This document shows positions 1 to 64,000 of a stretch of DNA of 64,000 nt, piece after piece (the first letter of the stretch is position 1; every line of letters begins with the position of its first letter). The stretch comes from Arthrobacter alpinus. Lineage in GTDB: Bacteria; Actinomycetota; Actinomycetes; Actinomycetales; Micrococcaceae. The notes beneath the pieces were generated by a model. It was not told the origin of the DNA. It did no database searches and worked only from the letters and a program-made list of their open reading frames with translations. The stretch spans positions 992,001 through 1,056,000 of the forward strand of contig NZ_CP013200.1 in NCBI RefSeq assembly GCF_001445575.1. Reading direction: 5' to 3'. The translations under genes and the position numbers were made by a program.

Positions 1-351
1 AGTGGACAAATTGGCGGCGACCATCGCAGCCAGTGCGATCCCGGCAGCCTTCCAGCGCCGCCTGGCCAGCGTGACAAAGAGCACCATCACAAGGGCGATC
101 ACCAAGGAGGTAACCGGCAAAAGGTCTAGTACCTTGGCCGTTTGGACCCCAATTTTGGACTGCGCCACGGCGGCCTCAACCAGTGCGGACTCGTCAAAGA
201 ACTGGCCCGTGGTGGTGTTGACGAAGAAGCGGTAGCTCAGGATGATCCCGGCCAAGCTGATGATCGCCGCAAACACAAAAGGCCATGTGGCGATGCGCGC
301 GGGGGTTGGACCGCCGGATCCGGTGCGGTGCAGGGCAGCGTGGGTATTCAT
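1..351 (-). CDS. PAP2-family membrane phosphatase, N-terminal part
   Basis: The reverse strand is open from an ATG at 351 to the window edge (117 codons, incomplete). It reads a short basic N-terminus, a first membrane segment (about residues 27-44), an outside loop containing TTGQFFDES, a second membrane segment (about 78-92) and the start of a third. That layout and the loop resemble actinobacterial PAP2-type phosphatases, which remove phosphate from lipid-linked substrates at the membrane. The catalytic PAP2 motifs would lie beyond the window, so the family call is inferred from the N-terminus only. It is divergent from menC, with about 60 bp between the two starts. Confidence 0.55.
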   Translation of the reverse strand, partial: MNTHAALHRTGSGGPTPARIATWPFVFAAIISLAGIILSYRFFVNTTTGQFFDESALVEAAVAQSKIGVQTAKVLDLLPVTSLVIALVMVLFVTLARRRWKAAGIALAAMVAANLST

Positions 352-410
352 TGACTTAAGGTTCCCACATGTTCATGGGAGCACGCTGACCATCGCGGTA
401 CAGTGAAATC

Positions 411-1385
411 ATGCTCACCTTCCCCCCGCTGGATGAAATTCTTGCCAACGCCCATGTTGTCGCCTTGCCCATGAAGGTGAAATTTCGGGGCGTGTTAGTG
501 CGTGAGGTCATGGTCTTCTCCGGTCCTGCCGGATGGGCCGAATTCTCGCCGTTTGTAGAGTACGACGACGCCGAGTCTGCCAGGTGGCTGGCCTCGGCTT
601 TGGAAGCCGGCTGGCTTGGGCACCCCGCCCCCGTGCGTGACTGGGTGCCGGTTAATGCCACGGTTCCGGCCGTCTCCTCCGAACAAGTGCCGTCCGTGCT
701 GGAGAATTTTGACGGGGCTCAAACGGTGAAGGTCAAGGTGGCCGAGGCAGGCCAGTCGCTGGGAGATGACGCCGCGCGGGTTGGCGCCGTCAGGCATTTG
801 CTGCCGGACGCCAAGATTCGCATTGACGCCAATGGCGGCTGGGACGTGGATCAGGCTGTGCGAGCGCTGCGACTGCTCTCCGTGTTCGGGCTCGAATACG
901 CTGAACAGCCGGTGGCCAGTATTGCCGAGATGGCCGCTGTGCGCCGCGCGTTGAACGGCTCGGTACTCATTGCCGCCGATGAAAGCGTCCGCAAGGCCAC
1001 CGACCCCCTCGCCGTGGCCCGCGCCGGAGCGGCGGACCTCTTGGTGATCAAGGCCGCGCCGCTGGGTGGCGTGCGTCGCGCTTTGGAAATTGTGGCTGAA
1101 GCGGGGCTGCCTGCTGTGGTGAGTTCGGCCCTGGACTCCTCAGTGGGTATTAGCACCGGCCTGGCGCTTGCCGCCGCGCTGCCTGAACTTCCCTACGCTT
1201 GCGGGCTTGGCACGGTATCCCTCATGGCCGGCGATATTGCCGAGCCAAGCCTGGTGGCGGAGGACGGCGGCATGCACCCACGCGAGGTGGTGGCCAACCC
1301 CGAGCTGCTGGAGCTATTTGCCGCACCCGCCGAACGCCGCGACTGGTGGATGGAGCGCCTACGCCGCTGCCACGCTCTGCTGTAG
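411..1385 (+). CDS. menC: o-succinylbenzoate synthase
   Basis: MenC dehydrates SHCHC to o-succinylbenzoate in menaquinone synthesis. The 324-residue protein is an enolase-superfamily barrel. Visible catalytic elements are the KVKV motif (107-110), metal ligands in IDANG (D139), E165 in AEQP, D190 in ADES, and the second catalytic lysine K214 in VIKA. The length fits the family. The start ATG has no Shine-Dalgarno sequence. Instead TACAGT lies at 399-404, six bases before the ATG, as expected for a leaderless transcript. The 3' end overlaps the convergent ald gene by 27 bp. menD, isochorismate synthase, menG and menJ follow within 12 kb, which supports the pathway assignment. Confidence 0.93.
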   Translation: MLTFPPLDEILANAHVVALPMKVKFRGVLVREVMVFSGPAGWAEFSPFVEYDDAESARWLASALEAGWLGHPAPVRDWVPVNATVPAVSSEQVPSVLENFDGAQTVKVKVAEAGQSLGDDAARVGAVRHLLPDAKIRIDANGGWDVDQAVRALRLLSVFGLEYAEQPVASIAEMAAVRRALNGSVLIAADESVRKATDPLAVARAGAADLLVIKAAPLGGVRRALEIVAEAGLPAVVSSALDSSVGISTGLALAAALPELPYACGLGTVSLMAGDIAEPSLVAEDGGMHPREVVANPELLELFAAPAERRDWWMERLRRCHALL

Positions 1386-2492
1386 GAGGTCCTGCCACGC
1401 CCATAGCTCAAGCCCGTGCGCGCTGCTCACGGAAGGGTGCGTCACTTTTCCGCCAATTACATTCAGTCCTAGAGCCAAGGCCGGATCATTGTGGAGTGCC
1501 GCTTTCACACCATCATTGGCCAAGGCAAGGGCGTACCTCAGGGTGACATTGGTCAGCGCGTAGGTGGACGTGTTGGGGACAGCGCCAGGCATGTTGGCCA
1601 CGCAGTAGAACAAGGCATTGTGCACCGTAAAGGTCGGGTTCTGGTGCGTGGTGGGCCTGCTGTCCTCAAAGCAGCCGCCTTGATCCACCGCAATATCAAC
1701 CAACACGGAGCCGGGCTTCATCCGGGAGACCAGATCATTACTCACGAGCTTGGGGGCTTTCGCTCCGGGGATGAGAACCGAGCCAATGACAAGATCGGCG
1801 TCAATGACTGACTTCTCCACCTCATATTTGTTGGACGCGACGGTCTTGAGACGGCCCTGGTATTGCGCATCAAGTTCACGCAGCCGGTTGGTGTTGATGT
1901 CCAAAATGGTGACATCGGCGCCCAATCCCATGGCCATCGCTGCCGCGTTGGACCCGGCTACCCCGGCGCCGAGCACAACAACTTTTGCCGGACGGACGCC
2001 CGGAACCCCGCCCAAGAGAATGCCCTGGCCGCCGGCGGGGGCCATCAGGGATGCAGCGCCCACCTGCACGGAAAGCCGTCCCGCCACTTCTGACATGGGG
2101 GCCAGTAGCGGAAGCGACCGGTTTGCGGTCTGAACGGTTTCGTAGGCGATCGCCGTAACCCCAGCGTCAATCAGTGCCTGCGTGAGTTCCGGTTCCGCCG
2201 CCAAATGGAGGTAGGTGAAGAGGATGAGACCTTCTCGGAACCGGCTGTACTCGGATTTGATTGGCTCCTTGACCTTCATGACCATATCCGCGCGTGCCCA
2301 CAACTCATCGGCGTCAACGAGAATCTCAGCCCCGGCCAGTGCGTAGTCCTCATCACTGATGCCCGATCCGATGCCGGCGCCAGCCTCAATCAGAACCTGG
2401 TGCCCCGATTCCCGGAGCTCATGAACTCCGGCCGTGGTGATGGCAACGCGGAACTCGTTGTTCTTGATTTCTTTGGGGACTGAGACGATCAT
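1359..2492 (-). CDS. ald: alanine dehydrogenase
   Basis: Ald interconverts L-alanine and pyruvate plus ammonia with NAD+. The protein begins MIVSVPKEIKNNEFRVA, the family signature for substrate binding, and carries the nucleotide-binding stretch VVLGAGVAGSNAA about halfway, then the NAMPGAVPNTSTYALTN stretch. I chose the ATG at 2492 (377 residues) because AAAGGA lies about eight bases upstream and the product matches the usual length. An ATG at 2549 would add 19 residues and is less likely. The gene is divergent from an Lrp/AsnC-type regulator at 2629, the usual arrangement for AldR control. Its last 27 bases overlap menC in antisense. Confidence 0.95.
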   Translation of the reverse strand: MIVSVPKEIKNNEFRVAITTAGVHELRESGHQVLIEAGAGIGSGISDEDYALAGAEILVDADELWARADMVMKVKEPIKSEYSRFREGLILFTYLHLAAEPELTQALIDAGVTAIAYETVQTANRSLPLLAPMSEVAGRLSVQVGAASLMAPAGGQGILLGGVPGVRPAKVVVLGAGVAGSNAAAMAMGLGADVTILDINTNRLRELDAQYQGRLKTVASNKYEVEKSVIDADLVIGSVLIPGAKAPKLVSNDLVSRMKPGSVLVDIAVDQGGCFEDSRPTTHQNPTFTVHNALFYCVANMPGAVPNTSTYALTNVTLRYALALANDGVKAALHNDPALALGLNVIGGKVTHPSVSSAHGLELWAWQDLLQQSVAAA

Positions 2493-2565
2493 GGGTTTTC
2501 CTTTGAAAGCTGCTGTGGTGGGTGTCACAAGGTTTGCAGTTTCTGTCAATTAACGCCAGAGTCCA

Positions 2566-2578
2566 CGTAGAATCTACG
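2566..2578. promoter_or_regulatory. candidate AldR/Lrp operator
   Basis: CGTAGA-A-TCTACG is a perfect inverted repeat with a one-base centre. It lies between the divergent ald and Lrp-type genes, where an autoregulated AldR site would be expected. Function is inferred from position and symmetry only. Confidence 0.4.
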
Positions 2579-2628
2579 GACAGAAGCCCATAATTGGAAG
2601 ATTTCCCCCGCACCAAGGAGCCATAACC

Positions 2629-3105
2629 ATGCCGGAACCGAAGAAAATACGGCCACCTTTGGACGCCCTGGATCACAAATTGCTCAGTCTTTTGGTTGCG
2701 GACGCACGTGCCACCAACCAGTCGCTGGCCGATGCACTGGGGATCGCCCCCTCCACCTGTCTAGCCCGACTCAAGGCGCTCAAGGAAACAGGTGTCATTG
2801 AGCGCTTCACTATTGACGTTGACCCGGAGGCGCTGGGGCGCTCGCTGCAGGCTCTCATCAGTGTGCGGCTGCGACCGGGGGCCAGACACCTGATGCAATC
2901 ATTTGCCGAAGACCTTCGATCTGTGGCAGATATTTCGCAATTCTTTGTGCTGGCGGGCACCGATGATTTCCTGATTCACGTCAAGGTTCGAGACACCGCT
3001 CACGTCCGCGAGTTCGTCCTTGAACACCTCTCCTCCAATCCAGCCGTGGCCGCGACCCAAACCAACCTGATCTTTGAACACGTGTGGGGTGATTCCCTGA
3101 ATTGA
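2629..3105 (+). CDS. Lrp/AsnC-family regulator (AldR-like)
   Basis: 158 residues with the standard family plan: an N-terminal helix-turn-helix (about residues 12-60, including ALGIAPSTCLARLKAL) and a C-terminal ligand-binding/oligomerisation domain (about 75-150, containing GTDDFLIHVKVRD). Proteins of this family usually sense amino acids. An AAGGAG ribosome site precedes the ATG. The divergent neighbour is ald, so the likely job is alanine-responsive activation of ald, as known for AldR in mycobacteria. The link to ald is inferred from gene context and the palindrome between the genes. Confidence 0.88.
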   Translation: MPEPKKIRPPLDALDHKLLSLLVADARATNQSLADALGIAPSTCLARLKALKETGVIERFTIDVDPEALGRSLQALISVRLRPGARHLMQSFAEDLRSVADISQFFVLAGTDDFLIHVKVRDTAHVREFVLEHLSSNPAVAATQTNLIFEHVWGDSLN

Positions 3106-3165
3106 GGCCCGTGCGGGCGTTCGCACAGCGCCCGGCACCCTGCTTTGGGTGGCTACAGTTAGAGT

Positions 3166-5070
3166 GTGACTTTACTGAGCTCGATGGATGCTGCCCGCTT
3201 TGTTGTTGATGCGCTCGAACGTGCCGGAGTGCGCCACGTGGTGGTGGCCCCCGGCTCTCGCAGCGCCCCGCTCGTGTACGCCCTGGCCGAGGCGCAAGCC
3301 GATCAGCGGATCACCGCTCATGTGCGGATCGACGAGCGCGTGGCCGGATTCACCGCGCTCGGGCTGGCCCTGGGCACCAAGGGCCCTGCGGCAATTGTGA
3401 CCACGTCAGGCACCGCCGTGGGCAACTTGCTCCCGGCCGTCATGGAGGCCAACCACGCTGGCGTGCCGCTGCTGGTGCTCTCCGCCGACCGTCCCGAAGA
3501 GCTTCGCGGCACCGGGGCGAACCAGACCACGTTCCAGCTGGATCTCTTCGGCGATCACGTGCGTTTCGCTACCGACGTTGCCGCGGGGAGCGATCCCTCC
3601 AGCGCAATATCCACCGCCCTGACGGCTGCTCTTGGACGGCTCGAAGGCATTCCGGCTGGCCCGGTGCAGGTCAATTTGGCCTTCCGGGACCCGTTGACCC
3701 CCGCCTTGGACGGCTCCGAATGGGAGCGGCTGCTCCCGGTCATCGAGACCCCTGACGCCGCGGCTGGGATCACGGATGAGCTCCTTCTGGCAGCCCAAGC
3801 AGTCTCAGATACAGATGCGGACACGGACGACGCCGTCACCGCCGCTGCGGTCAGCGGCACCGAGGCGGCTCCCGAGCCTGGTGACGGCACCAACGCCGGT
3901 TATCTCGCAGAGGGCCCGCTCCAGCCATTCTCCAGCTCCTCCGATGGTCCCGCGTCTGGTCCCTCGTCTAGTCACCGAACGGTAGTTGTTGCCGGACATG
4001 GAGCCGGTCCCGAGGCCGAACACTTTGCCCGGATGCTTGGCCTGCCGCTGCTAGCCGAGCCCTCATCCAACGCTCGGTTTGGCCCCAACGCTATTGGCCC
4101 GTACCGGATGCTGCTGGATAAATTTGGGCCCGAGAGTGCTCTTCCCATCGAACGTGTGGTGGTTTTCGGACGCCCCACACTGTCGCGCCAAATCAGCACC
4201 TTACTGGCGCGCACGGATCTGGAACGGGCTCTCTTCGTGCCTGCACCTGTGCCGTGGTTTGAGCCCGGGCGCCGCACCGAACTGATCCTGACCCAATGGG
4301 ATCAGTTGCTTGGCTTTGCCGGCCGCGGCCCCGACGGATGGTTGCAGGCGTGGCAGTGGGCAGGGGAACAGGCAGAATTGGCACTCGATTCCGAATTGGC
4401 GGGCACCAGCAAGGACACAGGCGGGAGGCCAGGGGGCGGAAAACTCGCCGCCGCAAGCACCCTCAATGGCCTGCAGCTTGCCCGAGCAGTCTGGGACACA
4501 GCCCAGAAGGACACCGGCAGCATCCTCATGCTTGGTTCCTCCAACCCGGTCCGTGACGCTGACCTCGCTGGCCAGCCCACAGTGAAAAACGGGGCTGCCG
4601 TGCACGCCAACCGAGGCTTGGCCGGGATTGATGGCACCATTTCGACGGCAACGGGACTGGCGCTCGCCACCGGTAAAACAACCCGAGTGCTCCTGGGTGA
4701 TGTGACGTTCCTGCACGATTCCGGCGCCCTGAACATTGGCCCCATGGAGGCGCTGCCCCAGATTCAGGTCATCGTCCTGAACGATGGCGGTGGTGGGATC
4801 TTCTCCGTCTTGGAGCATGGAAAGCTGGCCGAGGCACCCAACTACACAGCCGCCGTCGAACGTTTCTTTGGGACCCCCCATACGGCAAGTCTGGGGGCGC
4901 TGGCCGCTGCCTTTGGCTGGAGCCACGTTTCGGTCGGCACCGCGGAGCAACTCGCCAAGGCGCTGGCCGCCCCCGTGCTGTGGCCGTGCGTCATTGAGGT
5001 TGTTGCCTCTGAGCGTGCCGACTTGCGTGAACTGCACGCCACTATCGCGGAGGCCATAGCCTCCAGCTGA
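3166..5070 (+). CDS. menD: SEPHCHC synthase, thiamine diphosphate-dependent
   Basis: MenD joins isochorismate and 2-oxoglutarate with thiamine diphosphate, the first committed menaquinone step. Visible elements are VAPGSRSAPL near the N-terminus, the catalytic glutamate region RIDERVAGFTALG (about 45-57), and the C-terminal cofactor-binding stretch with GDVTFLHDSGALN and NDGGGGIFS. At 634 residues it is longer than typical MenD (about 550-600). The excess lies in a Ser/Asp/Gly-rich linker (about 212-265) and a Gly-rich loop near residue 425. The GTG start follows TACAGT (3154-3159) by six bases with no ribosome site, suggesting a leaderless mRNA. An in-frame ATG at 3184 is an alternative start. 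Confidence 0.95.
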   Translation: MTLLSSMDAARFVVDALERAGVRHVVVAPGSRSAPLVYALAEAQADQRITAHVRIDERVAGFTALGLALGTKGPAAIVTTSGTAVGNLLPAVMEANHAGVPLLVLSADRPEELRGTGANQTTFQLDLFGDHVRFATDVAAGSDPSSAISTALTAALGRLEGIPAGPVQVNLAFRDPLTPALDGSEWERLLPVIETPDAAAGITDELLLAAQAVSDTDADTDDAVTAAAVSGTEAAPEPGDGTNAGYLAEGPLQPFSSSSDGPASGPSSSHRTVVVAGHGAGPEAEHFARMLGLPLLAEPSSNARFGPNAIGPYRMLLDKFGPESALPIERVVVFGRPTLSRQISTLLARTDLERALFVPAPVPWFEPGRRTELILTQWDQLLGFAGRGPDGWLQAWQWAGEQAELALDSELAGTSKDTGGRPGGGKLAAASTLNGLQLARAVWDTAQKDTGSILMLGSSNPVRDADLAGQPTVKNGAAVHANRGLAGIDGTISTATGLALATGKTTRVLLGDVTFLHDSGALNIGPMEALPQIQVIVLNDGGGGIFSVLEHGKLAEAPNYTAAVERFFGTPHTASLGALAAAFGWSHVSVGTAEQLAKALAAPVLWPCVIEVVASERADLRELHATIAEAIASS

Positions 5071-5163
5071 CCTGCACGTAGGGCCGAGGATGTGCCCCGG
5101 TAGGGCCTAACGCGAGGTTCCGGCGCAGGGAAACGGAAGTCGAAGACAGCTGGAGGGGGTTTC

Positions 5164-5283
5164 CGGAGCGGGGATGGCGTGATCATCTGACGTGGGAACA
5201 GCGATGGCGCCACAGGCCTCGGAGCGGGGATGGATTTTCAAGGTCGCCCAGCGACCGAAAAAAATCTTACTGCCCGCGAGGGG
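5164..5283. repeat. dispersed structured repeat, copy A plus a partial copy
   Basis: GGAGCGGGGATGG occurs at about 5165 and again at 5221. The second copy continues through a hairpin (GGTCGC-cca-GCGACC, 5242-5256) to the tail AAATCTTACTGCCCGCGAGGG-like (5262-5283). The same parts in the same order occur at 44314-44427 with a different but still paired hairpin. This copy sits between the convergent menD and ABC transporter genes, so it may serve as a two-way terminator. The rest of this 238-bp gap shows no gene. Confidence 0.6.
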
Positions 5284-5308
5284 CCTGCGGCGCCAGTGGC
5301 TCCAGCTG

Positions 5309-6112
5309 TTAGAGTACCCGACTGAGGAACTCCTTGGTGCGGTGGTGCTGCGGGTTGGCGATGATCTCGCGCGGGTTACCGCTCTCTACGACGACGCCTC
5401 CGTCCATGAAGGTGAGGGTGTCGCCTACCTCGCGGGCAAAGCCGATCTCGTGAGTTACCACGATCATGGTCATGCCGGACTTGGCGAGGTTCTTCATGAC
5501 TTCCAGAACGTCGCCCACTAGTTCAGGGTCAAGGGCGGAGGTGGGCTCATCGAAGAGCATCAATTCCGGTTCCATGGCCAGTGCGCGGGCAATAGCAACA
5601 CGCTGCTGCTGCCCGCCGGAAAGCTGGGATGGGTAGAAGTTGGCGCGGTCGGACAAGCCCACCATCTCCAACAGTTCCAGTGCCTTCAACTTCGCAGCTG
5701 CCTTGGACTGACGCTTGACCTGGGTAGGTGCTTCAATCACGTTTTGCAGGGCAGTCTTGTGCGGGAACAAGTTGAAACGCTGGAACACCATGCCGATCTC
5801 ACGGCGCTGGGCCGCGATCTGCTTGGTGTTCAGATCGTGCAGTTTGCCGTTGACCTCCCGGTAGCCGATCAGGTCATTGTGCACGTAGATGCGGCCTGCG
5901 CTGAGGGTATCCAGAAGGTTGATACAACGCAGCAGGGTGGACTTTCCCGAACCTGACGGGCCAATGATCACGGAAACTTCCCCGGGGTTGACCGTCATGT
6001 CGATGCCCTTGAGCACATGGTGATCGCCGAAGAACTTGTGGACCCCCTGAATCTCTACCAGGGGTTTTACTGCGGCTGCGTGAGAGTTGGTCACTGAAGC
6101 GGTATCGGTCAT
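5309..6112 (-). CDS. polar amino-acid ABC transporter ATP-binding protein
   Basis: 267 residues with all ABC ATPase motifs: Walker [10 protein letters not shown] (about 52-60), Q-loop [10 protein letters not shown], signature [15 protein letters not shown], Walker [12 protein letters not shown] and the switch histidine in VVTHEIGFA. The sequence is of the GlnQ/HisP type that energises uptake of polar amino acids. A GGAAGG ribosome site lies nine bases before the ATG. It overlaps the upstream permease gene by four bases (ATGA), and with the binding protein at 7088 it forms a three-gene operon read leftwards. Confidence 0.93.
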
Positions 6113-7083
6113 GACTTGCCGCCTTCCGTGGTGTCATCGGTGGTGGTTGGCGCGGTGGCCTTGGCAGCTGCCACGGCGGCAGTGGCCTTGACTGGCGCCT
6201 TCATGACGTTGTCTACTCCCTTGCCGAAGTGCCGTTCAATGTAATACTGGCCAACCATCAATACCGAGGTAATGACCAGGTACCAGAACGCAGCAACCAT
6301 GAGGAGTGGGATGGGCAGGAACGTACGGCTAGCCAATGCGTTGGTCACAAACGTCAGGTCCAAGGTGAAAGGAACAGCCAAGACCAGCGAGGTGGTCTTG
6401 AGCATGCCGATGGTCTCATTGCCTGTGGGTGGGATGATGACGCGCATGGCTTGGGGCAAAATGATGCGCCACATGACCTTGGAACGGCGCATACCGAGGG
6501 CCTCGGCGGCTTCCATCTGGCCGTTGTCCACGGACTTCAGACCAGCGCGGAAGATCTCTGCCAGGTACGCGGATTCATTCAAACCCAAACCAACAATGGC
6601 GGCGACAGTGGCGTTGATGACAGTGGCCGTGTCCCAAGAAAGAAGCTCAGGCCCAAATGGGACTCCGAGAATGATCTTAGGGTAAAGCACGCCAACAGAT
6701 CCCCAAAACAACAGCTGGGTGTAGACGGGCGTTCCACGGAAGAACCAGACCCACACCCAGGAGACGTACCTAAACAAGGGGTTGTCTGATTGGCGCATGA
6801 ATGCCAACAAGATCGCCAACACAATGGCGATGACCATGGAAGAAACGGTCAGGACCAGCGTCCAGCCCACACCTTGAATGACAAGAACATCAAAAACATA
6901 GGTCCGGAACGTACCCCAGTAGAACTTGGGATTGGTCGTCATTGACTGAATGGCCAGAATAACCACCAGCAGAATGACAGCCGCGCCCACCCACCGCCAC
7001 GGGTGCCGGACGGGAATTGCGTCAATCAATTCCACGTCCGAGCCCGGGCCGCGGGAAGCCCGGAATGATGATTGTCGGCTCAA
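6109..7083 (-). CDS. polar amino-acid ABC transporter permease
   Basis: 324 residues with several membrane segments. It carries the HisM/GlnP-type permease signature around [29 protein letters not shown], which contains the EAA loop that contacts the ATPase. An Ala/Thr-rich tail of about 30 residues ends the protein. The reading frame opens with TTG at 7083, four bases after the binding-protein stop. A GTG about 20 codons in, before [14 protein letters not shown], is an alternative start. It overlaps the ATPase start by four bases. One permease gene is visible, so it probably works as a homodimer. Confidence 0.9.
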
Positions 7084-7087
7084 GGCT

Positions 7088-8023
7088 TTAGCCCGCCGTC
7101 GGGTTCAAGACGGACTTGGTCAATGCGCCGTCCTGGTTGTTCCACGTGGAAAGAATCTTGGTGTAGCTGCCATCCTCGATGAGCTTGTTCATGACCTTCT
7201 CAATGACCGCGGCGAAGGCTGCGTCATCCTTGGCGATGGCGATGCCCTGCTCTGCGGAATCGTACGCCTTACCGAGAGTTTCCAGCTGGCCGTTGGTCTT
7301 GGCCAAGGCATTGTTGATGATGGGGGTATCGGCGCTCATGGCGTCAATGGTGCCGCCAACCAAACGCGTGGTGACATCGGTCTGGTTCTTCAGGGAAACA
7401 ATGTCAATGGCCGGCTTGCCGTCAGCCACGCACTTGGCGGAACGATCCTTGACATCCGGATCCTCCTCAACGGTGCCTGTCTGGACGCCGATCTTCTTCC
7501 CGCACAGGTCATCCATGCTGATGCCCTTGGGGTTGCCCTTCTGCACGGCCCACAGAACGCCAGCGTTGAAGTAGCTGACAAAGTTCACAGCCTTGGAGCG
7601 CTCGGGGTTGATGGTGAAGGATGAGATACCGAGATCGTAGACGCTACCGATCTTTGGAATGATCGAGGAAAAGTCCGCCGTGTGGACAACGGCCTTCTTG
7701 CCGAGCGTGGCCGCGATGGCCTTGGCAATATCCACGTCGTAGCCGATGGGAGTCTGGCCATCCTTGTCCAGGAACTCGGCCGGCTCATAGGAAGTATCGG
7801 AGCCTACTTCAAGAGTGGCCTTGTCCTTCAGTGATGCTGGCAGCAACGCGATGAGGGCATCATCCTTGGCCACCGTGGTGGGATCGAAAGCGGCAGCTTG
7901 CGAAGCTCCTGAGCTACTTTCCGTGCCGCCATCCTGTGACGCTGTGGTGCAGCCTGTCAGTCCGAGAGCCGCAACGGCGAGGACGGCGGCGAATCGCAGA
8001 CCCAGCTTGGAAGAGTTGTGCAT
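7088..8023 (-). CDS. amino-acid ABC transporter substrate-binding lipoprotein
   Basis: 311 residues beginning with a lipoprotein signal (hydrophobic stretch then LTGC, lipidated Cys about residue 25) and a Ser/Gly-rich linker. The rest is a family 3 periplasmic-binding fold: IGYDVDIAKAIAATLGKK, the ligand-contacting DLGISSFTINPERSKAVNF, and the GKKIGVQTGTVEED hinge. These features fit glutamine/glutamate or other polar amino-acid binders, but the ligand cannot be read from the sequence. AAAGGG precedes the ATG. A TACACT -10-like hexamer lies about 60 bp upstream in the 8024-8190 gap. Confidence 0.92.
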   Translation of the reverse strand: MHNSSKLGLRFAAVLAVAALGLTGCTTASQDGGTESSSGASQAAAFDPTTVAKDDALIALLPASLKDKATLEVGSDTSYEPAEFLDKDGQTPIGYDVDIAKAIAATLGKKAVVHTADFSSIIPKIGSVYDLGISSFTINPERSKAVNFVSYFNAGVLWAVQKGNPKGISMDDLCGKKIGVQTGTVEEDPDVKDRSAKCVADGKPAIDIVSLKNQTDVTTRLVGGTIDAMSADTPIINNALAKTNGQLETLGKAYDSAEQGIAIAKDDAAFAAVIEKVMNKLIEDGSYTKILSTWNNQDGALTKSVLNPTAG

Positions 8024-8190
8024 TTTTTACCCTTTGTGTAGTCCCTAAGGAGCCAGCATTTGACATCTAGTGTAACCCTCGGTGACTTGCCTCACAGTCA
8101 ACAAGATTTCACTATTGAACAACTTTCTGTGATCCCGGGCAAGAGATTTAGGAGGATTTCTGTCTGAAATCCCGGACTGTCAAGGGTGAT

Positions 8191-9543
8191 CTAAGGGTGG
8201 TTTGGCAGGTTCAGGGCCTGCAGCATTGGCCGAAGTTTTGCCCACGTCTCAGCCAGTTCGGCCTCAGGATCGGAGGCTTCCACGATGCCTGCGCCGGCAT
8301 AGAGCCGCACGCTGTGAGAGTCCTCCAACACCGCTCCACGCAGGGCAATACCCCATTCGCCATTGCCAGCCCCATCGAGCCAGCCGACAGGACCGGCATA
8401 AGGTCCGCGGTCCATCTGTTCCAGTTGGAGGATGAGAGTTGCAGCTTCTTCCCGAGGCGTTCCGCACACGGCAGCAGTGGGGTGTAAGGCCTCAACTAGG
8501 GCTAAAGACGAAGGCACGTGCCCGTTGGAGCTGGCCAGCTGGGCGCTCACATCGGATGCCAAATGCCACACGTTGGGTAGTTCCAAAATGAATGGCTCCG
8601 CCGGGAAAGACATGTCTGTGGCAAAGGGGGCGAGCTGCCGGATGAGGGAGCGAACGGCGAAATCGTGCTCCTGACGCTGTTTGATGGAGCCACCCAAAAC
8701 CGAGTCGGCAAAGCCGGTGGAACCGGCCGGTTCGTCTTCACGGTCAAGGGTTCCGGCAAGTACGCGAGCCTGGGCTGTGGAGCCGTCCACCTTGATGAGG
8801 ATCTCGGGCGTGGCCCCCACCAAACCGCGGACGCCATAGGTCCAGCATTCGTCGTACAGGCCCACCAATCGTTGCAGAATTGAAACTCTGCGCACCGGTT
8901 CCTCGAGTGTTGCGAGCACATCGCGAGCGAGGACCACTTTTTCCAAGCCTCCGTGGGCAATGGCCGCAACACCGGAGCGGACGGACTCCTTCCATTGCTC
9001 TTCGCTGAGCGCACCGGAACGCACGGTGCCCGCGGAGGGGGTGCCCGGCGTCGAACTTTCAAAGGACGAGGGAGTGGAAGAGGAGCCCAGTTGCCGCAGG
9101 AGGGCCAGTGCGGATTTCTCGGTGGGCGTGATGCCGTCCAAGGAGAGCTGGGTCAGCCAGGCGGTGCCCGCGGAGAAGCCCACCACTAGGGCCGGGACGA
9201 TCAGCGCGGATTCGTAGGCGCTCGTGGTGGAGAAGGCGAAGGAGCCAAAAGCCATGGCGCCGGTGCCGGGCATGCGGATGGAATCGTCCACCTCCGCGGT
9301 GGCCAGGAGGGATTTCCACCACTGTTCGGCGTCGGAAAATCGGGAGGCGCCGGTGCCAGTGAAGGATGCGATTTCGCCAAAGCCCACCAGGCCTTCGCCG
9401 CGGCGCAACCAACACAGCGGCCCATCAGGAGATTCAGCGGAGCCCGAGTCTAAAAGTGCGCCGGGTGCAACGATGCCAAGCTCCGCCAGCGTTGCCGGTG
9501 TCAGGGCCAGGGTGAGGGCGCGCAGCGAAAGGGAATCAGTCAT
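8191..9543 (-). CDS. menF: isochorismate synthase
   Basis: 450 residues. The C-terminal two thirds match the chorismate-binding domain: KVVLARDVLA, TPEILIKVDG, the AGT and EHDFAVR elements, NVWHLASDV, EALHPTAAVCGTPREEA, and the closing GPYAGPVGWLDG followed by GEWGIALRGA. It converts chorismate to isochorismate for MenD. A close homologue could be a salicylate or siderophore enzyme, but the location between menD and menG favours menaquinone synthesis. On the reverse strand TAATCT lies nine bases before the ATG, giving at most a very short leader. It is divergent from menG. Confidence 0.9.
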   Translation of the reverse strand: MTDSLSLRALTLALTPATLAELGIVAPGALLDSGSAESPDGPLCWLRRGEGLVGFGEIASFTGTGASRFSDAEQWWKSLLATAEVDDSIRMPGTGAMAFGSFAFSTTSAYESALIVPALVVGFSAGTAWLTQLSLDGITPTEKSALALLRQLGSSSTPSSFESSTPGTPSAGTVRSGALSEEQWKESVRSGVAAIAHGGLEKVVLARDVLATLEEPVRRVSILQRLVGLYDECWTYGVRGLVGATPEILIKVDGSTAQARVLAGTLDREDEPAGSTGFADSVLGGSIKQRQEHDFAVRSLIRQLAPFATDMSFPAEPFILELPNVWHLASDVSAQLASSNGHVPSSLALVEALHPTAAVCGTPREEAATLILQLEQMDRGPYAGPVGWLDGAGNGEWGIALRGAVLEDSHSVRLYAGAGIVEASDPEAELAETWAKLRPMLQALNLPNHP

Positions 9544-9666
9544 GATGAGTCCAGATTACTCGCTGAGGGGCCACAATTCGGCGTACTGGCGGTGTGATGG
9601 CCCACAAGCGGCCCCGGCACGCGTCCACAATGCGCGAAGCCGCGCAAAGTTTGAGAGACTAAGAGA

Positions 9667-10392
9667 GTGAACCGTGCATCTTTGGAGAAGCGTCCGGAAG
9701 AAATGGCTGCCATGTTTGACGAGGTGGCCCCCAAATACGACGTCGTCAACGATATTTTGTCCTTAGGACAGACCCGTCGCTGGCGGCGCATCGTGGTGGA
9801 AGCCGGGGGCACCGTGCCCGGCCAGCGGGTTTTGGACCTGGCCGCCGGTACCGGCACCTCGAGCGAGCCGTTTGCCGACGCCGGCGTGGACGTGGTGGCC
9901 TGCGACTTCTCAGTGGGCATGCTTAAAGTTGGCAAGCGCCGACGCCCGGACATTGACTTCGTGGCTGGAGACGCCACAAACCTGCCCTTCGCGGACAACT
10001 CCTTTGACGCTTCCACCATCTCCTTTGGGCTGCGCAACGTGGCAGATCCGAAGAAGGCACTGCGTGAGATGCTGCGCGTTACCAAGCCCGGCGGAAAACT
10101 GGTGGTGGCCGAATTCTCACACCCTACCTTCGGCCCGTTCCGTACCGTTTACACCGAATACTTGATGCGAGCCCTGCCGCCCATCGCCAAAAAAGTGGCT
10201 TCCAACCCCGCCGCCTACGTGTACCTGGCGGAGTCCATCCGGGTCTGGCCCAACCAGGACAACTTGTCCGCGTGGCTCACCGAATCCGGCTGGGACAAGG
10301 TGGCCTACAGGAATTTGAGCGGCGGCATTGTGGCTGTTCACCGTGCCGTGAAGCCGCTGACAGGCCCTGCCGACACTGCCGGTGCGCGCTAA
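9667..10392 (+). CDS. menG: demethylmenaquinone methyltransferase
   Basis: 241-residue class I SAM methyltransferase of the UbiE/MenG family, which performs the last ring methylation of menaquinone. It shows the family opening with [23 protein letters not shown] motif [35 protein letters not shown] and the [24 protein letters not shown] block. The GTG start has no ribosome site. GAGACT lies exactly six bases upstream, similar to the leaderless pattern of the other men genes but with a weaker first base. menJ follows after 67 bp. Confidence 0.94.
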
Positions 10393-10459
10393 CCATTCGC
10401 TAACCGTGCTCTAACCCGTTCGCTAGTCACTCGCTAACCGTAAGGAAACCCGACTCACC

Positions 10460-11782
10460 GTGAAGGTACTGATAGTAGGTGCCGGTCCCGCCGGATCCAC
10501 CGCGGCCTGGCACTTGGCCTCCGCTGGGATCGAGGTCACCGTGCTGGAGAAGACCCGTTTCCCGCGTGAAAAGGTCTGCGGCGACGGCCTCACCCCGCGT
10601 GCCGTGCGCGAAATGCAGCTCATGGGCCTGCCGCACGACCCCTCCGAAGGCTGGCGCCGCAACAAGGGCCTGCGCCTGGTTGCCGGCGGCCGCCAGATCG
10701 AGGTGCCCTGGCCCGAACTCACCGACTTCCCCAACTACGGGCTCATCCGGACTCGTTTGGGCTTTGATGAATCGCTCGCCAGCCATGCGCGTGCCGCCGG
10801 TGCCGTGATCCTTGAGGGCCACTCGGTGACGCAGGCCCTGACTAACGACGCCGGAACTGTCGTAGGTGCCAGGGCGTCACTCTTGGATGGGGCTGGCCGG
10901 AAGACGGGCGAAACCGCTGACTTCCACGCCGATGTGGTGCTGGCTGCTGATGGGAACTCCACCCGGACGGCGCTCTCCCTGGGGCTTGAAAAACGTGATG
11001 ACAGGCCCATGGGTGTGGCCTACCGTACCTACTTCACGTCCCCTCGTCACGAGGATGACTGGATGGAGGGGTGGCTGGAGCTGCCCGCACCGGATGGCCG
11101 GACGTTGCCAGGGTACGGCTGGGTGTTTGGTGTTGGTGACGGGACCTCCAACGTTGGCCTGGGTATCCTGAACACCTCCAAGGAGTTCGGCAAGCTGGAT
11201 TACCGTGCAGTGCTGCGCGATTGGACGGCTTCCATGCCCGGCGAGTGGGGCTTTACTCCGGAAAACCAGGTGGGTGCCATCAGGGGAGCAGCTCTGCCCA
11301 TGGCTTTCAACCGCACCCCGCACTACTCGGACGGACTGCTGCTGCTGGGAGATTCCGGTGGCATGGTGAGTCCTTTCAACGGCGAGGGTATTTCCTACGC
11401 CATGGAATCAGGCCGCTTCGCTGCTGAGCACATTGTTCGGGCAGCTGGCACCAACTCCCGGTTGGCCGCCGATCACGCGCTCTCCAACTACGGCACGCTG
11501 GTGCGTGAACAGTGGGGCAGCCACTTCACGCTGGGCCGGGTTTTTGCTTCCATGATTGGCAATCCCACCATCATGAAACTGGCCCTGCGCTCAGGTATGA
11601 GCGTTCCGGTGCTGATGCGTTTTGTAGTCCGACTCATGACGAATCTGACCGACACGGATAAACGAGGTTTTGAGGATAGAGTGATTCATCTACTGGAGAA
11701 GCTCGTCCCTGCCACCAGCAATCAGGACATTACCCGCACATCCAAGCAACAATCCCTACCAATAGTTAGTGTTGAGCAGTGA
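10460..11782 (+). CDS. menJ: menaquinone/geranylgeranyl reductase, FAD-dependent
   Basis: 440 residues of the geranylgeranyl reductase family. It has the N-terminal dinucleotide motif VGAGPAGSTAAW, the PREKVCGDGLTPRAV stretch and the second FAD motif LLLGDSGGMVSPFNGEGISYAMESG. In mycobacteria the orthologue MenJ saturates one isoprene unit of menaquinone and lies beside menG and a polyprenyl synthase gene, exactly the order seen here. An AAGGAAA ribosome site precedes the GTG start. The stop overlaps the next start by four bases (GTGA). The substrate assignment is inferred from synteny. Confidence 0.88.
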   Translation: MKVLIVGAGPAGSTAAWHLASAGIEVTVLEKTRFPREKVCGDGLTPRAVREMQLMGLPHDPSEGWRRNKGLRLVAGGRQIEVPWPELTDFPNYGLIRTRLGFDESLASHARAAGAVILEGHSVTQALTNDAGTVVGARASLLDGAGRKTGETADFHADVVLAADGNSTRTALSLGLEKRDDRPMGVAYRTYFTSPRHEDDWMEGWLELPAPDGRTLPGYGWVFGVGDGTSNVGLGILNTSKEFGKLDYRAVLRDWTASMPGEWGFTPENQVGAIRGAALPMAFNRTPHYSDGLLLLGDSGGMVSPFNGEGISYAMESGRFAAEHIVRAAGTNSRLAADHALSNYGTLVREQWGSHFTLGRVFASMIGNPTIMKLALRSGMSVPVLMRFVVRLMTNLTDTDKRGFEDRVIHLLEKLVPATSNQDITRTSKQQSLPIVSVEQ

Positions 11783-12882
11783 CTACTTCCGCGAACCACA
11801 GCTGGACCCATGCCGGGCAAGGACGCCCCGAATCACACGATTCCAATCCCAGCACCATGGCCATTGCCACTGGGCTGCAACTGCCGTCCGGTTTCAACGC
11901 CGTGGCAGAGGACCCGGAACTGGGACCCTCCATCGCCATGAGCATGGCGAAGGTGGAAAAGGTGTTGCGTGAAGCAATCGCCCACTCCGATCCTTTGGCA
12001 GATGCCACCAGCCGCCACTTGGTGGAAGCCGGCGGCAAACGCATCCGCCCACTGTTGGTGCTGCTTGCTGCCCACCTCGGAGACCCGAACCGGGCCGAAG
12101 TGGTGCAGGCCGCCGTCGTGGTTGAACTGACGCATTTGGCCACGCTCTACCACGACGATGTGATGGACTCGGCGCCGTTCCGCCGCGGCGCTCCCACCGC
12201 CCATGAGGTGTGGGGCAACACCGTTGCGATTCTGACCGGTGACCTCATCTTTGCTCGCGCGTCGATCCTGGTCTCGGCTCTGGGTGGCCGTGCTTTGGAA
12301 ATTCAGGCCCGCACGTTCGAGCGCCTGTGCCTTGGCCAGCTGCACGAAACCGTGGGTCCGCGCGAGGATGAAGACCCCATTGAGCATTACTTGTCCGTCA
12401 TTGCTGACAAGACCGGCTCGCTCGTTGCTGCTTCGGGTCAGCTTGGCGCCATCTTCTCCGGTGTTTCAGAGGAGGGCCAAGAGGTTCTGCTGGAATACGG
12501 CGAAAAGGTGGGCGTTGCTTTCCAGCTCGCCGATGACGTCATCGACGTGACTGGGCTGAAGCAGGTTTCGGGAAAGTCACCCGGAACCGATCTGCGCGAA
12601 GGTATCCCAACGTTGCCTGTTCTGTTGCTGCGTAACGCTGCTGCCGCGGGCGATGCGCAGGCTGCCGCTGTACTCGCATTGGTTGATGGCGATCTGAGCA
12701 GCGATGAAGCACTGGCTGAGGCTGTAACCGCGCTGCGGGAACACCCCGTCACGATGGAATCCTGGGCTGTGGCCCGCGAATGGTCCGATGCTGCCATTGC
12801 AGCACTGGCACCGCTGCCCGAGGGTATCGTCAAGACGGCTCTGGCCAGCTTTGCCGAAGCCGTGGTCTCCCGCGACGTCTAG
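11779..12882 (+). CDS. polyprenyl diphosphate synthase (menaquinone side chain)
   Basis: 367-residue trans-prenyltransferase. It has GGKRIRPLLVLL, the first Asp-rich motif YHDDVMD, and the second Asp-rich motif FQLADDVIDVTG followed by GKSPGTDLREG. It elongates allylic diphosphates with IPP and, next to menG-menJ, probably makes the menaquinone tail (GrcC1/HepT-like). The GTG start overlaps the menJ stop by four bases. TAGTGT (11767-11772) also sits six bases before that GTG, so an internal leaderless promoter is possible. An in-frame ATG at 11857 is an alternative start; about 26 residues before it look unstructured. Confidence 0.9.
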   Translation: MTTSANHSWTHAGQGRPESHDSNPSTMAIATGLQLPSGFNAVAEDPELGPSIAMSMAKVEKVLREAIAHSDPLADATSRHLVEAGGKRIRPLLVLLAAHLGDPNRAEVVQAAVVVELTHLATLYHDDVMDSAPFRRGAPTAHEVWGNTVAILTGDLIFARASILVSALGGRALEIQARTFERLCLGQLHETVGPREDEDPIEHYLSVIADKTGSLVAASGQLGAIFSGVSEEGQEVLLEYGEKVGVAFQLADDVIDVTGLKQVSGKSPGTDLREGIPTLPVLLLRNAAAAGDAQAAAVLALVDGDLSSDEALAEAVTALREHPVTMESWAVAREWSDAAIAALAPLPEGIVKTALASFAEAVVSRDV

Positions 12883-12942
12883 CACTGCGGTTTCTGGCTC
12901 GAAGGTCCGGGTTGGGACCCGAATACTCCGGTTTCGAGCCCG

Positions 12943-13005
12943 AGTGTCCACTTAATGTACGTTTTGGGGCCATTTTGGGCGCTAAACGTACGTTATGTGG
13001 ACACT
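12943..13005. repeat. 63-bp imperfect palindrome, copy 1
   Basis: It starts AGTGTCCAC and ends GTGGACACT. Inside, the arms continue as TTAATGTACGTTT and AAACGTACGTTAT, so about 22 bases per arm pair around a G-rich centre. Two further copies of exactly the same length lie at 14257 and 14400. Together they bracket the nuclease-like gene at 13064-14056. It could also act as a terminator for the polyprenyl synthase gene ending at 12882. Confidence 0.85.
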
Positions 13006-13063
13006 GACCGGTGGGTCAGGGCCGTGGCGTTGATTTTTGGCCGCCAAATGATGGCTGGGCCGC

Positions 13064-14056
13064 CTAGCTGAAGTCTTTGCGGACGTTGAGAGCGCCGAGC
13101 ATGGACCGCGTGGCCAGATTCTGCGGATCGGGCCAACCTCCGCGCACCAGCATCCGGGCCAGCTTGGTCACCGCAATGAGCCCGCCATTGCGCATGTCCT
13201 CTCTGCGGAGCACCACCTGATGCCATCCCAATGATTGGGTAATAAAGTCCCGGTCACGATCTTTGGCCCGCTGTTCTGGAGAATCGTGATGCTCGCCGTC
13301 ATACTCCGTGCAGGTCCTGTATTTGGGACAGGCAAGATCGGGTTCCACCAGCGAGTGTCCGGCGTCGTCCATGATCTTGTGGTTGGGTTGGAATTCTGGC
13401 AGGCCTGATCGGTTGATGGTCAGCCGCAACCGAGTTTCTGGCGCTGAGTCCACTCCGACTCTGACAAGTTCCATAGCCGCCCTCAGCTTGGTATAGCCAC
13501 GGGCACCCGTGTGCTGGGCAAGGTAAGCCTGCAAGACGTTGAGTTCCACCGTGGCGATTCTGACACGGCCATTATTGCGTTGGTGGCAACAGACAATCTG
13601 ATCCCCTACAACCACTAACTCATCAACGGTGAGTAATGGCGCGATGTCCAGGAATGTTCGCGCCGCCGAAGTGACTGGAACTCCACCAAATTCATCAATG
13701 TCGGTCCGCTCCAGTTTTAGTCGGTGGCCGCTCACGTGCCGTCGCCTGGGTGGTGGACTGCCGTTCGGCCTGGAGAGGTCGAGTAATTGGCGTTCTTGGA
13801 ATCTCGACGGCAAATACAGGCCATGAATCTTCGCTGCCGTGATGTGGCTGATGACGCCATCGCCAGTCAACGCAGTGTAGGGACGGCAATGGTCTAGCAA
13901 CTCACAGTCAACTGTTTGGGGAACGCGAATACCCCGGCTGGGTTTCAATAAATCTGCTGAACGGATACGACGGGCAGATAACCGGGCATGGTGCGCCTGG
14001 GCCAGAGTGAAAGGCCGCAGGGCCAGGTGCAGTGGAAGCTCCGATGGTTTTCTCAT
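13064..14056 (-). CDS. AbiEi-like / DUF559-type nuclease-domain protein
   Basis: 330 residues from the ATG at 14056; a GTG at 14131 would add 25. The N-terminal half (TLAQAHHARLSARRIRSADLL, then HITAAKIHGLYLP) resembles the winged-helix part of type IV antitoxins of the AbiEi group. The C-terminal half carries a Vsr/DUF559-like pattern: ETRLRL, VEPDLACP, CTEYDGEHH and LGWHQVVLRRED, which could form a PD-(D/E)xK nuclease site. No partner toxin gene is next to it. It stands alone between 63-bp palindromes, which suggests a mobile or selfish unit. Function unproven. Confidence 0.6.
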   Translation of the reverse strand: MRKPSELPLHLALRPFTLAQAHHARLSARRIRSADLLKPSRGIRVPQTVDCELLDHCRPYTALTGDGVISHITAAKIHGLYLPSRFQERQLLDLSRPNGSPPPRRRHVSGHRLKLERTDIDEFGGVPVTSAARTFLDIAPLLTVDELVVVGDQIVCCHQRNNGRVRIATVELNVLQAYLAQHTGARGYTKLRAAMELVRVGVDSAPETRLRLTINRSGLPEFQPNHKIMDDAGHSLVEPDLACPKYRTCTEYDGEHHDSPEQRAKDRDRDFITQSLGWHQVVLRREDMRNGGLIAVTKLARMLVRGGWPDPQNLATRSMLGALNVRKDFS

Positions 14057-14237
14057 GCTTCCAGTAAGGCTGAAATTGAACCCTCGTAGTGGCGAAAAAG
14101 GGCCAATCTGGCAAATCTGTGGATAACGCACGCTCTGGTCCTTATAGAACGGACAAATAATTTGGCCGCGGAAGATAGCTCTTGGACGAAGTGGCGGACG
14201 CCTGACGCAGCATCAGGGGTACTGAAGAGGTGCTGAA

Positions 14238-14483
14238 GGGGTGCTGGAGCGGCTCGAGTGTTCACTTAAGGTACGGTTTGGAGCCCAAAACGGTCCGAAA
14301 CGTACGTTATGTGGACACTCGGCGCGGGGTGCTGCTCAGGTCGTGGCGAGGGTACTCGTGAGGGGCGTGGGGACCTCGTTGGGGTGCTGGAGCGGCTCGA
14401 GTGTTCACTTAAGGTACGGTTTGGAGCCCAAAACGGGCCGAAACGTACGTTAAGTGGACACTCGGCGCGGGGTGTTACTCAGG
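14238..14483. repeat. two 103-bp direct repeats carrying 63-bp palindromes, copies 2 and 3
   Basis: Direct repeats at 14238-14340 and 14381-14483 are almost identical over 103 bp. Each contains a 63-bp palindrome (14257-14319 and 14400-14462) that starts AGTGTTCAC and ends GTGGACACT. The flanks (GGGGTGCTGGAGCGGCTCG before, CGGCGCGGGGTG after) are also repeated. The 14057-14556 stretch otherwise shows no credible gene; short open frames across the repeats are by-products of them. Confidence 0.88.
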
Positions 14484-14556
14484 ACGTTGCAAGGGGAGTC
14501 GGCGCGGATAGGAGACGGGGTGCTGACAGACAATAGCGAGAGGCAGCCCTGGATGG

Positions 14557-15156
14557 TCAGATCTTGGTGCCTATACCGGGAAGTGAAAAGGGGCTGGCAC
14601 CTTCGGCGCTGGCATTCCAATGCGTGGGTGCGTTGCGGCGTCGAGCTTCTGCTTCTGAGGCCGTAGCCAAGCCGGCATCATCGACGCTGACCATGACACC
14701 ACTGTGCTGGAGATTGAAGAATCGGATCACAATGCGGCGGCCGTTGACGTTCCACACACATGCTTGGACCACGGGATCATGCCAAGGGTTGTTTCCCTCG
14801 CCGTACCGCGCGGTGAGTTGGCTGTGAATGCCTTCGTAGCCTTGGCGGGTGGAGGGATTATCCGTACTCATGGACGAATACAGCTGCATGCTGATGCCTA
14901 GGAACCTCCCACTGTAGGACGTCCACGATGAGGAAATCTCCCCGCCGGCCAAAGGAGTGCGCAGCGAGTAGTGCGCCACTGCTGGAACTGCGCTGGCCTC
15001 ATCCCACGCTGCTCCTGTGATGAACCCCAGGCGTTCAAACCACACCTTGCGGTCAAAGTCGGAACGGGGCCACATGCCCTCAACCAATTTTTCGACCAGG
15101 CTAACCACTGCAGCCGGGTCCGGATTCAATACGCTTGTGGGCTCCTGTGCATTCAT
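14557..15156 (-). CDS. unknown protein, 199 aa
   Basis: I do not recognise a family with certainty. The protein is soluble, has no signal peptide or membrane segment, and is fairly rich in Trp (WPRSDFDRKVWFERLGF, AAWDEA, SSSWTSY, CVWNVNGRRIVIRFF). It has the look of the small actinobacterial DUF proteins found near immunity genes. The start is supported by TAGCGT exactly six bases before the ATG on the reverse strand (15163-15168), a leaderless pattern. The downstream neighbour on the right is a SUKH-type gene in the same direction, 63 bp away. Confidence 0.65.
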   Translation of the reverse strand: MNAQEPTSVLNPDPAAVVSLVEKLVEGMWPRSDFDRKVWFERLGFITGAAWDEASAVPAVAHYSLRTPLAGGEISSSWTSYSGRFLGISMQLYSSMSTDNPSTRQGYEGIHSQLTARYGEGNNPWHDPVVQACVWNVNGRRIVIRFFNLQHSGVMVSVDDAGLATASEAEARRRNAPTHWNASAEGASPFSLPGIGTKI

Positions 15157-15219
15157 AACGCCACGCTACCGCTCCCGGATGAATATTCCCATAGCTCGCG
15201 TCTGCGTAGTTGCTGTGGA

Positions 15220-15639
15220 TTAGTCCTCGTCGCCGAAAACCCAGTCGAGCATGTCGAAGACGAATTCGCTGAAAGTACCTTCCTCGTTGATCCAAACACC
15301 TGTGGCGTTGTTGCGGCGCCACACGATGGGATCGGGAACATCGGCCTGATCGACCAGAATGCCCCAGGTGTAGGCCTCGTCCTCGTCTTCAAGGAACAGA
15401 AGGTAGCCGTCCTGAACTTCCAGCTCTTCGGGATCCCAGAAGTAGTAGTACGCCTCCATGAGTTCCTCGCAGTTACCCACGGCGTGCAGGAATTCGCGCA
15501 GCGCCAACGGCACCGTGAGCTGCAATTCTGCAAAGACAGCGTCCAGATCCGCCCAGTCAATCCCGTCGGCTTCCTGCCACGGCTCCTCCAAATACAAGGG
15601 AACCAGGCCACGGAACTTCTCTACGAACATGTCAGACAT
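15220..15639 (-). CDS. SMI1/KNR4 (SUKH)-type protein
   Basis: 139 residues, strongly acidic. The pattern VPLALREFLHAVGNCEEL, then a WDPEEL strand, DGYLLFLEDEDEAYTWGI and a Trp-rich end (WRRNNATGVWINEEGTFSEFVFDMLDW) fits the SUKH fold of Smi1/Knr4 proteins. Many bacterial members are immunity proteins against contact-dependent or polymorphic toxins. A GGAG ribosome site lies six bases before the ATG. No toxin gene is adjacent, so it may be an orphan immunity gene. Family call moderately sure; role inferred. Confidence 0.7.
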   Translation of the reverse strand: MSDMFVEKFRGLVPLYLEEPWQEADGIDWADLDAVFAELQLTVPLALREFLHAVGNCEELMEAYYYFWDPEELEVQDGYLLFLEDEDEAYTWGILVDQADVPDPIVWRRNNATGVWINEEGTFSEFVFDMLDWVFGDED

Positions 15640-15687
15640 TCAAATCTCCACAACTGAGCAACAGGCGATTACAAGCTACCTGCAATC

Positions 15688-16341
15688 TTAGTCGCGACGG
15701 ACGCGCAGGATGCGCCGAGCAGCCCAACTGCGCGATGCCAGCGGAGCATGCCAGCCGTAATGCAGGCTCAACAAGCGTAGGAGGAAAACTGCGACGGCGG
15801 CAAAGGTGCCAGTGATGAGGTTCAACCAACCCGCGTGCCACAGCACCGCGGCGAGGACGGCTCCCACCAAGGCTGGGATCGCGTACAGGTCCGTGGGATC
15901 GAACACCTTGGGCACTTCATTGGCTGTGATGTCACGCAAAATTCCGCCACCCACAGCGGTAGTGACGCCCAGTAGTACCGCGGCCACGGGGTTCATCCCG
16001 GAGGCGAGGGCTTTGAGGGTGCCGGTGATGCAAAACAGGGCCAGCCCGCCGGCGTCGAACATCAGCAGCAACCGCCCACTGCGCTGGACGTTGCGGACCA
16101 TGAAATACACCAAGGCCGCAGCAAAGAGTGGCGGCAGCAGATATTCCGGATTCAGGAACGCGGCAGGCGGACCGTCGTTCAGGACGATGTCCCGGACCAC
16201 GCCGCCGCCTAGGCCAACCATGCATGCCAGCAGCACCGAACCGACCAGATCGAACCCCTTTCTGGCGGCGAGCAGGCTGCCCGAGACGGCGAAGAAAAAG
16301 ACGCCCAAGAGATCAAGGGCGAGCGGCAGATCAATGGTCAT
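15688..16341 (-). CDS. TRIC-family (UPF0126) membrane channel protein
   Basis: 217 residues, mostly hydrophobic, about seven membrane helices. Two internally repeated halves carry the family motifs: FAVSGSLLAARKGFDLVGSVLLA with GGGVVRDIVL, then FCITGTLKA and TTAVGGGILRDITANEVP. These GGG-(V/I)-(V/L)-RD signatures define the bacterial UPF0126/TRIC family of cation or glycine channels. The C-terminus is basic. It is divergent from the ABC exporter genes at 16460. Transported species not determinable from sequence. Confidence 0.9.
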   Translation of the reverse strand: MTIDLPLALDLLGVFFFAVSGSLLAARKGFDLVGSVLLACMVGLGGGVVRDIVLNDGPPAAFLNPEYLLPPLFAAALVYFMVRNVQRSGRLLLMFDAGGLALFCITGTLKALASGMNPVAAVLLGVTTAVGGGILRDITANEVPKVFDPTDLYAIPALVGAVLAAVLWHAGWLNLITGTFAAVAVFLLRLLSLHYGWHAPLASRSWAARRILRVRRD

Positions 16342-16459
16342 GGGAGCAATCTTTACGGGGATGTAGGGAACACCAAGTCAGCGCCAGCGTACCGTGTCGG
16401 GACAAGAAATTGGCAGATTTCCTGGCGTCACAGGGTTGGTTTGTGACTACGCTGAGGGA

Positions 16460-17548
16460 ATGAGCCGCGCCCAGCCATTGATTCATGTTCAGGACTTCCA
16501 CATGCACTTCGGTGCGAAAAAAGTCATCGAAGGGCTCTCCTTCGATGTAGCGCGCGGGGAGACATTTGGGTTTTTGGGCAGTAATGGCAGTGGAAAAACG
16601 ACGACGATCAGAGCTTTGCTTGGCATCTACCGTCCCACCTCGGGAACCCTAGAGATTAACGGCAAGGTGTTCAGCGACGACTTTGGCGCCCGGCTGGGCT
16701 ACCTGCCGGAAGAGCGCGGCTTGTACAAAAAGGAGTCGGTGTTGGATGTGATGAGCTACTTTGGACGGCTCAAGGGCTTGTCCAAAAAGGATGCGCAAGC
16801 TTTTTCACGGGACTATCTGGACAGGGTTGACCTCGCCGACAAAGCCGATGTGCGCGTGGACAAGCTCTCCGGCGGCGAGCAACAAAAAGTTCAGTTGGGC
16901 GTGACCATCATGAATGAGCCGGAGCTGCTGATCCTCGATGAACCCACCAAAGGCTTTGACCCGGTGAACAGGCGCCTGCTCATGGATATCATCGAGGAAC
17001 GCAAGGACGCGGGGGCCACGGTCATGATGATTACCCACCAGATGGAAGAAGTGGAACGGCTCTGTGACCGGATCGTCCTGCTCAAGGACGGCAAAGCGGA
17101 GGCATACGGCACCATTGACCAGGTTCAGAACCAGTTTGGTGGCCGGACCATCAGGCTCAAGTACTCCGGGGCCCTGCCGCCCTCGCCGCACTATGACATC
17201 ACCCTGCAGGAAACCAATTACGCCGAGCTGTCACTAGATGATGCCGTGGATGAGTCTGCCGTGCTGAAGGACCTGGTACTTGCCGGGGTGGTGGTGCGAG
17301 GCTTCGTAGCGGCCAAACGCAGTCTGGAGGACATCTTCATTCAGGTCTACGGCTCGCCACCCGGCGACGCGTCAGGCCCCGGACTAGGCCCCGGACCCGG
17401 AGCTGGAGCAGGCCCCGGGCTAGGCCCCGGCGCTGCACCCGGACCTGGACCCGCCCGCGGCCCCGGCGCTGCACCCCCGCGCGGGGCTGGACGGCTCGCC
17501 GCCCGCGGCCTGCACAGGAAGGGAAATGGACCAGATGGCACGGCATAA
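16460..17548 (+). CDS. ABC exporter ATP-binding protein with Gly/Pro-rich tail
   Basis: 362 residues. Motifs: Walker A GSNGSGKTT, signature KLSGGEQQKVQLG, Walker B LLILDEPTKGFDPV, switch His in MMITHQMEEVERL. The DUF4162-like C-terminal part follows. This is the NatA type that pairs with ABC-2 permeases. After about residue 305 the protein ends in a 60-residue Gly/Pro/Ala tail not needed for an ATPase. I chose the ATG at 16460 because TACGCT (16448-16453) lies six bases before it and the product then starts at the domain; an upstream in-frame start at 16394 is less likely. It overlaps the permease by 23 bp. Confidence 0.9.
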   Translation: MSRAQPLIHVQDFHMHFGAKKVIEGLSFDVARGETFGFLGSNGSGKTTTIRALLGIYRPTSGTLEINGKVFSDDFGARLGYLPEERGLYKKESVLDVMSYFGRLKGLSKKDAQAFSRDYLDRVDLADKADVRVDKLSGGEQQKVQLGVTIMNEPELLILDEPTKGFDPVNRRLLMDIIEERKDAGATVMMITHQMEEVERLCDRIVLLKDGKAEAYGTIDQVQNQFGGRTIRLKYSGALPPSPHYDITLQETNYAELSLDDAVDESAVLKDLVLAGVVVRGFVAAKRSLEDIFIQVYGSPPGDASGPGLGPGPGAGAGPGLGPGAAPGPGPARGPGAAPPRGAGRLAARGLHRKGNGPDGTA

Positions 17549-18755
17549 TTTAGGCACAGTGGTGCAGTTTGAATTCATTCGGACTGTGAAGAAGCAGCGG
17601 TTCTGGATAGCTACCTTGGCCATCCCGGTACTGTTGGGGATTGTTTTTGCCCTGGTCTTCGCCAGCAATTCCAGCACGCAGCAGCGTTCCGATGAGCAGA
17701 AGAACCAAACGCTGGCCTTTAGCTATTCGGATGCGTCCGGACTCATTGATCCGGCCCTAGCCAAAGCCATGGGTGGCACCGTCGAGAAGGACCCAGGGAC
17801 CGCCGTCGAACGTGTCAGGGCAGGCACACTCAACGCGTTCTTCAGCTTTCCGACCAACATCGACAAGAACCCGGTGAGCGTTTATGGGGCGGATCAGGGC
17901 ATTTTCAAGAACGGCACGTACGACGCCGTGGCCAAACAGCTGGTGGTGCTTTCCGCTGCGCAAAAGGTGGGCTCGGCGGAGCTGACCGCGGCCGCGCAGG
18001 GCAATTTCACCACAGAACTGCAGACCTTCAAGGACGGGCAAATATCCGGCGGATTGGAAACCGTGGTGCCGCCGTTGCTGTTCCTGGTGTTGTTTTACGT
18101 GGTGATCATCCTGCTGGCGAACCAAATGCTCGCCTCCACGTTGGAGGAGAAGGAAAACAGGGTCACGGAGATGATCCTGACAACCTTGAACCCCACAACG
18201 CTGGTGGTGGGCAAGGTCATTTCGCTGTTCCTCGTGGGCGCGGTGCAGGCGCTGGTGTTTGCTTCGCCCATGGTGCTTGGGTACGTGTTCTTCCGCAAGC
18301 AGCTCGCCATCCCGGACTTTGACCTCTCCAACCTGCAATTCCAGTTCCTGCCCATGCTCATCGGGGGCCTCCTGTTTGTGGGTGGCTTCATCTTGTTCAC
18401 GGGCGTGCTGGTAGGAATCGGGGCTGTCATGCCCACGGCCAAAGATGCCAGTACGGTGTTCGCCCCGGTCATGATCATGATGTTCATCCCGTTCTATATT
18501 GTGACCATGGTGGTGAGCGACCCCGGCTCGCTGATCGTGCAAATATTTACCTTCTTCCCCTTCACAGCGCCGATTACAGCCATGTTGCGCAACGCGTTCG
18601 GCTCACTCAGCGGTGCCTCTGCGGCCATTGTGATTGTTGAACTGTTCGTGTTTGGGTTCGTGGCCCTGCGCGTTGCGGTGCACTTGTTCCGCTACGGATC
18701 CATTGAATATTCGCGCAAGCTCTCCCTGCGCACAGCCTTCGCCCGGAAGCCCTGA
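17526..18755 (+). CDS. ABC-2 type exporter permease (NatB-like)
   Basis: 409 residues. One N-terminal membrane helix (IATLAIPVLLGIVFALVFA) is followed by an outside domain of about 150 residues and a cluster of five or six helices from about residue 180. The motif EKENRVTEMILTTLNPTTLVVGKV between helices is typical of NatB/YhaP permeases. With the ATPase at 16460 it makes an exporter; the substrate (ions, drugs or peptides) is unknown. AGGAAGGGAA precedes the ATG, inside the coding end of the ATPase gene, so translation is probably coupled. Confidence 0.88.
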   Translation: MDQMARHNLGTVVQFEFIRTVKKQRFWIATLAIPVLLGIVFALVFASNSSTQQRSDEQKNQTLAFSYSDASGLIDPALAKAMGGTVEKDPGTAVERVRAGTLNAFFSFPTNIDKNPVSVYGADQGIFKNGTYDAVAKQLVVLSAAQKVGSAELTAAAQGNFTTELQTFKDGQISGGLETVVPPLLFLVLFYVVIILLANQMLASTLEEKENRVTEMILTTLNPTTLVVGKVISLFLVGAVQALVFASPMVLGYVFFRKQLAIPDFDLSNLQFQFLPMLIGGLLFVGGFILFTGVLVGIGAVMPTAKDASTVFAPVMIMMFIPFYIVTMVVSDPGSLIVQIFTFFPFTAPITAMLRNAFGSLSGASAAIVIVELFVFGFVALRVAVHLFRYGSIEYSRKLSLRTAFARKP

Positions 18756-18760
18756 GCCGG

Positions 18761-20344
18761 GTGCCGGGCCTGCAGAGGCGCGTGCTGTGGGTGGCCATCC
18801 TTGCCTCCTTCGTGGCATTTTTGGACGGCGCCATTGTCAACGTCGCCCTGCCCGCCATGACGCGCGAGCTGGGTGGCGGCATCACCACGCAGCAGTGGGT
18901 GGTGGACGCGTACTTACTGGCCCTGGGATCGCTGATTCTGATCGCCGGTTCCCTGTCCGACACCTTCGGCCGCATCCGGATCCTCCGCGCCGGCCTACTG
19001 ATCTTCGGGACCGCCTCGCTGGCCTGCGCCGTCGCCCCGAGCGCCCTTTTACTCATTGTGGCCCGCGGTATCCAAGGTGCCGGGGCCGCGCTGCTGGTGC
19101 CCAGCTCGCTAGCGCTGATCACCTCCATCTTCCGGGGACCCGCGCAAGGCAAAGCCATCGGCTCGTGGACGGCGTGGACCGGCACCGCATTTCTGGCTGG
19201 GCCGTTGATTGGCGGACTCCTGGTGGATTATGGCAACTGGCGGCTGATCTTCGCCATCAACGTCATCCCCATCGCCGCCACCCTGATCCTGCTGAAGGGG
19301 CTTGCCATCCCTCCGGTGCTGCTTCTTCCCACACTCCCTCCCGTGAAGCACGACGCCGGAACCTCCTCCGTGCCAGCGGCACCTGTTGCTCCTCCCGTCG
19401 CCGCCGAGCTCGGCGGCAGCGCAGGCACGCCCGTGTCAGTGGCGCGGCCCGCGTCCCGGGTCGACGTCATCGGGGCCGTTCTGGCCGCCGTCGGACTGGC
19501 CGGAACTGTGTTTGCTCTGATTGAACAGGACCGGCTGGGGTGGGGGAGTGCGCTGGTGTACGGGCCGTTTGTGCTTGGGATTGCTGCGCTGGTGGCGTTT
19601 TTGTGGTGGGAACACAGAACCCCGGCGCCCATGATGCCGCTGGGTCTGTTCCGGATCCGAAACTTCGGCGTGGGCAATATTGCCACCACCTTTATTTACG
19701 CAGGGTTGTCGCTGGGGCAGCTACTGGTAGTGCTGTTCCTCCAGGAAATTGCCGGGTTTACGGCGGCTCAGGCGGGGCTGGCATCACTTCCAGTAGCGGT
19801 GATCTCGCTGCTTCTGGCCGGGCCGTTTGGAACGCTCGCCGGTAAATACGGACCCCGACTATTCATGGCAATGGGACCACTAGTGGCTGGCGTGGGGTAT
19901 GCGATGATGGCATCGGCAGCGGAACCTTTCAATTTTTGGTTGCAGATTCTGCCCGGACAGCTGGTGTTCGCCGTGGGGCTGTCCATAACTGTTGCGCCCT
20001 TGACGGCGGCCATCCTCGGGGCCGTGCCGGCGGGGCAGAGCGGAATTGGATCGGCCATTAATAATGCCGTCTCGCGTGTGGCTGGGCTCATCGCCGTGGC
20101 GCTCGCGGGCGTGATGCTTGGCGGCGTGCTGGACTACGAATCGTTCCGGCGGGTCATGGTCATTACGGCGCTGCTGTTCTTGGCGGGGAGCGTGGTTTCG
20201 GCGCTGGGGATCAGCAATGCCGAGGCGCGGCAGCAGCGGAGTGATGCGGAGACCGGGCCCGCGGTGGCTGTTGACGGGCCCGGGGACGGCTCGGAGGACG
20301 GCCCCGAGAACGGGCTGAGGGCTGCCGGGCCCACAGCCTCTTGA
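18761..20344 (+). CDS. MFS multidrug transporter, DHA2 family
   Basis: 527 residues, about 14 membrane helices. It has the DHA2 motifs: FLDGAIVNVALPAM in helix 1, QWVVDAYLLALGSLILIAGSL, the DTFGRIRILRAG loop and the helix 5 stretch GTAFLAGPLIGGLLVDYGNWR. Proteins of this type export drugs or dyes using the proton gradient. A Pro/Ala/Ser-rich loop of about 60 residues sits between helices 6 and 7, and the tail is acidic and Gly-rich. The GTG start follows the exporter permease stop by five bases, so it is probably in the same operon. Confidence 0.88.
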   Translation: MPGLQRRVLWVAILASFVAFLDGAIVNVALPAMTRELGGGITTQQWVVDAYLLALGSLILIAGSLSDTFGRIRILRAGLLIFGTASLACAVAPSALLLIVARGIQGAGAALLVPSSLALITSIFRGPAQGKAIGSWTAWTGTAFLAGPLIGGLLVDYGNWRLIFAINVIPIAATLILLKGLAIPPVLLLPTLPPVKHDAGTSSVPAAPVAPPVAAELGGSAGTPVSVARPASRVDVIGAVLAAVGLAGTVFALIEQDRLGWGSALVYGPFVLGIAALVAFLWWEHRTPAPMMPLGLFRIRNFGVGNIATTFIYAGLSLGQLLVVLFLQEIAGFTAAQAGLASLPVAVISLLLAGPFGTLAGKYGPRLFMAMGPLVAGVGYAMMASAAEPFNFWLQILPGQLVFAVGLSITVAPLTAAILGAVPAGQSGIGSAINNAVSRVAGLIAVALAGVMLGGVLDYESFRRVMVITALLFLAGSVVSALGISNAEARQQRSDAETGPAVAVDGPGDGSEDGPENGLRAAGPTAS

Positions 20345-20419
20345 GGCACTATCAGTGCGCGGACAGCTAAGCCGCTGACGTACATTGGCTGTGAAGAATT
20401 CTTGGGAAAGGACTCAACC

Positions 20420-21112
20420 ATGGAGCATGAAACCGTGATGATTGCGTGCGCCCACGGCACCAATAACGCCGAAGGCCAGCGACGCATCAACGCACTCAGG
20501 GCCGATATTGCCCTGTTACGTCCGGGGTTGACGGTGCTGGAGGCGTATGTTGACGTTCAGGAACCGGCCCTGCCAGACGTGGTGGCCGGGCTGGCCGCAC
20601 ACGTGCACGCCGTGGTGGTTCCGCTGCTGTTGACGGTGGGCTTCCACGTCCAGGTGGACATTGCTGACGCCGTGGCCAGCCGGGCCAACACCCTGGCCGC
20701 CGCACCGCTGGGACCCGATCCGCGGCTGGCCAAACTGCTCGATAAGCGGCTCGGCACGCTCCCTGCGGGGTGGGGCATTGTGTTGGCCGCGGCAGGTTCC
20801 TCACGCCCCGAAGCCGCCGAACCGATTGAGGTCCTGGCCGCCGATCTTGCCGTGCGCCGCCCGGAGCGGATTGTGGCCGCCTATGGCGCCAGCGCCCGGC
20901 CATCGGTTCCGGACGCCGTGGCACAATTGCGGGATGACGGCGCTGCCGGGGTGGCCGTGGCCTCCTATCTGTTGTCCCCAGGCTACTTCCACGACCAGTT
21001 GTCATTGGCGGGCGCTGACCAGGTTGCCCCGCCGTTGCTGCCTTCCAGGCTTCTGGCAGAACTGGCGCTGGAACACTTCGACACTGCACTCCTGCGCAAC
21101 GTTGCGCCGTAA
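20420..21112 (+). CDS. sirohydrochlorin ferrochelatase-like (CbiX/SirB)
   Basis: 230 residues made of two CbiX-type halves. ACAHGTNNAEGQ near the N-terminus holds the metal-binding His, and VVVPLLLTVGFHVQVDI holds the second conserved His of the chelatase site. The second half (AAAGSSRPEA, SYLLSPGYFHDQL) repeats the pattern. It inserts iron into sirohydrochlorin, completing siroheme for the sulfite reductase gene that follows. The ATG at 20420 is chosen because GAAAGGA lies nine bases upstream; an in-frame ATG six codons earlier is less likely. A 33-bp perfect hairpin follows the stop. Confidence 0.85.
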   Translation: MEHETVMIACAHGTNNAEGQRRINALRADIALLRPGLTVLEAYVDVQEPALPDVVAGLAAHVHAVVVPLLLTVGFHVQVDIADAVASRANTLAAAPLGPDPRLAKLLDKRLGTLPAGWGIVLAAAGSSRPEAAEPIEVLAADLAVRRPERIVAAYGASARPSVPDAVAQLRDDGAAGVAVASYLLSPGYFHDQLSLAGADQVAPPLLPSRLLAELALEHFDTALLRNVAP

Positions 21113-21143
21113 CGGTGCGCCACTCCAGAAGTGGCGCACCGTT
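21111..21143. terminator. hairpin after the chelatase gene
   Basis: AACGGTGCGCCACT-ccaga-AGTGGCGCACCGTT is a perfect stem of 14 base pairs that begins at the stop codon of the chelatase gene. No T-run follows, so it may be a weak intrinsic terminator or a 3'-end stabiliser. Confidence 0.6.
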
Positions 21144-21230
21144 GTGCCGTAACCGTGCGCAGGATTAAACAGCAAGACGCCGGACCTGCCGCCGTGGTGA
21201 GTTTCCAAGCGCTTCGACTGTTCGCAGGTG

Positions 21231-21272
21231 CGACGCCGGACCCGCGCACCTAGGTGGGCGGGGCCGGCGTCG
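21231..21272. repeat. 42-bp near-perfect palindrome upstream of sir
   Basis: CGACGCCGG and CCGGCGTCG form the outer arms; CCCGC/GCGGG and CACC/GGTG pair inside, around a central TA. Only two positions fail to pair. It lies in the 300-bp gap between the chelatase and sir, about 105-140 bp before the predicted sir promoter. No gene was seen in this gap. Confidence 0.7.
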
Positions 21273-21377
21273 TACCTGGCAGTGGCACTTCGCGCGGAGG
21301 TGACCAAGCACACCCCAGCGCGAAATGGGTGGGTGTGACGAAATGTTGCCCAAGGTGAAGCAGCGTTGCATGAGTGA

Positions 21378-21406
21378 TTGGTGGGCGAACAGGGTCGATC
21401 TACGCT
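21378..21406 (+). promoter_or_regulatory. predicted sir promoter (leaderless)
   Basis: TTGGTG at 21378-21383, a 17-bp spacer and TACGCT at 21401-21406 make a good housekeeping-type promoter. The ATG of sir starts seven bases after the -10 element, so the transcript would begin at or next to the start codon. Confidence 0.6.
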
Positions 21407-21413
21407 CGTTCTC

Positions 21414-23183
21414 ATGACACAGACAGCTCTAGCCGGAGCGAGCGCCTCTGGCACTGCCGCCGCGACAAGTTCCGCCGAGGCACCCGCCAAGCGAACCGTT
21501 CGGGCCCGCCCCGCCGCCAAACCCCACGGCCAGTGGAAGGTTGACGGCACCGCGCCGCTGAACCCCAACGAGGTGTGGAAGCAAGAAGACGGCGGGCTGA
21601 GTGTCCGCGAACGGATCGAGACCATCTACGCGTCCGGTGGCTTCGACAGCATCGAGAAGACGGATCTGCACGGCCGTTTCCGCTGGTGGGGGCTGTACAC
21701 CCAGCGCAAGCAGGGGATCGATGGCGGCAAGACCGCAACGCTTGAGCCGCACGAGCTCGAGGACAAGTACTTCATGCTCCGCGTCCGCATTGACGGCGGC
21801 TCGTTGACCACCGAGCAGCTGCGCGTCATTGGCCAGATCTCCACGGAGTTTGGCCGGGACACCGCCGACCTCACCGACCGCCAAAATGTGCAACTGCACT
21901 GGGTGCGGGTGGAAGATGTGCCGGAGATTTGGAACCGGCTCGAGGCTGCCGGTCTGTCCACCACCGAGGCGTGCGGCGACGTGCCCCGCGTCATTCTCGG
22001 CTCCCCGGTGGCCGGCATTGCCAAGGACGAGATCATCGATCCCACCCCCTTGATCAAGGAGGTCAGCGCCCGTTTCATTGGCGATCCGGAGCTGGCCAAC
22101 CTGCCGCGCAAGTTCAAGACAGCCATCACGGGCCACCCCTCGCAGGATGTGGTGCATGAGATCAACGACTTCGCTCTGGTGGGTGTCATACACCCCGAGC
22201 TGGGTGTTGGCTACGACCTCTGGGTGGGTGGTGGTTTGTCCACGAACCCACGCCTGGCCGAACGCCTCGGCGTGTTCGTCAGCCCCGAGGTTGCGGCTGA
22301 GGTGTGGCTCGGCGTCACGAGCATCTTCCGCGACTACGGTTACCGCCGCATGCGCACCAAGGCCCGCCTGAAGTTCCTGCTGGCCGATTGGGGCCCGGTC
22401 AAGTTCCGCCAGATCTTGGAGGACGAGTACCTGGGCCACAAGCTGCCTGATGGCGAACCCGCGCCCAAGCCCACCTCGCCTGGCGATCATATTGGCGTCC
22501 ACGAGCAGAAGGACGGCAAGTTCTTCATCGGCGTCACGCCCACGGTTGGCCGTGTTTCTGGTTCAACGTTGACGGCGCTAGCCGACGCCCTCGAGGCTCA
22601 CGGCTCCTTCCGCCTGCGCACCACCCCACACCAGAAGCTCGTCATCCTTGACGTGCCCAAGGAGCAGGTGGAACCGCTCATCACGGTGCTGGATGGCCTG
22701 GGCTTATCCGCCCGCCCGTCACTTTTCCGGCGCTCCACGATCGCCTGCACCGGCATCGAATACTGCAAACTGGCACTCGTGAATACGAAGGACACCGCCG
22801 CCACGGCCATCACCGCCTTGGAGACGCGCCTGGCCGATCTGGTGGACACGGGCGTTTTGACCCAGCCCATTGCGTTGAACATCAACGGCTGCCCCAATTC
22901 CTGCGCCCGCATCCAGACCGCGGATATTGGCCTCAAGGGCATGATGCTTCCCACGGACGACGGCGGCACCGCCCCCGGATTCCAGGTCCACCTAGGTGGC
23001 GGGCTGGCCACCGACAACCGCGTTGAGGCTGGCCTAGGCCGCACCATTCGCGGCTTGAAGGTCACAGCCGCAGAGCTGCCCGACTATGTGGAGCGTGTTG
23101 TCCGCCAGTACGTTGGTGCCCGCACCGACGGTGAAACGTTCGCCGAGTTCGCCCACCGTGCCGATGAGGAGTTGCTGAAATGA
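21414..23183 (+). CDS. sir: ferredoxin-dependent sulfite reductase
   Basis: 589 residues from the ATG at 21414. It has the two nitrite/sulfite reductase ferredoxin-like half domains and the four-cysteine siroheme/4Fe-4S site: C445-TGIEY-C451 and C493-PNS-C497. Tyr450 next to Cys451 corresponds to the Tyr-Cys pair typical of actinobacterial SirA sulfite reductases. It reduces sulfite to sulfide with six electrons from ferredoxin. The N-terminal 30 residues are Ala/Thr-rich. The adjacent cysH, cysD and cysN genes favour sulfite over nitrite as substrate. It overlaps cysH by four bases. Confidence 0.93.
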   Translation: MTQTALAGASASGTAAATSSAEAPAKRTVRARPAAKPHGQWKVDGTAPLNPNEVWKQEDGGLSVRERIETIYASGGFDSIEKTDLHGRFRWWGLYTQRKQGIDGGKTATLEPHELEDKYFMLRVRIDGGSLTTEQLRVIGQISTEFGRDTADLTDRQNVQLHWVRVEDVPEIWNRLEAAGLSTTEACGDVPRVILGSPVAGIAKDEIIDPTPLIKEVSARFIGDPELANLPRKFKTAITGHPSQDVVHEINDFALVGVIHPELGVGYDLWVGGGLSTNPRLAERLGVFVSPEVAAEVWLGVTSIFRDYGYRRMRTKARLKFLLADWGPVKFRQILEDEYLGHKLPDGEPAPKPTSPGDHIGVHEQKDGKFFIGVTPTVGRVSGSTLTALADALEAHGSFRLRTTPHQKLVILDVPKEQVEPLITVLDGLGLSARPSLFRRSTIACTGIEYCKLALVNTKDTAATAITALETRLADLVDTGVLTQPIALNINGCPNSCARIQTADIGLKGMMLPTDDGGTAPGFQVHLGGGLATDNRVEAGLGRTIRGLKVTAAELPDYVERVVRQYVGARTDGETFAEFAHRADEELLK

Positions 23184-23893
23184 CCGTCACAACGCTTCGT
23201 TCACATGACGAGCTCAAGGCCCTGGCAGCCGCAGGGGCAGCGGAACTCTCCTGGGATGCGTCAGCCAAGGAGGTCATCGCCTGGGTGTCGCGCAACTTCG
23301 AAACTGGCGCGGCCGCCGTCGCCTGTTCCATGGCCGACGCCGTGCTGCCGGCGCTGGTTGCCGATCAGCTGCCCGGTGTGGATGTCCTCTTTCTCGACAC
23401 CGGATACCACTTCCCCGAAACTTACGCCACGCGTGACGCGGTGGCCGAGAACCTGCGCGTAAACATTGTTGACGTGCTGCCGCGGAACACCGTGGCGGAG
23501 CAGGATTCGCTTCTGGGCAAGAACCTTTTTGCCAGCGATCCCGCCCAATGCTGTGCGCTGCGCAAGGTGGAACCGCTGAGTCGCTCCCTCTCCGGATACG
23601 AGCTGTGGTTCACCGGGGTTCGCCGCGACGAGGCACCCACACGCACCAACACCCCGCTGGTGGTCTGGGATGAGAAGAACGGTCTGGTCAAGGTCAACCC
23701 CGTCGCCACCTGGACGTACGAGGAATTGATCAGCTACTCCGATGAGAACCTACTTCCCGTGAATCCGCTCCTTAGCCAGGGCTACCCGTCCATCGGCTGC
23801 GCACCCTGCACCAACAAAGTGGCCCCCGGCGCCGACCCCAGGTCCGGACGCTGGGCCGGAACCTCCAAGACAGAATGCGGGCTACACGAATGA
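23180..23893 (+). CDS. cysH: adenylylsulfate (APS) reductase
   Basis: 237 residues. The cysteine pattern C124-C125 and C207-x2-C210 ligates a 4Fe-4S cluster and marks an APS reductase rather than a PAPS reductase. The redox cysteine is C233 in the C-terminal TECGLHE motif. It converts APS to sulfite with thioredoxin or a similar donor. This matches the absence of an APS kinase gene in the cluster. ATGA overlaps link it to sir before and cysD after, so the operon is translationally coupled. Confidence 0.94.
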   Translation: MTVTTLRSHDELKALAAAGAAELSWDASAKEVIAWVSRNFETGAAAVACSMADAVLPALVADQLPGVDVLFLDTGYHFPETYATRDAVAENLRVNIVDVLPRNTVAEQDSLLGKNLFASDPAQCCALRKVEPLSRSLSGYELWFTGVRRDEAPTRTNTPLVVWDEKNGLVKVNPVATWTYEELISYSDENLLPVNPLLSQGYPSIGCAPCTNKVAPGADPRSGRWAGTSKTECGLHE

Positions 23894-24909
23894 GCACCCA
23901 AATTACAGACACAGCGATCGAGCTGGCCGACGCGAGCGCCACCGCAACCGATCCTCACTCGCTCAACGGCCTCGCAAGCTCCGCCGGGGGCCCCACGCGG
24001 CCGTCGGCCCCTGCCGAGGAGCTGAACTCCCTGGACCTGCTCGAATCCGAGGCCATCCACATCATCCGTGAGGTGGTGGCCGAGTTTGAGCGTCCCGCGC
24101 TGCTGTTCTCCGGCGGCAAGGATTCGGTGGTCATGCTGCATTTGGCCACCAAGGCGTTTTGGCCCGGCAAGGTTCCTTTCCCCGTTTTGCACGTGGATAC
24201 GGGCCACAACTTCCCCGAGGTCATCGAGTTCCGCGACCGCACAGTTGAGCGGTTGGGCCTGCGCCTTGAAGTGGGCTCCGTTCAGGCGTTTATCGACTCC
24301 GGTGAGCTGTCCGAACGTGCCGATGGAACTCGCAACCCGCTGCAGACCGTCCCATTGCTGGATGCCATTGCCAAGAACAAGTTCGACGCCGTTTTTGGCG
24401 GCGGCCGCCGTGACGAGGACAAGGCCCGCGCTAAGGAGCGCATCTTGTCCCTGCGTGACGAATTTGGTCAGTGGGATCCGCGCAACCAGCGCCCCGAGTT
24501 GTGGAACCTGTACAACGGCCGCCATACGGTGGGTCAGCATGTGCGTGCGTTTCCCATCAGCAACTGGACCGAGTTGGACATCTGGCGTTACATCGCCCGC
24601 GAAAACATTGAGCTGCCCGGCCTGTACTACGCGCACGACCGCGAGGTCTACGAGCGCGACGGCATGTGGCGCGCCGTGGGCCCGGTTTCTGAACCGCGAC
24701 CCGATGAGAAAGTCATCATCAAGCAGGTCCGCTACCGCACCGTGGGGGACATGTCCTGCACCGGCGCCGTTGCTTCCGATGCCACCACCGTCCATGACGT
24801 GGTGCGTGAAGTTGCCGCTTCAACCCTGACCGAACGTGGCGCCACCCGGGCCGATGACCGCATCTCCGAGGCCGCCATGGAAGACCGCAAGAAAGATGGC
24901 TACTTCTAA
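23890..24909 (+). CDS. cysD: sulfate adenylyltransferase subunit 2
   Basis: 339 residues from the ATG at 23890, which overlaps the cysH stop as ATGA. The PP-loop SGGKDS (74-79) binds [35 protein letters not shown] and the C-terminal [14 protein letters not shown] with [17 protein letters not shown] are family hallmarks. It adenylates sulfate to APS, driven by GTP hydrolysis in CysN. The first 45 residues are a low-complexity extension. It overlaps the cysN start by one base. Confidence 0.95.
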
Positions 24910-26278
24910 TGAGCACAGTTACTTCCCTCGAGCAGTCAACACTTTTCCGCTTCGCCACGGCCGGCTCCGTCGATGACGGCAAGTCCACTCTTGTAGGCCG
25001 GCTGCTCCACGATTCCAAGGCCATCCTGGCTGACACGCTCGACGCCGTTACCCGCACCTCCGCGGACCGCGGCTTCGGCGGCGAGAATGGCAGCACCCAG
25101 AAGATTGACCTGGCGCTGCTGACCGATGGACTGCGTGCCGAGCGAGAGCAGGGCATCACCATCGATGTGGCCTACCGCTACTTCGCCACGGATCGCCGCA
25201 GTTTCATCCTGGCTGATTGCCCCGGGCACATCCAGTACACCAAGAACACGGTGACGGGCGCGTCCACTGCGGATGCCGTCGTCGTACTCATTGACGCACG
25301 CAAGGGGGTGCTGGAGCAGACGCGCCGACACCTGTCCGTGCTGCGCCTGCTGCGCGTTCCCAACGTGATCATCGCTGTCAATAAGATCGACCTCGTGGAC
25401 TTCAGCGAGGAGATTTTCCGCACCATCGAGAGCGATGTCCAGACGGTGGCCGCGAGCATCGGCCTTGGTGACGTGGTGGTCATTCCGGTCTCCGCGTTGG
25501 AGGGTGACAACGTGGTGGAGCGTTCCACCCACACCCCTGGTACCCGGGTGCCAGCCTGCTGGACCTGCTGGAAACGCTGCCCACCACCGATGAGTTGGAG
25601 CGTGGACTCGAGCCCTTCCGCTTCCCGGTTCAGCTGGTGGTCCGGCCGCAGGGTGCGCTGGCCCCCGAGCTGGTTTCCGCGGACGACGCCGGAGCCTCCT
25701 TCCGCGATTACCGCGCCTATGCCGGGCAGCTCGCCTCGGGCGGCGTCTCGGTGGGGGATGCCATCACGGTTCTTCCTTCAGGGCGGACTGCGACGGTGGT
25801 GGGCATCGACTTTGCCGGCCGGTCCTTGGAGCAGGCCGTTGCGCCGCAGTCGGTGTCGCTGCGCCTGAGCGAAGAGATCGACATTGCCCGCGGTGACGTA
25901 ATTGCGGCAACGGGTACCTTTGGCGAGGTCAGCCAAGACCTCTACGCGGAGCTGTGCTGGTTGTCCACGAAACCCCTGCGCGAGGGTTCCAAGGTCCTGA
26001 TCAAGCACGGCAGTAAGACGGTCCAGGGTCTGATCAGGGCCGTCACGGGCAAGCTGGAGCTGGAGTCGTTTGAGTACCAGGCTGCATCCGGACTGGAGCT
26101 CAATGACATTGGAACGGCCCAGATCCGGTTGGCCTCTGCTCTGCCCATCGAGTCGTATGCGCGCCACCGCCGCACGGGTGCGTTCCTGGTGATCGATCCG
26201 CAGGACGGCAACACGTTGGCCGCTGGTCTTGTCCGGGATCATCCCGGCGACCACGAGGACGAGCGCTACAGTATCTAG
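24909..26278 (+). pseudogene. cysN: sulfate adenylyltransferase subunit 1, interrupted by a frameshift
   Basis: The first frame encodes the GTPase domain: [10 protein letters not shown] (18-27), DCPGH and NKIDL, ending normally through [16 protein letters not shown]. At about 25535-25540 (ACACCCCTGGTACC) the frame shifts. Adding one C restores [20 protein letters not shown] and continues in the second frame through the two C-terminal beta-barrel domains to a stop at 26278. The joined product would be about 456 residues, the normal CysN length. As read, the first frame runs on to 25868 with a foreign tail. A one-base loss in the C-run or a sequence error explains it. Confidence 0.85.
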
Positions 26279-26321
26279 GCCCACGTGATCTAGCGGTCTA
26301 CCAATCTGGGGACCCACACTG

Positions 26322-26389
26322 AAAATGCCGCCGCTGCTGCTTATTGCCGCCACTCTACGGGTGGCAATAAGCAGCAACGGCGGCATTTT
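26322..26389 (+). terminator. strong terminator after the sulfate-reduction operon
   Basis: AAAATGCCGCCGCTGCTG pairs with CAGCAACGGCGGCATTTT, with CTTATTGCC/GGCAATAAG extending the stem to about 27 bp with one mismatch. It ends in TTTTG. It closes the sir-cysN operon. Confidence 0.85.
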
Positions 26390-26601
26390 GTGTTTGAACA
26401 TTGCGAAATCTTGCTGAAAAGTCTGGAGTTTCGCTGGAGCGTGTCATAAGGTTGGCCCAGGATCGTGTTCGAAGCCGAAGTCTCACGGCTGGGAAATTGC
26501 TTCAATGTTTGTTTGAAATTTTTGTTTGCAATGTTTGTTTGCACGGTCTCGCAAGGTCTCACTTGAGCAGTACAAGCGTAATCCGAGGGGGGGTGGACGC
26601 A
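26390..26601. other. AT-rich leader region of the surface-protein genes
   Basis: No gene is supported here. CAATGTTTGTTTG occurs twice (26503-26515 and 26529-26541) separated by AAATTTTTGTTTG-like sequence, far more AT-rich than the surroundings. It probably contains the promoter of the gene at 26602. The open frame that runs through it has no start with a ribosome site before 26602. Confidence 0.4.
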
Positions 26602-27852
26602 GTGGATAGCAGCCCAGAATCATGGACGTTGAACGCTATTTTGCCGCGCACCCTGCGAATTGCCATTGGAGCTGCACTATTTGCCGCAGTGCTGATCGTT
26701 TTGGGATCGGCCGGTGCTTTTGCATCCTCCGGATCCAGCCCGGCATCTGTTGCCGCCTCTAAGCCCGCACCGGATAAGGGCAAGGGTCTCATTTCTGGGA
26801 TCCTGAGTCCTGTCGTTGACGTGGTAGACAAAACAGTGTCTCAAGTACCTGTCGTCAAAGACGTGCTCGGAAGCGGCACCGTTGGCAAAGTGGTTGCACC
26901 CGTTTCAACAGTGACTGACAAGGCTGAAAGCGCAGTGACGGCAGTGCCGGTGGTGGGTTCGGTTGTGGCCCCTGTCCGCCAAGTAACCAACGCGGTGGTG
27001 CCGCCAGTTATCAACGTTGTGGAGGCCGTCACATCCCCCGTCGTCAGCGCAGTTGATCACGTGACGGCGCCTGTTGTGCAGGTCGTTGCCCCCGTTCTCA
27101 GCCCGATTACCGGATCTGTCCGGCCAGTTGTAGACGGTGTCACTGGCGGCGTTGCCGATGTTGTTGACAACGTGGTGGTACCCGTGGTTCCGAACCTTCC
27201 GAGCCTTCCGAACCTTCCGAGCCTTCCCGGAACGCCGAGCATCCCGGTTGTTCCGAACGTTCCAGTGGTACCCAGCAACCCCGGCACAGCGGTCACACCA
27301 GAGGTTCCCGGCGGCGTTCAAACACCCGGGAGCGTTCCGTCAGGGAACCCCGGAGACGGCGACGCCGTCGAAGGTTCTCGCGGTGAACTGACTCATTCAG
27401 CCAGTGCAGAGGCGGCTGTGAAGGCCGCAGTTGCTAGGTCTGACCGCCAGCTGGCCGTTGTCGACGCGCAGGCCGGTGATGCGCCAGCTGGTGCAGGGGA
27501 CTTCGGGGCGCTTGCACCTTATTTGTCCGGTGGGCATGCTCTCGGAGCTGCAACCGCTAATGAGACCACAGCGCAAGCAACTGCCCCTGGAGCTGAACCG
27601 AGTGCCAGCTGTGGCTCTGATTCCCTGGCTGGCGCTGTGGGTCCTTGTGCCCCTGCCGTGGCTTCGGGTTCCGTTCCGGGACCCGCTTCCGGCAGCAGTG
27701 CAGGGGGCTCAGGTGGTGCCGCTGGACCTGTGGCCGCTAGTGAGAACACGTACGCACAGTTTGCCCTCGCAGGAGGGGCCGCTGCCTTAGCAGGCGCCGA
27801 CTGGCCCCTCCCTGCCTCCATGCCCGAAAACCCCGGATCAACACCTGGCTAG
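26602..27852 (+). CDS. secreted Val/Pro-rich surface protein, unknown function
   Basis: 416 residues from the GTG at 26602, which has AGGGGGG upstream. Residues 1-45 form a signal peptide (ALFAAVLIVLGSAGAFASS). Residues 60-210 are a Val-rich series of short imperfect repeats (VVDVVDKTV, VVKDVLG, VVAPVSTVTD, VINVVEAV). Then comes a Pro-rich stalk with PNLPSLP units and a Gly/Ala-rich end with two Cys (SCGSD, GPCAP). It ends DWPLPASMPENPGSTPG. It has no sortase motif. It lies 100 bp before the chaplin-like gene and shares its Val/Pro style, so both probably belong to the same cell-surface layer. No known family recognised. Confidence 0.75.
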   Translation: MDSSPESWTLNAILPRTLRIAIGAALFAAVLIVLGSAGAFASSGSSPASVAASKPAPDKGKGLISGILSPVVDVVDKTVSQVPVVKDVLGSGTVGKVVAPVSTVTDKAESAVTAVPVVGSVVAPVRQVTNAVVPPVINVVEAVTSPVVSAVDHVTAPVVQVVAPVLSPITGSVRPVVDGVTGGVADVVDNVVVPVVPNLPSLPNLPSLPGTPSIPVVPNVPVVPSNPGTAVTPEVPGGVQTPGSVPSGNPGDGDAVEGSRGELTHSASAEAAVKAAVARSDRQLAVVDAQAGDAPAGAGDFGALAPYLSGGHALGAATANETTAQATAPGAEPSASCGSDSLAGAVGPCAPAVASGSVPGPASGSSAGGSGGAAGPVAASENTYAQFALAGGAAALAGADWPLPASMPENPGSTPG

Positions 27853-27952
27853 ATGACCTTCTGCCATTCCCCTTTTGCTGGGAAGGCCAAGGTCTTTCCT
27901 TGATTTGCGACCGCAAACAAGGCCAAAAAATCTTTGTCAGGAGTTGGACAAC

Positions 27953-29320
27953 ATGCATGCAATTATTCGTCGATCGCTGTGCGCAGCGGTCTTTGCCGGA
28001 GGACTTCTTGCCCTCGGCGCAGGTGCAGCAAGTGCTGCAGAGCAGTCAAATTCAGATGCCCTCAATGCACCTTCCGTGCTGGCGAGCCAGCATTCCCACA
28101 CCTCCACTCACGCCGACAACAACCAGGCGGGAGGCCTCCTTGGCGGTTTGCTCGACGGTGTGGTTGGTGACGTTCTGGACAATGTTCAGGTTGCGGTTCC
28201 GGTGACTGTTCCGGTGAACGTTTCGGGCAATGCCGTGGGTGTCCTTGGGAATGCTGTTTCCAATGATTCCTCGGCTGTGAATACGACGGTTGTACCGGGC
28301 GTGGATCAGAGTTCTAGCCAGGCTTCGGCTCCCGCTTCCTCTCCCGCTAATGACGGCGGTTTGCTCGGCGGTGTGGTTGGTGACGTTCTGGACAATGTTC
28401 AGGTTGCGGTTCCGGTGACTGTTCCGGTGAACGTTTCGGGTAACGCTGTTGGTGTCGTTGGAAACGCTGTTTCCAATGATTCCTCGGCTGTGAATACGAC
28501 GGTTGTACCGGGCGTGGATCAGAGTTCTAGCCAGGCTCCGGCTCCGGCTCCCGCTTCCTCTCCCGCTAACGACGGCGGTTTGCTCGGCGGTGTGGTTGGT
28601 GACGTTCTGGACAATGTTCAGGTTGCGGTTCCGGTGACTGTTCCGGTGAACGTTTCGGGCAATGCCGTGGGTGTTCTTGGGAATGCTGTTTCCAATGATT
28701 CGTCGGCTGTGAATACGACGGTTGCTCCGGTGGTGGATCAGAGTTCTAGCCAGGCTCCGGCTCCCGCTAACGGAGGCGGTTTGCTCGGCGGTTTGATTGG
28801 TGACGTTCTGGACAATGTTCAGGTGGCGGTTCCGGTCACGGTTCCGGTGAACGTTTCGGGTAACGCTGTTGGTGTCGTTGGAAACGCTGTTTCCAACGGT
28901 TCGACGGTGGTCAACACAACGACACCTGGTACCCCGTCGTTGCCCACCACTCCGGTGGTTCCGGTGACGCCTACGACTCCGGTTATCCCGGTGACGCCTA
29001 CGACTCCGGTTATTCCGGTGACGCCCACCACTCCGGTGACCCCGGGTACACCGTCCTTGCCGGCCGCACCACTGACGCCCGCAGCACCAGCAACCCCGCT
29101 GGTCCCGCCAACGCCGCTCACGTCAGTTGTTCAGAGCTCACCGGCAGTGCACTCACCTGTGCTGAAAGCTATGGGCTCAGGCATTCAGGCAATGAGTAAC
29201 GGGGCAACTGCCCAGTTGGCCTACACAGGCACCGGGCTGTGGCCCATCTTCTGGTCAATTGCGAGCCTTATGGCCGGTATGGTCTTGACGATGCTGCGTC
29301 GGTTTAGCTTCCAGCAGTAA
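27953..29320 (+). CDS. chaplin-like repeat surface protein with LAYTG sorting signal
   Basis: 455 residues. A signal peptide (1-29, ending ASAA) is followed by four repeats of about 67-73 residues, each with the core VQVAVPVTVPVNVSGNAVGV. This core matches the chaplin domain of Streptomyces (PVNVCGNSVNVVG-like) with the Cys replaced by Ser. A Thr/Pro/Val stalk follows, then LAYTG (422-426), a hydrophobic helix and a basic tail. LAxTG is the recognition motif of class E sortases, which anchor long chaplins. Repeat DNA units start at about 28166, 28379, 28598 and 28799. AGGAG lies nine bases before the ATG. Confidence 0.82.
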   Translation: MHAIIRRSLCAAVFAGGLLALGAGAASAAEQSNSDALNAPSVLASQHSHTSTHADNNQAGGLLGGLLDGVVGDVLDNVQVAVPVTVPVNVSGNAVGVLGNAVSNDSSAVNTTVVPGVDQSSSQASAPASSPANDGGLLGGVVGDVLDNVQVAVPVTVPVNVSGNAVGVVGNAVSNDSSAVNTTVVPGVDQSSSQAPAPAPASSPANDGGLLGGVVGDVLDNVQVAVPVTVPVNVSGNAVGVLGNAVSNDSSAVNTTVAPVVDQSSSQAPAPANGGGLLGGLIGDVLDNVQVAVPVTVPVNVSGNAVGVVGNAVSNGSTVVNTTTPGTPSLPTTPVVPVTPTTPVIPVTPTTPVIPVTPTTPVTPGTPSLPAAPLTPAAPATPLVPPTPLTSVVQSSPAVHSPVLKAMGSGIQAMSNGATAQLAYTGTGLWPIFWSIASLMAGMVLTMLRRFSFQQ

Positions 29321-29347
29321 TCATTTTCTGAAGTGCATCGATGCCAC

Positions 29348-29396
29348 CGTTTCCGCCTGCTGCCGTGCGTTACCCCCACGGCAGCAAGCGGAAACG
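29348..29396 (+). terminator. hairpin after the chaplin-like gene
   Basis: CGTTTCCGC-c-TGCTGCCGTG pairs with CGGCAGCA-a-GCGGAAACG around a C-rich loop. The stem is about 17 bp. Only ATTT follows, so termination strength is uncertain. Confidence 0.6.
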
Positions 29397-29503
29397 ACAG
29401 CATTTGATGCGCAGATCCATTGACACCGGGGGTGCCGTCCGAAAGCATAAAGTGATCCGAATAATTACGGTCCCGGCTACAATCCGTTGAGGGAGTCATA
29501 ATC

Positions 29504-29944
29504 ATGACCACACAAGTATTCATCAACCTTCCCACCGTGGACCTTGACCGCTCCAAGGAGTTTTTCTCCGGGCTGGGATGGAAGATTGAACCCAACTTCA
29601 CGGATGAAAATGCCGCCTGCGTGGTGATTGACGAGAATATTTACCTCATGATGCTGACGCACGACTTCTTCGCGACGTTCACAGACAAGCCCATTGCAGA
29701 TCCGGCTACGTCATTGCAGGTGCAGACTGCTCTTAGCTGTGACAGCCGTCAAGACGTTGACGCGATGCTGGAGAAGGCGTTGGCAGCTGGCGGTAAAGAG
29801 CCTCGGCCTGCCCAAGACATGGGTTTCATGTACTCCCGCGACTTCGAAGACCCGGACGGCAACTGGTTCAGCATCCTGTGGATGGACCCGAAGGCTGCCG
29901 AACAGGGCCCCGAAGCGTTCCTCTCTGAGCAGCAGGAGAAATAA
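29504..29944 (+). CDS. VOC/glyoxalase-superfamily protein
   Basis: 146 residues with the paired beta-alpha-beta3 layout of the vicinal oxygen chelate fold: INLPTVDLDRSKEFFSGLGW at the start and FMYSRDFEDPDGNWFSILWMD at the end. Members include bleomycin-resistance-like and PhnB-like proteins; the classic metal triad is not obvious, so the reaction is unknown. GGGAG precedes the ATG. It is convergent with the SDR gene, with a perfect hairpin between them. Confidence 0.85.
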   Translation: MTTQVFINLPTVDLDRSKEFFSGLGWKIEPNFTDENAACVVIDENIYLMMLTHDFFATFTDKPIADPATSLQVQTALSCDSRQDVDAMLEKALAAGGKEPRPAQDMGFMYSRDFEDPDGNWFSILWMDPKAAEQGPEAFLSEQQEK

Positions 29945-29970
29945 CCGTAGCTGAGGCCTCGGGGATTGCC

Positions 29971-29998
29971 GCTGGTCGAGACCCTAGTCTCGACCAGC
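29971..29998. terminator. bidirectional hairpin between convergent genes
   Basis: GCTGGTCGAGAC-ccta-GTCTCGACCAGC is a perfect 12-bp stem with a 4-base loop, centred between the 3' ends of the VOC and SDR genes. Confidence 0.75.
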
Positions 29999-30016
29999 AG
30001 GATCCTTTAGTCCCTT

Positions 30017-30757
30017 CTATCGAGCGGTATAGCCGCCGTCAACAACCAACTCGGAACCAGTCATAAAAGCGGCGTCGTCGCTGGCCGCGAACAAGATGAC
30101 GGCGGCGACGTCTTCCGGGCGGCCTAGGCGAGCCATGGGAGTGGTTGCGGTCAATAGTTCACGGTCCGTCTCGCCCAAGATGGGGGTCTCAATGAAACCT
30201 GGGTGCACTGAATTAACACGCACACCCTCGGTGGCCCAGCCGAGTGCGGTGTTTTTGGTCAGTGTGCGCACGGCGCCTTTTGCAGCCGCGTACGCAGGTG
30301 AGGTGCCAAAGCCGCCGACGATCCCGAACATGGAGGATACATTGACCACGGCGCCGTTGCCGGATGCCTTTAGGGCTTCTGCAGCTGCCTTTTCGCCAAG
30401 GAAAACGCTGGTTTGAGTAACCGCGATTACCTTGTTGTAGGTCTCGAGGCTAGTGACTTCAATGGGCTCGTTGTCGCCAATGCCAGCATTGTTGACCAGT
30501 ACATCGAGCCGGCCAAACTCGCCGAGCGTGAAGGCCACGGCATCGGCCCAGCCTTCTTCGCTCGTCACATCGAGGTGAAGTGCGCGAGCAACACCGCCGG
30601 CTGCCTCGATCTCAGTAACCACTTCATTGGCCAATTGGTCTTGCACGTCGGCGACGACGGCGCTGCCACCCTCGGCTGCGAAGCGAACAGCCGTGGCACG
30701 TCCGATGCCACTGGCGCCTCCGGTGATGATGCCAACACGTCCAGCAAATCGGTTCAT
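30017..30757 (-). CDS. short-chain dehydrogenase/reductase
   Basis: 246 residues from the ATG at 30757 (GAGGG eight bases upstream). It has the cofactor motif TGGASGIG, VVNVSS with the catalytic Ser region, NNAG (LVNNAGIGD), Tyr-x3-Lys in AYAAAKGAV, and the C-terminal FAASDDAAFMTGSELVVDGGYTAR of classical SDRs. Asp in VVADVQD after the second strand suggests NAD+ rather than NADP+. The substrate is unknown. It is divergent from a TetR-type gene, which probably controls it. Confidence 0.92.
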   Translation of the reverse strand: MNRFAGRVGIITGGASGIGRATAVRFAAEGGSAVVADVQDQLANEVVTEIEAAGGVARALHLDVTSEEGWADAVAFTLGEFGRLDVLVNNAGIGDNEPIEVTSLETYNKVIAVTQTSVFLGEKAAAEALKASGNGAVVNVSSMFGIVGGFGTSPAYAAAKGAVRTLTKNTALGWATEGVRVNSVHPGFIETPILGETDRELLTATTPMARLGRPEDVAAVILFAASDDAAFMTGSELVVDGGYTAR

Positions 30758-30808
30758 TGTCTTACCCTCATTCACGTGGGCCACGCCTGAGCATGGCAAT
30801 TAGAAATT

Positions 30809-30836
30809 CAACTATCCAACACTTGTCGGATAGTTG
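30809..30836. promoter_or_regulatory. candidate TetR operator
   Basis: CAACTATCC-AACACTTGTC-GGATAGTTG is a perfect 9-bp inverted repeat, and the inner part (AACA/TGTC) almost continues it, 28 bp in all. It lies between the SDR and TetR starts. Confidence 0.7.
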
Positions 30837-30903
30837 TTAGGCTACGCTGGAACAACCCAAATGACCAGGGGCGATGTGCTGCATTACTAAGCGGAAGGGT
30901 TAA

Positions 30904-31530
30904 GTGAACACACACCCGGAGGGGGTTCAAAAGACCTTGGAAGAAGATGTCTCCGCGTTGGATCCTCGGGCGCTACGTAGTAGGGAGCAACTAGCGGTAG
31001 CTATTTTGTCTCTCGCGTCTGAGCGTGACATTGACACCGTGACGGTCGCGCAGGTGGCCGCAGAAGCGGGGATCAACCGCTCCACCTTTTATCAGCATGC
31101 CGCTTCGCCAGCGGCGCTGCTGCGGTCAGTCCTTTCCGCGGAGTTGGACGTGGTGCGGGCTGAACATCTGGACGCCTGCGGAGATATTGCGGTCGCTTTG
31201 GGTGAACTCACTCACGGCGTAGTGGGGCATATCGACGCCCGCCGAAGGATCTATCGCCAAGGCTTAGGATCGGGCAGTGGTTCCGCAGCTCTGCATTCAA
31301 TGCTCGGATCCCACTTTGAGCGCTCAGCGTTGCTGCTCATCGAACACCGTGGCATCACGGTTCGCGGAGTGACGGGCCGACCAGTTCCAGTAGCCATGGT
31401 AGCCCGGTTTCTTGCTTATGCAGTAGTCGGCGCTTTCGAAACCAGAATCTCGGAAGATGGGCCGCGCCCGGAACGGGACTTCATGGAAGATTTACGTGCG
31501 CTGATGCCGCCTTGGTGGCCCATCGCTTAG
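30904..31530 (+). CDS. TetR/AcrR-family transcriptional regulator
   Basis: 208 residues. The N-terminal helix-turn-helix (about 22-65) includes VTVAQVAAEAGINRSTFYQHAASPAALL, the TetR pattern. The C-terminal helical part (FLAYAVVGAFETRISE) would bind the inducer. GGAAGGG precedes the GTG start. A 28-bp palindrome between it and the divergent SDR gene is the probable operator, so the usual self- and neighbour-repression is likely. Confidence 0.88.
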   Translation: MNTHPEGVQKTLEEDVSALDPRALRSREQLAVAILSLASERDIDTVTVAQVAAEAGINRSTFYQHAASPAALLRSVLSAELDVVRAEHLDACGDIAVALGELTHGVVGHIDARRRIYRQGLGSGSGSAALHSMLGSHFERSALLLIEHRGITVRGVTGRPVPVAMVARFLAYAVVGAFETRISEDGPRPERDFMEDLRALMPPWWPIA

Positions 31531-31587
31531 GTTCGGCACGTCTGGGGCCGTGGGTGCCTATCTAGGCTAGCGTGACCCTGTCGGTTT

Positions 31588-31668
31588 ACTGGAGCTGGAG
31601 CGCGCGTCGTTTGGTTTTACGGGCCCACGTCGCCATGCCGACCGAGATGAGAATGCGAATCACCGGTC
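31588..31668 (-). other. possible remnant of a membrane-protein C-terminus
   Basis: In the roughly 200-bp gap between the TetR gene and pnuC, the reverse strand reads RILISVGMATWARKTKRR and a few more residues to a stop, without a start codon. It looks like the end of a decayed membrane-protein gene. ATCACCG-gt-CGGTGAT (31659-31674) is a small palindrome in the same gap. Weak evidence. Confidence 0.2.
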
Positions 31669-31731
31669 GGTGATCGCCACTTCACGCAGTGCTTCTCGAT
31701 GGTTGTTGACGGCCCAGCCACGCCCAGTGCT

Positions 31732-31760
31732 ATTGTTATTATCAAGTTGATAATAACAAT
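31732..31760. promoter_or_regulatory. perfect 29-bp palindrome, candidate NrtR box
   Basis: ATTGTTATTATCAA-G-TTGATAATAACAAT is a perfect inverted repeat with 14-bp arms. It lies 14 bp before the pnuC start, at the head of an operon that ends with an NrtR-type regulator gene. The position over the promoter/ribosome-site region fits repression. Confidence 0.7.
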
Positions 31761-31774
31761 CCTTGGAGGGCTTC

Positions 31775-32431
31775 ATGACACCGCTCATCGACTGGCTCAA
31801 CGCCACCGCATTCACGCTGATCAACAATCCCGTGAGCTGGGTTGAGGTCATAGGCTTCGTTACGGGTGCCGCGTGTGTCTGGGGAGTGGCCCGGCAGAAG
31901 ATCTGGAACTGGGGCGTCGGCATCCTGAACAACATTGCCTTCGTAATCCTCTTCCTCGGCGCCGGCCTCTACGGTGAAACAGTCCTCCAGATCATCTTCG
32001 CTGCGATTGCCGTCTTCGGCTGGATCAAGTGGTCGCGCGGAGCCCATGGAAAAGCTGGCAGCAACGATCTGCCCATCCGAGACGCAACACGAGCCGAAGT
32101 CGCGGCGGGAGCGAGCGCAACAGTCCTCGCCACGGCTGCCATAGCCTACTTGCTGCACGCGGGAACTGACTCGCAAGTTCCCATCCCCGACGCGTTCGTG
32201 TTGGCTGCATCGCTCGTGGCCACCTACGCCCAAGCCAAGAAGATTTTTCAACACTGGTATGTGTGGATCATGATTGATCTGGTCTCGATTCCGCTCTACT
32301 TCAGCCGAGGACTGGCCCTGACAGGCATCCTATACATTGGTTTCTTGGCCTTGTGCATCTACGGCCTAGTTGGCTGGAACCGCCTCCGCACCACAGCAAA
32401 CCCCGTCAATAGAGAAATGGCAGGAGTCTGA
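31775..32431 (+). CDS. pnuC: nicotinamide riboside transporter
   Basis: 218 residues with about seven membrane helices. It has the PnuC features WVEVIGFVTGAACVWGVARQKIWNWGVGILNN, the Trp-rich YGWIKW-like stretch FGWIKWSRG, and FQHWYVWIMIDLVSIPLY near the C-terminus. It facilitates uptake of nicotinamide riboside, which the next gene phosphorylates and adenylates. The ATG at 31775 has GGAGG six bases upstream; a TTG 12 bp earlier overlaps that site and is rejected. First gene of an NAD-salvage operon. Confidence 0.92.
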   Translation: MTPLIDWLNATAFTLINNPVSWVEVIGFVTGAACVWGVARQKIWNWGVGILNNIAFVILFLGAGLYGETVLQIIFAAIAVFGWIKWSRGAHGKAGSNDLPIRDATRAEVAAGASATVLATAAIAYLLHAGTDSQVPIPDAFVLAASLVATYAQAKKIFQHWYVWIMIDLVSIPLYFSRGLALTGILYIGFLALCIYGLVGWNRLRTTANPVNREMAGV

Positions 32432-32433
32432 AA

Positions 32434-33537
32434 ATGAACACAAACGCCCTCGTCATTGGTAAGTTCTACCCGCCCCACGCCGGCCACCGGCACCTGATCG
32501 AAACGGCAGCTGCCGGTGCCGGCCATGTTTACGTTCTCGTCCAGGGGAGCCGCTTTGAAACGCTCACCGCGGCACAGCGGGCGGACTGGCTGAGAGAAGA
32601 GTTCGACGGCGCCAACGTCACCATCGTGCCCGTCCTTAACGACTGCCCCGAAGACTATGCCAGCGATGAGATTTGGGCCGCGCAGGTGGAGAACATGCGC
32701 TGGGCATTGAAGGCCCACGGCGTGAAGAAGATCGACGCCGTCTACACCTCGGAAAGCTACGGAGACCGTTTAGCGCAAGCGTTCGACGCCGTCCACGTCC
32801 CCGTGGATCCGGCCCGCGAAACCCACCACATCAGTGGAACTATGTGCCGCGAGGACCTGAGCGGGAACTGGTGCCAGCTGGTTCCTGCAGCCCGGCGCGG
32901 ACTGGCTGTCCGGGTGATTGTGGTGGGTGCGGAATCGACAGGAACCACCACGCTTAGCGAGGACCTGCGGGCGCACTACCGCCAGCAATTCCCTGCGATC
33001 GCCGACGTTCCCGAATACGGCCGCTACTACACTTACGAGTTGCTTGAGGCGCTGCAGGGCACGCACGCCGACGCTACCGTAGAGGATCTGGTCTGGACGG
33101 CTACCGATTTCGGCATCATTGCCAACCGCCAGACCGAGTTGGAACAGGCCGCCGCTGAAGCCGCGCCGCTGGTCATTGCGGACACCGACGCTCTGGCCAC
33201 CACGCTCTGGGAACGCTACTACCTAGGCGATGGAAGCTACGGATCGTACGGCGCCCAGACTCACTTACCCCGCCGGGACGTGTACCTGCTGACGGATCAC
33301 AACGGCGTCGATTTCGAGGACGACGGTTGGCGCGAAGGCGAACACCGCCGCCCTGAAATGACCGACTGGTTCAAGGAGACACTCACCGACGAAGGCCATT
33401 CATGGATCCTAGTCACCGGCAGCCCCGAACGCCGCCTCGCCACCGCCACGGCTGTCATCGACGCCATGCTGAACCAGCAAAACACGTTCACCTCGGCCGC
33501 CTGGCAGAACCGCACCGTTCTGACGGTGGCAGCATGA
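32434..33537 (+). CDS. nadR: bifunctional NMN adenylyltransferase / ribosylnicotinamide kinase
   Basis: 367 residues, two domains. Residues 1-150 are a nucleotidyltransferase with GKFYPPHAGHRHL (HxGH site). Residues 158-355 are a P-loop kinase with GAESTGTTTL at 165-174. Standard Walker A has Lys where this has Thr171; similar sequences are, to my knowledge, found in actinobacterial NadR. DVPEYGRYY and DTDALATT are further kinase motifs. It turns imported nicotinamide riboside into NMN and then NAD. There is no sign of the DNA-binding domain of enterobacterial NadR. It overlaps nrtR by four bases. Confidence 0.9.
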   Translation: MNTNALVIGKFYPPHAGHRHLIETAAAGAGHVYVLVQGSRFETLTAAQRADWLREEFDGANVTIVPVLNDCPEDYASDEIWAAQVENMRWALKAHGVKKIDAVYTSESYGDRLAQAFDAVHVPVDPARETHHISGTMCREDLSGNWCQLVPAARRGLAVRVIVVGAESTGTTTLSEDLRAHYRQQFPAIADVPEYGRYYTYELLEALQGTHADATVEDLVWTATDFGIIANRQTELEQAAAEAAPLVIADTDALATTLWERYYLGDGSYGSYGAQTHLPRRDVYLLTDHNGVDFEDDGWREGEHRRPEMTDWFKETLTDEGHSWILVTGSPERRLATATAVIDAMLNQQNTFTSAAWQNRTVLTVAA

Positions 33538-34406
33538 TCCCCAACTCCTCCCAGGGCTCGCAAGCTCGCCCCGGGGCCCTCGGAGTTGGGGGCCCATCGG
33601 AAGCTCGCCCCGGGGCCCTAGGAGTTGGGGGCCCATCGGAAGCTCGCCCTGGGGCCCTCGGAGTTGGGGGCCCACCCGTAACAGAAGCCACGTTCCTGGC
33701 AGGCTATGACCCCCAGGATTACCCGTCCGTGGCCTTGACCGTAGACCTGGTGGTCTTCGCGGTAGTCAACAAGGTGCTTCACGTGGCGCTGGTTGAACGC
33801 GGTGCTCAGCCGTTCTTGGGTAGCTGGGCTCTGCCCGGCGGGTTTGTGGGGACCGCAGAGGACGCTTTGTCCGCCGCACACCGGGAACTCGTTGAAGAAA
33901 CCGGGCTGGATCTGGGCACACACCGCGTGTTTGTGGAACAGCTCGCCACCTTCAGCGAACCGCAACGGGATCCACGGATGCGGGTGGTCTCCGTGGCGCA
34001 TCTGGTCCTGCTGGCTGGAGACGGCGCCAGGTTGGTGGAACTACGGGCAGGCACGGATGCCTCTGACGCCCAGTGGCTGCCCGTCCATGAACTGGATCGG
34101 ACAAGCCTGGCCTTCGATCACGCAGAGATCTTGGCTGCCGGGTTGGAACGGCTCGCCGGAAAAATGGAATACACCACCATCGCCGCGGAGTTGGTCCCGG
34201 AGGAATTCACCCTTTCGGCACTCCGTGACATCTATACGGCGGTGTGGCAGTCGGAACTGCCGGCCGGGAACTTCACCCGGAAAATGCGCGCATCCTTGAC
34301 CCCGACGGGACGAAAGGTGCAGGCAGTGGGGGCTCCGGCGTCGCTCTTCACAGTAGCCAGCGAGTGGATATCTCCGCCGTGGTCCCGGCCGCGCGCAGGA
34401 GTTTGA
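33534..34406 (+). CDS. nrtR: NrtR-type Nudix transcriptional regulator
   Basis: 290 residues. The Nudix domain carries a complete Nudix box (G-x5-E-x7-REL-x-EE-x-GL in GFVGTAEDALSAAHREL). The C-terminal winged helix (FTLSALRDIYTAVW, NFTRKM) is the NrtR DNA-binding part. These regulators sense ADP-ribose derivatives and repress NAD genes. The ATG overlaps the nadR stop. Residues 10-48 consist of three 13-residue repeats (ARPGALGVGGPSE), encoded by three 39-bp units at 33562-33678, an unusual extension in front of the normal family start. Confidence 0.9.
   Translation: MIPNSSQGSQARPGALGVGGPSEARPGALGVGGPSEARPGALGVGGPPVTEATFLAGYDPQDYPSVALTVDLVVFAVVNKVLHVALVERGAQPFLGSWALPGGFVGTAEDALSAAHRELVEETGLDLGTHRVFVEQLATFSEPQRDPRMRVVSVAHLVLLAGDGARLVELRAGTDASDAQWLPVHELDRTSLAFDHAEILAAGLERLAGKMEYTTIAAELVPEEFTLSALRDIYTAVWQSELPAGNFTRKMRASLTPTGRKVQAVGAPASLFTVASEWISPPWSRPRAGV
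33562..33678 (+). repeat. 39-bp tandem repeat, three copies, in nrtR
   Basis: Units at 33562-33600, 33601-33639 and 33640-33678 differ at only a few positions. Being a multiple of three, the array keeps the reading frame and adds Pro/Gly repeats to the NrtR N-terminus. Confidence 0.85.
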
Positions 34407-34410
34407 GAGG

Positions 34411-35229
34411 CTAACGTGGTGTGGGCAGCCAGCCGTGCCCGGCCAGCCAAGATTGGCACAGTGAAGTCCATGCTTCTAGGGCCCCCAGGCCGGTGGCGAG
34501 CCCTTTGCCGTGCTCGCCGCGTTCAAAAACATGCAAGTCAAACGGCACGTCGTGAGCGGCCAAGGCGCTGGCATACAGCAAAGAATGGCTGACAGGGACA
34601 CCGCCGTCGTCTGCCGTGTGCCAGAGGAAGGTTGGCGGGGTCTGTGCGGTGACAAGGGTCTCCGCGCTGAGTGCTTGCTGCTCGTTGATGGTGGAGTCAC
34701 TGCCCAGGAGATTGGTGAGTGAACCAGTGTGAGGTTGGTTGGTCATGGAGATGACAGGATAGGCCAGGATTGACAAGTCAACTCGTGCCTCGGCTGAGGT
34801 TTCGGCGGAGCCAGCAGCTGTGGAAGCCAGTGCCGCCAGATGGCCCCCTGCGGAAAATCCGATGACGCCAATACGCGTGCGGTCAATGTCCAGCTCCAGT
34901 GCGCCGGTGCGAGCGGCGATGAGCACATCCTGAACGCGACGTAGTCCGCTCGGGTGCCGATGCGGCGCTAAGGGATAACGGACTACGAGGGCGTTGAGCC
35001 CAATACTCGAGAGCCAATCGGCAACAAGAGTACCTTCGTGGTCGGCATGCATCTGGTAACCGCCGCCGGGCAGAACTAGCAGCAGCGGCGCACCCTGTTC
35101 TGATGACTCTGAACCGTGCAATGCAGAGCATGCGCGGAAGGTTAGATCATCATCCTGAAATGACGGTTCGGCAGTGGCTGGTGGGTACGTAGCAGCATTA
35201 GCTACCGGAACGGGGGAGGGGCTGTTCAT
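34411..35229 (-). CDS. alpha/beta hydrolase (esterase-like)
   Basis: 272 residues. It has LPGGGYQMHADHE (oxyanion-hole region), the nucleophile elbow GFSAGGHLA, the acid region HTADDGGVP and the catalytic His in RGEHGKGLA. This is the pattern of small carboxylesterases of the BD-FAE/acetyl-xylan-esterase type. No signal peptide, so cytoplasmic. The ATG at 35229 is preceded by TACCGT six bases away on the reverse strand (35236-35241), the leaderless pattern. It is convergent with nrtR with a gap of four bases. Confidence 0.88.
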   Translation of the reverse strand: MNSPSPVPVANAATYPPATAEPSFQDDDLTFRACSALHGSESSEQGAPLLLVLPGGGYQMHADHEGTLVADWLSSIGLNALVVRYPLAPHRHPSGLRRVQDVLIAARTGALELDIDRTRIGVIGFSAGGHLAALASTAAGSAETSAEARVDLSILAYPVISMTNQPHTGSLTNLLGSDSTINEQQALSAETLVTAQTPPTFLWHTADDGGVPVSHSLLYASALAAHDVPFDLHVFERGEHGKGLATGLGALEAWTSLCQSWLAGHGWLPTPR

Positions 35230-35270
35230 GCCACTACGGTAGCCATTACCGCTGTGCGAAACGCAATACG

Positions 35271-35296
35271 CTAAGAGTGACGGGCGTCACGCTTAG
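35271..35296. promoter_or_regulatory. 26-bp palindrome upstream of the esterase gene
   Basis: CTAAG-a-GTGACG-gg-CGTCAC-g-CTTAG is symmetric except at one pair. It lies about 40 bp before the esterase start and could be an operator. Confidence 0.45.
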
Positions 35297-35427
35297 TAAC
35301 TTTTGGCACAATTTGTGAGCAGCGCTTCGATGATTTAGCGTGCGTATGCCACGGTTCGTCTTCGCACGCCTTTGGCAGTTCAGTGGGGGAGCAGCCAGCC
35401 ATGGGAACCGAAGCTCACCAGGGCCCG

Positions 35428-35477
35428 TTGAGCTGGACAAGCCCAGTAAAGGTTGAGCTGGACAAGCCCGGTAAAGC
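35428..35477 (+). repeat. 25-bp tandem repeat, two copies
   Basis: TTGAGCTGGACAAGCCC followed by (A/G)GTAAAG(G/C) occurs at 35428-35452 and 35453-35477, in the 320-bp gap between the esterase and the RelA/SpoT-domain gene. The rest of the gap shows no gene. Confidence 0.8.
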
Positions 35478-35552
35478 TGGGAGAATTTGAAGGAGGGCCG
35501 GATGTAGCATGCGGCCTGGATTGGCAAGGGGGACACCATCGAAAGTCAGGCC

Positions 35553-36568
35553 GTGGAAGTCGCGGGAATTGCAGTGGATGAATCACGATTTCGGGAACAG
35601 ACGCTCAAGGACGCCGCACAGGCCATCCGCAACACCATTGTGGGCAGGCTTCATGATGATGGACTGAACCACCATGACGTGCAGTTCCGTGTGAAGAAGC
35701 CTGAGTCTGCGGCCGAGAAAATGATGCGTCGTGGCCCTGATGGCGAACTGAAATACCCCGGTGGCCTAGCCAATCTTGATGACTTGATTGGCGTACGCGT
35801 CATTCTGTATGTGGAATCGGACATTGAAGCCGTGGCAATCGCCCTGAGCAGCCAATTCATCTGCCACGACGATGAAGACAAAACGGCCATGATGCGTAAA
35901 AACGGTGGTATTGGCTATGCAGGACGGCATCTGACGCTGGAAGTGCCTGCGGATCATCCTCCCACCAACTGCAAGGACTATGCCGGATACCGCTTCGAGG
36001 TTCAGATCCGCACCGTTCTTCAGCACGCTTGGGCCGAATTTGAACATGACATCCGGTTCAAGGGCTCCAGCGGCGACAATGCCGAGATTAGCCGGGCCTT
36101 CACCATGGCCTCTACGCTGATTGAACTGGCGGATCAGCAGTTCGTCAATATTTCCGACACTCTCAAGAGGTTGCAGTCCGAGGGTGCCATTGATGCTGTT
36201 CCGCAGACTCAAACTCTCGACGCCGGATCCCTTCAGGGAGTGTTGACACGGGCCTTCCCGCAGTACCGCAGCAGCAAGGAAAACCAGTACGACTGGATGG
36301 TAAACGTTCTGGCTGCCAACGGGATCGATACCGTTAGTGCGGCCGAAGACTGGTTCCGCTCCATCGACCCGCACCGGGTGGCCAAGCTGATGGAATACCG
36401 ATTCAACCCGGGTCAGGTGCGGATCGCCGACGATCTGCTACTGCAGTCCTTCGGAGAATCGTACGTGGACGCCACCAGTTTGTGGGCAGCGATAGGAACC
36501 GCGAATCCAAGCTGCGATCGAGACTCCGCCGGCTCCGCACCGAGTGGGACAGCCAGCAAGAAGACTGA
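35553..36568 (+). CDS. RelA/SpoT-domain (p)ppGpp synthetase-like protein, frameshifted near the C-terminus
   Basis: About 338 residues if repaired. The synthetase domain shows DDLIGVRVI, GYAGRHLTLEV and FEVQIRTVLQHAWAEFEHD, the RelA_SpoT pattern. No HD hydrolase domain is present, so it resembles single-domain alarmone synthetases with a helical C-terminal extension. At 36477-36481 the frame is off by one: the other frame continues FVGSDRNRESKLRSRLRRL and stops at 36568, a natural-looking end. Without repair the frame runs to 37136 across the opposite VOC gene, which is implausible. The GTG start has only a weak ribosome site. Confidence 0.75.
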
Positions 36569-36638
36569 ACGGCGACGTCCCTTCCGGCGCTTCAGGGCGG
36601 CCTGGCCAAACGGCGCGGCCCGAGTGCCGCTGCCGTGG

Positions 36639-37145
36639 TTAGCCTTGGGTGGCCGCCCATTCGGCAACGCGCGCGGCACTTTCCTCTTCGGAAAGATCCT
36701 CGACACGGGTCAGGATGGACCACCGGACCCCAAACGGGTCTCGGATACTGGCAAAGCGGTCACCCGAGACAAAGTTGGTGGCGGGTTCTCGCACCGTGGC
36801 GCCGGCCGTGACCGCCCGCTCCAACACGGCATCGACGTCGGCGCAGTACAAGCCCAGCGAATAGCAGTCGTCCTCACCAACGGGCGCGGGAACCAAGTGG
36901 TACGCGGGACTCGGTTCACCAAGTTGCAGATGGCCGTTGGTGAACTCGAGCTCGGCATGGGCCACCACGCCGTTGAATTCAGTGACAGAGACGGCTCTGG
37001 CCCCAAAAACTTCTTTGTAAAACTCGATGGCCTCGGCCGCTCGAGGGATGCTCAGGAACGGGGTCAGGCTGGTGAGCCCATGGGGGACCCCATGAGTCGT
37101 GTTCTGTCCATGGGCGGCGGTGTTTGTTTCTTGTGAAGTAGTCAT
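36639..37145 (-). CDS. VOC/glyoxalase-superfamily protein (PhnB-like)
   Basis: 168 residues. LTPFLSIPRAAEAIEFYKEVFGA, then AELEFTNGHLQLGE and SIRDPFGVRWSI mark a PhnB/YdaG-type vicinal oxygen chelate protein. The function of this group is unknown. I start it at the ATG at 37145 because TAGCCT lies seven bases upstream on the reverse strand; an earlier in-frame start at 37169 lacks support. It is divergent from the AraC gene, with about 70 bp between. Confidence 0.85.
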   Translation of the reverse strand: MTTSQETNTAAHGQNTTHGVPHGLTSLTPFLSIPRAAEAIEFYKEVFGARAVSVTEFNGVVAHAELEFTNGHLQLGEPSPAYHLVPAPVGEDDCYSLGLYCADVDAVLERAVTAGATVREPATNFVSGDRFASIRDPFGVRWSILTRVEDLSEEESAARVAEWAATQG

Positions 37146-37217
37146 GCACTTGAGGCTACGCAGCCGCACTCAAAGGTGCTTGTAGATTCGCGACTTCATG
37201 CTCCATAGACTGGCGAG

Positions 37218-38056
37218 GTGCCCAGTTCCTTCAAAGGGATCCTGTATCCCGCCAGCCTGCCAACCTTCCATCGTCTCCCCGCGCCCCAACACCTCGAACA
37301 CCTGGTTCAGTGGTTCTGGATACCGGAATGGGACCTTGAACCTGGCCGGAGCTTACGCCAGCAGGTGATCGCTTTTGCGGCCTGCAATGTGGTGGTCCAA
37401 GCGGATCACGTGGAAATCGCCGGACCAACAACCCGACTCTCCCACCAGGACCTGACGGGACGAGGATGGGCGGTAGGCGCGCTGTTGCGCCCCGCGGCCG
37501 TTCCGTTCTTCACGGGAATCCGGCCACGCTGCGGGATGTAAAAGTTGACCTTGAGCTGCCCGAGCTTCAAAACGCCGTAGTTCAGGCCATGGAGCCTCCA
37601 GCTGCGGGGACGCTTCCTGAAACCCGGCGTGAAAACGCTGTCGCCGCATTTTCTGCGTGGCTTGCCAACACCGTTACGGAGATTTCGCCGGAGGCTCGGC
37701 TCGCCAACGCCATGGCTGAGTTGATCGCCGGCAACCCCAGTGTGGTGCGGATCGAGGACGCGGCAGCCCGGCTGTCCATGTCCACGAGAACTCTGCAGCG
37801 GTTGTCGCAAAAGTATGTGGGCCTCAGTCCCTCAGTCCTTATCCGACGGCGTCGGCTGCAGGAAGCCGCCGAACGTACCCGCACCCAACCGGAGACAGAC
37901 CTAGCAAGCATTGCCGTTGAATTCGGCTACGTGGATCAGGCACATCTCACCCATGATTTCCAGAAAGTTCTGGGGCTGACACCGGGTAACTACCGGCGTG
38001 CGGTGGGTCAGGGAAGCAACGAGGAAGCTTTTGTGACGCGGCGTGAATTCCCGTGA
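37218..38056 (+). pseudogene. AraC-family regulator, interrupted by a frameshift
   Basis: Two overlapping frames make one protein of about 279 residues. The first encodes a DUF6597-like sensing domain (HLEHLVQWFWIPEWDL, VVQADHVEIAGP). At about 37517-37523 (ACGGGAATCC) it goes out of frame. One added G gives FFTGNPATLRDVKVDLELP and continues through the AraC DNA-binding domain (IEDAAARLSMSTRTLQRL, then IAVEFGYVDQAHLTHDF). The GTG start at 37218 has TAGACT six bases before it, the leaderless pattern. Loss of one G or a sequence error is likely. Confidence 0.78.
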
Positions 38057-38109
38057 CCCTGCGCGTCAGAGTCGTTGAGCGGCTCCGGGAATTTCCCTAC
38101 CGTTGAGCC

Positions 38110-39252
38110 ATGTCTGAAAACTTGCCCGGGACGAATGAAGTAAAAACCATCCGCATTGTGGCCGGGCAAAAAACCCGACGCAAAATTCGCGGCATCGAGA
38201 TTGCGGCCATCGCCACCTTGATTGGCTTGATCGGCGCGGGTGCAGCCGTTGCCTCGTCGGCGTCCCGCAACGTCGAAACAGCTGTAGCTGCGCCTACTCA
38301 AGCCGAGACTTTGAAATTGGGCTACTTTGCCAACGTCACCCACGCCCCGGCACTTATCGGCGTCAACAACGGCATTCTGGCAAAGAATCTGGGATCCACA
38401 GCGTTGGAAACCCAAGTATTCAATGCCGGCCCCGCGGCCGTTGAAGCCCTCAACGCCGGGGCCATCGACGCCGCCTATTTAGGCCCCAACCCCGCCATCA
38501 ATTCATTCGTCAAGAGCGGCGGCGAATCCATCCGCATCATCGCCGGCGCCACCAGCGGCGGCGCTCAATTGGTGGTCAAACAGGGAATTACCACGGCCGC
38601 AGCGCTCAAGGGCAAGGTCCTGGCCACCCCACAACTGGGCGGCACTCAGGATGTGGCCCTGAGGTCATGGCTCGCCGGAGAAGGATTTGCCACGACTCCC
38701 AGCGGCGGTGGCGACGTCACGATCAACCCCACCGACAATGCCAGCACCTTAAAACTCTTCCAAGAGGGAAAGATCGACGGCGCTTGGCTGCCCGAGCCCT
38801 GGGCCTCACGTCTGGTACTTGAAGCAGGGGCCAAGGTCCTGGTCAATGAGGCAGACCTCTGGGACAAGGGCGAGTTCCCCACCACCATTTTGATCGTCAA
38901 CAAGAGCTACCTGGACAAGCATCCCGAAACCATCGAGTCCCTGCTGACCGGCAACGCGGAGTCCATCAGCTGGCTCAATGAGCACCCCTCCGAGGCTGCC
39001 CAGGCTGTCAACGCCGCGCTCAAGGCCCAGACCGGAAAAGCCCTTGCCGACGATGTCATTGACAGGTCCCTTCGCGAACTGACATTCTCCGCCGATCCGC
39101 TAGCCGCAACGTTTCCCAAACTCTTGGACCACGGCGTCACGGCGGGAGTGGGTACACAGGCCAATCTGTCCGGAATCTTTGACCTGGCACCGCTAAATAA
39201 GGTCCTGGCCAAGAATAAGCAGCCTGAGGTCTCCGCGGCAGGGCTGGACTGA
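38110..39252 (+). CDS. sulfonate/taurine-type ABC transporter substrate-binding protein
   Basis: 380 residues. An N-terminal anchor (RRKIRGIEIAAIATLIGLIG, about 22-41) has no lipobox, so the protein is probably held by an uncleaved helix. The rest is an SsuA/TauA-like binding fold: LKLGYFANVTHAPALIG, GPAAVEALNAGAIDAAYLGPNPAIN, GGAQLVVKQGI, DGAWLPEPWASRLV. The ligand could be a sulfonate, or nitrate or a thiamine precursor; the cys, siroheme and reductase neighbours favour sulfur. TACCGT (38098-38103) six bases before the ATG suggests a leaderless mRNA. The ATPase and permease genes follow. Confidence 0.87.
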   Translation: MSENLPGTNEVKTIRIVAGQKTRRKIRGIEIAAIATLIGLIGAGAAVASSASRNVETAVAAPTQAETLKLGYFANVTHAPALIGVNNGILAKNLGSTALETQVFNAGPAAVEALNAGAIDAAYLGPNPAINSFVKSGGESIRIIAGATSGGAQLVVKQGITTAAALKGKVLATPQLGGTQDVALRSWLAGEGFATTPSGGGDVTINPTDNASTLKLFQEGKIDGAWLPEPWASRLVLEAGAKVLVNEADLWDKGEFPTTILIVNKSYLDKHPETIESLLTGNAESISWLNEHPSEAAQAVNAALKAQTGKALADDVIDRSLRELTFSADPLAATFPKLLDHGVTAGVGTQANLSGIFDLAPLNKVLAKNKQPEVSAAGLD

Positions 39253-39340
39253 ATCTAAGAATGTGACGTTCCGTGAACCAGCGTGACCCCGAGTGTCAGT
39301 TTCATTGAAGCGGCGCAGTCGAATTCCTTACGGTTTAGAT

Positions 39341-39511
39341 ATGGAAAAAAGTGGAACTCAGCGACGCTGGCGCGGTGTGGAGAGCCTGATCTTGGCGATT
39401 CTCCTGGCCCTGATCGGGGCCGGGGCCGTTGCCGCCGGATCACACAACACGGCTGCACAAGCCACCACTGCTGAGCACACCACCACGGCGACAGGAGTGA
39501 GAGCATCATGA
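39341..39511 (+). CDS. 56-aa single-helix membrane peptide
   Basis: A short frame with ATG at 39341 and stop overlapping the ATPase start as ATGA. TACGGT (39329-39334) six bases before the ATG gives the same leaderless pattern as real genes nearby. The product has a basic start (RRWRG), one helix (LILAILLALIGAGAVAAG) and a polar tail. It closely resembles residues 22-60 of the preceding binding protein, both in RG(V/I)E and in LIG.GA, so it looks like a detached copy of that anchor. Function unknown; it may be a transporter accessory or a leader peptide. Confidence 0.6.
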   Translation: MEKSGTQRRWRGVESLILAILLALIGAGAVAAGSHNTAAQATTAEHTTTATGVRAS

Positions 39512-40329
39512 CGCAGCTGCTGAGTGCGCACGGCAACGCCGGCACAGGTACAGGCACAGGAACTGTCTCAAGCGCAGACCCCGGCGCCGAGAGCGCTGGC
39601 CGGGCACCCGTCGTCGTCCTTGAAAACCTTGGCAAGAGCTTTGGCTCCGGTGCCCCCGTGCTGGAGGACATCAATGCCACCATTCGCCAGGGCGAGTTCG
39701 TGGCCCTGCTAGGTGCCTCTGGTTGTGGGAAATCGACGCTGCTGAACATTATTTCCGGCCTGGATGGGCCCTCCTCCGGTGCCTTGGAAGTGCCGGCCGA
39801 TGGCGCCGCGTTCATGTTCCAGGATGCATCGCTCTTCCCCTGGCTCACGGCACGCGGGAATGTTGAACTGGCACTCAAACTCCGGGGCGTGGGCCGGGCT
39901 GAACGCAAGGCGCGCGCCGTCGAGCTGCTGGAGCTGGTGAACCTGGGCCACTCCATGGACAAGCGCCCGCATGAGCTTTCCGGCGGAATGCGCCAACGCG
40001 TGGCGCTCGCTAGATCGCTGGCCCAGGACAGGCCGTTGCTGCTCATGGATGAGCCGTTCGCTGCGCTCGATGCCATTACCCGGGACCTGCTCCACAACGA
40101 GCTGGAACGTGTGTGGAAAGAGACCGGCCGAACCATTATTTTCGTCACCCACAACGTCCGCGAAGCCGTTCGATTGGGCCAGCGAGTGCTGTTGTTGTCG
40201 TCCCGGCCGGGACGCGTTGTGGCCGAATGGAACGTCTCCGAGGAACACCGCACGGATGCCGCCGCGGCCGGTGCGCTCACCGCCGACATCACCACCCGAT
40301 TGCGCCAGGAGATCCGCAAACATGCCTGA
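39508..40329 (+). CDS. sulfonate-type ABC transporter ATP-binding protein
   Basis: 273 residues. Walker A GASGCGKST, Q-loop MFQDASLFPWLTARGNV, signature ELSGGMRQRVALARSL, Walker B LLLMDEPFAALDAITR, switch His in FVTHNVREA. This is the SsuB/TauB/NrtD type. The first 30 residues are a Gly/Thr/Ala-rich extension. It is coupled by ATGA overlap to the small membrane peptide before it and by an eight-base overlap to the permease after it. Confidence 0.92.
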   Translation: MTQLLSAHGNAGTGTGTGTVSSADPGAESAGRAPVVVLENLGKSFGSGAPVLEDINATIRQGEFVALLGASGCGKSTLLNIISGLDGPSSGALEVPADGAAFMFQDASLFPWLTARGNVELALKLRGVGRAERKARAVELLELVNLGHSMDKRPHELSGGMRQRVALARSLAQDRPLLLMDEPFAALDAITRDLLHNELERVWKETGRTIIFVTHNVREAVRLGQRVLLLSSRPGRVVAEWNVSEEHRTDAAAAGALTADITTRLRQEIRKHA

Positions 40330-41218
40330 AACAGTAACGTCGCCGATGCTCAAGAGCGGCACGGACGACGAAATGCGGTCCCTCGAAGCCGGGCTTGATT
40401 CGCTGCAATCGGACGCTGTGGAACGTCGGCGGATCGATTTCTCCCGCGTGCTCCTGCCACTTGCCGCGTTCATTGTTCTGCTGCTGGCCTGGCAGTTCTA
40501 TGTTTCGTTGGGGCTGCGTCGCCGTGATCTGGTGCCCGGGCCACTGGACGTCCTGGGATCGCTGGGGGCCCTGTGGCAGGCAGGTACGGCGCAGGAAGCA
40601 GTCTGGACCTCGCTGCAACGCGGCATCATCGGCTTCACTGTCAGCATTGTGGTTGGCACACCGATCGGACTGCTGCTGTCCCAAGTCCGGCTCTTGCGCC
40701 GTGCCTTTGGCCCGCTCATTTCGGGACTGCAGGTGCTACCGTCCGTGGCGTGGGTGCCGGCGGCCATCATCTGGTTCGGCCTGACCGACGCCACTGTGTA
40801 CTTCGTCATGTTCATGGGCGCTATCCCGTCCATCATCAACGGCCTGATTGCCGGCGTGGATCAAATCCCGCCGCAGTACCGCCGTGTTGGCCAGATTCTG
40901 GGCGCCTCGCGTTGGGAGATGGCCGTGAATGTGGTGCTCCCCGCCGCGCTCCCTGGCTATGTTGGCGGGCTCAAACAGGGCTGGGCATTCTCTTGGCGCT
41001 CGCTCATGGCCGCCGAAATCATCGCCATGGGAGGTAGCCTGGGCTTCGGTTTGGGCTCGCTGCTGGAACAGGGCCGCCAACTCTCCGATATGGGGATTGT
41101 GATGTCGGCGATTCTGGTCATCTTGTTCGTGGGTATCGCCGTGGAGCTATTGGCCTTTGCACCCGTGGAGAAGCGGCTCCTGCGAGGGCGCGGATTGCTG
41201 GCCGGGAGCACTCGGTAA
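40322..41218 (+). CDS. sulfonate-type ABC transporter permease
   Basis: 298 residues from the ATG at 40322. After a 35-residue cytoplasmic start there are about six helices. The EAA-type loop (GVDQIPPQYRRVGQILGASRWEM, then VVLPAALPGYVGGLKQGWAFSWRSLMAAEI) identifies a SsuC/TauC permease. It overlaps the ATPase stop by eight bases. A large repeat/hairpin array follows the stop. Confidence 0.92.
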   Translation: MPETVTSPMLKSGTDDEMRSLEAGLDSLQSDAVERRRIDFSRVLLPLAAFIVLLLAWQFYVSLGLRRRDLVPGPLDVLGSLGALWQAGTAQEAVWTSLQRGIIGFTVSIVVGTPIGLLLSQVRLLRRAFGPLISGLQVLPSVAWVPAAIIWFGLTDATVYFVMFMGAIPSIINGLIAGVDQIPPQYRRVGQILGASRWEMAVNVVLPAALPGYVGGLKQGWAFSWRSLMAAEIIAMGGSLGFGLGSLLEQGRQLSDMGIVMSAILVILFVGIAVELLAFAPVEKRLLRGRGLLAGSTR

Positions 41219-41263
41219 CAGCTGGTCCACGCGAATCCTGGTGTTGTTGCCCGCTCCGGTAGC

Positions 41264-41423
41264 GATTCCAAACAGCAGGTAACAGGGGTACCGAAGGCTT
41301 GCACCCCGTTTAGCTGCAGTTTGGAATCCTTGGCCAGGTCTGCACCCCGGTTACCTGCAGTTTGGAATCCTTCGCCGGATCAGCACCCCCTTCATCTGCA
41401 ACTTCGAATCCGATTTCTGCCAC
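41264..41423. repeat. hairpin with one left arm and three tandem 41-bp right arms
   Basis: Three 41-bp units (41301-41341, 41342-41382, 41383-41423) each start GCACCCC and contain CTGCA and GGAATCC-like parts; the third is the most degraded. In front, 41264-41289 (GATTCCAAACAGCAGG and following) is the reverse complement of the unit core and pairs well with 41303-41328. It fills most of the 315-bp gap between the permease and cysG. It could terminate the transporter operon. No gene is seen in the gap. Confidence 0.75.
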
Positions 41424-41533
41424 GTCACGGGGCTGTTGGTGGTGCCACGGTATGTGTCCTTCCGTGACGCCGCGTGAACGGGTGTAACGCAATCTTTGTT
41501 CACCGATATTTCACTTCTCTAAGGTTTTGTTTC

Positions 41534-42802
41534 ATGGCAATTGTGGATCTTTACCCAACCTCGCTCCGGCTCCTGGGCCGCCCCGTTCTGGTGGTGGGCG
41601 GCGGCACTGTTGCGGCACGCCGTGCCAAGGCATTGCTCGACGCCGGAGCTCAAGTCACGCTGGTGGCTCCGGTCTTGTGCGCCCCGGCACGGGAATTGGC
41701 CGATGCCGGCTTGGTGCGTTGGCATGCACGCGGCTATGAATCCATGGACATGTCCGATGCTTGGTACGCCGTGGCAGCCTCGGACAGCAAGGACGTGGAC
41801 CGCCAAGTGGCTGCTGATGCCGAAGCCAACCGCGTCTGGTGCGTCAACCACTCCAGCGCTCAGGAATCTGCTGCCTGGACACCTGCCGTGGCCACCGTGG
41901 AAGACGTCAAGGTGGCTGTCAATGCCGGGGGAGACCCGCTGCGAGCAGTGGCCATCCGCAACGCCATTGCTGCAGCCCTTGAAACCGGTGACCTGCCACT
42001 GCAGCGCTACCGCAATAACGCCAACTCGCTGGCCAAACATCGCGGCCAGGTAGCCCTGGTTGGTGGCGGGCCCGGCGCCGAAGACCTTATTACAGTGCGC
42101 GGGCGCAGGCTTCTGGCTGAGGCCGATGTAGTAGTTGCCGACCGGCTGGGCCCGCGCGGACTGCTGGAAACACTCGGTGAAAACGTCAGAATCATTGAGG
42201 TCGGCAAGACCCCTGGCCACCATCCTGTGCCGCAAGCTGAAATCAACGCCATCCTGGTCCGTGAAGCCAAGGCTGGGAACCGCGTGGTCCGGCTCAAGGG
42301 CGGTGACCCGTACGTCCTCGGAAGAGGCGGCGAAGAAGCCATTGCCTGCCGCGAAAACGGGGTGGATGTGGAAGTTGTCCCCGGCGTTACCAGCGCCGTC
42401 AGCGTTCCTGCCGCAGCCGGAATACCCGTGACCCACCGTGGCTTGGCCAAGGCATTCACCATGATCAGCGGCCATGAAGAACTTGAAAACGTCCCGCACG
42501 GCAGCGATCACACCGTGGTGCTACTCATGGGCGTGGGCACGCTGAACCGCTCCATGCCCATCCTTGAGGCGGCTGGCCGTGGCAGCGACTGCCCCGTCGC
42601 CATCATCGAAAATGGTTTCGCCATGAATCAGCGCGTCACCATCGGCACGCTTGGCACCATCGTGAGCCTCGCTCAGGCGGGCCAGGTGCGCAACCCGGCG
42701 GTCGTCGTCGTCGGTGATGTGGTGAGGGTTAGCCCGCTGGCACCTGCGGAAATCGCCACTGCCTACTACGGCACGCGGGAAACGCTCAGTTCTCTCTCTT
42801 AG
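41534..42802 (+). CDS. cysG: siroheme synthase: precorrin-2 dehydrogenase / uroporphyrinogen-III C-methyltransferase
   Basis: 422 residues from the ATG at 41534. The N-terminal domain (about 1-155) has YPTSLRLLGRPVLVVGGGTVAARRAKALL, the NAD-dependent dehydrogenase. The C-terminal domain (about 170-420) has VALVGGGPGAEDLITVRGRRLLAEADVVVADRL and VRLKGGDPYVLGRGGEEA, the SAM-dependent methylase. It makes sirohydrochlorin from uroporphyrinogen III; iron insertion is probably done by the chelatase at 20420. The middle dimerisation/chelatase part seems shortened relative to enterobacterial CysG (457 aa). AAGG lies nine bases before the ATG. Confidence 0.93.
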   Translation: MAIVDLYPTSLRLLGRPVLVVGGGTVAARRAKALLDAGAQVTLVAPVLCAPARELADAGLVRWHARGYESMDMSDAWYAVAASDSKDVDRQVAADAEANRVWCVNHSSAQESAAWTPAVATVEDVKVAVNAGGDPLRAVAIRNAIAAALETGDLPLQRYRNNANSLAKHRGQVALVGGGPGAEDLITVRGRRLLAEADVVVADRLGPRGLLETLGENVRIIEVGKTPGHHPVPQAEINAILVREAKAGNRVVRLKGGDPYVLGRGGEEAIACRENGVDVEVVPGVTSAVSVPAAAGIPVTHRGLAKAFTMISGHEELENVPHGSDHTVVLLMGVGTLNRSMPILEAAGRGSDCPVAIIENGFAMNQRVTIGTLGTIVSLAQAGQVRNPAVVVVGDVVRVSPLAPAEIATAYYGTRETLSSLS

Positions 42803-42835
42803 ACTTATCCATAAGCCCCTTTGAATCACAAAGAA

Positions 42836-44296
42836 ATGAGCACAGCCGTGTCTTCACACACTTCAGTAGCGCCCGGTACGCAGGATCGCCCGCTACGCAT
42901 CGCCGTGATCGGCTCAGGTCCGGCCGGCGTTTATGCCGCCGACATGCTGACCAAGAGCGAGCAGGTGCGTGACGGATTGGTTGTCAGCATTGACCTTTTT
43001 GATCGTTACCCGGCACCGTATGGTCTGATTCGCTACGGCGTGGCCCCGGATCATCCCCGCATCAAGGGCATCATCAACGCCCTCTACAAGGTGTTGGACC
43101 GCGGGGATATCCGCTTCTTCGGCAACGTTGACTACGGAACGGACCTCTCGCTGGAGGATCTGCAGAAGCACTACGACGCCGTCATCTTCGCCACCGGGGC
43201 CATCAAGGATGCCGACCTGAACATCCCCGGCATCGAGCTGGACGGCTCCTACGGCGGCGCTGACTTTGTCTCCTGGTACGACGGTCACCCCGATGTTTCC
43301 CGCGAATGGCCGCTGACCGCGAAGGAAATTGCTGTCATCGGTAACGGAAACGTGGCCCTCGATGTAGCCCGGGTACTCTCCAAGCACGCCGATGACATGC
43401 TCGTCACCGAGATCCCGGACAACGTCTACGCCGGCTTGAAGGCATCGCCTGTCACCGATGTGCACATCTTTGGCCGCCGCGGTCCCGCCCAGGTGAAGTT
43501 CACGCCCATGGAGCTGCGCGAGCTCAGCCATTCCAAGGACGTTGACATTGTGCTCTACGAGGAGGACTTCGACTTCGACGAGGCCTCCGACGCCGCAGTC
43601 AAGAGCAACAACCAGATCAAGACCATGGTCAACACGCTCACCAACTGGCTCGTGGAGCAAGAGGACGACGCCGCAGACCCCACCACGGGTGCCTCGCGCC
43701 GCCTGCACCTGCACTTCCTGCACAACCCGGTGGAGATCACGGGTGAGGACGGCAAGGTCACGGGCATCAAGTTTGAACGCACCGAGCTTGATGGCACGGG
43801 CAATGTGCGCGGCACCGGCGAGTTCATCGACTACCCGGTCCAGGCCGTGTACCGCTCCGTGGGCTACTTCGGATCTGCTGTTCCGGATGTTGAGTTTGAC
43901 CACCAGCGAGGCGTTGTCACGAACGACGGCGGACGCGTCCTTGGTGCGGACGGCACCCATGTGCCGGGCATCTATGCGACGGGCTGGATCAAGCGCGGAC
44001 CAGTCGGTTTGATTGGACACACCAAGGGCGACGCCCTCGAAACCATCACGCACCTGCTCGCTGACCGCGAAGGGTTGCCGTTGGCTACCGAGGCCGCCCC
44101 GGAATCCGTGGTTGAGCTGCTCGAGTCCCGCGGCGTGGAATTCACCACGTGGGAAGGTTGGCTGGAGCTGGATGCCCACGAGAAGGCACTGGGTGCTGCC
44201 GCATCCGCGGACGGCACTGTGCAGCGCGAGCGCGTCAAGGTGGTGCCGCGCGACGAGATGGTCTCTGTTTCCCGCGGCGCCTCCATCGTCGGCTAA
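42836..44296 (+). CDS. fprA: ferredoxin-NADP+ reductase, adrenodoxin-reductase type
   Basis: 486 residues. FAD motif AVIGSGPAGVYAADML, the PAPYGLIRYGVAPDHPRIKGI block, NADP motif IGNGNVALDVARVL and the C-terminal ATGWIKRGPVGLIGHTKGDA are FprA hallmarks. It passes electrons from NADPH to ferredoxin, which the sulfite reductase needs. Its place directly after cysG, in the sulfur region, supports that role. The ATG at 42836 is chosen; a TTG five codons earlier is possible. A close paralogue lies at 57624, and the two share a 53-base identical run (43538-43590 and 58299-58351). Confidence 0.92.
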   Translation: MSTAVSSHTSVAPGTQDRPLRIAVIGSGPAGVYAADMLTKSEQVRDGLVVSIDLFDRYPAPYGLIRYGVAPDHPRIKGIINALYKVLDRGDIRFFGNVDYGTDLSLEDLQKHYDAVIFATGAIKDADLNIPGIELDGSYGGADFVSWYDGHPDVSREWPLTAKEIAVIGNGNVALDVARVLSKHADDMLVTEIPDNVYAGLKASPVTDVHIFGRRGPAQVKFTPMELRELSHSKDVDIVLYEEDFDFDEASDAAVKSNNQIKTMVNTLTNWLVEQEDDAADPTTGASRRLHLHFLHNPVEITGEDGKVTGIKFERTELDGTGNVRGTGEFIDYPVQAVYRSVGYFGSAVPDVEFDHQRGVVTNDGGRVLGADGTHVPGIYATGWIKRGPVGLIGHTKGDALETITHLLADREGLPLATEAAPESVVELLESRGVEFTTWEGWLELDAHEKALGAAASADGTVQRERVKVVPRDEMVSVSRGASIVG

Positions 44297-44313
44297 GCCG
44301 GCGCTGCCGGCTC

Positions 44314-44427
44314 CCGGAGCGGGGATGGCGTGATTTCCTTCCCTCGCTTCGCAAGCTCAGCGGGGAACCCTCGGAAATCTCTTAGCAAGGCCGCTCGCGG
44401 CCGAGGAAATCTTATTGCCCGCGAGGG
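44314..44427. repeat. dispersed structured repeat, copy B
   Basis: It starts GGAGCGGGGATGGCGTGAT, runs through an inner stretch and a hairpin GGCCGC-tc-GCGGCC (44389-44402), and ends AAATCTTATTGCCCGCGAGG (44407 onward). The same parts occur at 5164-5283, where the hairpin is GGTCGC/GCGACC, a paired change. Like copy A it sits between convergent genes (fprA and the GntR gene). Confidence 0.65.
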
Positions 44428-44453
44428 AGCTGGCAGCACCGACCTCAACGGGG

Positions 44454-45110
44454 CTACTCGTTCAGGTTCTCCGCCACCGTCTCAAACGCTGCGTCCGGGT
44501 CGCGGGCCTCAATCGCCGCGAGCAGGTCCTCGTGGCCTTCTTGCGGGCAGCCAATGCCCTGGCCGCCGCTGTGGGCTTCCAGATCAGTGCGGAAAACATT
44601 TCCGAACGACTCGTACAGCTCGGCCAGCAGCGGATTGGCTGATGCCCGGGCCACGGCCAGGTGGAATGCCCAGTCGTTCGCGACCCAACCGGCGGTGTCA
44701 TTGGTGTCCCATGCTCGGCGCCGGTCTGCCAGCAAGGTGCGCATCTCACCTTTCTGCGCGGCGGTGGCGTTGTGCGCGGCCAGCCGGGCGGCCTGGGTGT
44801 CCAGTGCCAGCCGGACCTCTACCACGTGCTTGTTGCCGTACCGGCCAATAAGTTTCTGGGTTGCCCCGGCGATCTCGCTCGTGGCGCGCACATAGGTGCC
44901 GTCGCCGCGCAGGACTTCAAGCATGCCCGCGTGGGCCAGCGACTTAATGGCTTCCCGGAGCGTGCCGCGGGAAACACCGAGTTCCTTCATGAGCTCCTGC
45001 TCGGACGGGATGCGCGCGTTGACCGCCCACAGCCCGGAGCTGATGGCGTGCCGCAGCTTGCCCGTGACTTCCTGGGCGAGAGGCTCGCGGTGCGAGGTTG
45101 TCAGACTCAT
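44454..45110 (-). CDS. GntR/FadR-family transcriptional regulator
   Basis: 218 residues. The winged helix-turn-helix (about 10-75) includes IPSEQELMKELGVSRGTLREAIKSL, and the C-terminal FCD domain (about 90-215) has the helical pattern with D and H residues (WVANDWAFHLAVARAS, GHEDLLAAIEARD) that bind metal and ligand in this group. The ATG overlaps the upstream MFS stop as ATGA, so it is second in a two-gene operon. Its likely site is the TTAGAC/GTCTAA repeat at 46441. Confidence 0.9.
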   Translation of the reverse strand: MSLTTSHREPLAQEVTGKLRHAISSGLWAVNARIPSEQELMKELGVSRGTLREAIKSLAHAGMLEVLRGDGTYVRATSEIAGATQKLIGRYGNKHVVEVRLALDTQAARLAAHNATAAQKGEMRTLLADRRRAWDTNDTAGWVANDWAFHLAVARASANPLLAELYESFGNVFRTDLEAHSGGQGIGCPQEGHEDLLAAIEARDPDAAFETVAENLNE

Positions 45111-46306
45111 GCAGGCTTTCCTTCCTGGAGCGGCACAATAGTGATGGCGCCGGTGTTCCGCCCGCCCCTGTCCCGGGAAGCGCCGTCCCTCCCGGGTGCA
45201 GTGAGCAGCCAGGCCAGCACCGCCTGCGCCGCGGCCACAGCCACCAGCAATATCAACGGTACGGTCCAGCCTCCGCTGAGGCTGCGCGCCAGGCCCATGC
45301 CGAACGGGCCCAGCGTCCCCACAAGGTAACCAACAGACTGGGCGGCGGTGGACATGGCGGTGGCCTCCGCCGTCGTACTTCCGCTTTTGCTGATGACCAC
45401 TAGGACCAGCGCGAACACGCCAAAACCAAAGCCGAGGAGCAGTGCAGGGGCCACGGCAGCCTGGGTGGGGAGGGCCAGAAGGGCGATTGCCCCGAGCAGG
45501 TAGGAGCCGCTGGCCAGCATGAAGGCGACGCGCAATCCGCCGGGTCGGGCGGCTACTGCGAGCAGGCCGATGTTGGTGACGACAGTGACCACTTGGGCCA
45601 GCCCAAGCATTAGGCCGGCGGTGGCGGGGTCTAGGCCGCCGTCGATCAGGATCAGGGGCAGCCAGCTGATGATGGAGTAGGCGGCGATGGCCTGGATGGT
45701 GAAGAACGCCGTGATGAGCAGGCCCTGGCGGGTTTTCAGCAGCTTCCACGGCGATGTGGCCGTGCCTGGGGCCGGTGTTGGGCGGCGGTGCGCGGCGAGG
45801 GCGATCGGGATGAAGGCCAGCAGCGTCACGACCGAAAGGACGGCCCAGGCGGCAAGGCCCAGCGACGGCGAGTCCAATTGCATGGCCAGCGGCACGCTCA
45901 CGGCGGCGGAGATGGTGGCACCAAACGACATGGTGATGGTGTAAACACCCGTCATGGCGGCGGTTTTGCTGGCGTAGTGCTCGCGAATGAAGGCGGGCAT
46001 CGACACGTTGCACACGGCCAGTCCGGACATGCTCACCACGGTTCCCAGGAGCAGCATCCCCACGCTGGGCACCGCCCGCAGCGCGAGCCCTGCCGTCAGG
46101 GTGGCGAGCGCGATCGCAATGGCCTTTTCGACCCCGACACGGCGGACCAGCCATGATGTTCCCGCACCGGCGATGGCGAAGCAGAGCGTGGGGATGGAGG
46201 GGAGCAGCGCGGCGGTCAATGCGCCGTAGCCGAGAACTTGCTGGAGGTCGTGGTACAGGGCGGAGGCGCTGGAGATCCCTGCCCGGAGGTTGAGACCAAT
46301 GAGCAC
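45107..46306 (-). CDS. MFS transporter, CynX/NimT family, N-terminus probably frameshifted
   Basis: 399 residues from a GTG at 46306, about 11-12 helices. IGLNLRAGISSASALYHDLQQVLG at the start and the repeated Gly-rich helices match the CynX/NimT group (cyanate, 2-nitroimidazole or related anions). The GTG start cuts into helix 1. In the same frame upstream, RKRLTAAFGILAIV completes the helix, but no start codon exists there before a stop. The only good ATG (46434) is in another frame (MIDPMTQFLQHPDT). A frameshift in the C/G-rich stretch 46330-46395 would join them. It is cotranscribed with the GntR gene. Confidence 0.85.
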   Translation of the reverse strand: MLIGLNLRAGISSASALYHDLQQVLGYGALTAALLPSIPTLCFAIAGAGTSWLVRRVGVEKAIAIALATLTAGLALRAVPSVGMLLLGTVVSMSGLAVCNVSMPAFIREHYASKTAAMTGVYTITMSFGATISAAVSVPLAMQLDSPSLGLAAWAVLSVVTLLAFIPIALAAHRRPTPAPGTATSPWKLLKTRQGLLITAFFTIQAIAAYSIISWLPLILIDGGLDPATAGLMLGLAQVVTVVTNIGLLAVAARPGGLRVAFMLASGSYLLGAIALLALPTQAAVAPALLLGFGFGVFALVLVVISKSGSTTAEATAMSTAAQSVGYLVGTLGPFGMGLARSLSGGWTVPLILLVAVAAAQAVLAWLLTAPGRDGASRDRGGRNTGAITIVPLQEGKPA

Positions 46307-46440
46307 GATGGCAAGGATGCCGAAGGCGGCCGTGAGCCGCTTTCTGGTTCGCGGGGCGGGGCCCGGCGCGGGGGTTGGCTGGTGGGCGGCGGTGTGTCAG
46401 GGTGCTGCAGGAATTGAGTCATCGGGTCAATCATAAGACG

Positions 46441-46459
46441 TTAGACGTTTGAGGTCTAA
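46441..46459. promoter_or_regulatory. candidate GntR operator
   Basis: TTAGAC-gtttgag-GTCTAA is a perfect inverted repeat just upstream of the MFS-GntR operon, directly before the ATG at 46434. Position suggests autorepression. Confidence 0.55.
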
Positions 46460-46778
46460 GTGGGGCGTTTGGTAGAAATAGAAATCTGGTTTGACTCTGG
46501 AAAATATTTTCGCTGCGTCGTGGGGTCGTGAGAGTTTCCCGTTCCGTTTGCCGTCCCACGCCCTTCGAATTGCTCTCGGCATTTCACAGGTGGCCTGGAA
46601 GCATTCAGCCCGGCGCCATTGTCCCCAGTTCAACAGAAAAAATCGGCAATGGTTGGATATCTTTCATGCGCGGTGGGCCCCGCCGGGGCGAATGAGACGG
46701 CCGCGAAGAATGGCAGCAACAAACGCAACGATGCGGTGGACTGGTCAGGGAGTTCCCGATGACGGCCGCCCGCAAGCC
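46460..46778. other. gap without a recognised gene
   Basis: The stretch between the GntR-operon operator and the 3' end of the PucR gene shows no gene I can support on either strand. Open frames here are antisense continuations of the PucR gene. GGGCCCCGCCGGGGC at about 46677 is a short GC-rich palindrome-like site. Confidence 0.4.
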
Positions 46779-48227
46779 TCAGTTCTGCGGGGCAAGCCTG
46801 CGCACCGCCAATGCCAGCCACAGTTGCACCCGGTCTGGTGTCAGGGCTGGGTCGTAACCTGTCAGCTCGGCGATCTGGGTCAGCCGGTAGCGCACGGTGT
46901 TGCGGTGCAGGGCGAGGGTCTCGGCAACGGCGGCCACGGAGCCGTTGAGCTGCAAATATGTTTCGAGGGTTTCTACGAGTTCGGCGCCGTGTGCGTCGTC
47001 GAACGCCGTGAGGGGACCCAAGGCTTCAGCTGCCATGTCAGCCATCGGCACATCTTCGCTGGCGAGCAGGAGAGAGGTCAGGCTCAGCCGTTCCGGGACG
47101 TTGACTTCCAGACCACGGGTGGCAGCTTCACGTGCTTCAAAGTAGCTCCAGCGCAGTCCATTGGCCTGCGAATACGCGCCGCCAATTCCCACCGGGACCG
47201 TGATGCCCAGGTTGTGCATTTGATGGCTCAATGCCCGGCCCAGCGTGGCTGGATCACCGGCCGCAGTGGGTACCACCAAGAGGAGTTCCTGCCTGCCCTC
47301 GGAATCGATGGTGCCGGCAATGGATGTTTCCAACTCAGCCGGCAGCGTGATGGTGGCAAGGGAAGCGAACTTGCTCTCCTCGGTGCTGACCAGGAGGACA
47401 AAGTTCTTAGCTGTTGGTGAGATGCCCAGGCTCTCGAGACGGGCGGCCGAATCGGCGGGTTCAAGAGTGCCCCGGACAATGTCAGAAATGACTTGACCGG
47501 CGATCTGGCGTGCACTGTGACGCCGCTGCACCACGTTGTTTAGCTCGATACTGATGAGCCCGCGCGCATAGTCAACAATTCCGTCATCGTGATATGGCTG
47601 CCGGAGCCAGAGTGTACTGGCGTCGCGCTTGCCCGTGGAAAGCGCCACCGCTTGCCAGCCGGCGTCGTCCGGGGTAGTGCCGGGCGACGTGGCCGCAACT
47701 TCGCCGCCGTACTGGGTGACAGAAAGATCCGTGGCCACCATGGACGCAAGCTTCTTGAGGAGAGCTGGTAGCCCGCCACCGGTCAGCAGCGCGCGTGCTA
47801 GTACCTGGTGCTCTCGCAAGAGGCGTTCAAGCTTGGCATAGTGGTCGGCTGAGCGGGCATCCGCCACCAACTTTCCGATGGCAATGAAGGGCGTGCTGTA
47901 GGGCACCTCCACCACCGGAACAGCCCAGCGATTTGCCTCTGCCAACAGGGCAGGCGGCACCGAATCATGTTCGAATCCAATGCCGAAGCCAATTCCGACG
48001 GCGCCCGCTCGCTTGATTTGTCGAACAAAGGAACGCTGGGCGTCGGCTGTGCCCTGCCGTGCTCCCGTGGTGAGAACCAGTTCGCCGCCGCTGAGGAACG
48101 ACTGAGGGTTTTCCAGCTCCGTCACGGCGACCCAATCGATCGCGGCGGTCAGCGGGGTGCGGGTGGAGCCCAAGTTTTTCAGGTGCAGGCCGGAAATGCC
48201 CAAAAGGTCAGCCAAGGAAAGTGCCAT
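46779..48227 (-). CDS. PucR-family transcriptional regulator
   Basis: 482 residues from the ATG at 48227. It has the N-terminal PucR sensor domain (LADLLGISGLHLKNLG, GGELVLTTGARQG), a central GGDEF-like region (RQELLLVVPTA, VPVGIGGAYS) and the C-terminal helix-turn-helix (LQLNGSVAAVAETLALHRNTVRYRLTQI). TATAGT lies six bases before the ATG on the reverse strand, so the mRNA may be leaderless. It is divergent from the aminobutyraldehyde/GABA genes, which it probably activates. Confidence 0.9.
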   Translation of the reverse strand: MALSLADLLGISGLHLKNLGSTRTPLTAAIDWVAVTELENPQSFLSGGELVLTTGARQGTADAQRSFVRQIKRAGAVGIGFGIGFEHDSVPPALLAEANRWAVPVVEVPYSTPFIAIGKLVADARSADHYAKLERLLREHQVLARALLTGGGLPALLKKLASMVATDLSVTQYGGEVAATSPGTTPDDAGWQAVALSTGKRDASTLWLRQPYHDDGIVDYARGLISIELNNVVQRRHSARQIAGQVISDIVRGTLEPADSAARLESLGISPTAKNFVLLVSTEESKFASLATITLPAELETSIAGTIDSEGRQELLLVVPTAAGDPATLGRALSHQMHNLGITVPVGIGGAYSQANGLRWSYFEAREAATRGLEVNVPERLSLTSLLLASEDVPMADMAAEALGPLTAFDDAHGAELVETLETYLQLNGSVAAVAETLALHRNTVRYRLTQIAELTGYDPALTPDRVQLWLALAVRRLAPQN

Positions 48228-48320
48228 GACATAACTATACAAACGCACTACGGCGAATGTTTGATGTGGTGCACTTGGCTATTCGCTTGGAGCTGGCTCG
48301 GGGCTTAGGCTTTCGCATAT

Positions 48321-48336
48321 GCGGCAGATCTGCCGC
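48321..48336. promoter_or_regulatory. 16-bp perfect palindrome, candidate PucR site
   Basis: GCGGCAGATCTGCCGC is fully symmetric and lies between the divergent PucR and aldehyde dehydrogenase genes, about 50 bp before the latter's start. Confidence 0.45.
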
Positions 48337-48384
48337 CTCGTCTACATCGAGCTCATGCGCTTCGAGTTAAAGAGGTTGAACACC

Positions 48385-49815
48385 GTGGTCCACACCTTGC
48401 AGAACTTCATCAATGGAGAGTTCGTCGCCGCCACCGGCACGGAATCCTTAGATATTGTCAATCCAAGTAACGGCGAAGTGGTGGCCACGGCACCGGTCTC
48501 CAGCCAAGCCGATGTGGATGCCGCCATGGAGGCCGCAGCCACTGCCTTCAAAACCTGGAAGCGGGCCACGCCCGGCCAGCGCCAAAGCGTGTTGCTCCAG
48601 CTGGCCGACGCCATTGAGGCCCGCAGCAATGAGATCGTAGAAGCGCAGCACAGGAACACCGGTCAGGTTAAGCAGATGATCGCTGACGAGGAAGTCGCGG
48701 CGGGAGCAGACCAACTGCGTTTCTTCGCCGGTGCAGCCCGCCTGCTCGAGGGTCGCTCAGCGGGTGAATACATGGAAAACTTCACCTCCTATGTACGCCG
48801 CGAGCCTGTGGGCGTCATTGCCCAAGTAACTCCCTGGAACTACCCCTTCCTGATGCTCATCTGGAAGATCGGCCCGGCCCTCGCAGCCGGCAACACGGTG
48901 GTCCTCAAGCCCAGCGACACCACGCCGGAAAGCACGCTGGTGTTTGCCGACATCGCCAAGGACATTGTTCCGGCCGGCGTGTTGAACTTTGTGCTTGGCA
49001 ATGGGGCAACCGGTGCAGCCATGGTGGAACACAAGATTCCGGCCATGGTCTCCATTACCGGATCGGTCCGGGCCGGCATCGCCGTAGCCACGGGGGCTGC
49101 CAAGGGACTCAAACGTGCTCACCTGGAATTGGGTGGCAAGGCCCCGGCCATCGTCTTTGCAGATGCAAATCTGGGCAAGACAGCCCAGGAGATCGCAGAA
49201 TATTCCTTCTTCAACGCAGGCCAGGACTGCACGGCCATCACGCGCGTGCTGGTCGAGGAGTCTGCACATGATGAGTTCACCGCTGCTCTGGCCACGGCCG
49301 CGCAAGGCCTTCAAACAGGCAACGCGGATGAGTCCAAGAACTATTTCGGTCCGCTCAATAACATCAACCACTTCAATGCGGTGGTCAAGGTGGTGGAGAG
49401 CATTCCGGACTACGCAACTGTTGTTGCCGGAGGCAAGCGCGTGGGGGAGAAGGGCTTCTTCTACGAGGCCACAGTGGTGGATGGTGTGAAGCAGACCGAC
49501 GACATTGTCCAGCAGGAAACGTTTGGCCCCGTTATTACAGTGCAGACATTCAAGACCGAGGAAGAAGCGGTGGAGATGGCAAACGACGTCGACTTCGCCC
49601 TGGCTTCCAGCGTGTGGACCTCCAACCACGGAGTGGCCATGCGCGTCTCCCGTGACTTGGACTTTGGTGCCGTCTGGATCAACACCCACATCATGCTCAC
49701 GGCCGAGATGCCCCACGGAGGGTTCAAACAGTCCGGCTACGGCAAGGATTTGTCCATGTATGGCGTGGAAGACTACACCCGCATCAAGCACGTCATGAGC
49801 AACCTGGACGCTTAA
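48385..49815 (+). CDS. gamma-aminobutyraldehyde dehydrogenase
   Basis: 476 residues from the GTG at 48385 (AGAGG nine bases upstream). ALDH motifs: VTPWNYPFLML, ELGGKAPAIVF with the general-base Glu, the catalytic Cys in FFNAGQDCTAITR, and QETFGPVITV. The sequence is of the PatD/YdcW kind that oxidises 4-aminobutanal to GABA; a betaine-aldehyde dehydrogenase is the main alternative. The next gene, GABA transaminase, supports a putrescine-to-GABA-to-succinate route. Confidence 0.88.
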   Translation: MVHTLQNFINGEFVAATGTESLDIVNPSNGEVVATAPVSSQADVDAAMEAAATAFKTWKRATPGQRQSVLLQLADAIEARSNEIVEAQHRNTGQVKQMIADEEVAAGADQLRFFAGAARLLEGRSAGEYMENFTSYVRREPVGVIAQVTPWNYPFLMLIWKIGPALAAGNTVVLKPSDTTPESTLVFADIAKDIVPAGVLNFVLGNGATGAAMVEHKIPAMVSITGSVRAGIAVATGAAKGLKRAHLELGGKAPAIVFADANLGKTAQEIAEYSFFNAGQDCTAITRVLVEESAHDEFTAALATAAQGLQTGNADESKNYFGPLNNINHFNAVVKVVESIPDYATVVAGGKRVGEKGFFYEATVVDGVKQTDDIVQQETFGPVITVQTFKTEEEAVEMANDVDFALASSVWTSNHGVAMRVSRDLDFGAVWINTHIMLTAEMPHGGFKQSGYGKDLSMYGVEDYTRIKHVMSNLDA

Positions 49816-49907
49816 CAGCTTCTTTTTCGCAGCCGGGCACTCTTAGCTCGCGCCTCCCATCCCCTTCCCGAAAACCCTCAGTCTTACCCCCCTTGAAAGG
49901 AATGTCC

Positions 49908-51269
49908 ATGAGCGATATTCAGTACCGCCTTGACCAAAAGCGTCAGATCCTGGGAGCATTCCCCGGCCCCAAGTCGCAAGCACTTGACGAGCGCCGCAAG
50001 GCGGTCGTGGCCGGCGGCGTGGCCTCCACCGTACCCGTTTACGTTGCCGACGCCGACGGCGGCATCATCACCGACGTTGATGGCAACTCCTTCATCGACC
50101 TGGGGTCAGGCATCGCCGTCACCTCGGTCGGCGCATCGGACGCCAACGTGGTGGAGGCAGTCCGCGAGCAGGTTGGGCACTTCACGCACACCTGCTTCAT
50201 GGTCACCCCGTACGAGAGCTATATCCAGGTCGCGGAGGAGCTCAACGCCCTGACCCCCGGCACCCACGAGAAGCGCACCGTGCTGTTCAACTCCGGAGCC
50301 GAGGCAGTGGAAAACGCAGTCAAGGTTGCCCGCCTGGCCACCGGCCGCGACGCCATCGTCGCCTTCGACCACGCCTACCACGGCCGCACCAACCTGACCA
50401 TGGCACTGACAGCCAAGGCCATGCCCTACAAGACGAACTTCGGCCCGTTCGCACCGGAGATCTACCGCGTGCCCATGAGCTACCCCTACCGCGAAGAAGC
50501 GGACATCAAGGGTGAAGAGGCCGCACGCCGCGCCATCACCATGATCGAGAAGCAAATCGGTGCGGACTCCGTGGCCGCCATCCTGATCGAGCCCATCCAG
50601 GGCGAGGGCGGCTTCATCGTCCCGGCCGACGGCTTCCTGCCCACCCTGGCCGCCTGGGCCAAGGACAATGGCGTGGTCTTCATCGCTGATGAGGTCCAGT
50701 CAGGCTTCTGCCGCACCGGCGAATGGTTCGCCTCCCAGCACGAAGGCGTGGTCCCGGACATCATCACCATGGCCAAGGGCATCGGTGGCGGTCTGCCGCT
50801 CTCCGCCATCACCGGCCGCGCCGACCTCATGGACGCTGTGCACCCCGGCGGCCTCGGCGGCACCTACGGCGGAAACCCCGTTGCCTGCGCCGCCGCGCTC
50901 GCCGCCATCAAGACCATGAAAGACCACGATCTCAACGCTCGCGCTGTGAACATTGAACGGATCGTGACCGAGCGTTTCACGGCCCTTGTTGAGGAGCTGG
51001 GCGAAGCCGGCATCATCGGTGAAATCCGCGGCCGCGGCGCCATGATGGCGATCGAACTGGTCAAGCCCGGCACCGCCAACACCACCAAGGAAGTCAACGC
51101 CGAGGCCGCCAAGGCCATCGCTGGCGCCTGTCTGCAGGCCGGTGTCATCATCCTGACGTGCGGCACCTACGCTAACGTCATCCGCCTGCTCCCGCCGCTG
51201 GTCATCAGCGACGAACTGCTGGGCGACGGCCTGGACGTCCTCTCCGACGCCATCCGCGCGGCCGTCTAG
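49908..51269 (+). CDS. gabT: 4-aminobutyrate aminotransferase
   Basis: 453 residues, class III PLP aminotransferase. It has NSGAEAVENAVKVAR, AFDHAYHGRTNLTMA, the Asp-containing FIADEVQSGFCRTG and the PLP lysine in TMAKGIGGGLPLSA. It transfers the GABA amino group to 2-oxoglutarate, giving succinic semialdehyde. The ATG at 49908 has GAAAGGA at a good distance; in-frame starts at 49893 and 49902 overlap that site. It forms an operon with the aldehyde dehydrogenase. No succinate-semialdehyde dehydrogenase is in view. Confidence 0.95.
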   Translation: MSDIQYRLDQKRQILGAFPGPKSQALDERRKAVVAGGVASTVPVYVADADGGIITDVDGNSFIDLGSGIAVTSVGASDANVVEAVREQVGHFTHTCFMVTPYESYIQVAEELNALTPGTHEKRTVLFNSGAEAVENAVKVARLATGRDAIVAFDHAYHGRTNLTMALTAKAMPYKTNFGPFAPEIYRVPMSYPYREEADIKGEEAARRAITMIEKQIGADSVAAILIEPIQGEGGFIVPADGFLPTLAAWAKDNGVVFIADEVQSGFCRTGEWFASQHEGVVPDIITMAKGIGGGLPLSAITGRADLMDAVHPGGLGGTYGGNPVACAAALAAIKTMKDHDLNARAVNIERIVTERFTALVEELGEAGIIGEIRGRGAMMAIELVKPGTANTTKEVNAEAAKAIAGACLQAGVIILTCGTYANVIRLLPPLVISDELLGDGLDVLSDAIRAAV

Positions 51270-51343
51270 ACCGGACCCTCCCTCAGCGTTTGGGGTGAAT
51301 CTGGCAACGCTCCCTCAATAGTTGGGAGAAGGAAGTCCGACGG

Positions 51344-51387
51344 CGGCACCTGGGATGAGCTCTTGGCTCGCCCCGGGTGCCGTTTTT
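51344..51387 (+). terminator. intrinsic terminator after gabT
   Basis: CGGCACC-t-GGG pairs with CCC-cg-GGTGCCG, with AGC/GCT extending the stem inward, followed directly by TTTTTG. Confidence 0.85.
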
Positions 51388-51470
51388 GTGCGTCATGGAG
51401 CGTGGTTCCTGAACTGTGATGGGTAGGCTGGGAAGAATATTTTCCACGAGGCACGGCACATTGGGGTGGC

Positions 51471-52724
51471 ATGGGCAGTCAAGGGTTTGACCGGAGGTAT
51501 CCGGCAATGTTCCAGCCGGGAGGCGAGGGTGAACCCGGTGAGCTGTATGTGCCGTCGCCGCTCCCGCCTCGGAAAAGTCCGGACACGGCGCACCAGGATG
51601 AGCGGCCCGCCGGTGATCCGGCGGTGCGGACCGCCGTAGCCGTCTGGCCGTCCGCGCCGCCCGTGGTGGAAATTCCCGGCCCGTTCACGGGAGGCCTGAA
51701 AGCGGGAGCGGGGCCTCTTACGGCGGACGCCCGCGAGGAGGCCGGCCGCGATCCGGACGGTCTTGGGCCTGGCGGCCGCGGGCAGGGCAGCAACGATCCG
51801 GACGGGCGTGAGACAGCCAGCATCGATCCGGACGGGCGTGAGACAGCCAGCAACGATCCGGACGGGCGTGAGACAGCCAATAGCGATCCGGACGAAAGCC
51901 TGGCGGCGGGCCGCCCGGCGCGTGAGATCCAGTGGAACGCCAGGACCTGGGTCATCTGCCTATCAGCCATTCTGCTGGCCTTTGCCGGTTCGGCTTTCTG
52001 CCTCCTTGCAACACAATTCATCCCCGATGCGGCCAGTGTGGACCCCACGGAGCATCACGGGATCATGGTGGCCCCCTGGGGTGTGCTGATCCTGCCGGGG
52101 GCTTCGGCGCTTCTTGCCGCGGCCTTGGGAATGCTGGCTGGCCTGTTCCTTGCCGCAGCACGGCATTACACCGACAAGGCTTGGTGGCATCACGGTGCCG
52201 CGGCAGCCGTGGGACTTGCAGCTTTGGCCGGTGGTTTTGTGGGGATTTTCAGCGAAATGTTGTTCGCCGAGACCCTCTACAATCCCGGCGCATACCAAGA
52301 AAGCTATTACGTCCCCTGGTTCATTGTGTTTCAGCAAGCAGCCTGGCAACTGCTGCTGTTGGGACTAGGCATCCTCGCGCTGGTTGCAATCATCCGGCCA
52401 GGAAGGGGCGGTATTCCCGGCAGGCCATCCACTGCGGTGGCCTTGTGGACAGGCCTCCTCATGAGCTGTGCTGGGGTGTGGACCTGGTTTGCCACGCAGC
52501 TGTATCCGCTGGTCGAGGGGCGGATGGTCACGGTGGACGAGCAGCAGAACTACATGGTGCAGCCATGGACCAACATCATCAGTCAGGCCGGCGGACCGCT
52601 CGTCATGGTCGGTTCCGCTGCCCTGTTCTTGTGGGTGTTTATGCTGGCGACCACACGGCGGACCGCCGTGGAGCCGCTAATCGAGGACGAATGGGAACAG
52701 GTGGCCGGCCATGAACCGGGATGA
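51471..52724 (+). CDS. six-helix membrane protein, paralogue 1, unknown function
   Basis: 417 residues. The first 160 are cytoplasmic and low in complexity, starting FDRRYPAMFQPGG and including three 10-residue repeats DPDGRETAS(I/N). Six membrane helices follow, the first being WVICLSAILLAFAGSAFCLLA, then a conserved loop (VDPTEHHGIMVAPWGVLI). It shares this plan with the next gene. I know no function; the MFQPGG start motif appears in both and may be a family mark. It overlaps the next gene by 14 bp, so the two are probably coexpressed. GGGGTGG precedes the ATG. Confidence 0.75.
   Translation: MGSQGFDRRYPAMFQPGGEGEPGELYVPSPLPPRKSPDTAHQDERPAGDPAVRTAVAVWPSAPPVVEIPGPFTGGLKAGAGPLTADAREEAGRDPDGLGPGGRGQGSNDPDGRETASIDPDGRETASNDPDGRETANSDPDESLAAGRPAREIQWNARTWVICLSAILLAFAGSAFCLLATQFIPDAASVDPTEHHGIMVAPWGVLILPGASALLAAALGMLAGLFLAAARHYTDKAWWHHGAAAAVGLAALAGGFVGIFSEMLFAETLYNPGAYQESYYVPWFIVFQQAAWQLLLLGLGILALVAIIRPGRGGIPGRPSTAVALWTGLLMSCAGVWTWFATQLYPLVEGRMVTVDEQQNYMVQPWTNIISQAGGPLVMVGSAALFLWVFMLATTRRTAVEPLIEDEWEQVAGHEPG
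51795..51884 (+). repeat. 30-bp tandem repeat, three copies
   Basis: Units starting GATCCGGACGGGCGTGAGAC at 51795, 51825 and 51855, with a fourth start (GATCCGGACG) at 51885. They encode DPDGRETA(S/N) repeats in the N-terminal part of the membrane protein. Confidence 0.85.
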
Positions 52725-53895
52725 ATTCGATGCGCGCTACCCGGAGATGTTCCAGCCAGGCGGTGAGGAACACGACTTCCAGGTGTACATCCCGGAACCT
52801 GCTCCGCAGAACCCGGACCATGCCAGCTTCCGTGCGCCTCAAGCACCCAGAGAAGATCGTGTCACTGCGGTTCGTGCCACGGCAGTGGAAGCCCGGTCCG
52901 GCAGCGGGGGACAACTACCTGAACCCGCCACGGAATCGCCTCACCGCACCCAGCCCGAAGCCCACGACGTTCACACGCACCAATTCAGCTCCCATGAACA
53001 GGAACATGAACACGGTGAGCGCGAGGAGCCCCATCATTTCACCACACCCCTCACCCGGCGTGTGAGCCGTTGGTCCGCCAGATCTTGGGTTGCCGCCAGC
53101 GTGGCCATTCTGGTGGTCTTTGCCGGATCAGCGTTTTGCCTCTTGGCAACCTTTCTCATTCCCAGTTCTGCAAGCCCCGACCCAACCGAAAATCACGGTG
53201 TCATGCTAGTTCCATGGGGATTTGTCATTTTTCCGGGTGCTCCGGCCCTGTTCACTGCTGGTTTGGGCATGCTCGCTGCTCTTTTGTTGGTGGCGGCTCG
53301 CCACTACGTGCGGCGTGCATGGTGGTTTCAGGCAGCCGCGGCGCTAGTAGGAATCGCTGCCCTCGCAGTCGGGGCTGTGACGCTGTTCAGCGAGCAGCTC
53401 TTCACCGAATTGATTTACAGCCCGAATAACTATCAGCAAGATAGCCCGGCTATTCCGTGGTATTCCGTGTTCGCGATGGCCAACGCGCAACTGCTGGTTC
53501 TCGGCCCGGCACTCTTGTCCGTCGTCGTGATCCTGCATCCCGGAAGAATGGGAACCCCGACAATAGTGTCCGCAAAAACGACCTTCTGGACGGGAATGAT
53601 CGTCACAGCGTCCGGTGTCTGGGCATGGTTTGCGCAGCAGCTCTTCCCCCTCGCCGAGGGCAAAATGTTAGAGCTGGAGGATCAAAACATTACGACGTCG
53701 CCCTGGACCTACAACCTGTCCCAAGGCGGCGGCCCTCTCATTTTGGTGGGGACGGCTGTGCTGTTCTGGTGCGTCTTGATCCTGGCCACCAGCCACCGTG
53801 TGCTGGTGGAGACTACGCCGGTGGAGAGTGATAGCGATGACGACGACGGTGCCCTCGAGACCGCAGAAGGCAGCTATATCCAGGGCACGCCATGA
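52711..53895 (+). CDS. six-helix membrane protein, paralogue 2, unknown function
   Basis: 394 residues, same plan as the gene before it: start FDARYPEMFQPGG, a His/Glu-rich cytoplasmic stretch (HQFSSHEQEHEHGEREEPHH), and six helices beginning WVAASVAILVVFAGSAFCLLA followed by PDPTENHGVMLVPWGFVI. The tail is very acidic (ESDSDDDDG). The tandem pair is a local duplication whose cytoplasmic parts have diverged while the membrane part stayed alike. The His-rich stretch could bind metal. Function unknown. Confidence 0.75.
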   Translation: MNRDEFDARYPEMFQPGGEEHDFQVYIPEPAPQNPDHASFRAPQAPREDRVTAVRATAVEARSGSGGQLPEPATESPHRTQPEAHDVHTHQFSSHEQEHEHGEREEPHHFTTPLTRRVSRWSARSWVAASVAILVVFAGSAFCLLATFLIPSSASPDPTENHGVMLVPWGFVIFPGAPALFTAGLGMLAALLLVAARHYVRRAWWFQAAAALVGIAALAVGAVTLFSEQLFTELIYSPNNYQQDSPAIPWYSVFAMANAQLLVLGPALLSVVVILHPGRMGTPTIVSAKTTFWTGMIVTASGVWAWFAQQLFPLAEGKMLELEDQNITTSPWTYNLSQGGGPLILVGTAVLFWCVLILATSHRVLVETTPVESDSDDDDGALETAEGSYIQGTP

Positions 53896-54007
53896 GTCCT
53901 GACACTGATTGCGCCTGGGGAAGCTGTTGTCCAGGCCACCCGCCGTTGTACAGTCAGTGCTACGACTCCGGCACAGTGACGTGCCGGGCACCGCGAAAGG
54001 TTGCTTC

Positions 54008-54829
54008 ATGAAATATGTAGTGGGATACCGGCCAGATGAGCGTGGCGCTGATGCCGTTGCTCTTGCCACGGTCATCGCCAGAACTCAAGGTGCGCAACTG
54101 CATCTGGTTCACGTGGTTCACGACGACAAGAACGTGGACGCCACTGTGGAAAAACAAGCGTTGGCCATGGTGTCCAGCGATGTTGAGGCCACCTTTTCTA
54201 CGCGCGTTGCCGATTCCTTTGTCCACGGACTGATCGATGCGGCCAAAGAGGATGACGCCGTCCTCATTGTGGTGGGTGCCGCCAGCAACGGCCTGTTCAA
54301 GCGTTTCACCTTGGGCTCGGTGGCCAACGGGCTCCTCCACGCATCGCCTGTTCCCGTGGCACTCGCCCCTCGCGGCTACAACCGCAAGGCTCCGCTGACG
54401 CGACTGACAGTCATGACCGGCATGCGTGCGGGATGGCAGGCCGTGCTGGACGTCGGCACCACCGCAGCCTCCCGGCGCCACGTGCCGCTGCGCCTGGTCT
54501 CCGTTGTGGAAATCGACCAGTTGAATCAAACCGATTTTGATCTCGACAACGCATTGAGTCCGGCGAAGCAGCATGTAAACACGGTGCTGAGCGCGGCCGC
54601 CGCCAAACTCCCTGACAACAAGGTCACGGTCACACTCGCGCACGGCCGCAACATTGAAGAAGCCATTGACGGAATCGGCTGGAAATCCGGCGAACTGGTC
54701 ATCGTCGGCTCCAGCCGCCTGGCCGAAAACCGCAAGATCTTCCTCGGCTCCACAGCCAACAAGATCCTGCGCTCGCTGCCAGTGCCCATGGTGGTGGTCC
54801 CGCGCGACTTCGTATCGCCTGGAATCTAG
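54008..54829 (+). CDS. universal stress protein, two UspA domains
   Basis: 273 residues from the ATG at 54008 (GAAAGG seven bases upstream). Two UspA folds: residues 1-120, ending VGAASNGLFKRFTLGSVANGLL, and 130-270, ending VGSSRLAENRKIFLGSTANKIL with VPMVVVPRD. The G-x2-G-x9-G-S/T ATP motif is partly kept, best in the second domain. Such proteins are induced in stress and stationary phase; the partner is unknown. An upstream in-frame start at 53909 is unsupported. Confidence 0.9.
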   Translation: MKYVVGYRPDERGADAVALATVIARTQGAQLHLVHVVHDDKNVDATVEKQALAMVSSDVEATFSTRVADSFVHGLIDAAKEDDAVLIVVGAASNGLFKRFTLGSVANGLLHASPVPVALAPRGYNRKAPLTRLTVMTGMRAGWQAVLDVGTTAASRRHVPLRLVSVVEIDQLNQTDFDLDNALSPAKQHVNTVLSAAAAKLPDNKVTVTLAHGRNIEEAIDGIGWKSGELVIVGSSRLAENRKIFLGSTANKILRSLPVPMVVVPRDFVSPGI

Positions 54830-54855
54830 CCCGGAATCTGAGACGCCAAAGGGGC

Positions 54856-56250
54856 TTACTTTTCCAGGAAGGCGTCGCTGAACAGGAGCTGCAGGCCCTC
54901 TGCCATGGTGGGGTGGGCGATCACGGCATCGCGCAGGCGCTGGTAGGGCAGCTGGCCCAGCATGGCCATCTGCACCACGGCGATCACCTCACTGGATTCA
55001 TGGCCCAGCAGGCTGACGCCGAGGATCTGGTCCGTGGTGCGGTCCACCACGGCTTTCCAGATGCCGTCCAGATGACCCACCGTGCGGGCGCGGGGGATGG
55101 CTGTGACGGGCATTGTCGCCACCCGGATATCGTGGCCGGCGGCACGGGCTTGCGCCTCGGAGAGACCCACACGGCCCAGCTCTGGCGTGGTGAAAACACA
55201 ATACGGAATGAGCCGATTGCGGGTGCTGTGAAGCGATTCTTCTGAGGTTGCCGCAAGATTCGCCTTCAGTATGCGGTAGTCATTCCAGGAGGCATGGGTG
55301 AATTGTGGTGTTCCGGCCACATCTCCGGCAGCCCACACACCCGGGGCAGTGGTCCGCAGGAATTCATCCACCTGGATTAGCCCCTTGTCTGTAAGTTCGA
55401 CGCCGGCCCCCTGAAGTCCCAGCCCTGCCGTGACGGGTTCGCGGCCCAGAGCTACCAGAATCTCTGCTGCTTCTGCGGTGCTTCCATCGGAAAGCGTAAC
55501 GGTGACGGTGCCGTTGGAACGGGAGACCGATTCGGCCGCGGCACCCAACCGCACGCTCACGCCGTCGGACTCTAGAGCGCTGGCAACAGCTGACGAGACA
55601 TCAGCGTCTTCAAGGGGGAGCAGGGCTTGGCCGCGCTGGATGATCGTGACGGCGACGCCCATGATGGCCAGCATGGAAGCGAATTCGCAGCCGATGTATC
55701 CGCCGCCCAGGATGAGGATGCTCTCGGGAAGTTCGGCCAGGGCCAAGATGCTGGTGCTGGTCAAGGGGGCCGCCGCGCGCAGGCCGGGAAGGTCCGGAAC
55801 GGACGGAACCATCCCGGTGTTGACCACCACGTTGGTGCCGGACAGCGTGCGGCGCGTGCCGGCGTCGTCCGTCACGTCAATGGTGCGCGGGCCGGTGAAG
55901 TGGGCTTCGCCAATCACCAAATCCATGCCGGACGCCAGGAAGGATTTGCGCTGGCCGGCAACCATAGTGCCCACCACATCCTCCTTGCGGGCGCGCAGCA
56001 GGTTGATGCTGATGGCGGGGGAGGCAGTGGCATCAATGCCGAATTCCGCAGCCCGCCGGGTGAGCGCCAGAAGTCGGGCGCTGTTGACGAGTGTTTTGGT
56101 GGGGATGCAGGCGACATTGATACAGGTGCCGCCAATCATGCCACGTTCCACCAGGGCTACGCGTTGGCCGGCTGCCGCCAGATCCATCGCTAAGGACTTT
56201 CCGGCCTTGCCGCCTCCGACTACCAGAAGGTCAAAGTTTTCCGTTGTCAT
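54856..56250 (-). CDS. FAD-dependent pyridine nucleotide-disulfide oxidoreductase
   Basis: 464 residues. It has VVGGGKAGKSLA (FAD), the redox disulfide GGTCINVACIPTK (Cys-x4-Cys), NAD motif LGGGYIGCEFASML, VWAAGDVAGTPQFTH and the C-terminal AHPTMAEGLQ in place of the usual HPT-E pair. This is the mercuric/lipoamide reductase family. No mercury-binding Cys pair at the C-terminus and no dehydrogenase-complex genes nearby, so the substrate is unknown (YkgC/RclA-like is possible). RarD gene follows upstream in the same direction. Confidence 0.9.
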   Translation of the reverse strand: MTTENFDLLVVGGGKAGKSLAMDLAAAGQRVALVERGMIGGTCINVACIPTKTLVNSARLLALTRRAAEFGIDATASPAISINLLRARKEDVVGTMVAGQRKSFLASGMDLVIGEAHFTGPRTIDVTDDAGTRRTLSGTNVVVNTGMVPSVPDLPGLRAAAPLTSTSILALAELPESILILGGGYIGCEFASMLAIMGVAVTIIQRGQALLPLEDADVSSAVASALESDGVSVRLGAAAESVSRSNGTVTVTLSDGSTAEAAEILVALGREPVTAGLGLQGAGVELTDKGLIQVDEFLRTTAPGVWAAGDVAGTPQFTHASWNDYRILKANLAATSEESLHSTRNRLIPYCVFTTPELGRVGLSEAQARAAGHDIRVATMPVTAIPRARTVGHLDGIWKAVVDRTTDQILGVSLLGHESSEVIAVVQMAMLGQLPYQRLRDAVIAHPTMAEGLQLLFSDAFLEK

Positions 56251-56272
56251 AGTGTTCCTTACGTAGCTTCGG

Positions 56273-57265
56273 TCAGGATTTTACGGGGGCTAAGCTTCGC
56301 AGTCGGGATGACTTGCGATAGTGCAGGAGCATGTCGGTCACGAGGATGATCAGGGCCACCCAGACGATCGCGAAGCCGATCCACCGTTCAACGCTCATGT
56401 GTTCATCGAGGAGGGTGATGGCAATGATGAACTGGACCACCGGGGTCATGAACTGCAACAAGCCGATGCCCGTCATGGACAGGCGCCGGGCCGAGGCGCC
56501 AAAGAACAGAAGGGGCACCGCGGTCACAATGCCCGCGGCCACCATCAGCCAGAAGTGGCCAGCCCCCATCCCCGTCAGCGTGGCCTGGCCCATGAGTGTC
56601 ACGATCACGATGGCTGTGATGGCGAAGGGCGTCAGAACTGCGGTTTCAATACTGAGGCTGGTGATGGCGTCTACCCTGCCGCCCACGCGGTTCTTGACGA
56701 AGCCGTAGAGGCCAAAGCTAGCGGCCAGAATAAGGGCGATCCAGGGCAGTTTGCCGTAACTGAACGTCAGGACCACCACGGCCACGAAGCCAATGCCTAC
56801 GGCCGTCCACTGCAAGGGGCGTAGCCGTTCTTTGAGCAGGATGACGCCCAACAGCACAGAGAAGAGGGGATTGATGAAGTACCCCAGGGACGCCTCAATG
56901 GTGTTGCCCGTGGTTACCGCAAAGACATATGTAAGCCAGTTGATCACAATGAGGAAACCAGCAACGGTGAGGGTCCCCATGATGCGCCGACTCCTGAGAG
57001 CGGCGCCAATCTTGCCCCAGCCGCGGGACACGGTGATGATGATGGCGCAAAAGATCACTGACCAGACCACGCGGTTGGCGACAATTTCAATGCTGTTGGC
57101 TGGAATGAGCAAGATGAAGTAGAGCGGCATCAAGCCCCACAAGCCGTAGGCACCTACGCCGTAGAGCGCGCCTTTCGCGCCCTCGGATCGCGCAGGCTTG
57201 AGTGCTTTTTGTTGTTTACCGGAAGTGTCGCTTAATTGAGGTTCGCTAGGTGTCACACAGCCCAT
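56273..57265 (-). CDS. rarD: RarD-type EamA-family transporter
   Basis: 330 residues, ten predicted helices. GALYGVGAYGLWGLMPLYFILL, ANRVVWSVIFC, the mid-protein GYFINPLFSVLLGVILLKERLRPLQW and VPLLFFGASARRLSMTGIGLLQFMTPVVQF are RarD marks. It was named for chloramphenicol sensitivity, but the transported compound is not established for this family. The first 25 residues are polar and cytoplasmic. The 57266-57600 stretch upstream is promoter space for this gene and the divergent reductase; no gene seen there. Confidence 0.9.
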   Translation of the reverse strand: MGCVTPSEPQLSDTSGKQQKALKPARSEGAKGALYGVGAYGLWGLMPLYFILLIPANSIEIVANRVVWSVIFCAIIITVSRGWGKIGAALRSRRIMGTLTVAGFLIVINWLTYVFAVTTGNTIEASLGYFINPLFSVLLGVILLKERLRPLQWTAVGIGFVAVVVLTFSYGKLPWIALILAASFGLYGFVKNRVGGRVDAITSLSIETAVLTPFAITAIVIVTLMGQATLTGMGAGHFWLMVAAGIVTAVPLLFFGASARRLSMTGIGLLQFMTPVVQFIIAITLLDEHMSVERWIGFAIVWVALIILVTDMLLHYRKSSRLRSLAPVKS

Positions 57266-57623
57266 AACAACACCGATGCAGATTAAATGCCATGTCCACT
57301 TGGATGTGACTGGACGGCAACGTCCGTATTAGCTGTTTGCGCGGGTTTTAGAATACGGGCGCCACGTGGCCGAAAGCCTGCGGATCCCACTTCCTGGTCA
57401 GCTAGCGTCACCAGGGAAACCGCCACAATTTCGGGGCGAAGCAGCCAGTTATTTGCGGTTGTTGCCGGTGAGTAGTTGATCACTTTCGCATGCGGACTCT
57501 TTCGGGCTCCGGTTGTTGCCAATTAGACTAAGAAAGTAGCGCTTAATTCGCGCTTCCTTGTGCAACAGTTTAACCAGCGACCCCGCTGATGTTGCGATTC
57601 TTCGGTTCGGAAGGACTTCTGTC

Positions 57624-59039
57624 TTGGCTAACTTGAGCACCACCCGCCCCATCCGCGTGGCCATCATCGGCTCTGGCCCGGCGGGCGTGTATGCGGCGGA
57701 CATTCTGACGAAGTCCCAGGAAGTGGCTGGCGGGGACGTCCAGGTGAGTATTGACCTCTTTGAATCGCAGCCCGCGCCGTACGGCCTGATCCGGTATGGC
57801 GTTGCCCCGGACCACCCCCGGATCAAGGGCATCATGAACGCCCTTCATAAGGTGCTGGACCGCGGGGATATCCGATTCTTTGGCAACGTCATGTACGGCC
57901 GGGACCTGACGCTCACGGACCTGCGCGCCCACTACGACGCAATCATCTTCGCCACGGGTGCCACGAAGGATGCCGTGATGGACATCCCCGGTATCGAGCT
58001 GGATGGCTCCTATGGCGGTGCCGACTTTGTCTCCTGGTACGACGGTCACCCCGATGTCTCCCGCGAATGGCCCCTGACGGCCAAGGAAATCGCCGTCATT
58101 GGTAACGGCAATGTGGCCCTCGATGTGGCCCGCGTGCTCTCCAAGCACGCCGATGACATGCTCGTCACTGAAATTCCGGACAACGTCTACGCGGGGCTGA
58201 AGACTTCACCGGTCACCGATGTGCATATCTTTGGCCGCCGCGGCCCCGCCCAAGTGAAGTTCACACCGCTGGAACTGCGCGAACTTTCACACTCCCGCGA
58301 CGTTGACATTGTGCTCTACGAGGAGGACTTCGACTTCGACGAGGCCTCCGATGCCGCCATTAAGAGCAACAACCAGGTCAAGATCATGGTCAACACCCTG
58401 ACCAATTGGCTTGCGGAAGAACACGACGAGACCCGGGTTCCGGCGTCGCGCCGCCTCCACCTGCACTTCCTCCACACGCCCGTGGAAATCACCGGCACCG
58501 ATGGGCACGTCAGCGGCATTAAGTTTGAGCGCAATGAATTGGATGGCACGGGCAATGTGCGTGGCACGGGCGAGTTCATCGATTACCCGGTTCAGGCCGT
58601 GTACCGGGCCGTGGGTTATTTGGGTTCAGAGTTGGCCGAGATTGATTTTGATGCCCGCCGAGGCGTCATCCCGAACGACGGCGGACGTGTCCTGAGTGCC
58701 GACGGGACCCATGTGCCGGGCATCTATGCCACGGGCTGGATCAAGCGGGGACCGGTGGGCCTGATTGGCAGCACTAAGGGTGACGCCTTGGAGACCATTG
58801 GCTGCCTGTTGGAGGATCGGCTCAGCCTGCCCGCGGCGCAGTTCCCCGGGGAGCAGGACGTGAGCGACTTACTGGAATCTCGCGGCGTGGAATTCACGAC
58901 CTGGGAAGGCTGGAACAAGCTGGACGCTCACGAAAAACACCTGGGTGCAAGCTACAACGCTGCCCACGGCGTTGCCGTGGTGCGCGAACGGATCAAGGTC
59001 GTTGACCGGGAACAGATGGTCAACATTTCCAAGAAATAG
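57624..59039 (+). CDS. ferredoxin-NADP+ reductase, second copy
   Basis: 471 residues from the TTG at 57624, chosen because GGAAGGA lies eight bases upstream and the product then starts just before the FAD motif (AIIGSGPAGVYAADIL). It has the same motifs as fprA at 42836 (GYLIRYG-type PYGLIRYGVAPDHPRIKGI, IGNGNVALDVARVL, ATGWIKRGPVGLIG). Long stretches of the middle are nearly identical in DNA, while both ends differ. It stands alone after rarD (divergent) and before a strong terminator, so its electron acceptor is open. Confidence 0.9.
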   Translation: MANLSTTRPIRVAIIGSGPAGVYAADILTKSQEVAGGDVQVSIDLFESQPAPYGLIRYGVAPDHPRIKGIMNALHKVLDRGDIRFFGNVMYGRDLTLTDLRAHYDAIIFATGATKDAVMDIPGIELDGSYGGADFVSWYDGHPDVSREWPLTAKEIAVIGNGNVALDVARVLSKHADDMLVTEIPDNVYAGLKTSPVTDVHIFGRRGPAQVKFTPLELRELSHSRDVDIVLYEEDFDFDEASDAAIKSNNQVKIMVNTLTNWLAEEHDETRVPASRRLHLHFLHTPVEITGTDGHVSGIKFERNELDGTGNVRGTGEFIDYPVQAVYRAVGYLGSELAEIDFDARRGVIPNDGGRVLSADGTHVPGIYATGWIKRGPVGLIGSTKGDALETIGCLLEDRLSLPAAQFPGEQDVSDLLESRGVEFTTWEGWNKLDAHEKHLGASYNAAHGVAVVRERIKVVDREQMVNISKK

Positions 59040-59083
59040 CAGCCACCAACCGCAGGACGAACTCTTGCAGCAGCTAAGGCACG

Positions 59084-59116
59084 TTGTGGCCCCAAACCGT
59101 CGGTTTGGGGCCACAA
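59084..59116 (+). terminator. terminator after the second ferredoxin reductase
   Basis: TTGTGGCCCCAAACCG-t-CGGTTTGGGGCCACAA is a perfect 16-bp stem followed by TCATTT. Confidence 0.8.
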
Positions 59117-59169
59117 TCATTTGGCGGACACCTTTTCAGCGACGACGGCCTGAAAAAACCAGTGACTCC

Positions 59170-59201
59170 TTTTCGCGTCATGAACCACTGCGGCGGCACT
59201 C
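59170..59201 (+). promoter_or_regulatory. candidate ECF-sigma promoter, copy A
   Basis: TTTTCGCGTCATGAA (59170-59184), 11 bases, then GCACTC (59196-59201) and, one base on, CA. The same blocks with the same spacing occur at 61288-61319 before the sigma-factor gene. If CGCGTC is the -35 part and GCACTC the -10 part, the spacer is 16 bp, normal for ECF promoters. Transcription would start near 59208. Confidence 0.6.
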
Positions 59202-59259
59202 TCACTAATTGACTCAACCGGAAATGCGGTTGTCGAATGGGGAAAGTTGCTTATTGCTC

Positions 59260-61176
59260 ATGTTGAGAAAAAATCTTTGGCGGGGCCGGAAATGGGCTGG
59301 GGCTGCTGCAGCCGTTGCCGTGGCTGGATCATTGGCCGCAAGTGCCTTGCCGGCGTTTGCAAGTCCGGAATTGCTCACGCCGCCGGTGCCAGCTTTGGCG
59401 GGCGCCATCGTCTCGCCCAACCCGGAACTGCCGCAAAAATGCGGCCTCAACCTGGCCATGGTCTTCGATATGTCCGCGTCCATGAGTAACTCGGATGTCT
59501 CCACCGTGAAGGAAGCCAGCACGGCAGCCGTTGCGGCGCTGCAAGGCACAGCGACCACGATGGGCGTTTACAGTTTCGCGACATTTGCACAGCAGGAGCT
59601 GGCCGCCACCTCGCTGGCCTCCGCGCAGGGAGCCGGCAGCGTCACCAACAGCATCAACGCCCTGGTTCGCCCCAGTGACACGCGAACCTGGGATGGGGGC
59701 ACCAACTGGCAGCAGGGCCTGAACATCGTCCCCGCAAGCACCTACGACGGCGTTATCTTCTTCACCGACGGCGACCCAACATTCTATGGACCCGCACCGC
59801 TGAATGAGCGCGGTGACGGGGCCAGCGGAAACGGGGGCACCGGCCAGGGAGGCGACGCCAATATCGCGGCTTCCCTGAACGCGGCTATCCCCGAGGCCAA
59901 CAGGCTCAAGGATGCCGGAACACGCATCGTCAGTGTGGGTGTCACGGGTGCGAATGCGGACCGACTGGCCAAAATTTCCGGACCGGTTGCCGGGTCCGAC
60001 TACTTCACCACCAACTATGACGAGTTGGCGAACATCCTCAAGGGTATTGCCACGGCAGGTTGCTCCGGCACGCTCAACGTGAACAAGGCTGTTGAGGCCT
60101 TTGATTCCACTGAAACCACACCCGGAGAGGGGTGGGTCTTCGATGCCGCCGCTGAAGGGGCCGAACCGGCAGTCCTGACCACCGGCGCCAACGGGCAAGC
60201 CGGCATGAGCTTGAACTTCCCCGCGAAGGCACCCGTCAAGGTCACCATCAAGGAACGTCAGCAGCCCGGCTACTCCGTGGTAGCGAAGAATGGCTTCAAT
60301 GCCGTCTGCACCCGTGACGGTCGGCCGCTGCCGGTGGCCAACACGGACGACGCCGGAAACATCGGCTTCGAGGTAACTGCGGAAGCTGGCACCATCACCT
60401 CCTGCACCGTGACAAACAAGGCCCCCATTAAGGCCTGGACCATGGAAAAGACCTCTGATACCGCAGGCACCGTCAACCCGGGCGACACAATCACTTACAC
60501 AGTTGTTGCCAGCAATACCGGGGAGGAAACCGTGGACGGCATCACTTTCCTTGATGACCTGTCCGACGTCCTGGACGATGCAACGTTTGTCAGCGGATCG
60601 GCAAAACTCGTCGTGGACGGCGGGGCAGCTGCAGCGGTGGCGGACCCGGCGGGCAACATTCTGACAGCCGGCCCGTTCAGCCTTGCCAAGGGCGGCTCAG
60701 CGGCCCTGAGCTACCAGGTTCAGGTCAAGGACGACGCCTATGGAGCAACCCTGACCAATGCGGTGACAGGCACCGGATCGGTTCCGCCGGCACAGTGTGT
60801 TGCCGCCGATCCGTGCACCACCACGGACATCGTGCCGCCCAAGCCGTCCCCGACGGCAACACCGACGCCGACTGAGACGGAAACGCCGACGCCGACTGAG
60901 ACGGAAACGCCGACGCCGACTGAGACGGAAACACCGACCGAGGCGCCGAGCGAAACTGGAGTGCCCACCACCGGCGCTCCCGCGACCACCGAGGCAGTGG
61001 CCACAACTGCGCCGGGGACAGGTCCGGCGTCGAACATGGAAACAGCTGTAACGGCTCCCGGCAAGGACCTGGCAGTCACCGGAGCGGGCTCCGCTCTGCC
61101 GCTGCTTCTGGGCGGGCTGCTATTGGCTGGCGGGACAACGATGCTTCTGCTCCGACGCATCCGCCGCGCACACTAA
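59260..61176 (+). CDS. VWA-domain surface adhesin with LAVTG sorting signal
   Basis: 638 residues from the ATG at 59260 (an ATG at 59224 is possible). Signal peptide 1-35. A von Willebrand A domain follows with the metal site D70-x-S-x-S (DMSAS) and FFTDGDPTF. Then comes a Cys-containing prealbumin-like region (GTLNVNKAVEAFDS), a DUF11-type repeat (NPGDTITYTVVASNTGEETVDGI), a TPTETE stalk repeated three times, and LAVTG (604-608) with a hydrophobic helix and basic tail. LAxTG suggests class E sortase anchoring to peptidoglycan. The plan is like pilin tip or adhesin proteins, probably binding a host or surface ligand. Confidence 0.88.
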   Translation: MLRKNLWRGRKWAGAAAAVAVAGSLAASALPAFASPELLTPPVPALAGAIVSPNPELPQKCGLNLAMVFDMSASMSNSDVSTVKEASTAAVAALQGTATTMGVYSFATFAQQELAATSLASAQGAGSVTNSINALVRPSDTRTWDGGTNWQQGLNIVPASTYDGVIFFTDGDPTFYGPAPLNERGDGASGNGGTGQGGDANIAASLNAAIPEANRLKDAGTRIVSVGVTGANADRLAKISGPVAGSDYFTTNYDELANILKGIATAGCSGTLNVNKAVEAFDSTETTPGEGWVFDAAAEGAEPAVLTTGANGQAGMSLNFPAKAPVKVTIKERQQPGYSVVAKNGFNAVCTRDGRPLPVANTDDAGNIGFEVTAEAGTITSCTVTNKAPIKAWTMEKTSDTAGTVNPGDTITYTVVASNTGEETVDGITFLDDLSDVLDDATFVSGSAKLVVDGGAAAAVADPAGNILTAGPFSLAKGGSAALSYQVQVKDDAYGATLTNAVTGTGSVPPAQCVAADPCTTTDIVPPKPSPTATPTPTETETPTPTETETPTPTETETPTEAPSETGVPTTGAPATTEAVATTAPGTGPASNMETAVTAPGKDLAVTGAGSALPLLLGGLLLAGGTTMLLLRRIRRAH

Positions 61177-61199
61177 GAGCTAGCGCACGCAAGATTGCG

Positions 61200-61244
61200 C
61201 TGTCGGAGGCTGTCCACGGGAGACCGGTGGACAGCCTCCGACAG
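61200..61244 (+). terminator. hairpin between the adhesin and sigma genes
   Basis: CTGTCGGAGGCTGTCCAC pairs perfectly with GTGGACAGCCTCCGACAG around a 9-base loop, an 18-bp stem. It separates the adhesin from the sigma gene, each of which then has its own promoter copy. Confidence 0.75.
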
Positions 61245-61287
61245 TGGCATTTAAAGGGGTAGAAAAGTTTTTTCAAAACGTTATCAA

Positions 61288-61319
61288 TTTTCGCGTCATG
61301 AATCTGGCTAATCGCACTC
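61288..61319 (+). promoter_or_regulatory. candidate ECF-sigma promoter, copy B (autoregulation)
   Basis: TTTTCGCGTCATGAA (61288-61302), 11 bases, GCACTC (61314-61319), matching copy A at 59170 exactly in the blocks and spacing while the bases between differ. It lies about 70 bp before the sigma-fusion start. Confidence 0.6.
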
Positions 61320-61392
61320 ACAGCCCGGCGGCCGCGGCTGGGTAGACTGCACATGCTGATTGAGGGACGCTCAATGAAGAGGATGGGGCAGC

Positions 61393-63312
61393 GTGGCAGA
61401 GAAGAACATCGGCGTTGTTGAAGACGCCGCGGACACACCGGACAGCGATGAGCAGTTGATCCGGCAGCTTCGCGACGGCAATACGCAGGCATACGCTGGC
61501 CTCTACGAGCGCCATGTTGCAGCCGCCCGGGCTACCGCAAACAGGCACGCAAGCAATTCCAGCGACGTGGCCGATCTGGTGGCCGAGGCATTTGCAAACG
61601 TCCTTGACGCGATCCAGTCCGGCAATGGCCCCACTGTGTTCTTCCGCGCGTACCTCCTGACCACCCTGCGCCGGCTGGCAAGCGTCAAGCGCGCTGCCGA
61701 CGGAAAGCAGGTAGCCGTTGACGATCTTGAAACGGCCATTGCGGCTGAACCCGGCAGTGACCCGGCCGTGGCAGCCTTTGAAAAGGACGTCGTGAGCCGT
61801 TCCTTTAAGGACTTGCCTGAACGCTGGCAGGCCGTGCTCTGGTACACCGAGGTGGACGGACTGGCCCCAGCGGAGATTTCCCCAATGCTTGGCATCACAC
61901 CCAATGCTGTAGCTGCCTTGGCGGTGCGGGCGCGGGAAGGACTTAAACAGGCATATCTGCAGAACCATGTTTCAGCGGCCCCTGGCAGTTGCGCCGATTA
62001 CGCGAACAACTTGGGCGCATATGCCCGCGGAGGGTTGACCCCGCGTCGCAAGGCGAAGCTTGAACTGCATCTGCAAGGCTGCCTTCGCTGTAGCGAAATG
62101 TTGCTGCACGTTGAAGACGTGGGCGTCGGCATGCGCACCATCATCTTCCCGGCGGTGGTAGGTATGGTATTTGTTGGATCGAAGACTTCAGTGGGTGCTG
62201 CGCTGGGGGCTGTCCCGCTGCTTGCCGAAAGTGCCCCTGCAGGGGGATTGGGTGGAGGTGGACTTGGAGGTGCCGGGGCCACGACTCTTGGGTCCGCTGG
62301 CCTGTCCACAGTGGTGGCGGCGTCTGTTGTGGGCATTGCGCTGGTGGGAGCGGTCGTGGCGTCTGCCGTTGGGCTGCCCAATTTTCAGATGCGCGGCGCT
62401 GCCGTCGAGTCGCACCAGATAGCCAGCGCCTTTACCGCTCCTGCGGCTCAAACGCAGCGTCCGCCGGCCGGGACTGCTTCACCGCATGCCGGCCAGCCTG
62501 TAGCCGCCGCAACGCCCGTAGCTCCGAATGATCATGCGGAGTTGTTTATATCCACGGTTCCGCCGGACCCGGACCGCCCCTTGGTTGCGCCCGATGGGCT
62601 GAGGTGGGTCCTGCTGCCAATGGAGCCAACTCCTGTGCAGTCAACACAGTGGGCAACGGCTGCCCCGTCTGTGACCGAACACCCTGCCCCGGAGCCCACG
62701 GCAACCGTGACACTGCCAACGCCAACCCCGATGCCGGCTCCAACACCCAGCGCCACAGCATTGCCTTCCAACCAGCCGTCGAATGTTCCAACGCCGACGC
62801 CGGTCCCAACTCAGGAACCGACGCCGGCACCAACTCAGGAACCGACGCCGGTCCCGACGCCGGCACCAACTCAGGAACCGACGCCAACGCCACCAACGTC
62901 AGCCCCGGCCCCAACAACAACGACCGAACCGACCGCCACTGCTACGCCTGACGCCGGTGCGAATTTCTCGATCAGGGGGAGCCTGCTGTCCCAGACGGCC
63001 ATGGAAACGTTGCTTCAGTTGGAGATCTCCAGCTCGGGAGCGGGTCTGGCCGGCCCACAGGTATCGTTCAGTGTTCCGTATCTCTGGAGGGGAATCCCCA
63101 TCGAGGTGACCCCGCCCGCAGGATGGAGCTGCGCTGACACATCAACGACTCTCAGTGCCGGCGCCAACTGTACGGCGGCCCACTGGGCTGGGACGGTGGG
63201 TACGTTCATGGTCAGTGTGCCCACTCCCGGCATCCTGCCAGGCTATCCAATGAAAATCAGTGTTTCGGCCAGCGGCGCGGAGAGCTTCAACGGCTGGATC
63301 TGGTTCAAATAA
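61393..63312 (+). CDS. ECF sigma factor fused to a zinc-finger anti-sigma and outer domain
   Basis: 639 residues. Sigma region 2 (about 20-101: QLIRQLRDGNTQAYAGLYERH, DVADLVAEAFANVLDAI) and region 4 (about 135-187: LPERWQAVLWYTEVDGLAPAEISPMLG) lead. A zf-HC2 anti-sigma motif follows: C200, H226-x3-C230-x2-C233. Hydrophobic segments are at about 248-278 and 305-328; the second is the clearer membrane helix. Then a Pro/Thr stalk (about 415-525) with TPVPTQEPTPAP repeats and a C-terminal beta-rich domain with two Cys (GWSCADTS, GANCTAAHW). One chain thus holds regulator, inhibitor and sensor. It follows the adhesin and shares its promoter motif. GTG start. Confidence 0.88.
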   Translation: MAEKNIGVVEDAADTPDSDEQLIRQLRDGNTQAYAGLYERHVAAARATANRHASNSSDVADLVAEAFANVLDAIQSGNGPTVFFRAYLLTTLRRLASVKRAADGKQVAVDDLETAIAAEPGSDPAVAAFEKDVVSRSFKDLPERWQAVLWYTEVDGLAPAEISPMLGITPNAVAALAVRAREGLKQAYLQNHVSAAPGSCADYANNLGAYARGGLTPRRKAKLELHLQGCLRCSEMLLHVEDVGVGMRTIIFPAVVGMVFVGSKTSVGAALGAVPLLAESAPAGGLGGGGLGGAGATTLGSAGLSTVVAASVVGIALVGAVVASAVGLPNFQMRGAAVESHQIASAFTAPAAQTQRPPAGTASPHAGQPVAAATPVAPNDHAELFISTVPPDPDRPLVAPDGLRWVLLPMEPTPVQSTQWATAAPSVTEHPAPEPTATVTLPTPTPMPAPTPSATALPSNQPSNVPTPTPVPTQEPTPAPTQEPTPVPTPAPTQEPTPTPPTSAPAPTTTTEPTATATPDAGANFSIRGSLLSQTAMETLLQLEISSSGAGLAGPQVSFSVPYLWRGIPIEVTPPAGWSCADTSTTLSAGANCTAAHWAGTVGTFMVSVPTPGILPGYPMKISVSASGAESFNGWIWFK

Positions 63313-63444
63313 GACGCTTGAGTGACGCGCCAAGACGGACATTAAGTCTCATAATCCGAGATAAAGTATTGGAAATTGCAGATTTCTGATAGTGCTTCGC
63401 TAATGTGGTGACGTTGCAAAATACCCGACGATTAAGCGGTCATC

Positions 63445-64000
63445 ATGAAGTTATTCCGAACCAAATCAATTGAACACTCCCTGGCTGATGCTGAAGAGCC
63501 CGGCCACGGCCTCAAACGCACGCTCAGCACCTGGGATCTGATGATCATGGGCATCGCGGTCGCCGTTGGTGCAGGCATCTTCTCGGTGGGAGCCAATGCC
63601 GCCGCAAACCACGCCGGCCCGGCGGTCTCCATCTCCTTCATTCTGGCGGCAATCACCTGCGCGCTGGCCATTATGTGTTACGCCGAATTTGCCACAGCAA
63701 TCCCCGTGGCAGGCAGCGCCTACGTTTTCACCTATGCCACGGTTGGCGAACTCCTAGCCTGGATTATCGGCTGGAACCTGGTCCTGGAATTGCTCATGGC
63801 AGCGTCGGTGATCGCCAAGTACTGGGGTATCTACCTCAGCAACTTCTTCGAGGCCGTCAATCTCGATGTCCCCTCCAATGTGGCCATCGGTCCGCTCACC
63901 GTGTACTGGGGCCCACTGGTTGTAGTTTCCGTCTTCACGTTCATCCTGGTTATGGGAACCAAGCTGGCAGCGCGGATCAACAACGTCTTCACGCTGATCA
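63445..64000 (+). CDS. APC-family amino-acid permease, N-terminal part
   Basis: 185 codons to the window edge, incomplete. KRTLSTWDLMIMGIAVAVGAGIFSVGA is the first helix region with the APC motif GAGIF; AGPAVSISFILAAITCALAIMCYAEFATAIPVAGSAY and GWNLVLELLMAASVIAKYWG follow. This is the cationic/branched amino-acid permease type (YfnA/CAT-like). The ATG at 63445 lacks a clear ribosome site. The 132-bp AT-rich gap before it holds the promoter. It reads the same way as the sigma gene but is probably a separate unit. Confidence 0.88.
   Translation, partial: MKLFRTKSIEHSLADAEEPGHGLKRTLSTWDLMIMGIAVAVGAGIFSVGANAAANHAGPAVSISFILAAITCALAIMCYAEFATAIPVAGSAYVFTYATVGELLAWIIGWNLVLELLMAASVIAKYWGIYLSNFFEAVNLDVPSNVAIGPLTVYWGPLVVVSVFTFILVMGTKLAARINNVFTLI

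Follow-up and report, generated by a model that had tools for sequence, protein, structure and literature searches.

The locus

The window analysed here is a 64-kb stretch of Arthrobacter alpinus DNA, in which an adhesin gene and a gene for an ECF sigma factor fused to an anti-sigma domain are each preceded by a copy of the same two-block motif. The features of this region are as follows:

59084..59116, forward strand: perfect 16-bp inverted repeat, terminator-like (putative terminator), after an oxidoreductase gene and before the adhesin gene
59176..59184, forward strand: predicted -35 element of the adhesin gene, CGTCATGAA; CGTCAYGA is kept at four of four adhesin orthologs
59199..59204, forward strand: predicted -10 element of the adhesin gene, CTCTCA
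59211, forward strand: predicted transcription start of the adhesin gene (G after T, as in the consensus), from the 35-base start-codon offset
59216..59231, forward strand: AACCG-GAAATG-CGGTT hairpin just after the predicted start, where the adhesin mRNA would have its 5' end; kept in four of four orthologs
59260..61176, forward strand: adhesin gene, with a signal-like N terminus, a VWA domain with a DMSAS motif, DUF7927/DUF11 and a LAVTG sortase-type tail
61200..61244, forward strand: 21-bp inverted repeat (95%), terminator-like (putative terminator), between the adhesin and sigma genes
61294..61302, forward strand: predicted -35 element of the sigma gene, CGTCATGAA
61317..61322, forward strand: CTCACA, predicted -10 element of the sigma gene; it differs from CWCTnA at one base and is conserved in five genus genomes, the window's included
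61329 (or 61330), forward strand: predicted transcription start of the sigma gene, from the 35-base start-codon offset
61343..61348, forward strand: TAGACT, found by eye, a possible housekeeping-type -10 element for basal expression of the sigma gene
61393..63312, forward strand: fused sigma gene, 639 aa, with sigma, anti-sigma and outer domain in one protein

The signal and sortase-type features of the adhesin were read by eye. ORF calling places its start at TTG 59209, but ATG 59260 is favoured because the orthologs align from its first residue. The folding energy of the adhesin leader is ordinary (z -1.0). Since long, terminator-like inverted repeats precede each motif copy, each of the two genes plausibly needs a promoter of its own.

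The two-block motif in the window

A first, sequence-only reading of this DNA had proposed that TTTTCGCGTCATGAA-N11-GCACTC, found before both genes, is a promoter of the fused sigma factor. The 32-base arrangement is indeed present in two exact copies, at 59170-59201 and 61288-61319, without a mismatch. No further copy was found in the window even when up to three mismatches were allowed, and 100 shuffles yielded none; the occurrence of two copies is far beyond chance. From CGCGTC to GCACTC there are 16 bases in both copies, whose ends lie 58 bases before the adhesin start codon (ATG 59260) and 73 bases before that of the sigma gene (GTG 61393), within the 50-75 bp originally given. A recent duplication, or a chance similarity devoid of function, would account for a 15-base block common to two copies about 2.1 kb apart; nevertheless the intervening bases are not alike in the two copies, the pattern is met again in many genera, and its conservation contradicts such an origin, which is exceedingly improbable. 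The earlier statement that the copies are not a simple duplication is thus borne out.

As a search pattern, the 12-base core CGCGTC-N16-GCACTC with two mismatches occurs at chance level (9 matches in the window against 12.9 expected), and the specificity is therefore considered to reside in the longer first block. A 28-base form with three mismatches gave largely background across the genus genomes and was dropped.

Refined motif and sites in other genera

On the basis of sites in relatives, the motif is sharpened to CGTCAYGA(W), 15 bases, CWCTnA. The 74 loci around fused sigma genes (1.4 Mb) contain 147 CGTCAYGAW sites, after which CTCW follows at a spacing of 14 in 27 cases, of 16 in 23, of 15 in one, of 17 in none and of 19 in eight, and at most five times at each remaining spacing up to 45. 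The sequence CTCTCA scores in both the 14 and the 16 peak, and the common core CWCTnA occupies +23 to +28 counted from the first C of CGTCAYGA. In the promoter originally drawn, with CGCGTC and GCACTC set 16 bp apart, the borders of the blocks need to be moved: GCACTC as the -10 element is replaced by CWCTnA, which starts three bases further on. The sigma-gene copy (CTCACA, with C at +35) is a weaker match to the consensus than the adhesin copy. Upstream of the motif an A-tract and then T-rich DNA are seen in 79 intergenic sites, which we take to resemble UP elements, and A/T-rich, UP-like DNA also lies upstream of the -35 element of the sigma gene.

In the 74 fused-sigma loci the strict pattern was found 54 times, spread over 35 of them; the reversed pattern does not occur there, and ten shuffles of the whole set gave 0 or 1 each. 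This count is partly circular, the pattern having been drawn in part from such loci, and a matrix trained on the genus is the cleaner test. Among 80 loci from named genera 18 occurrences were found in 14 loci and none of the reversed pattern; locus L195 in this set is the same contig as that of genome G014. The matrix was built from 16 genus sites only, with the start-site columns left out. In the 700 bases before the sigma gene a score of 12 was reached by 33 of 61 family genes from other genera and by 36 of 78 named loci (L195, and L265 as too short, omitted; the set is redundant, with Demequina over-represented), compared to 46 of 1,390 shuffled windows. Shuffles were used for this comparison after random windows of the same loci had been dropped as a control that could contain real sites. 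Arthrobacter, Paenarthrobacter, Sinomonas, Isoptericola, Cellulosimicrobium, Cellulomonas, Actinotalea, Oerskovia and Demequina are among the named genera with sites.

At the same threshold no recognisable site precedes the sigma gene in 28 of the 61 family genes and 42 of the 78 named loci. In G145, four of the seven fused sigma paralogs examined lack a score-12 site ahead of the sigma gene, and the 17 loci from Amycolatopsis, Saccharopolyspora, Nocardiopsis and Streptomyces have no reverse-strand site there. The sites run forward in 16 and reverse in 20 of the family genes, and forward in one and reverse in 36 of the named loci; sites before the sigma gene itself are rarer than those facing its divergent neighbour. 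The record L195 (NZ_JADHDY010000002.1), labelled Sporosarcina beigongshangi, a Firmicute name, carries Arthrobacter-like genes and is probably mislabelled.

Distance to the start codon and the predicted transcription start

Among 69 unique strict sites, an ATG or GTG opening an ORF of at least 100 aa stands at exactly +35, that is 35 bases after the first C of CGTCAYGA, in 19, and other offsets between +20 and +79 reach at most six. In other genera the 65 best reverse-strand sites before the sigma gene (matrix score of at least 10) have ATG or GTG at +35 in 43 cases, at +34 in 11, at +36 in one and at +47 in 11. The divergent neighbour of the fused sigma gene belongs to a family of about 250 aa with its start codon at exactly +35 of the motif:

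L124:9066-9818: member of the divergent family; genes judged alike by eye are found at L117, L121, L123, L129, L133, L197, L220, L227, L233 and L252

This family has no Pfam family above the cut-off and no NCBIfam match, and in a protein search its named matches were hypothetical proteins.

The fixed start codon at +35 is best read as leaderless transcription that would begin there. The offset places CGTCAYGA at -35 to -28 and CWCT at -12 to -9, and when it is applied to both copies in the window the likely starts are 59211 and about 61329. The starts proposed earlier, about 59208 and 61326, are hence shifted by three bases. Another assignment, in which an upstream AAAGTT serves as -35 and CGCGTC as -10, is rejected because the terminator-like repeat at the adhesin gene of G016 ends directly before CGCGTC (by eye), and because the +35 start codons put CGTCAYGA at -35.

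The same geometry bears on the assumption that the motif is the operator of a DNA-binding regulator, transcription being left to a housekeeping promoter, which for the sigma gene would be TAGACT at 61343. TAGACT or TAGAAT does lie at a constant distance in three genus genomes, the window's included (by eye), and two motif copies (L309 and L313) have no called gene on their strand. On the other hand the two blocks form no repeat and no palindrome by eye, their spacing is near-fixed, no TAGACT is seen by eye at the adhesin genes, and the start codon that 43 of 65 divergent sites have at exactly +35 suits a promoter. An operator is accordingly held to be very unlikely, and a promoter is the reading followed below.

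Conservation in the genus and association with the fused sigma factor

Relatives of the fused sigma protein (E 8.2e-46 or better) are encoded by 9 of 23 genus genomes (G000, which is the window's genome, G001, G008, G010, G011, G012, G014, G016 and G021); the other 14 yielded nothing better than 6.2e-8. Close adhesin orthologs with 67-69% identity are present, besides the window's genome, in G001, G011 and G016. The ortholog adjoins the sigma gene in G001 and G011, whereas in G016 the two genes lie at contig ends that face each other. Absence of the motif upstream of orthologous gene pairs had been named beforehand as evidence against a promoter; the motif is found upstream of both genes in all four genomes that hold both orthologs (G000, G001, G011, G016). 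Four of these eight sites are variants, the spacer at the sigma gene being one base shorter and the adhesin site having CAC for CAT, in both cases in G001 and G011. The shorter sigma-gene spacer is shared by G010, where a different adhesin of about 2,134 aa (SdrD_B/SpaA) stands behind apparently the same oxidoreductase gene and the motif is kept. In G014 and G021 a small gene just ahead of the sigma gene has the motif before it; in G021 this small gene gives a weak DUF7507 match. The genus paralog locus L070 has no strict motif site. At the same chromosomal place in G001 and G016 lies a motif copy (L309:5218 and L313:6150) with no called same-strand gene close behind it, where perhaps a small RNA or a small protein is encoded.

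In the nine genus genomes with the fused sigma factor CGTCAYGAW-N14-CTCW matched 25 times against 6 for the reversed control, and in the 14 genomes without it 14 times against 12. Thirty of these 39 matches were inspected, and 11 of 18 from genomes with the fused factor were intergenic versus none of 12 from genomes without it; intergenic status comes from a crude ORF call, and in two more of the 18 a called ORF starts inside the motif. The looser CGTCAYGA-N15-CWCT is less clean, its matches being common also in genomes without the fused factor. At the family level (197 genomes, counted from the result tables) CGTCATGAW-N14-CTCW gave 30 matches versus 5 in the control for 58 genomes with the fused sigma factor (E 1e-30), and 27 versus 21 for 139 genomes without it.

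These counts also bear on the source of recognition. The motif could be the promoter of another ECF sigma factor, since the genome encodes at least one further sigma relative (G000:C1:171868) and recognition by the fused factor is a prediction; such an assignment is very unlikely when the excess of the motif is confined to genus genomes with the fused factor and the motif clusters at fused sigma genes across genera. The fused sigma factor is thus kept as the presumed reader of the motif.

Genes behind the motif

In G000 the refined pattern with at most one mismatch fits 13 sites, ten of which lie within ORFs and are probably chance matches. The three intergenic ones precede the adhesin gene, the sigma gene and a 203-aa gene at about 482.0-482.6 kb (locus L166, about 482.0-482.7 kb) with a DUF7507 match (E 3.2e-4) below the Pfam cut-off. 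The sigma gene and the adhesin, named as targets at the outset, are supported as predicted targets, although the regulon would not be limited to them and would include at least one further gene.

Of the proteins encoded behind motif sites 38 were scanned, 35 picked from strict sites (sigma genes, doubtful ORFs and some near-duplicates omitted) and three from genus-pattern matches. The domains found were DUF7507 (6), Bac_transf (4), VWA (4), DUF11 (4), DUF7927 (3), SpaA_3 (2), Big_8 (2), thioester (1) and LPXTG anchor (1); non-surface ones were response regulators (2), DUF1684 (2), PIG-L (1) and ATP-grasp (1). It can be said that surface adhesion and the envelope are the theme of the predicted targets, though not exclusively. 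Behind the motif lie, in some genera, sugar-transferase (Bac_transf) genes (L117:7340-8770, L110:11095-12612), which perhaps serve exopolysaccharide.

The fused sigma protein and its proposed action

Residues 1-190 of the fused protein comprise ECF sigma-70 regions 2 and 4 without region 3. Behind the sigma domain a zf-HC2 zinc anti-sigma finger was detected (3.3e-7). Its presumed zinc-binding residues are C200, H226, C230 and C233; in two alignments, of 17 and of 35 proteins, all four are present without exception. Hydropathy peaks at 243-261 and 307-325, from which the membrane topology is predicted, are followed by a Pro/Thr stalk. The outer domain (about 524-639) is predicted from its model to be an adhesin-like beta-sandwich with a fold like that of an adhesin or pilin. 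The fold search with the full model effectively covered residues 16-190 and 517-639; for the outer domain adhesins and integrins stood at the top of the matches and a cellulose-binding domain further down the list, and a Pfam scan found no carbohydrate-binding domain in this protein. In four relatives (P0111, P0178, P0124, P0145) an ECF sigma factor and a zinc anti-sigma finger are joined to a SpaH-like major pilin. P0111 and P0178 carry the NCBI name major pilin, and an LPLTG sortase-type signal ends all three sigma-pilin fusions whose sequences were examined. The genome G145, a family genome of 3.2 Mb, encodes nine fused sigma paralogs.

Comparative genomics (conservation at orthologs, an excess that in the genus is seen only where the fused factor is encoded, and the +35 distance) lends support to the promoter reading. 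The motif is very probably a promoter recognised by the membrane-fused ECF sigma factor, which would thereby activate the adhesin gene, at least one other gene and its own. The sigma part would recognise CGTCAYGA at -35 together with CWCTnA at -10. The zinc finger domain may keep the sigma domain silent at the membrane until the outer adhesin-like domain undergoes some event that results in proteolysis and liberation of the sigma part. Once freed, it would bind RNA polymerase, raise its own level by positive feedback through the promoter of the sigma gene and switch on adhesin production.

More tentatively, the factor could sense the assembly state of the kind of surface protein that it would activate, its own outer part being a predicted module of the adhesin or pilin type (in some relatives a pilin whose tail is sortase-type). 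Handling, pulling or wall-linking of the outer module would then free the sigma domain and tune adhesin production; we regard this as possible, yet rather doubtful.

Relation to known systems and significance

Autoregulated -35/-10 promoters are usual for ECF sigma factors with a separate anti-sigma protein. In five genus genomes, the window's included, a conserved pair of -35 and -10 sequences likewise lies ahead of the fused sigma gene. Separate-anti-sigma factors of the SigW-RsiW and sigmaE-RseA kind have -35 elements of the GGAAC type, in contrast to CGTCAYGA here. In structure matches their sigma region resembles that of the window's protein, whereas their anti-sigma is a separate protein.

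The architecture itself, an ECF sigma factor with a zinc anti-sigma domain as in ECF52/53, is already known. A close parallel is SCO4117 (ECF52) from Streptomyces coelicolor, a single protein in which the sigma domain is followed by a zinc finger, a membrane region, an extension rich in proline and an outer domain, and for which positive autoregulation and proteolytic release were proposed (PMC5826349). The domain order is the same as in the window's protein, but the outer domain of SCO4117 is a carbohydrate-binding module instead of a predicted adhesin-like beta-sandwich, and SCO4117 is tied to development and antibiotics (PMC5826349), while the targets predicted here include adhesins. Its proposed motif CSGYN-17-SRHA, termed theoretical by its authors (PMC5826349), has a different -35 element; compared by eye, TTTTCGCGTCATGAA contains no C(C/G)G(C/T), so the ECF52 motif as given in the available text is not matched.

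In a second source, ECF48 and ECF53 are groups of actinobacterial sigma factors that carry a zinc anti-sigma domain and one or two membrane helices in the same polypeptide, and release by proteolysis is expected for ECF48/52/53; the text consulted gives no promoter or regulon for ECF48 or ECF53 (PMC8999054). The window's protein is likened to these groups by its features (the fused zinc finger, two hydrophobic stretches and a proline-rich extension). IutY of Pseudomonas putida (ECF243) is described there as a sigma factor fused to a membrane anti-sigma and freed by regulated proteolysis (PMC8999054); it likewise joins both functions, but in iron-siderophore signalling of a Gram-negative organism.

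Although proteins of this kind are known, a search of the open-access literature turned up neither this promoter nor its start-site geometry, nor an adhesin-centred regulon controlled by sigma factors of this type. Fused ECF sigma factors of this kind are widespread in actinobacteria, but for the ECF52 member that was characterised first the promoter signature is left unsettled in the text consulted (PMC5826349). For the Micrococcales branch a precise predicted promoter and start site can now be offered together with a predicted regulon rich in adhesin and envelope genes, by which these one-protein sensors would be linked to surface attachment. The sigma-pilin fusions, if functional, would connect a surface structure directly with RNA polymerase.
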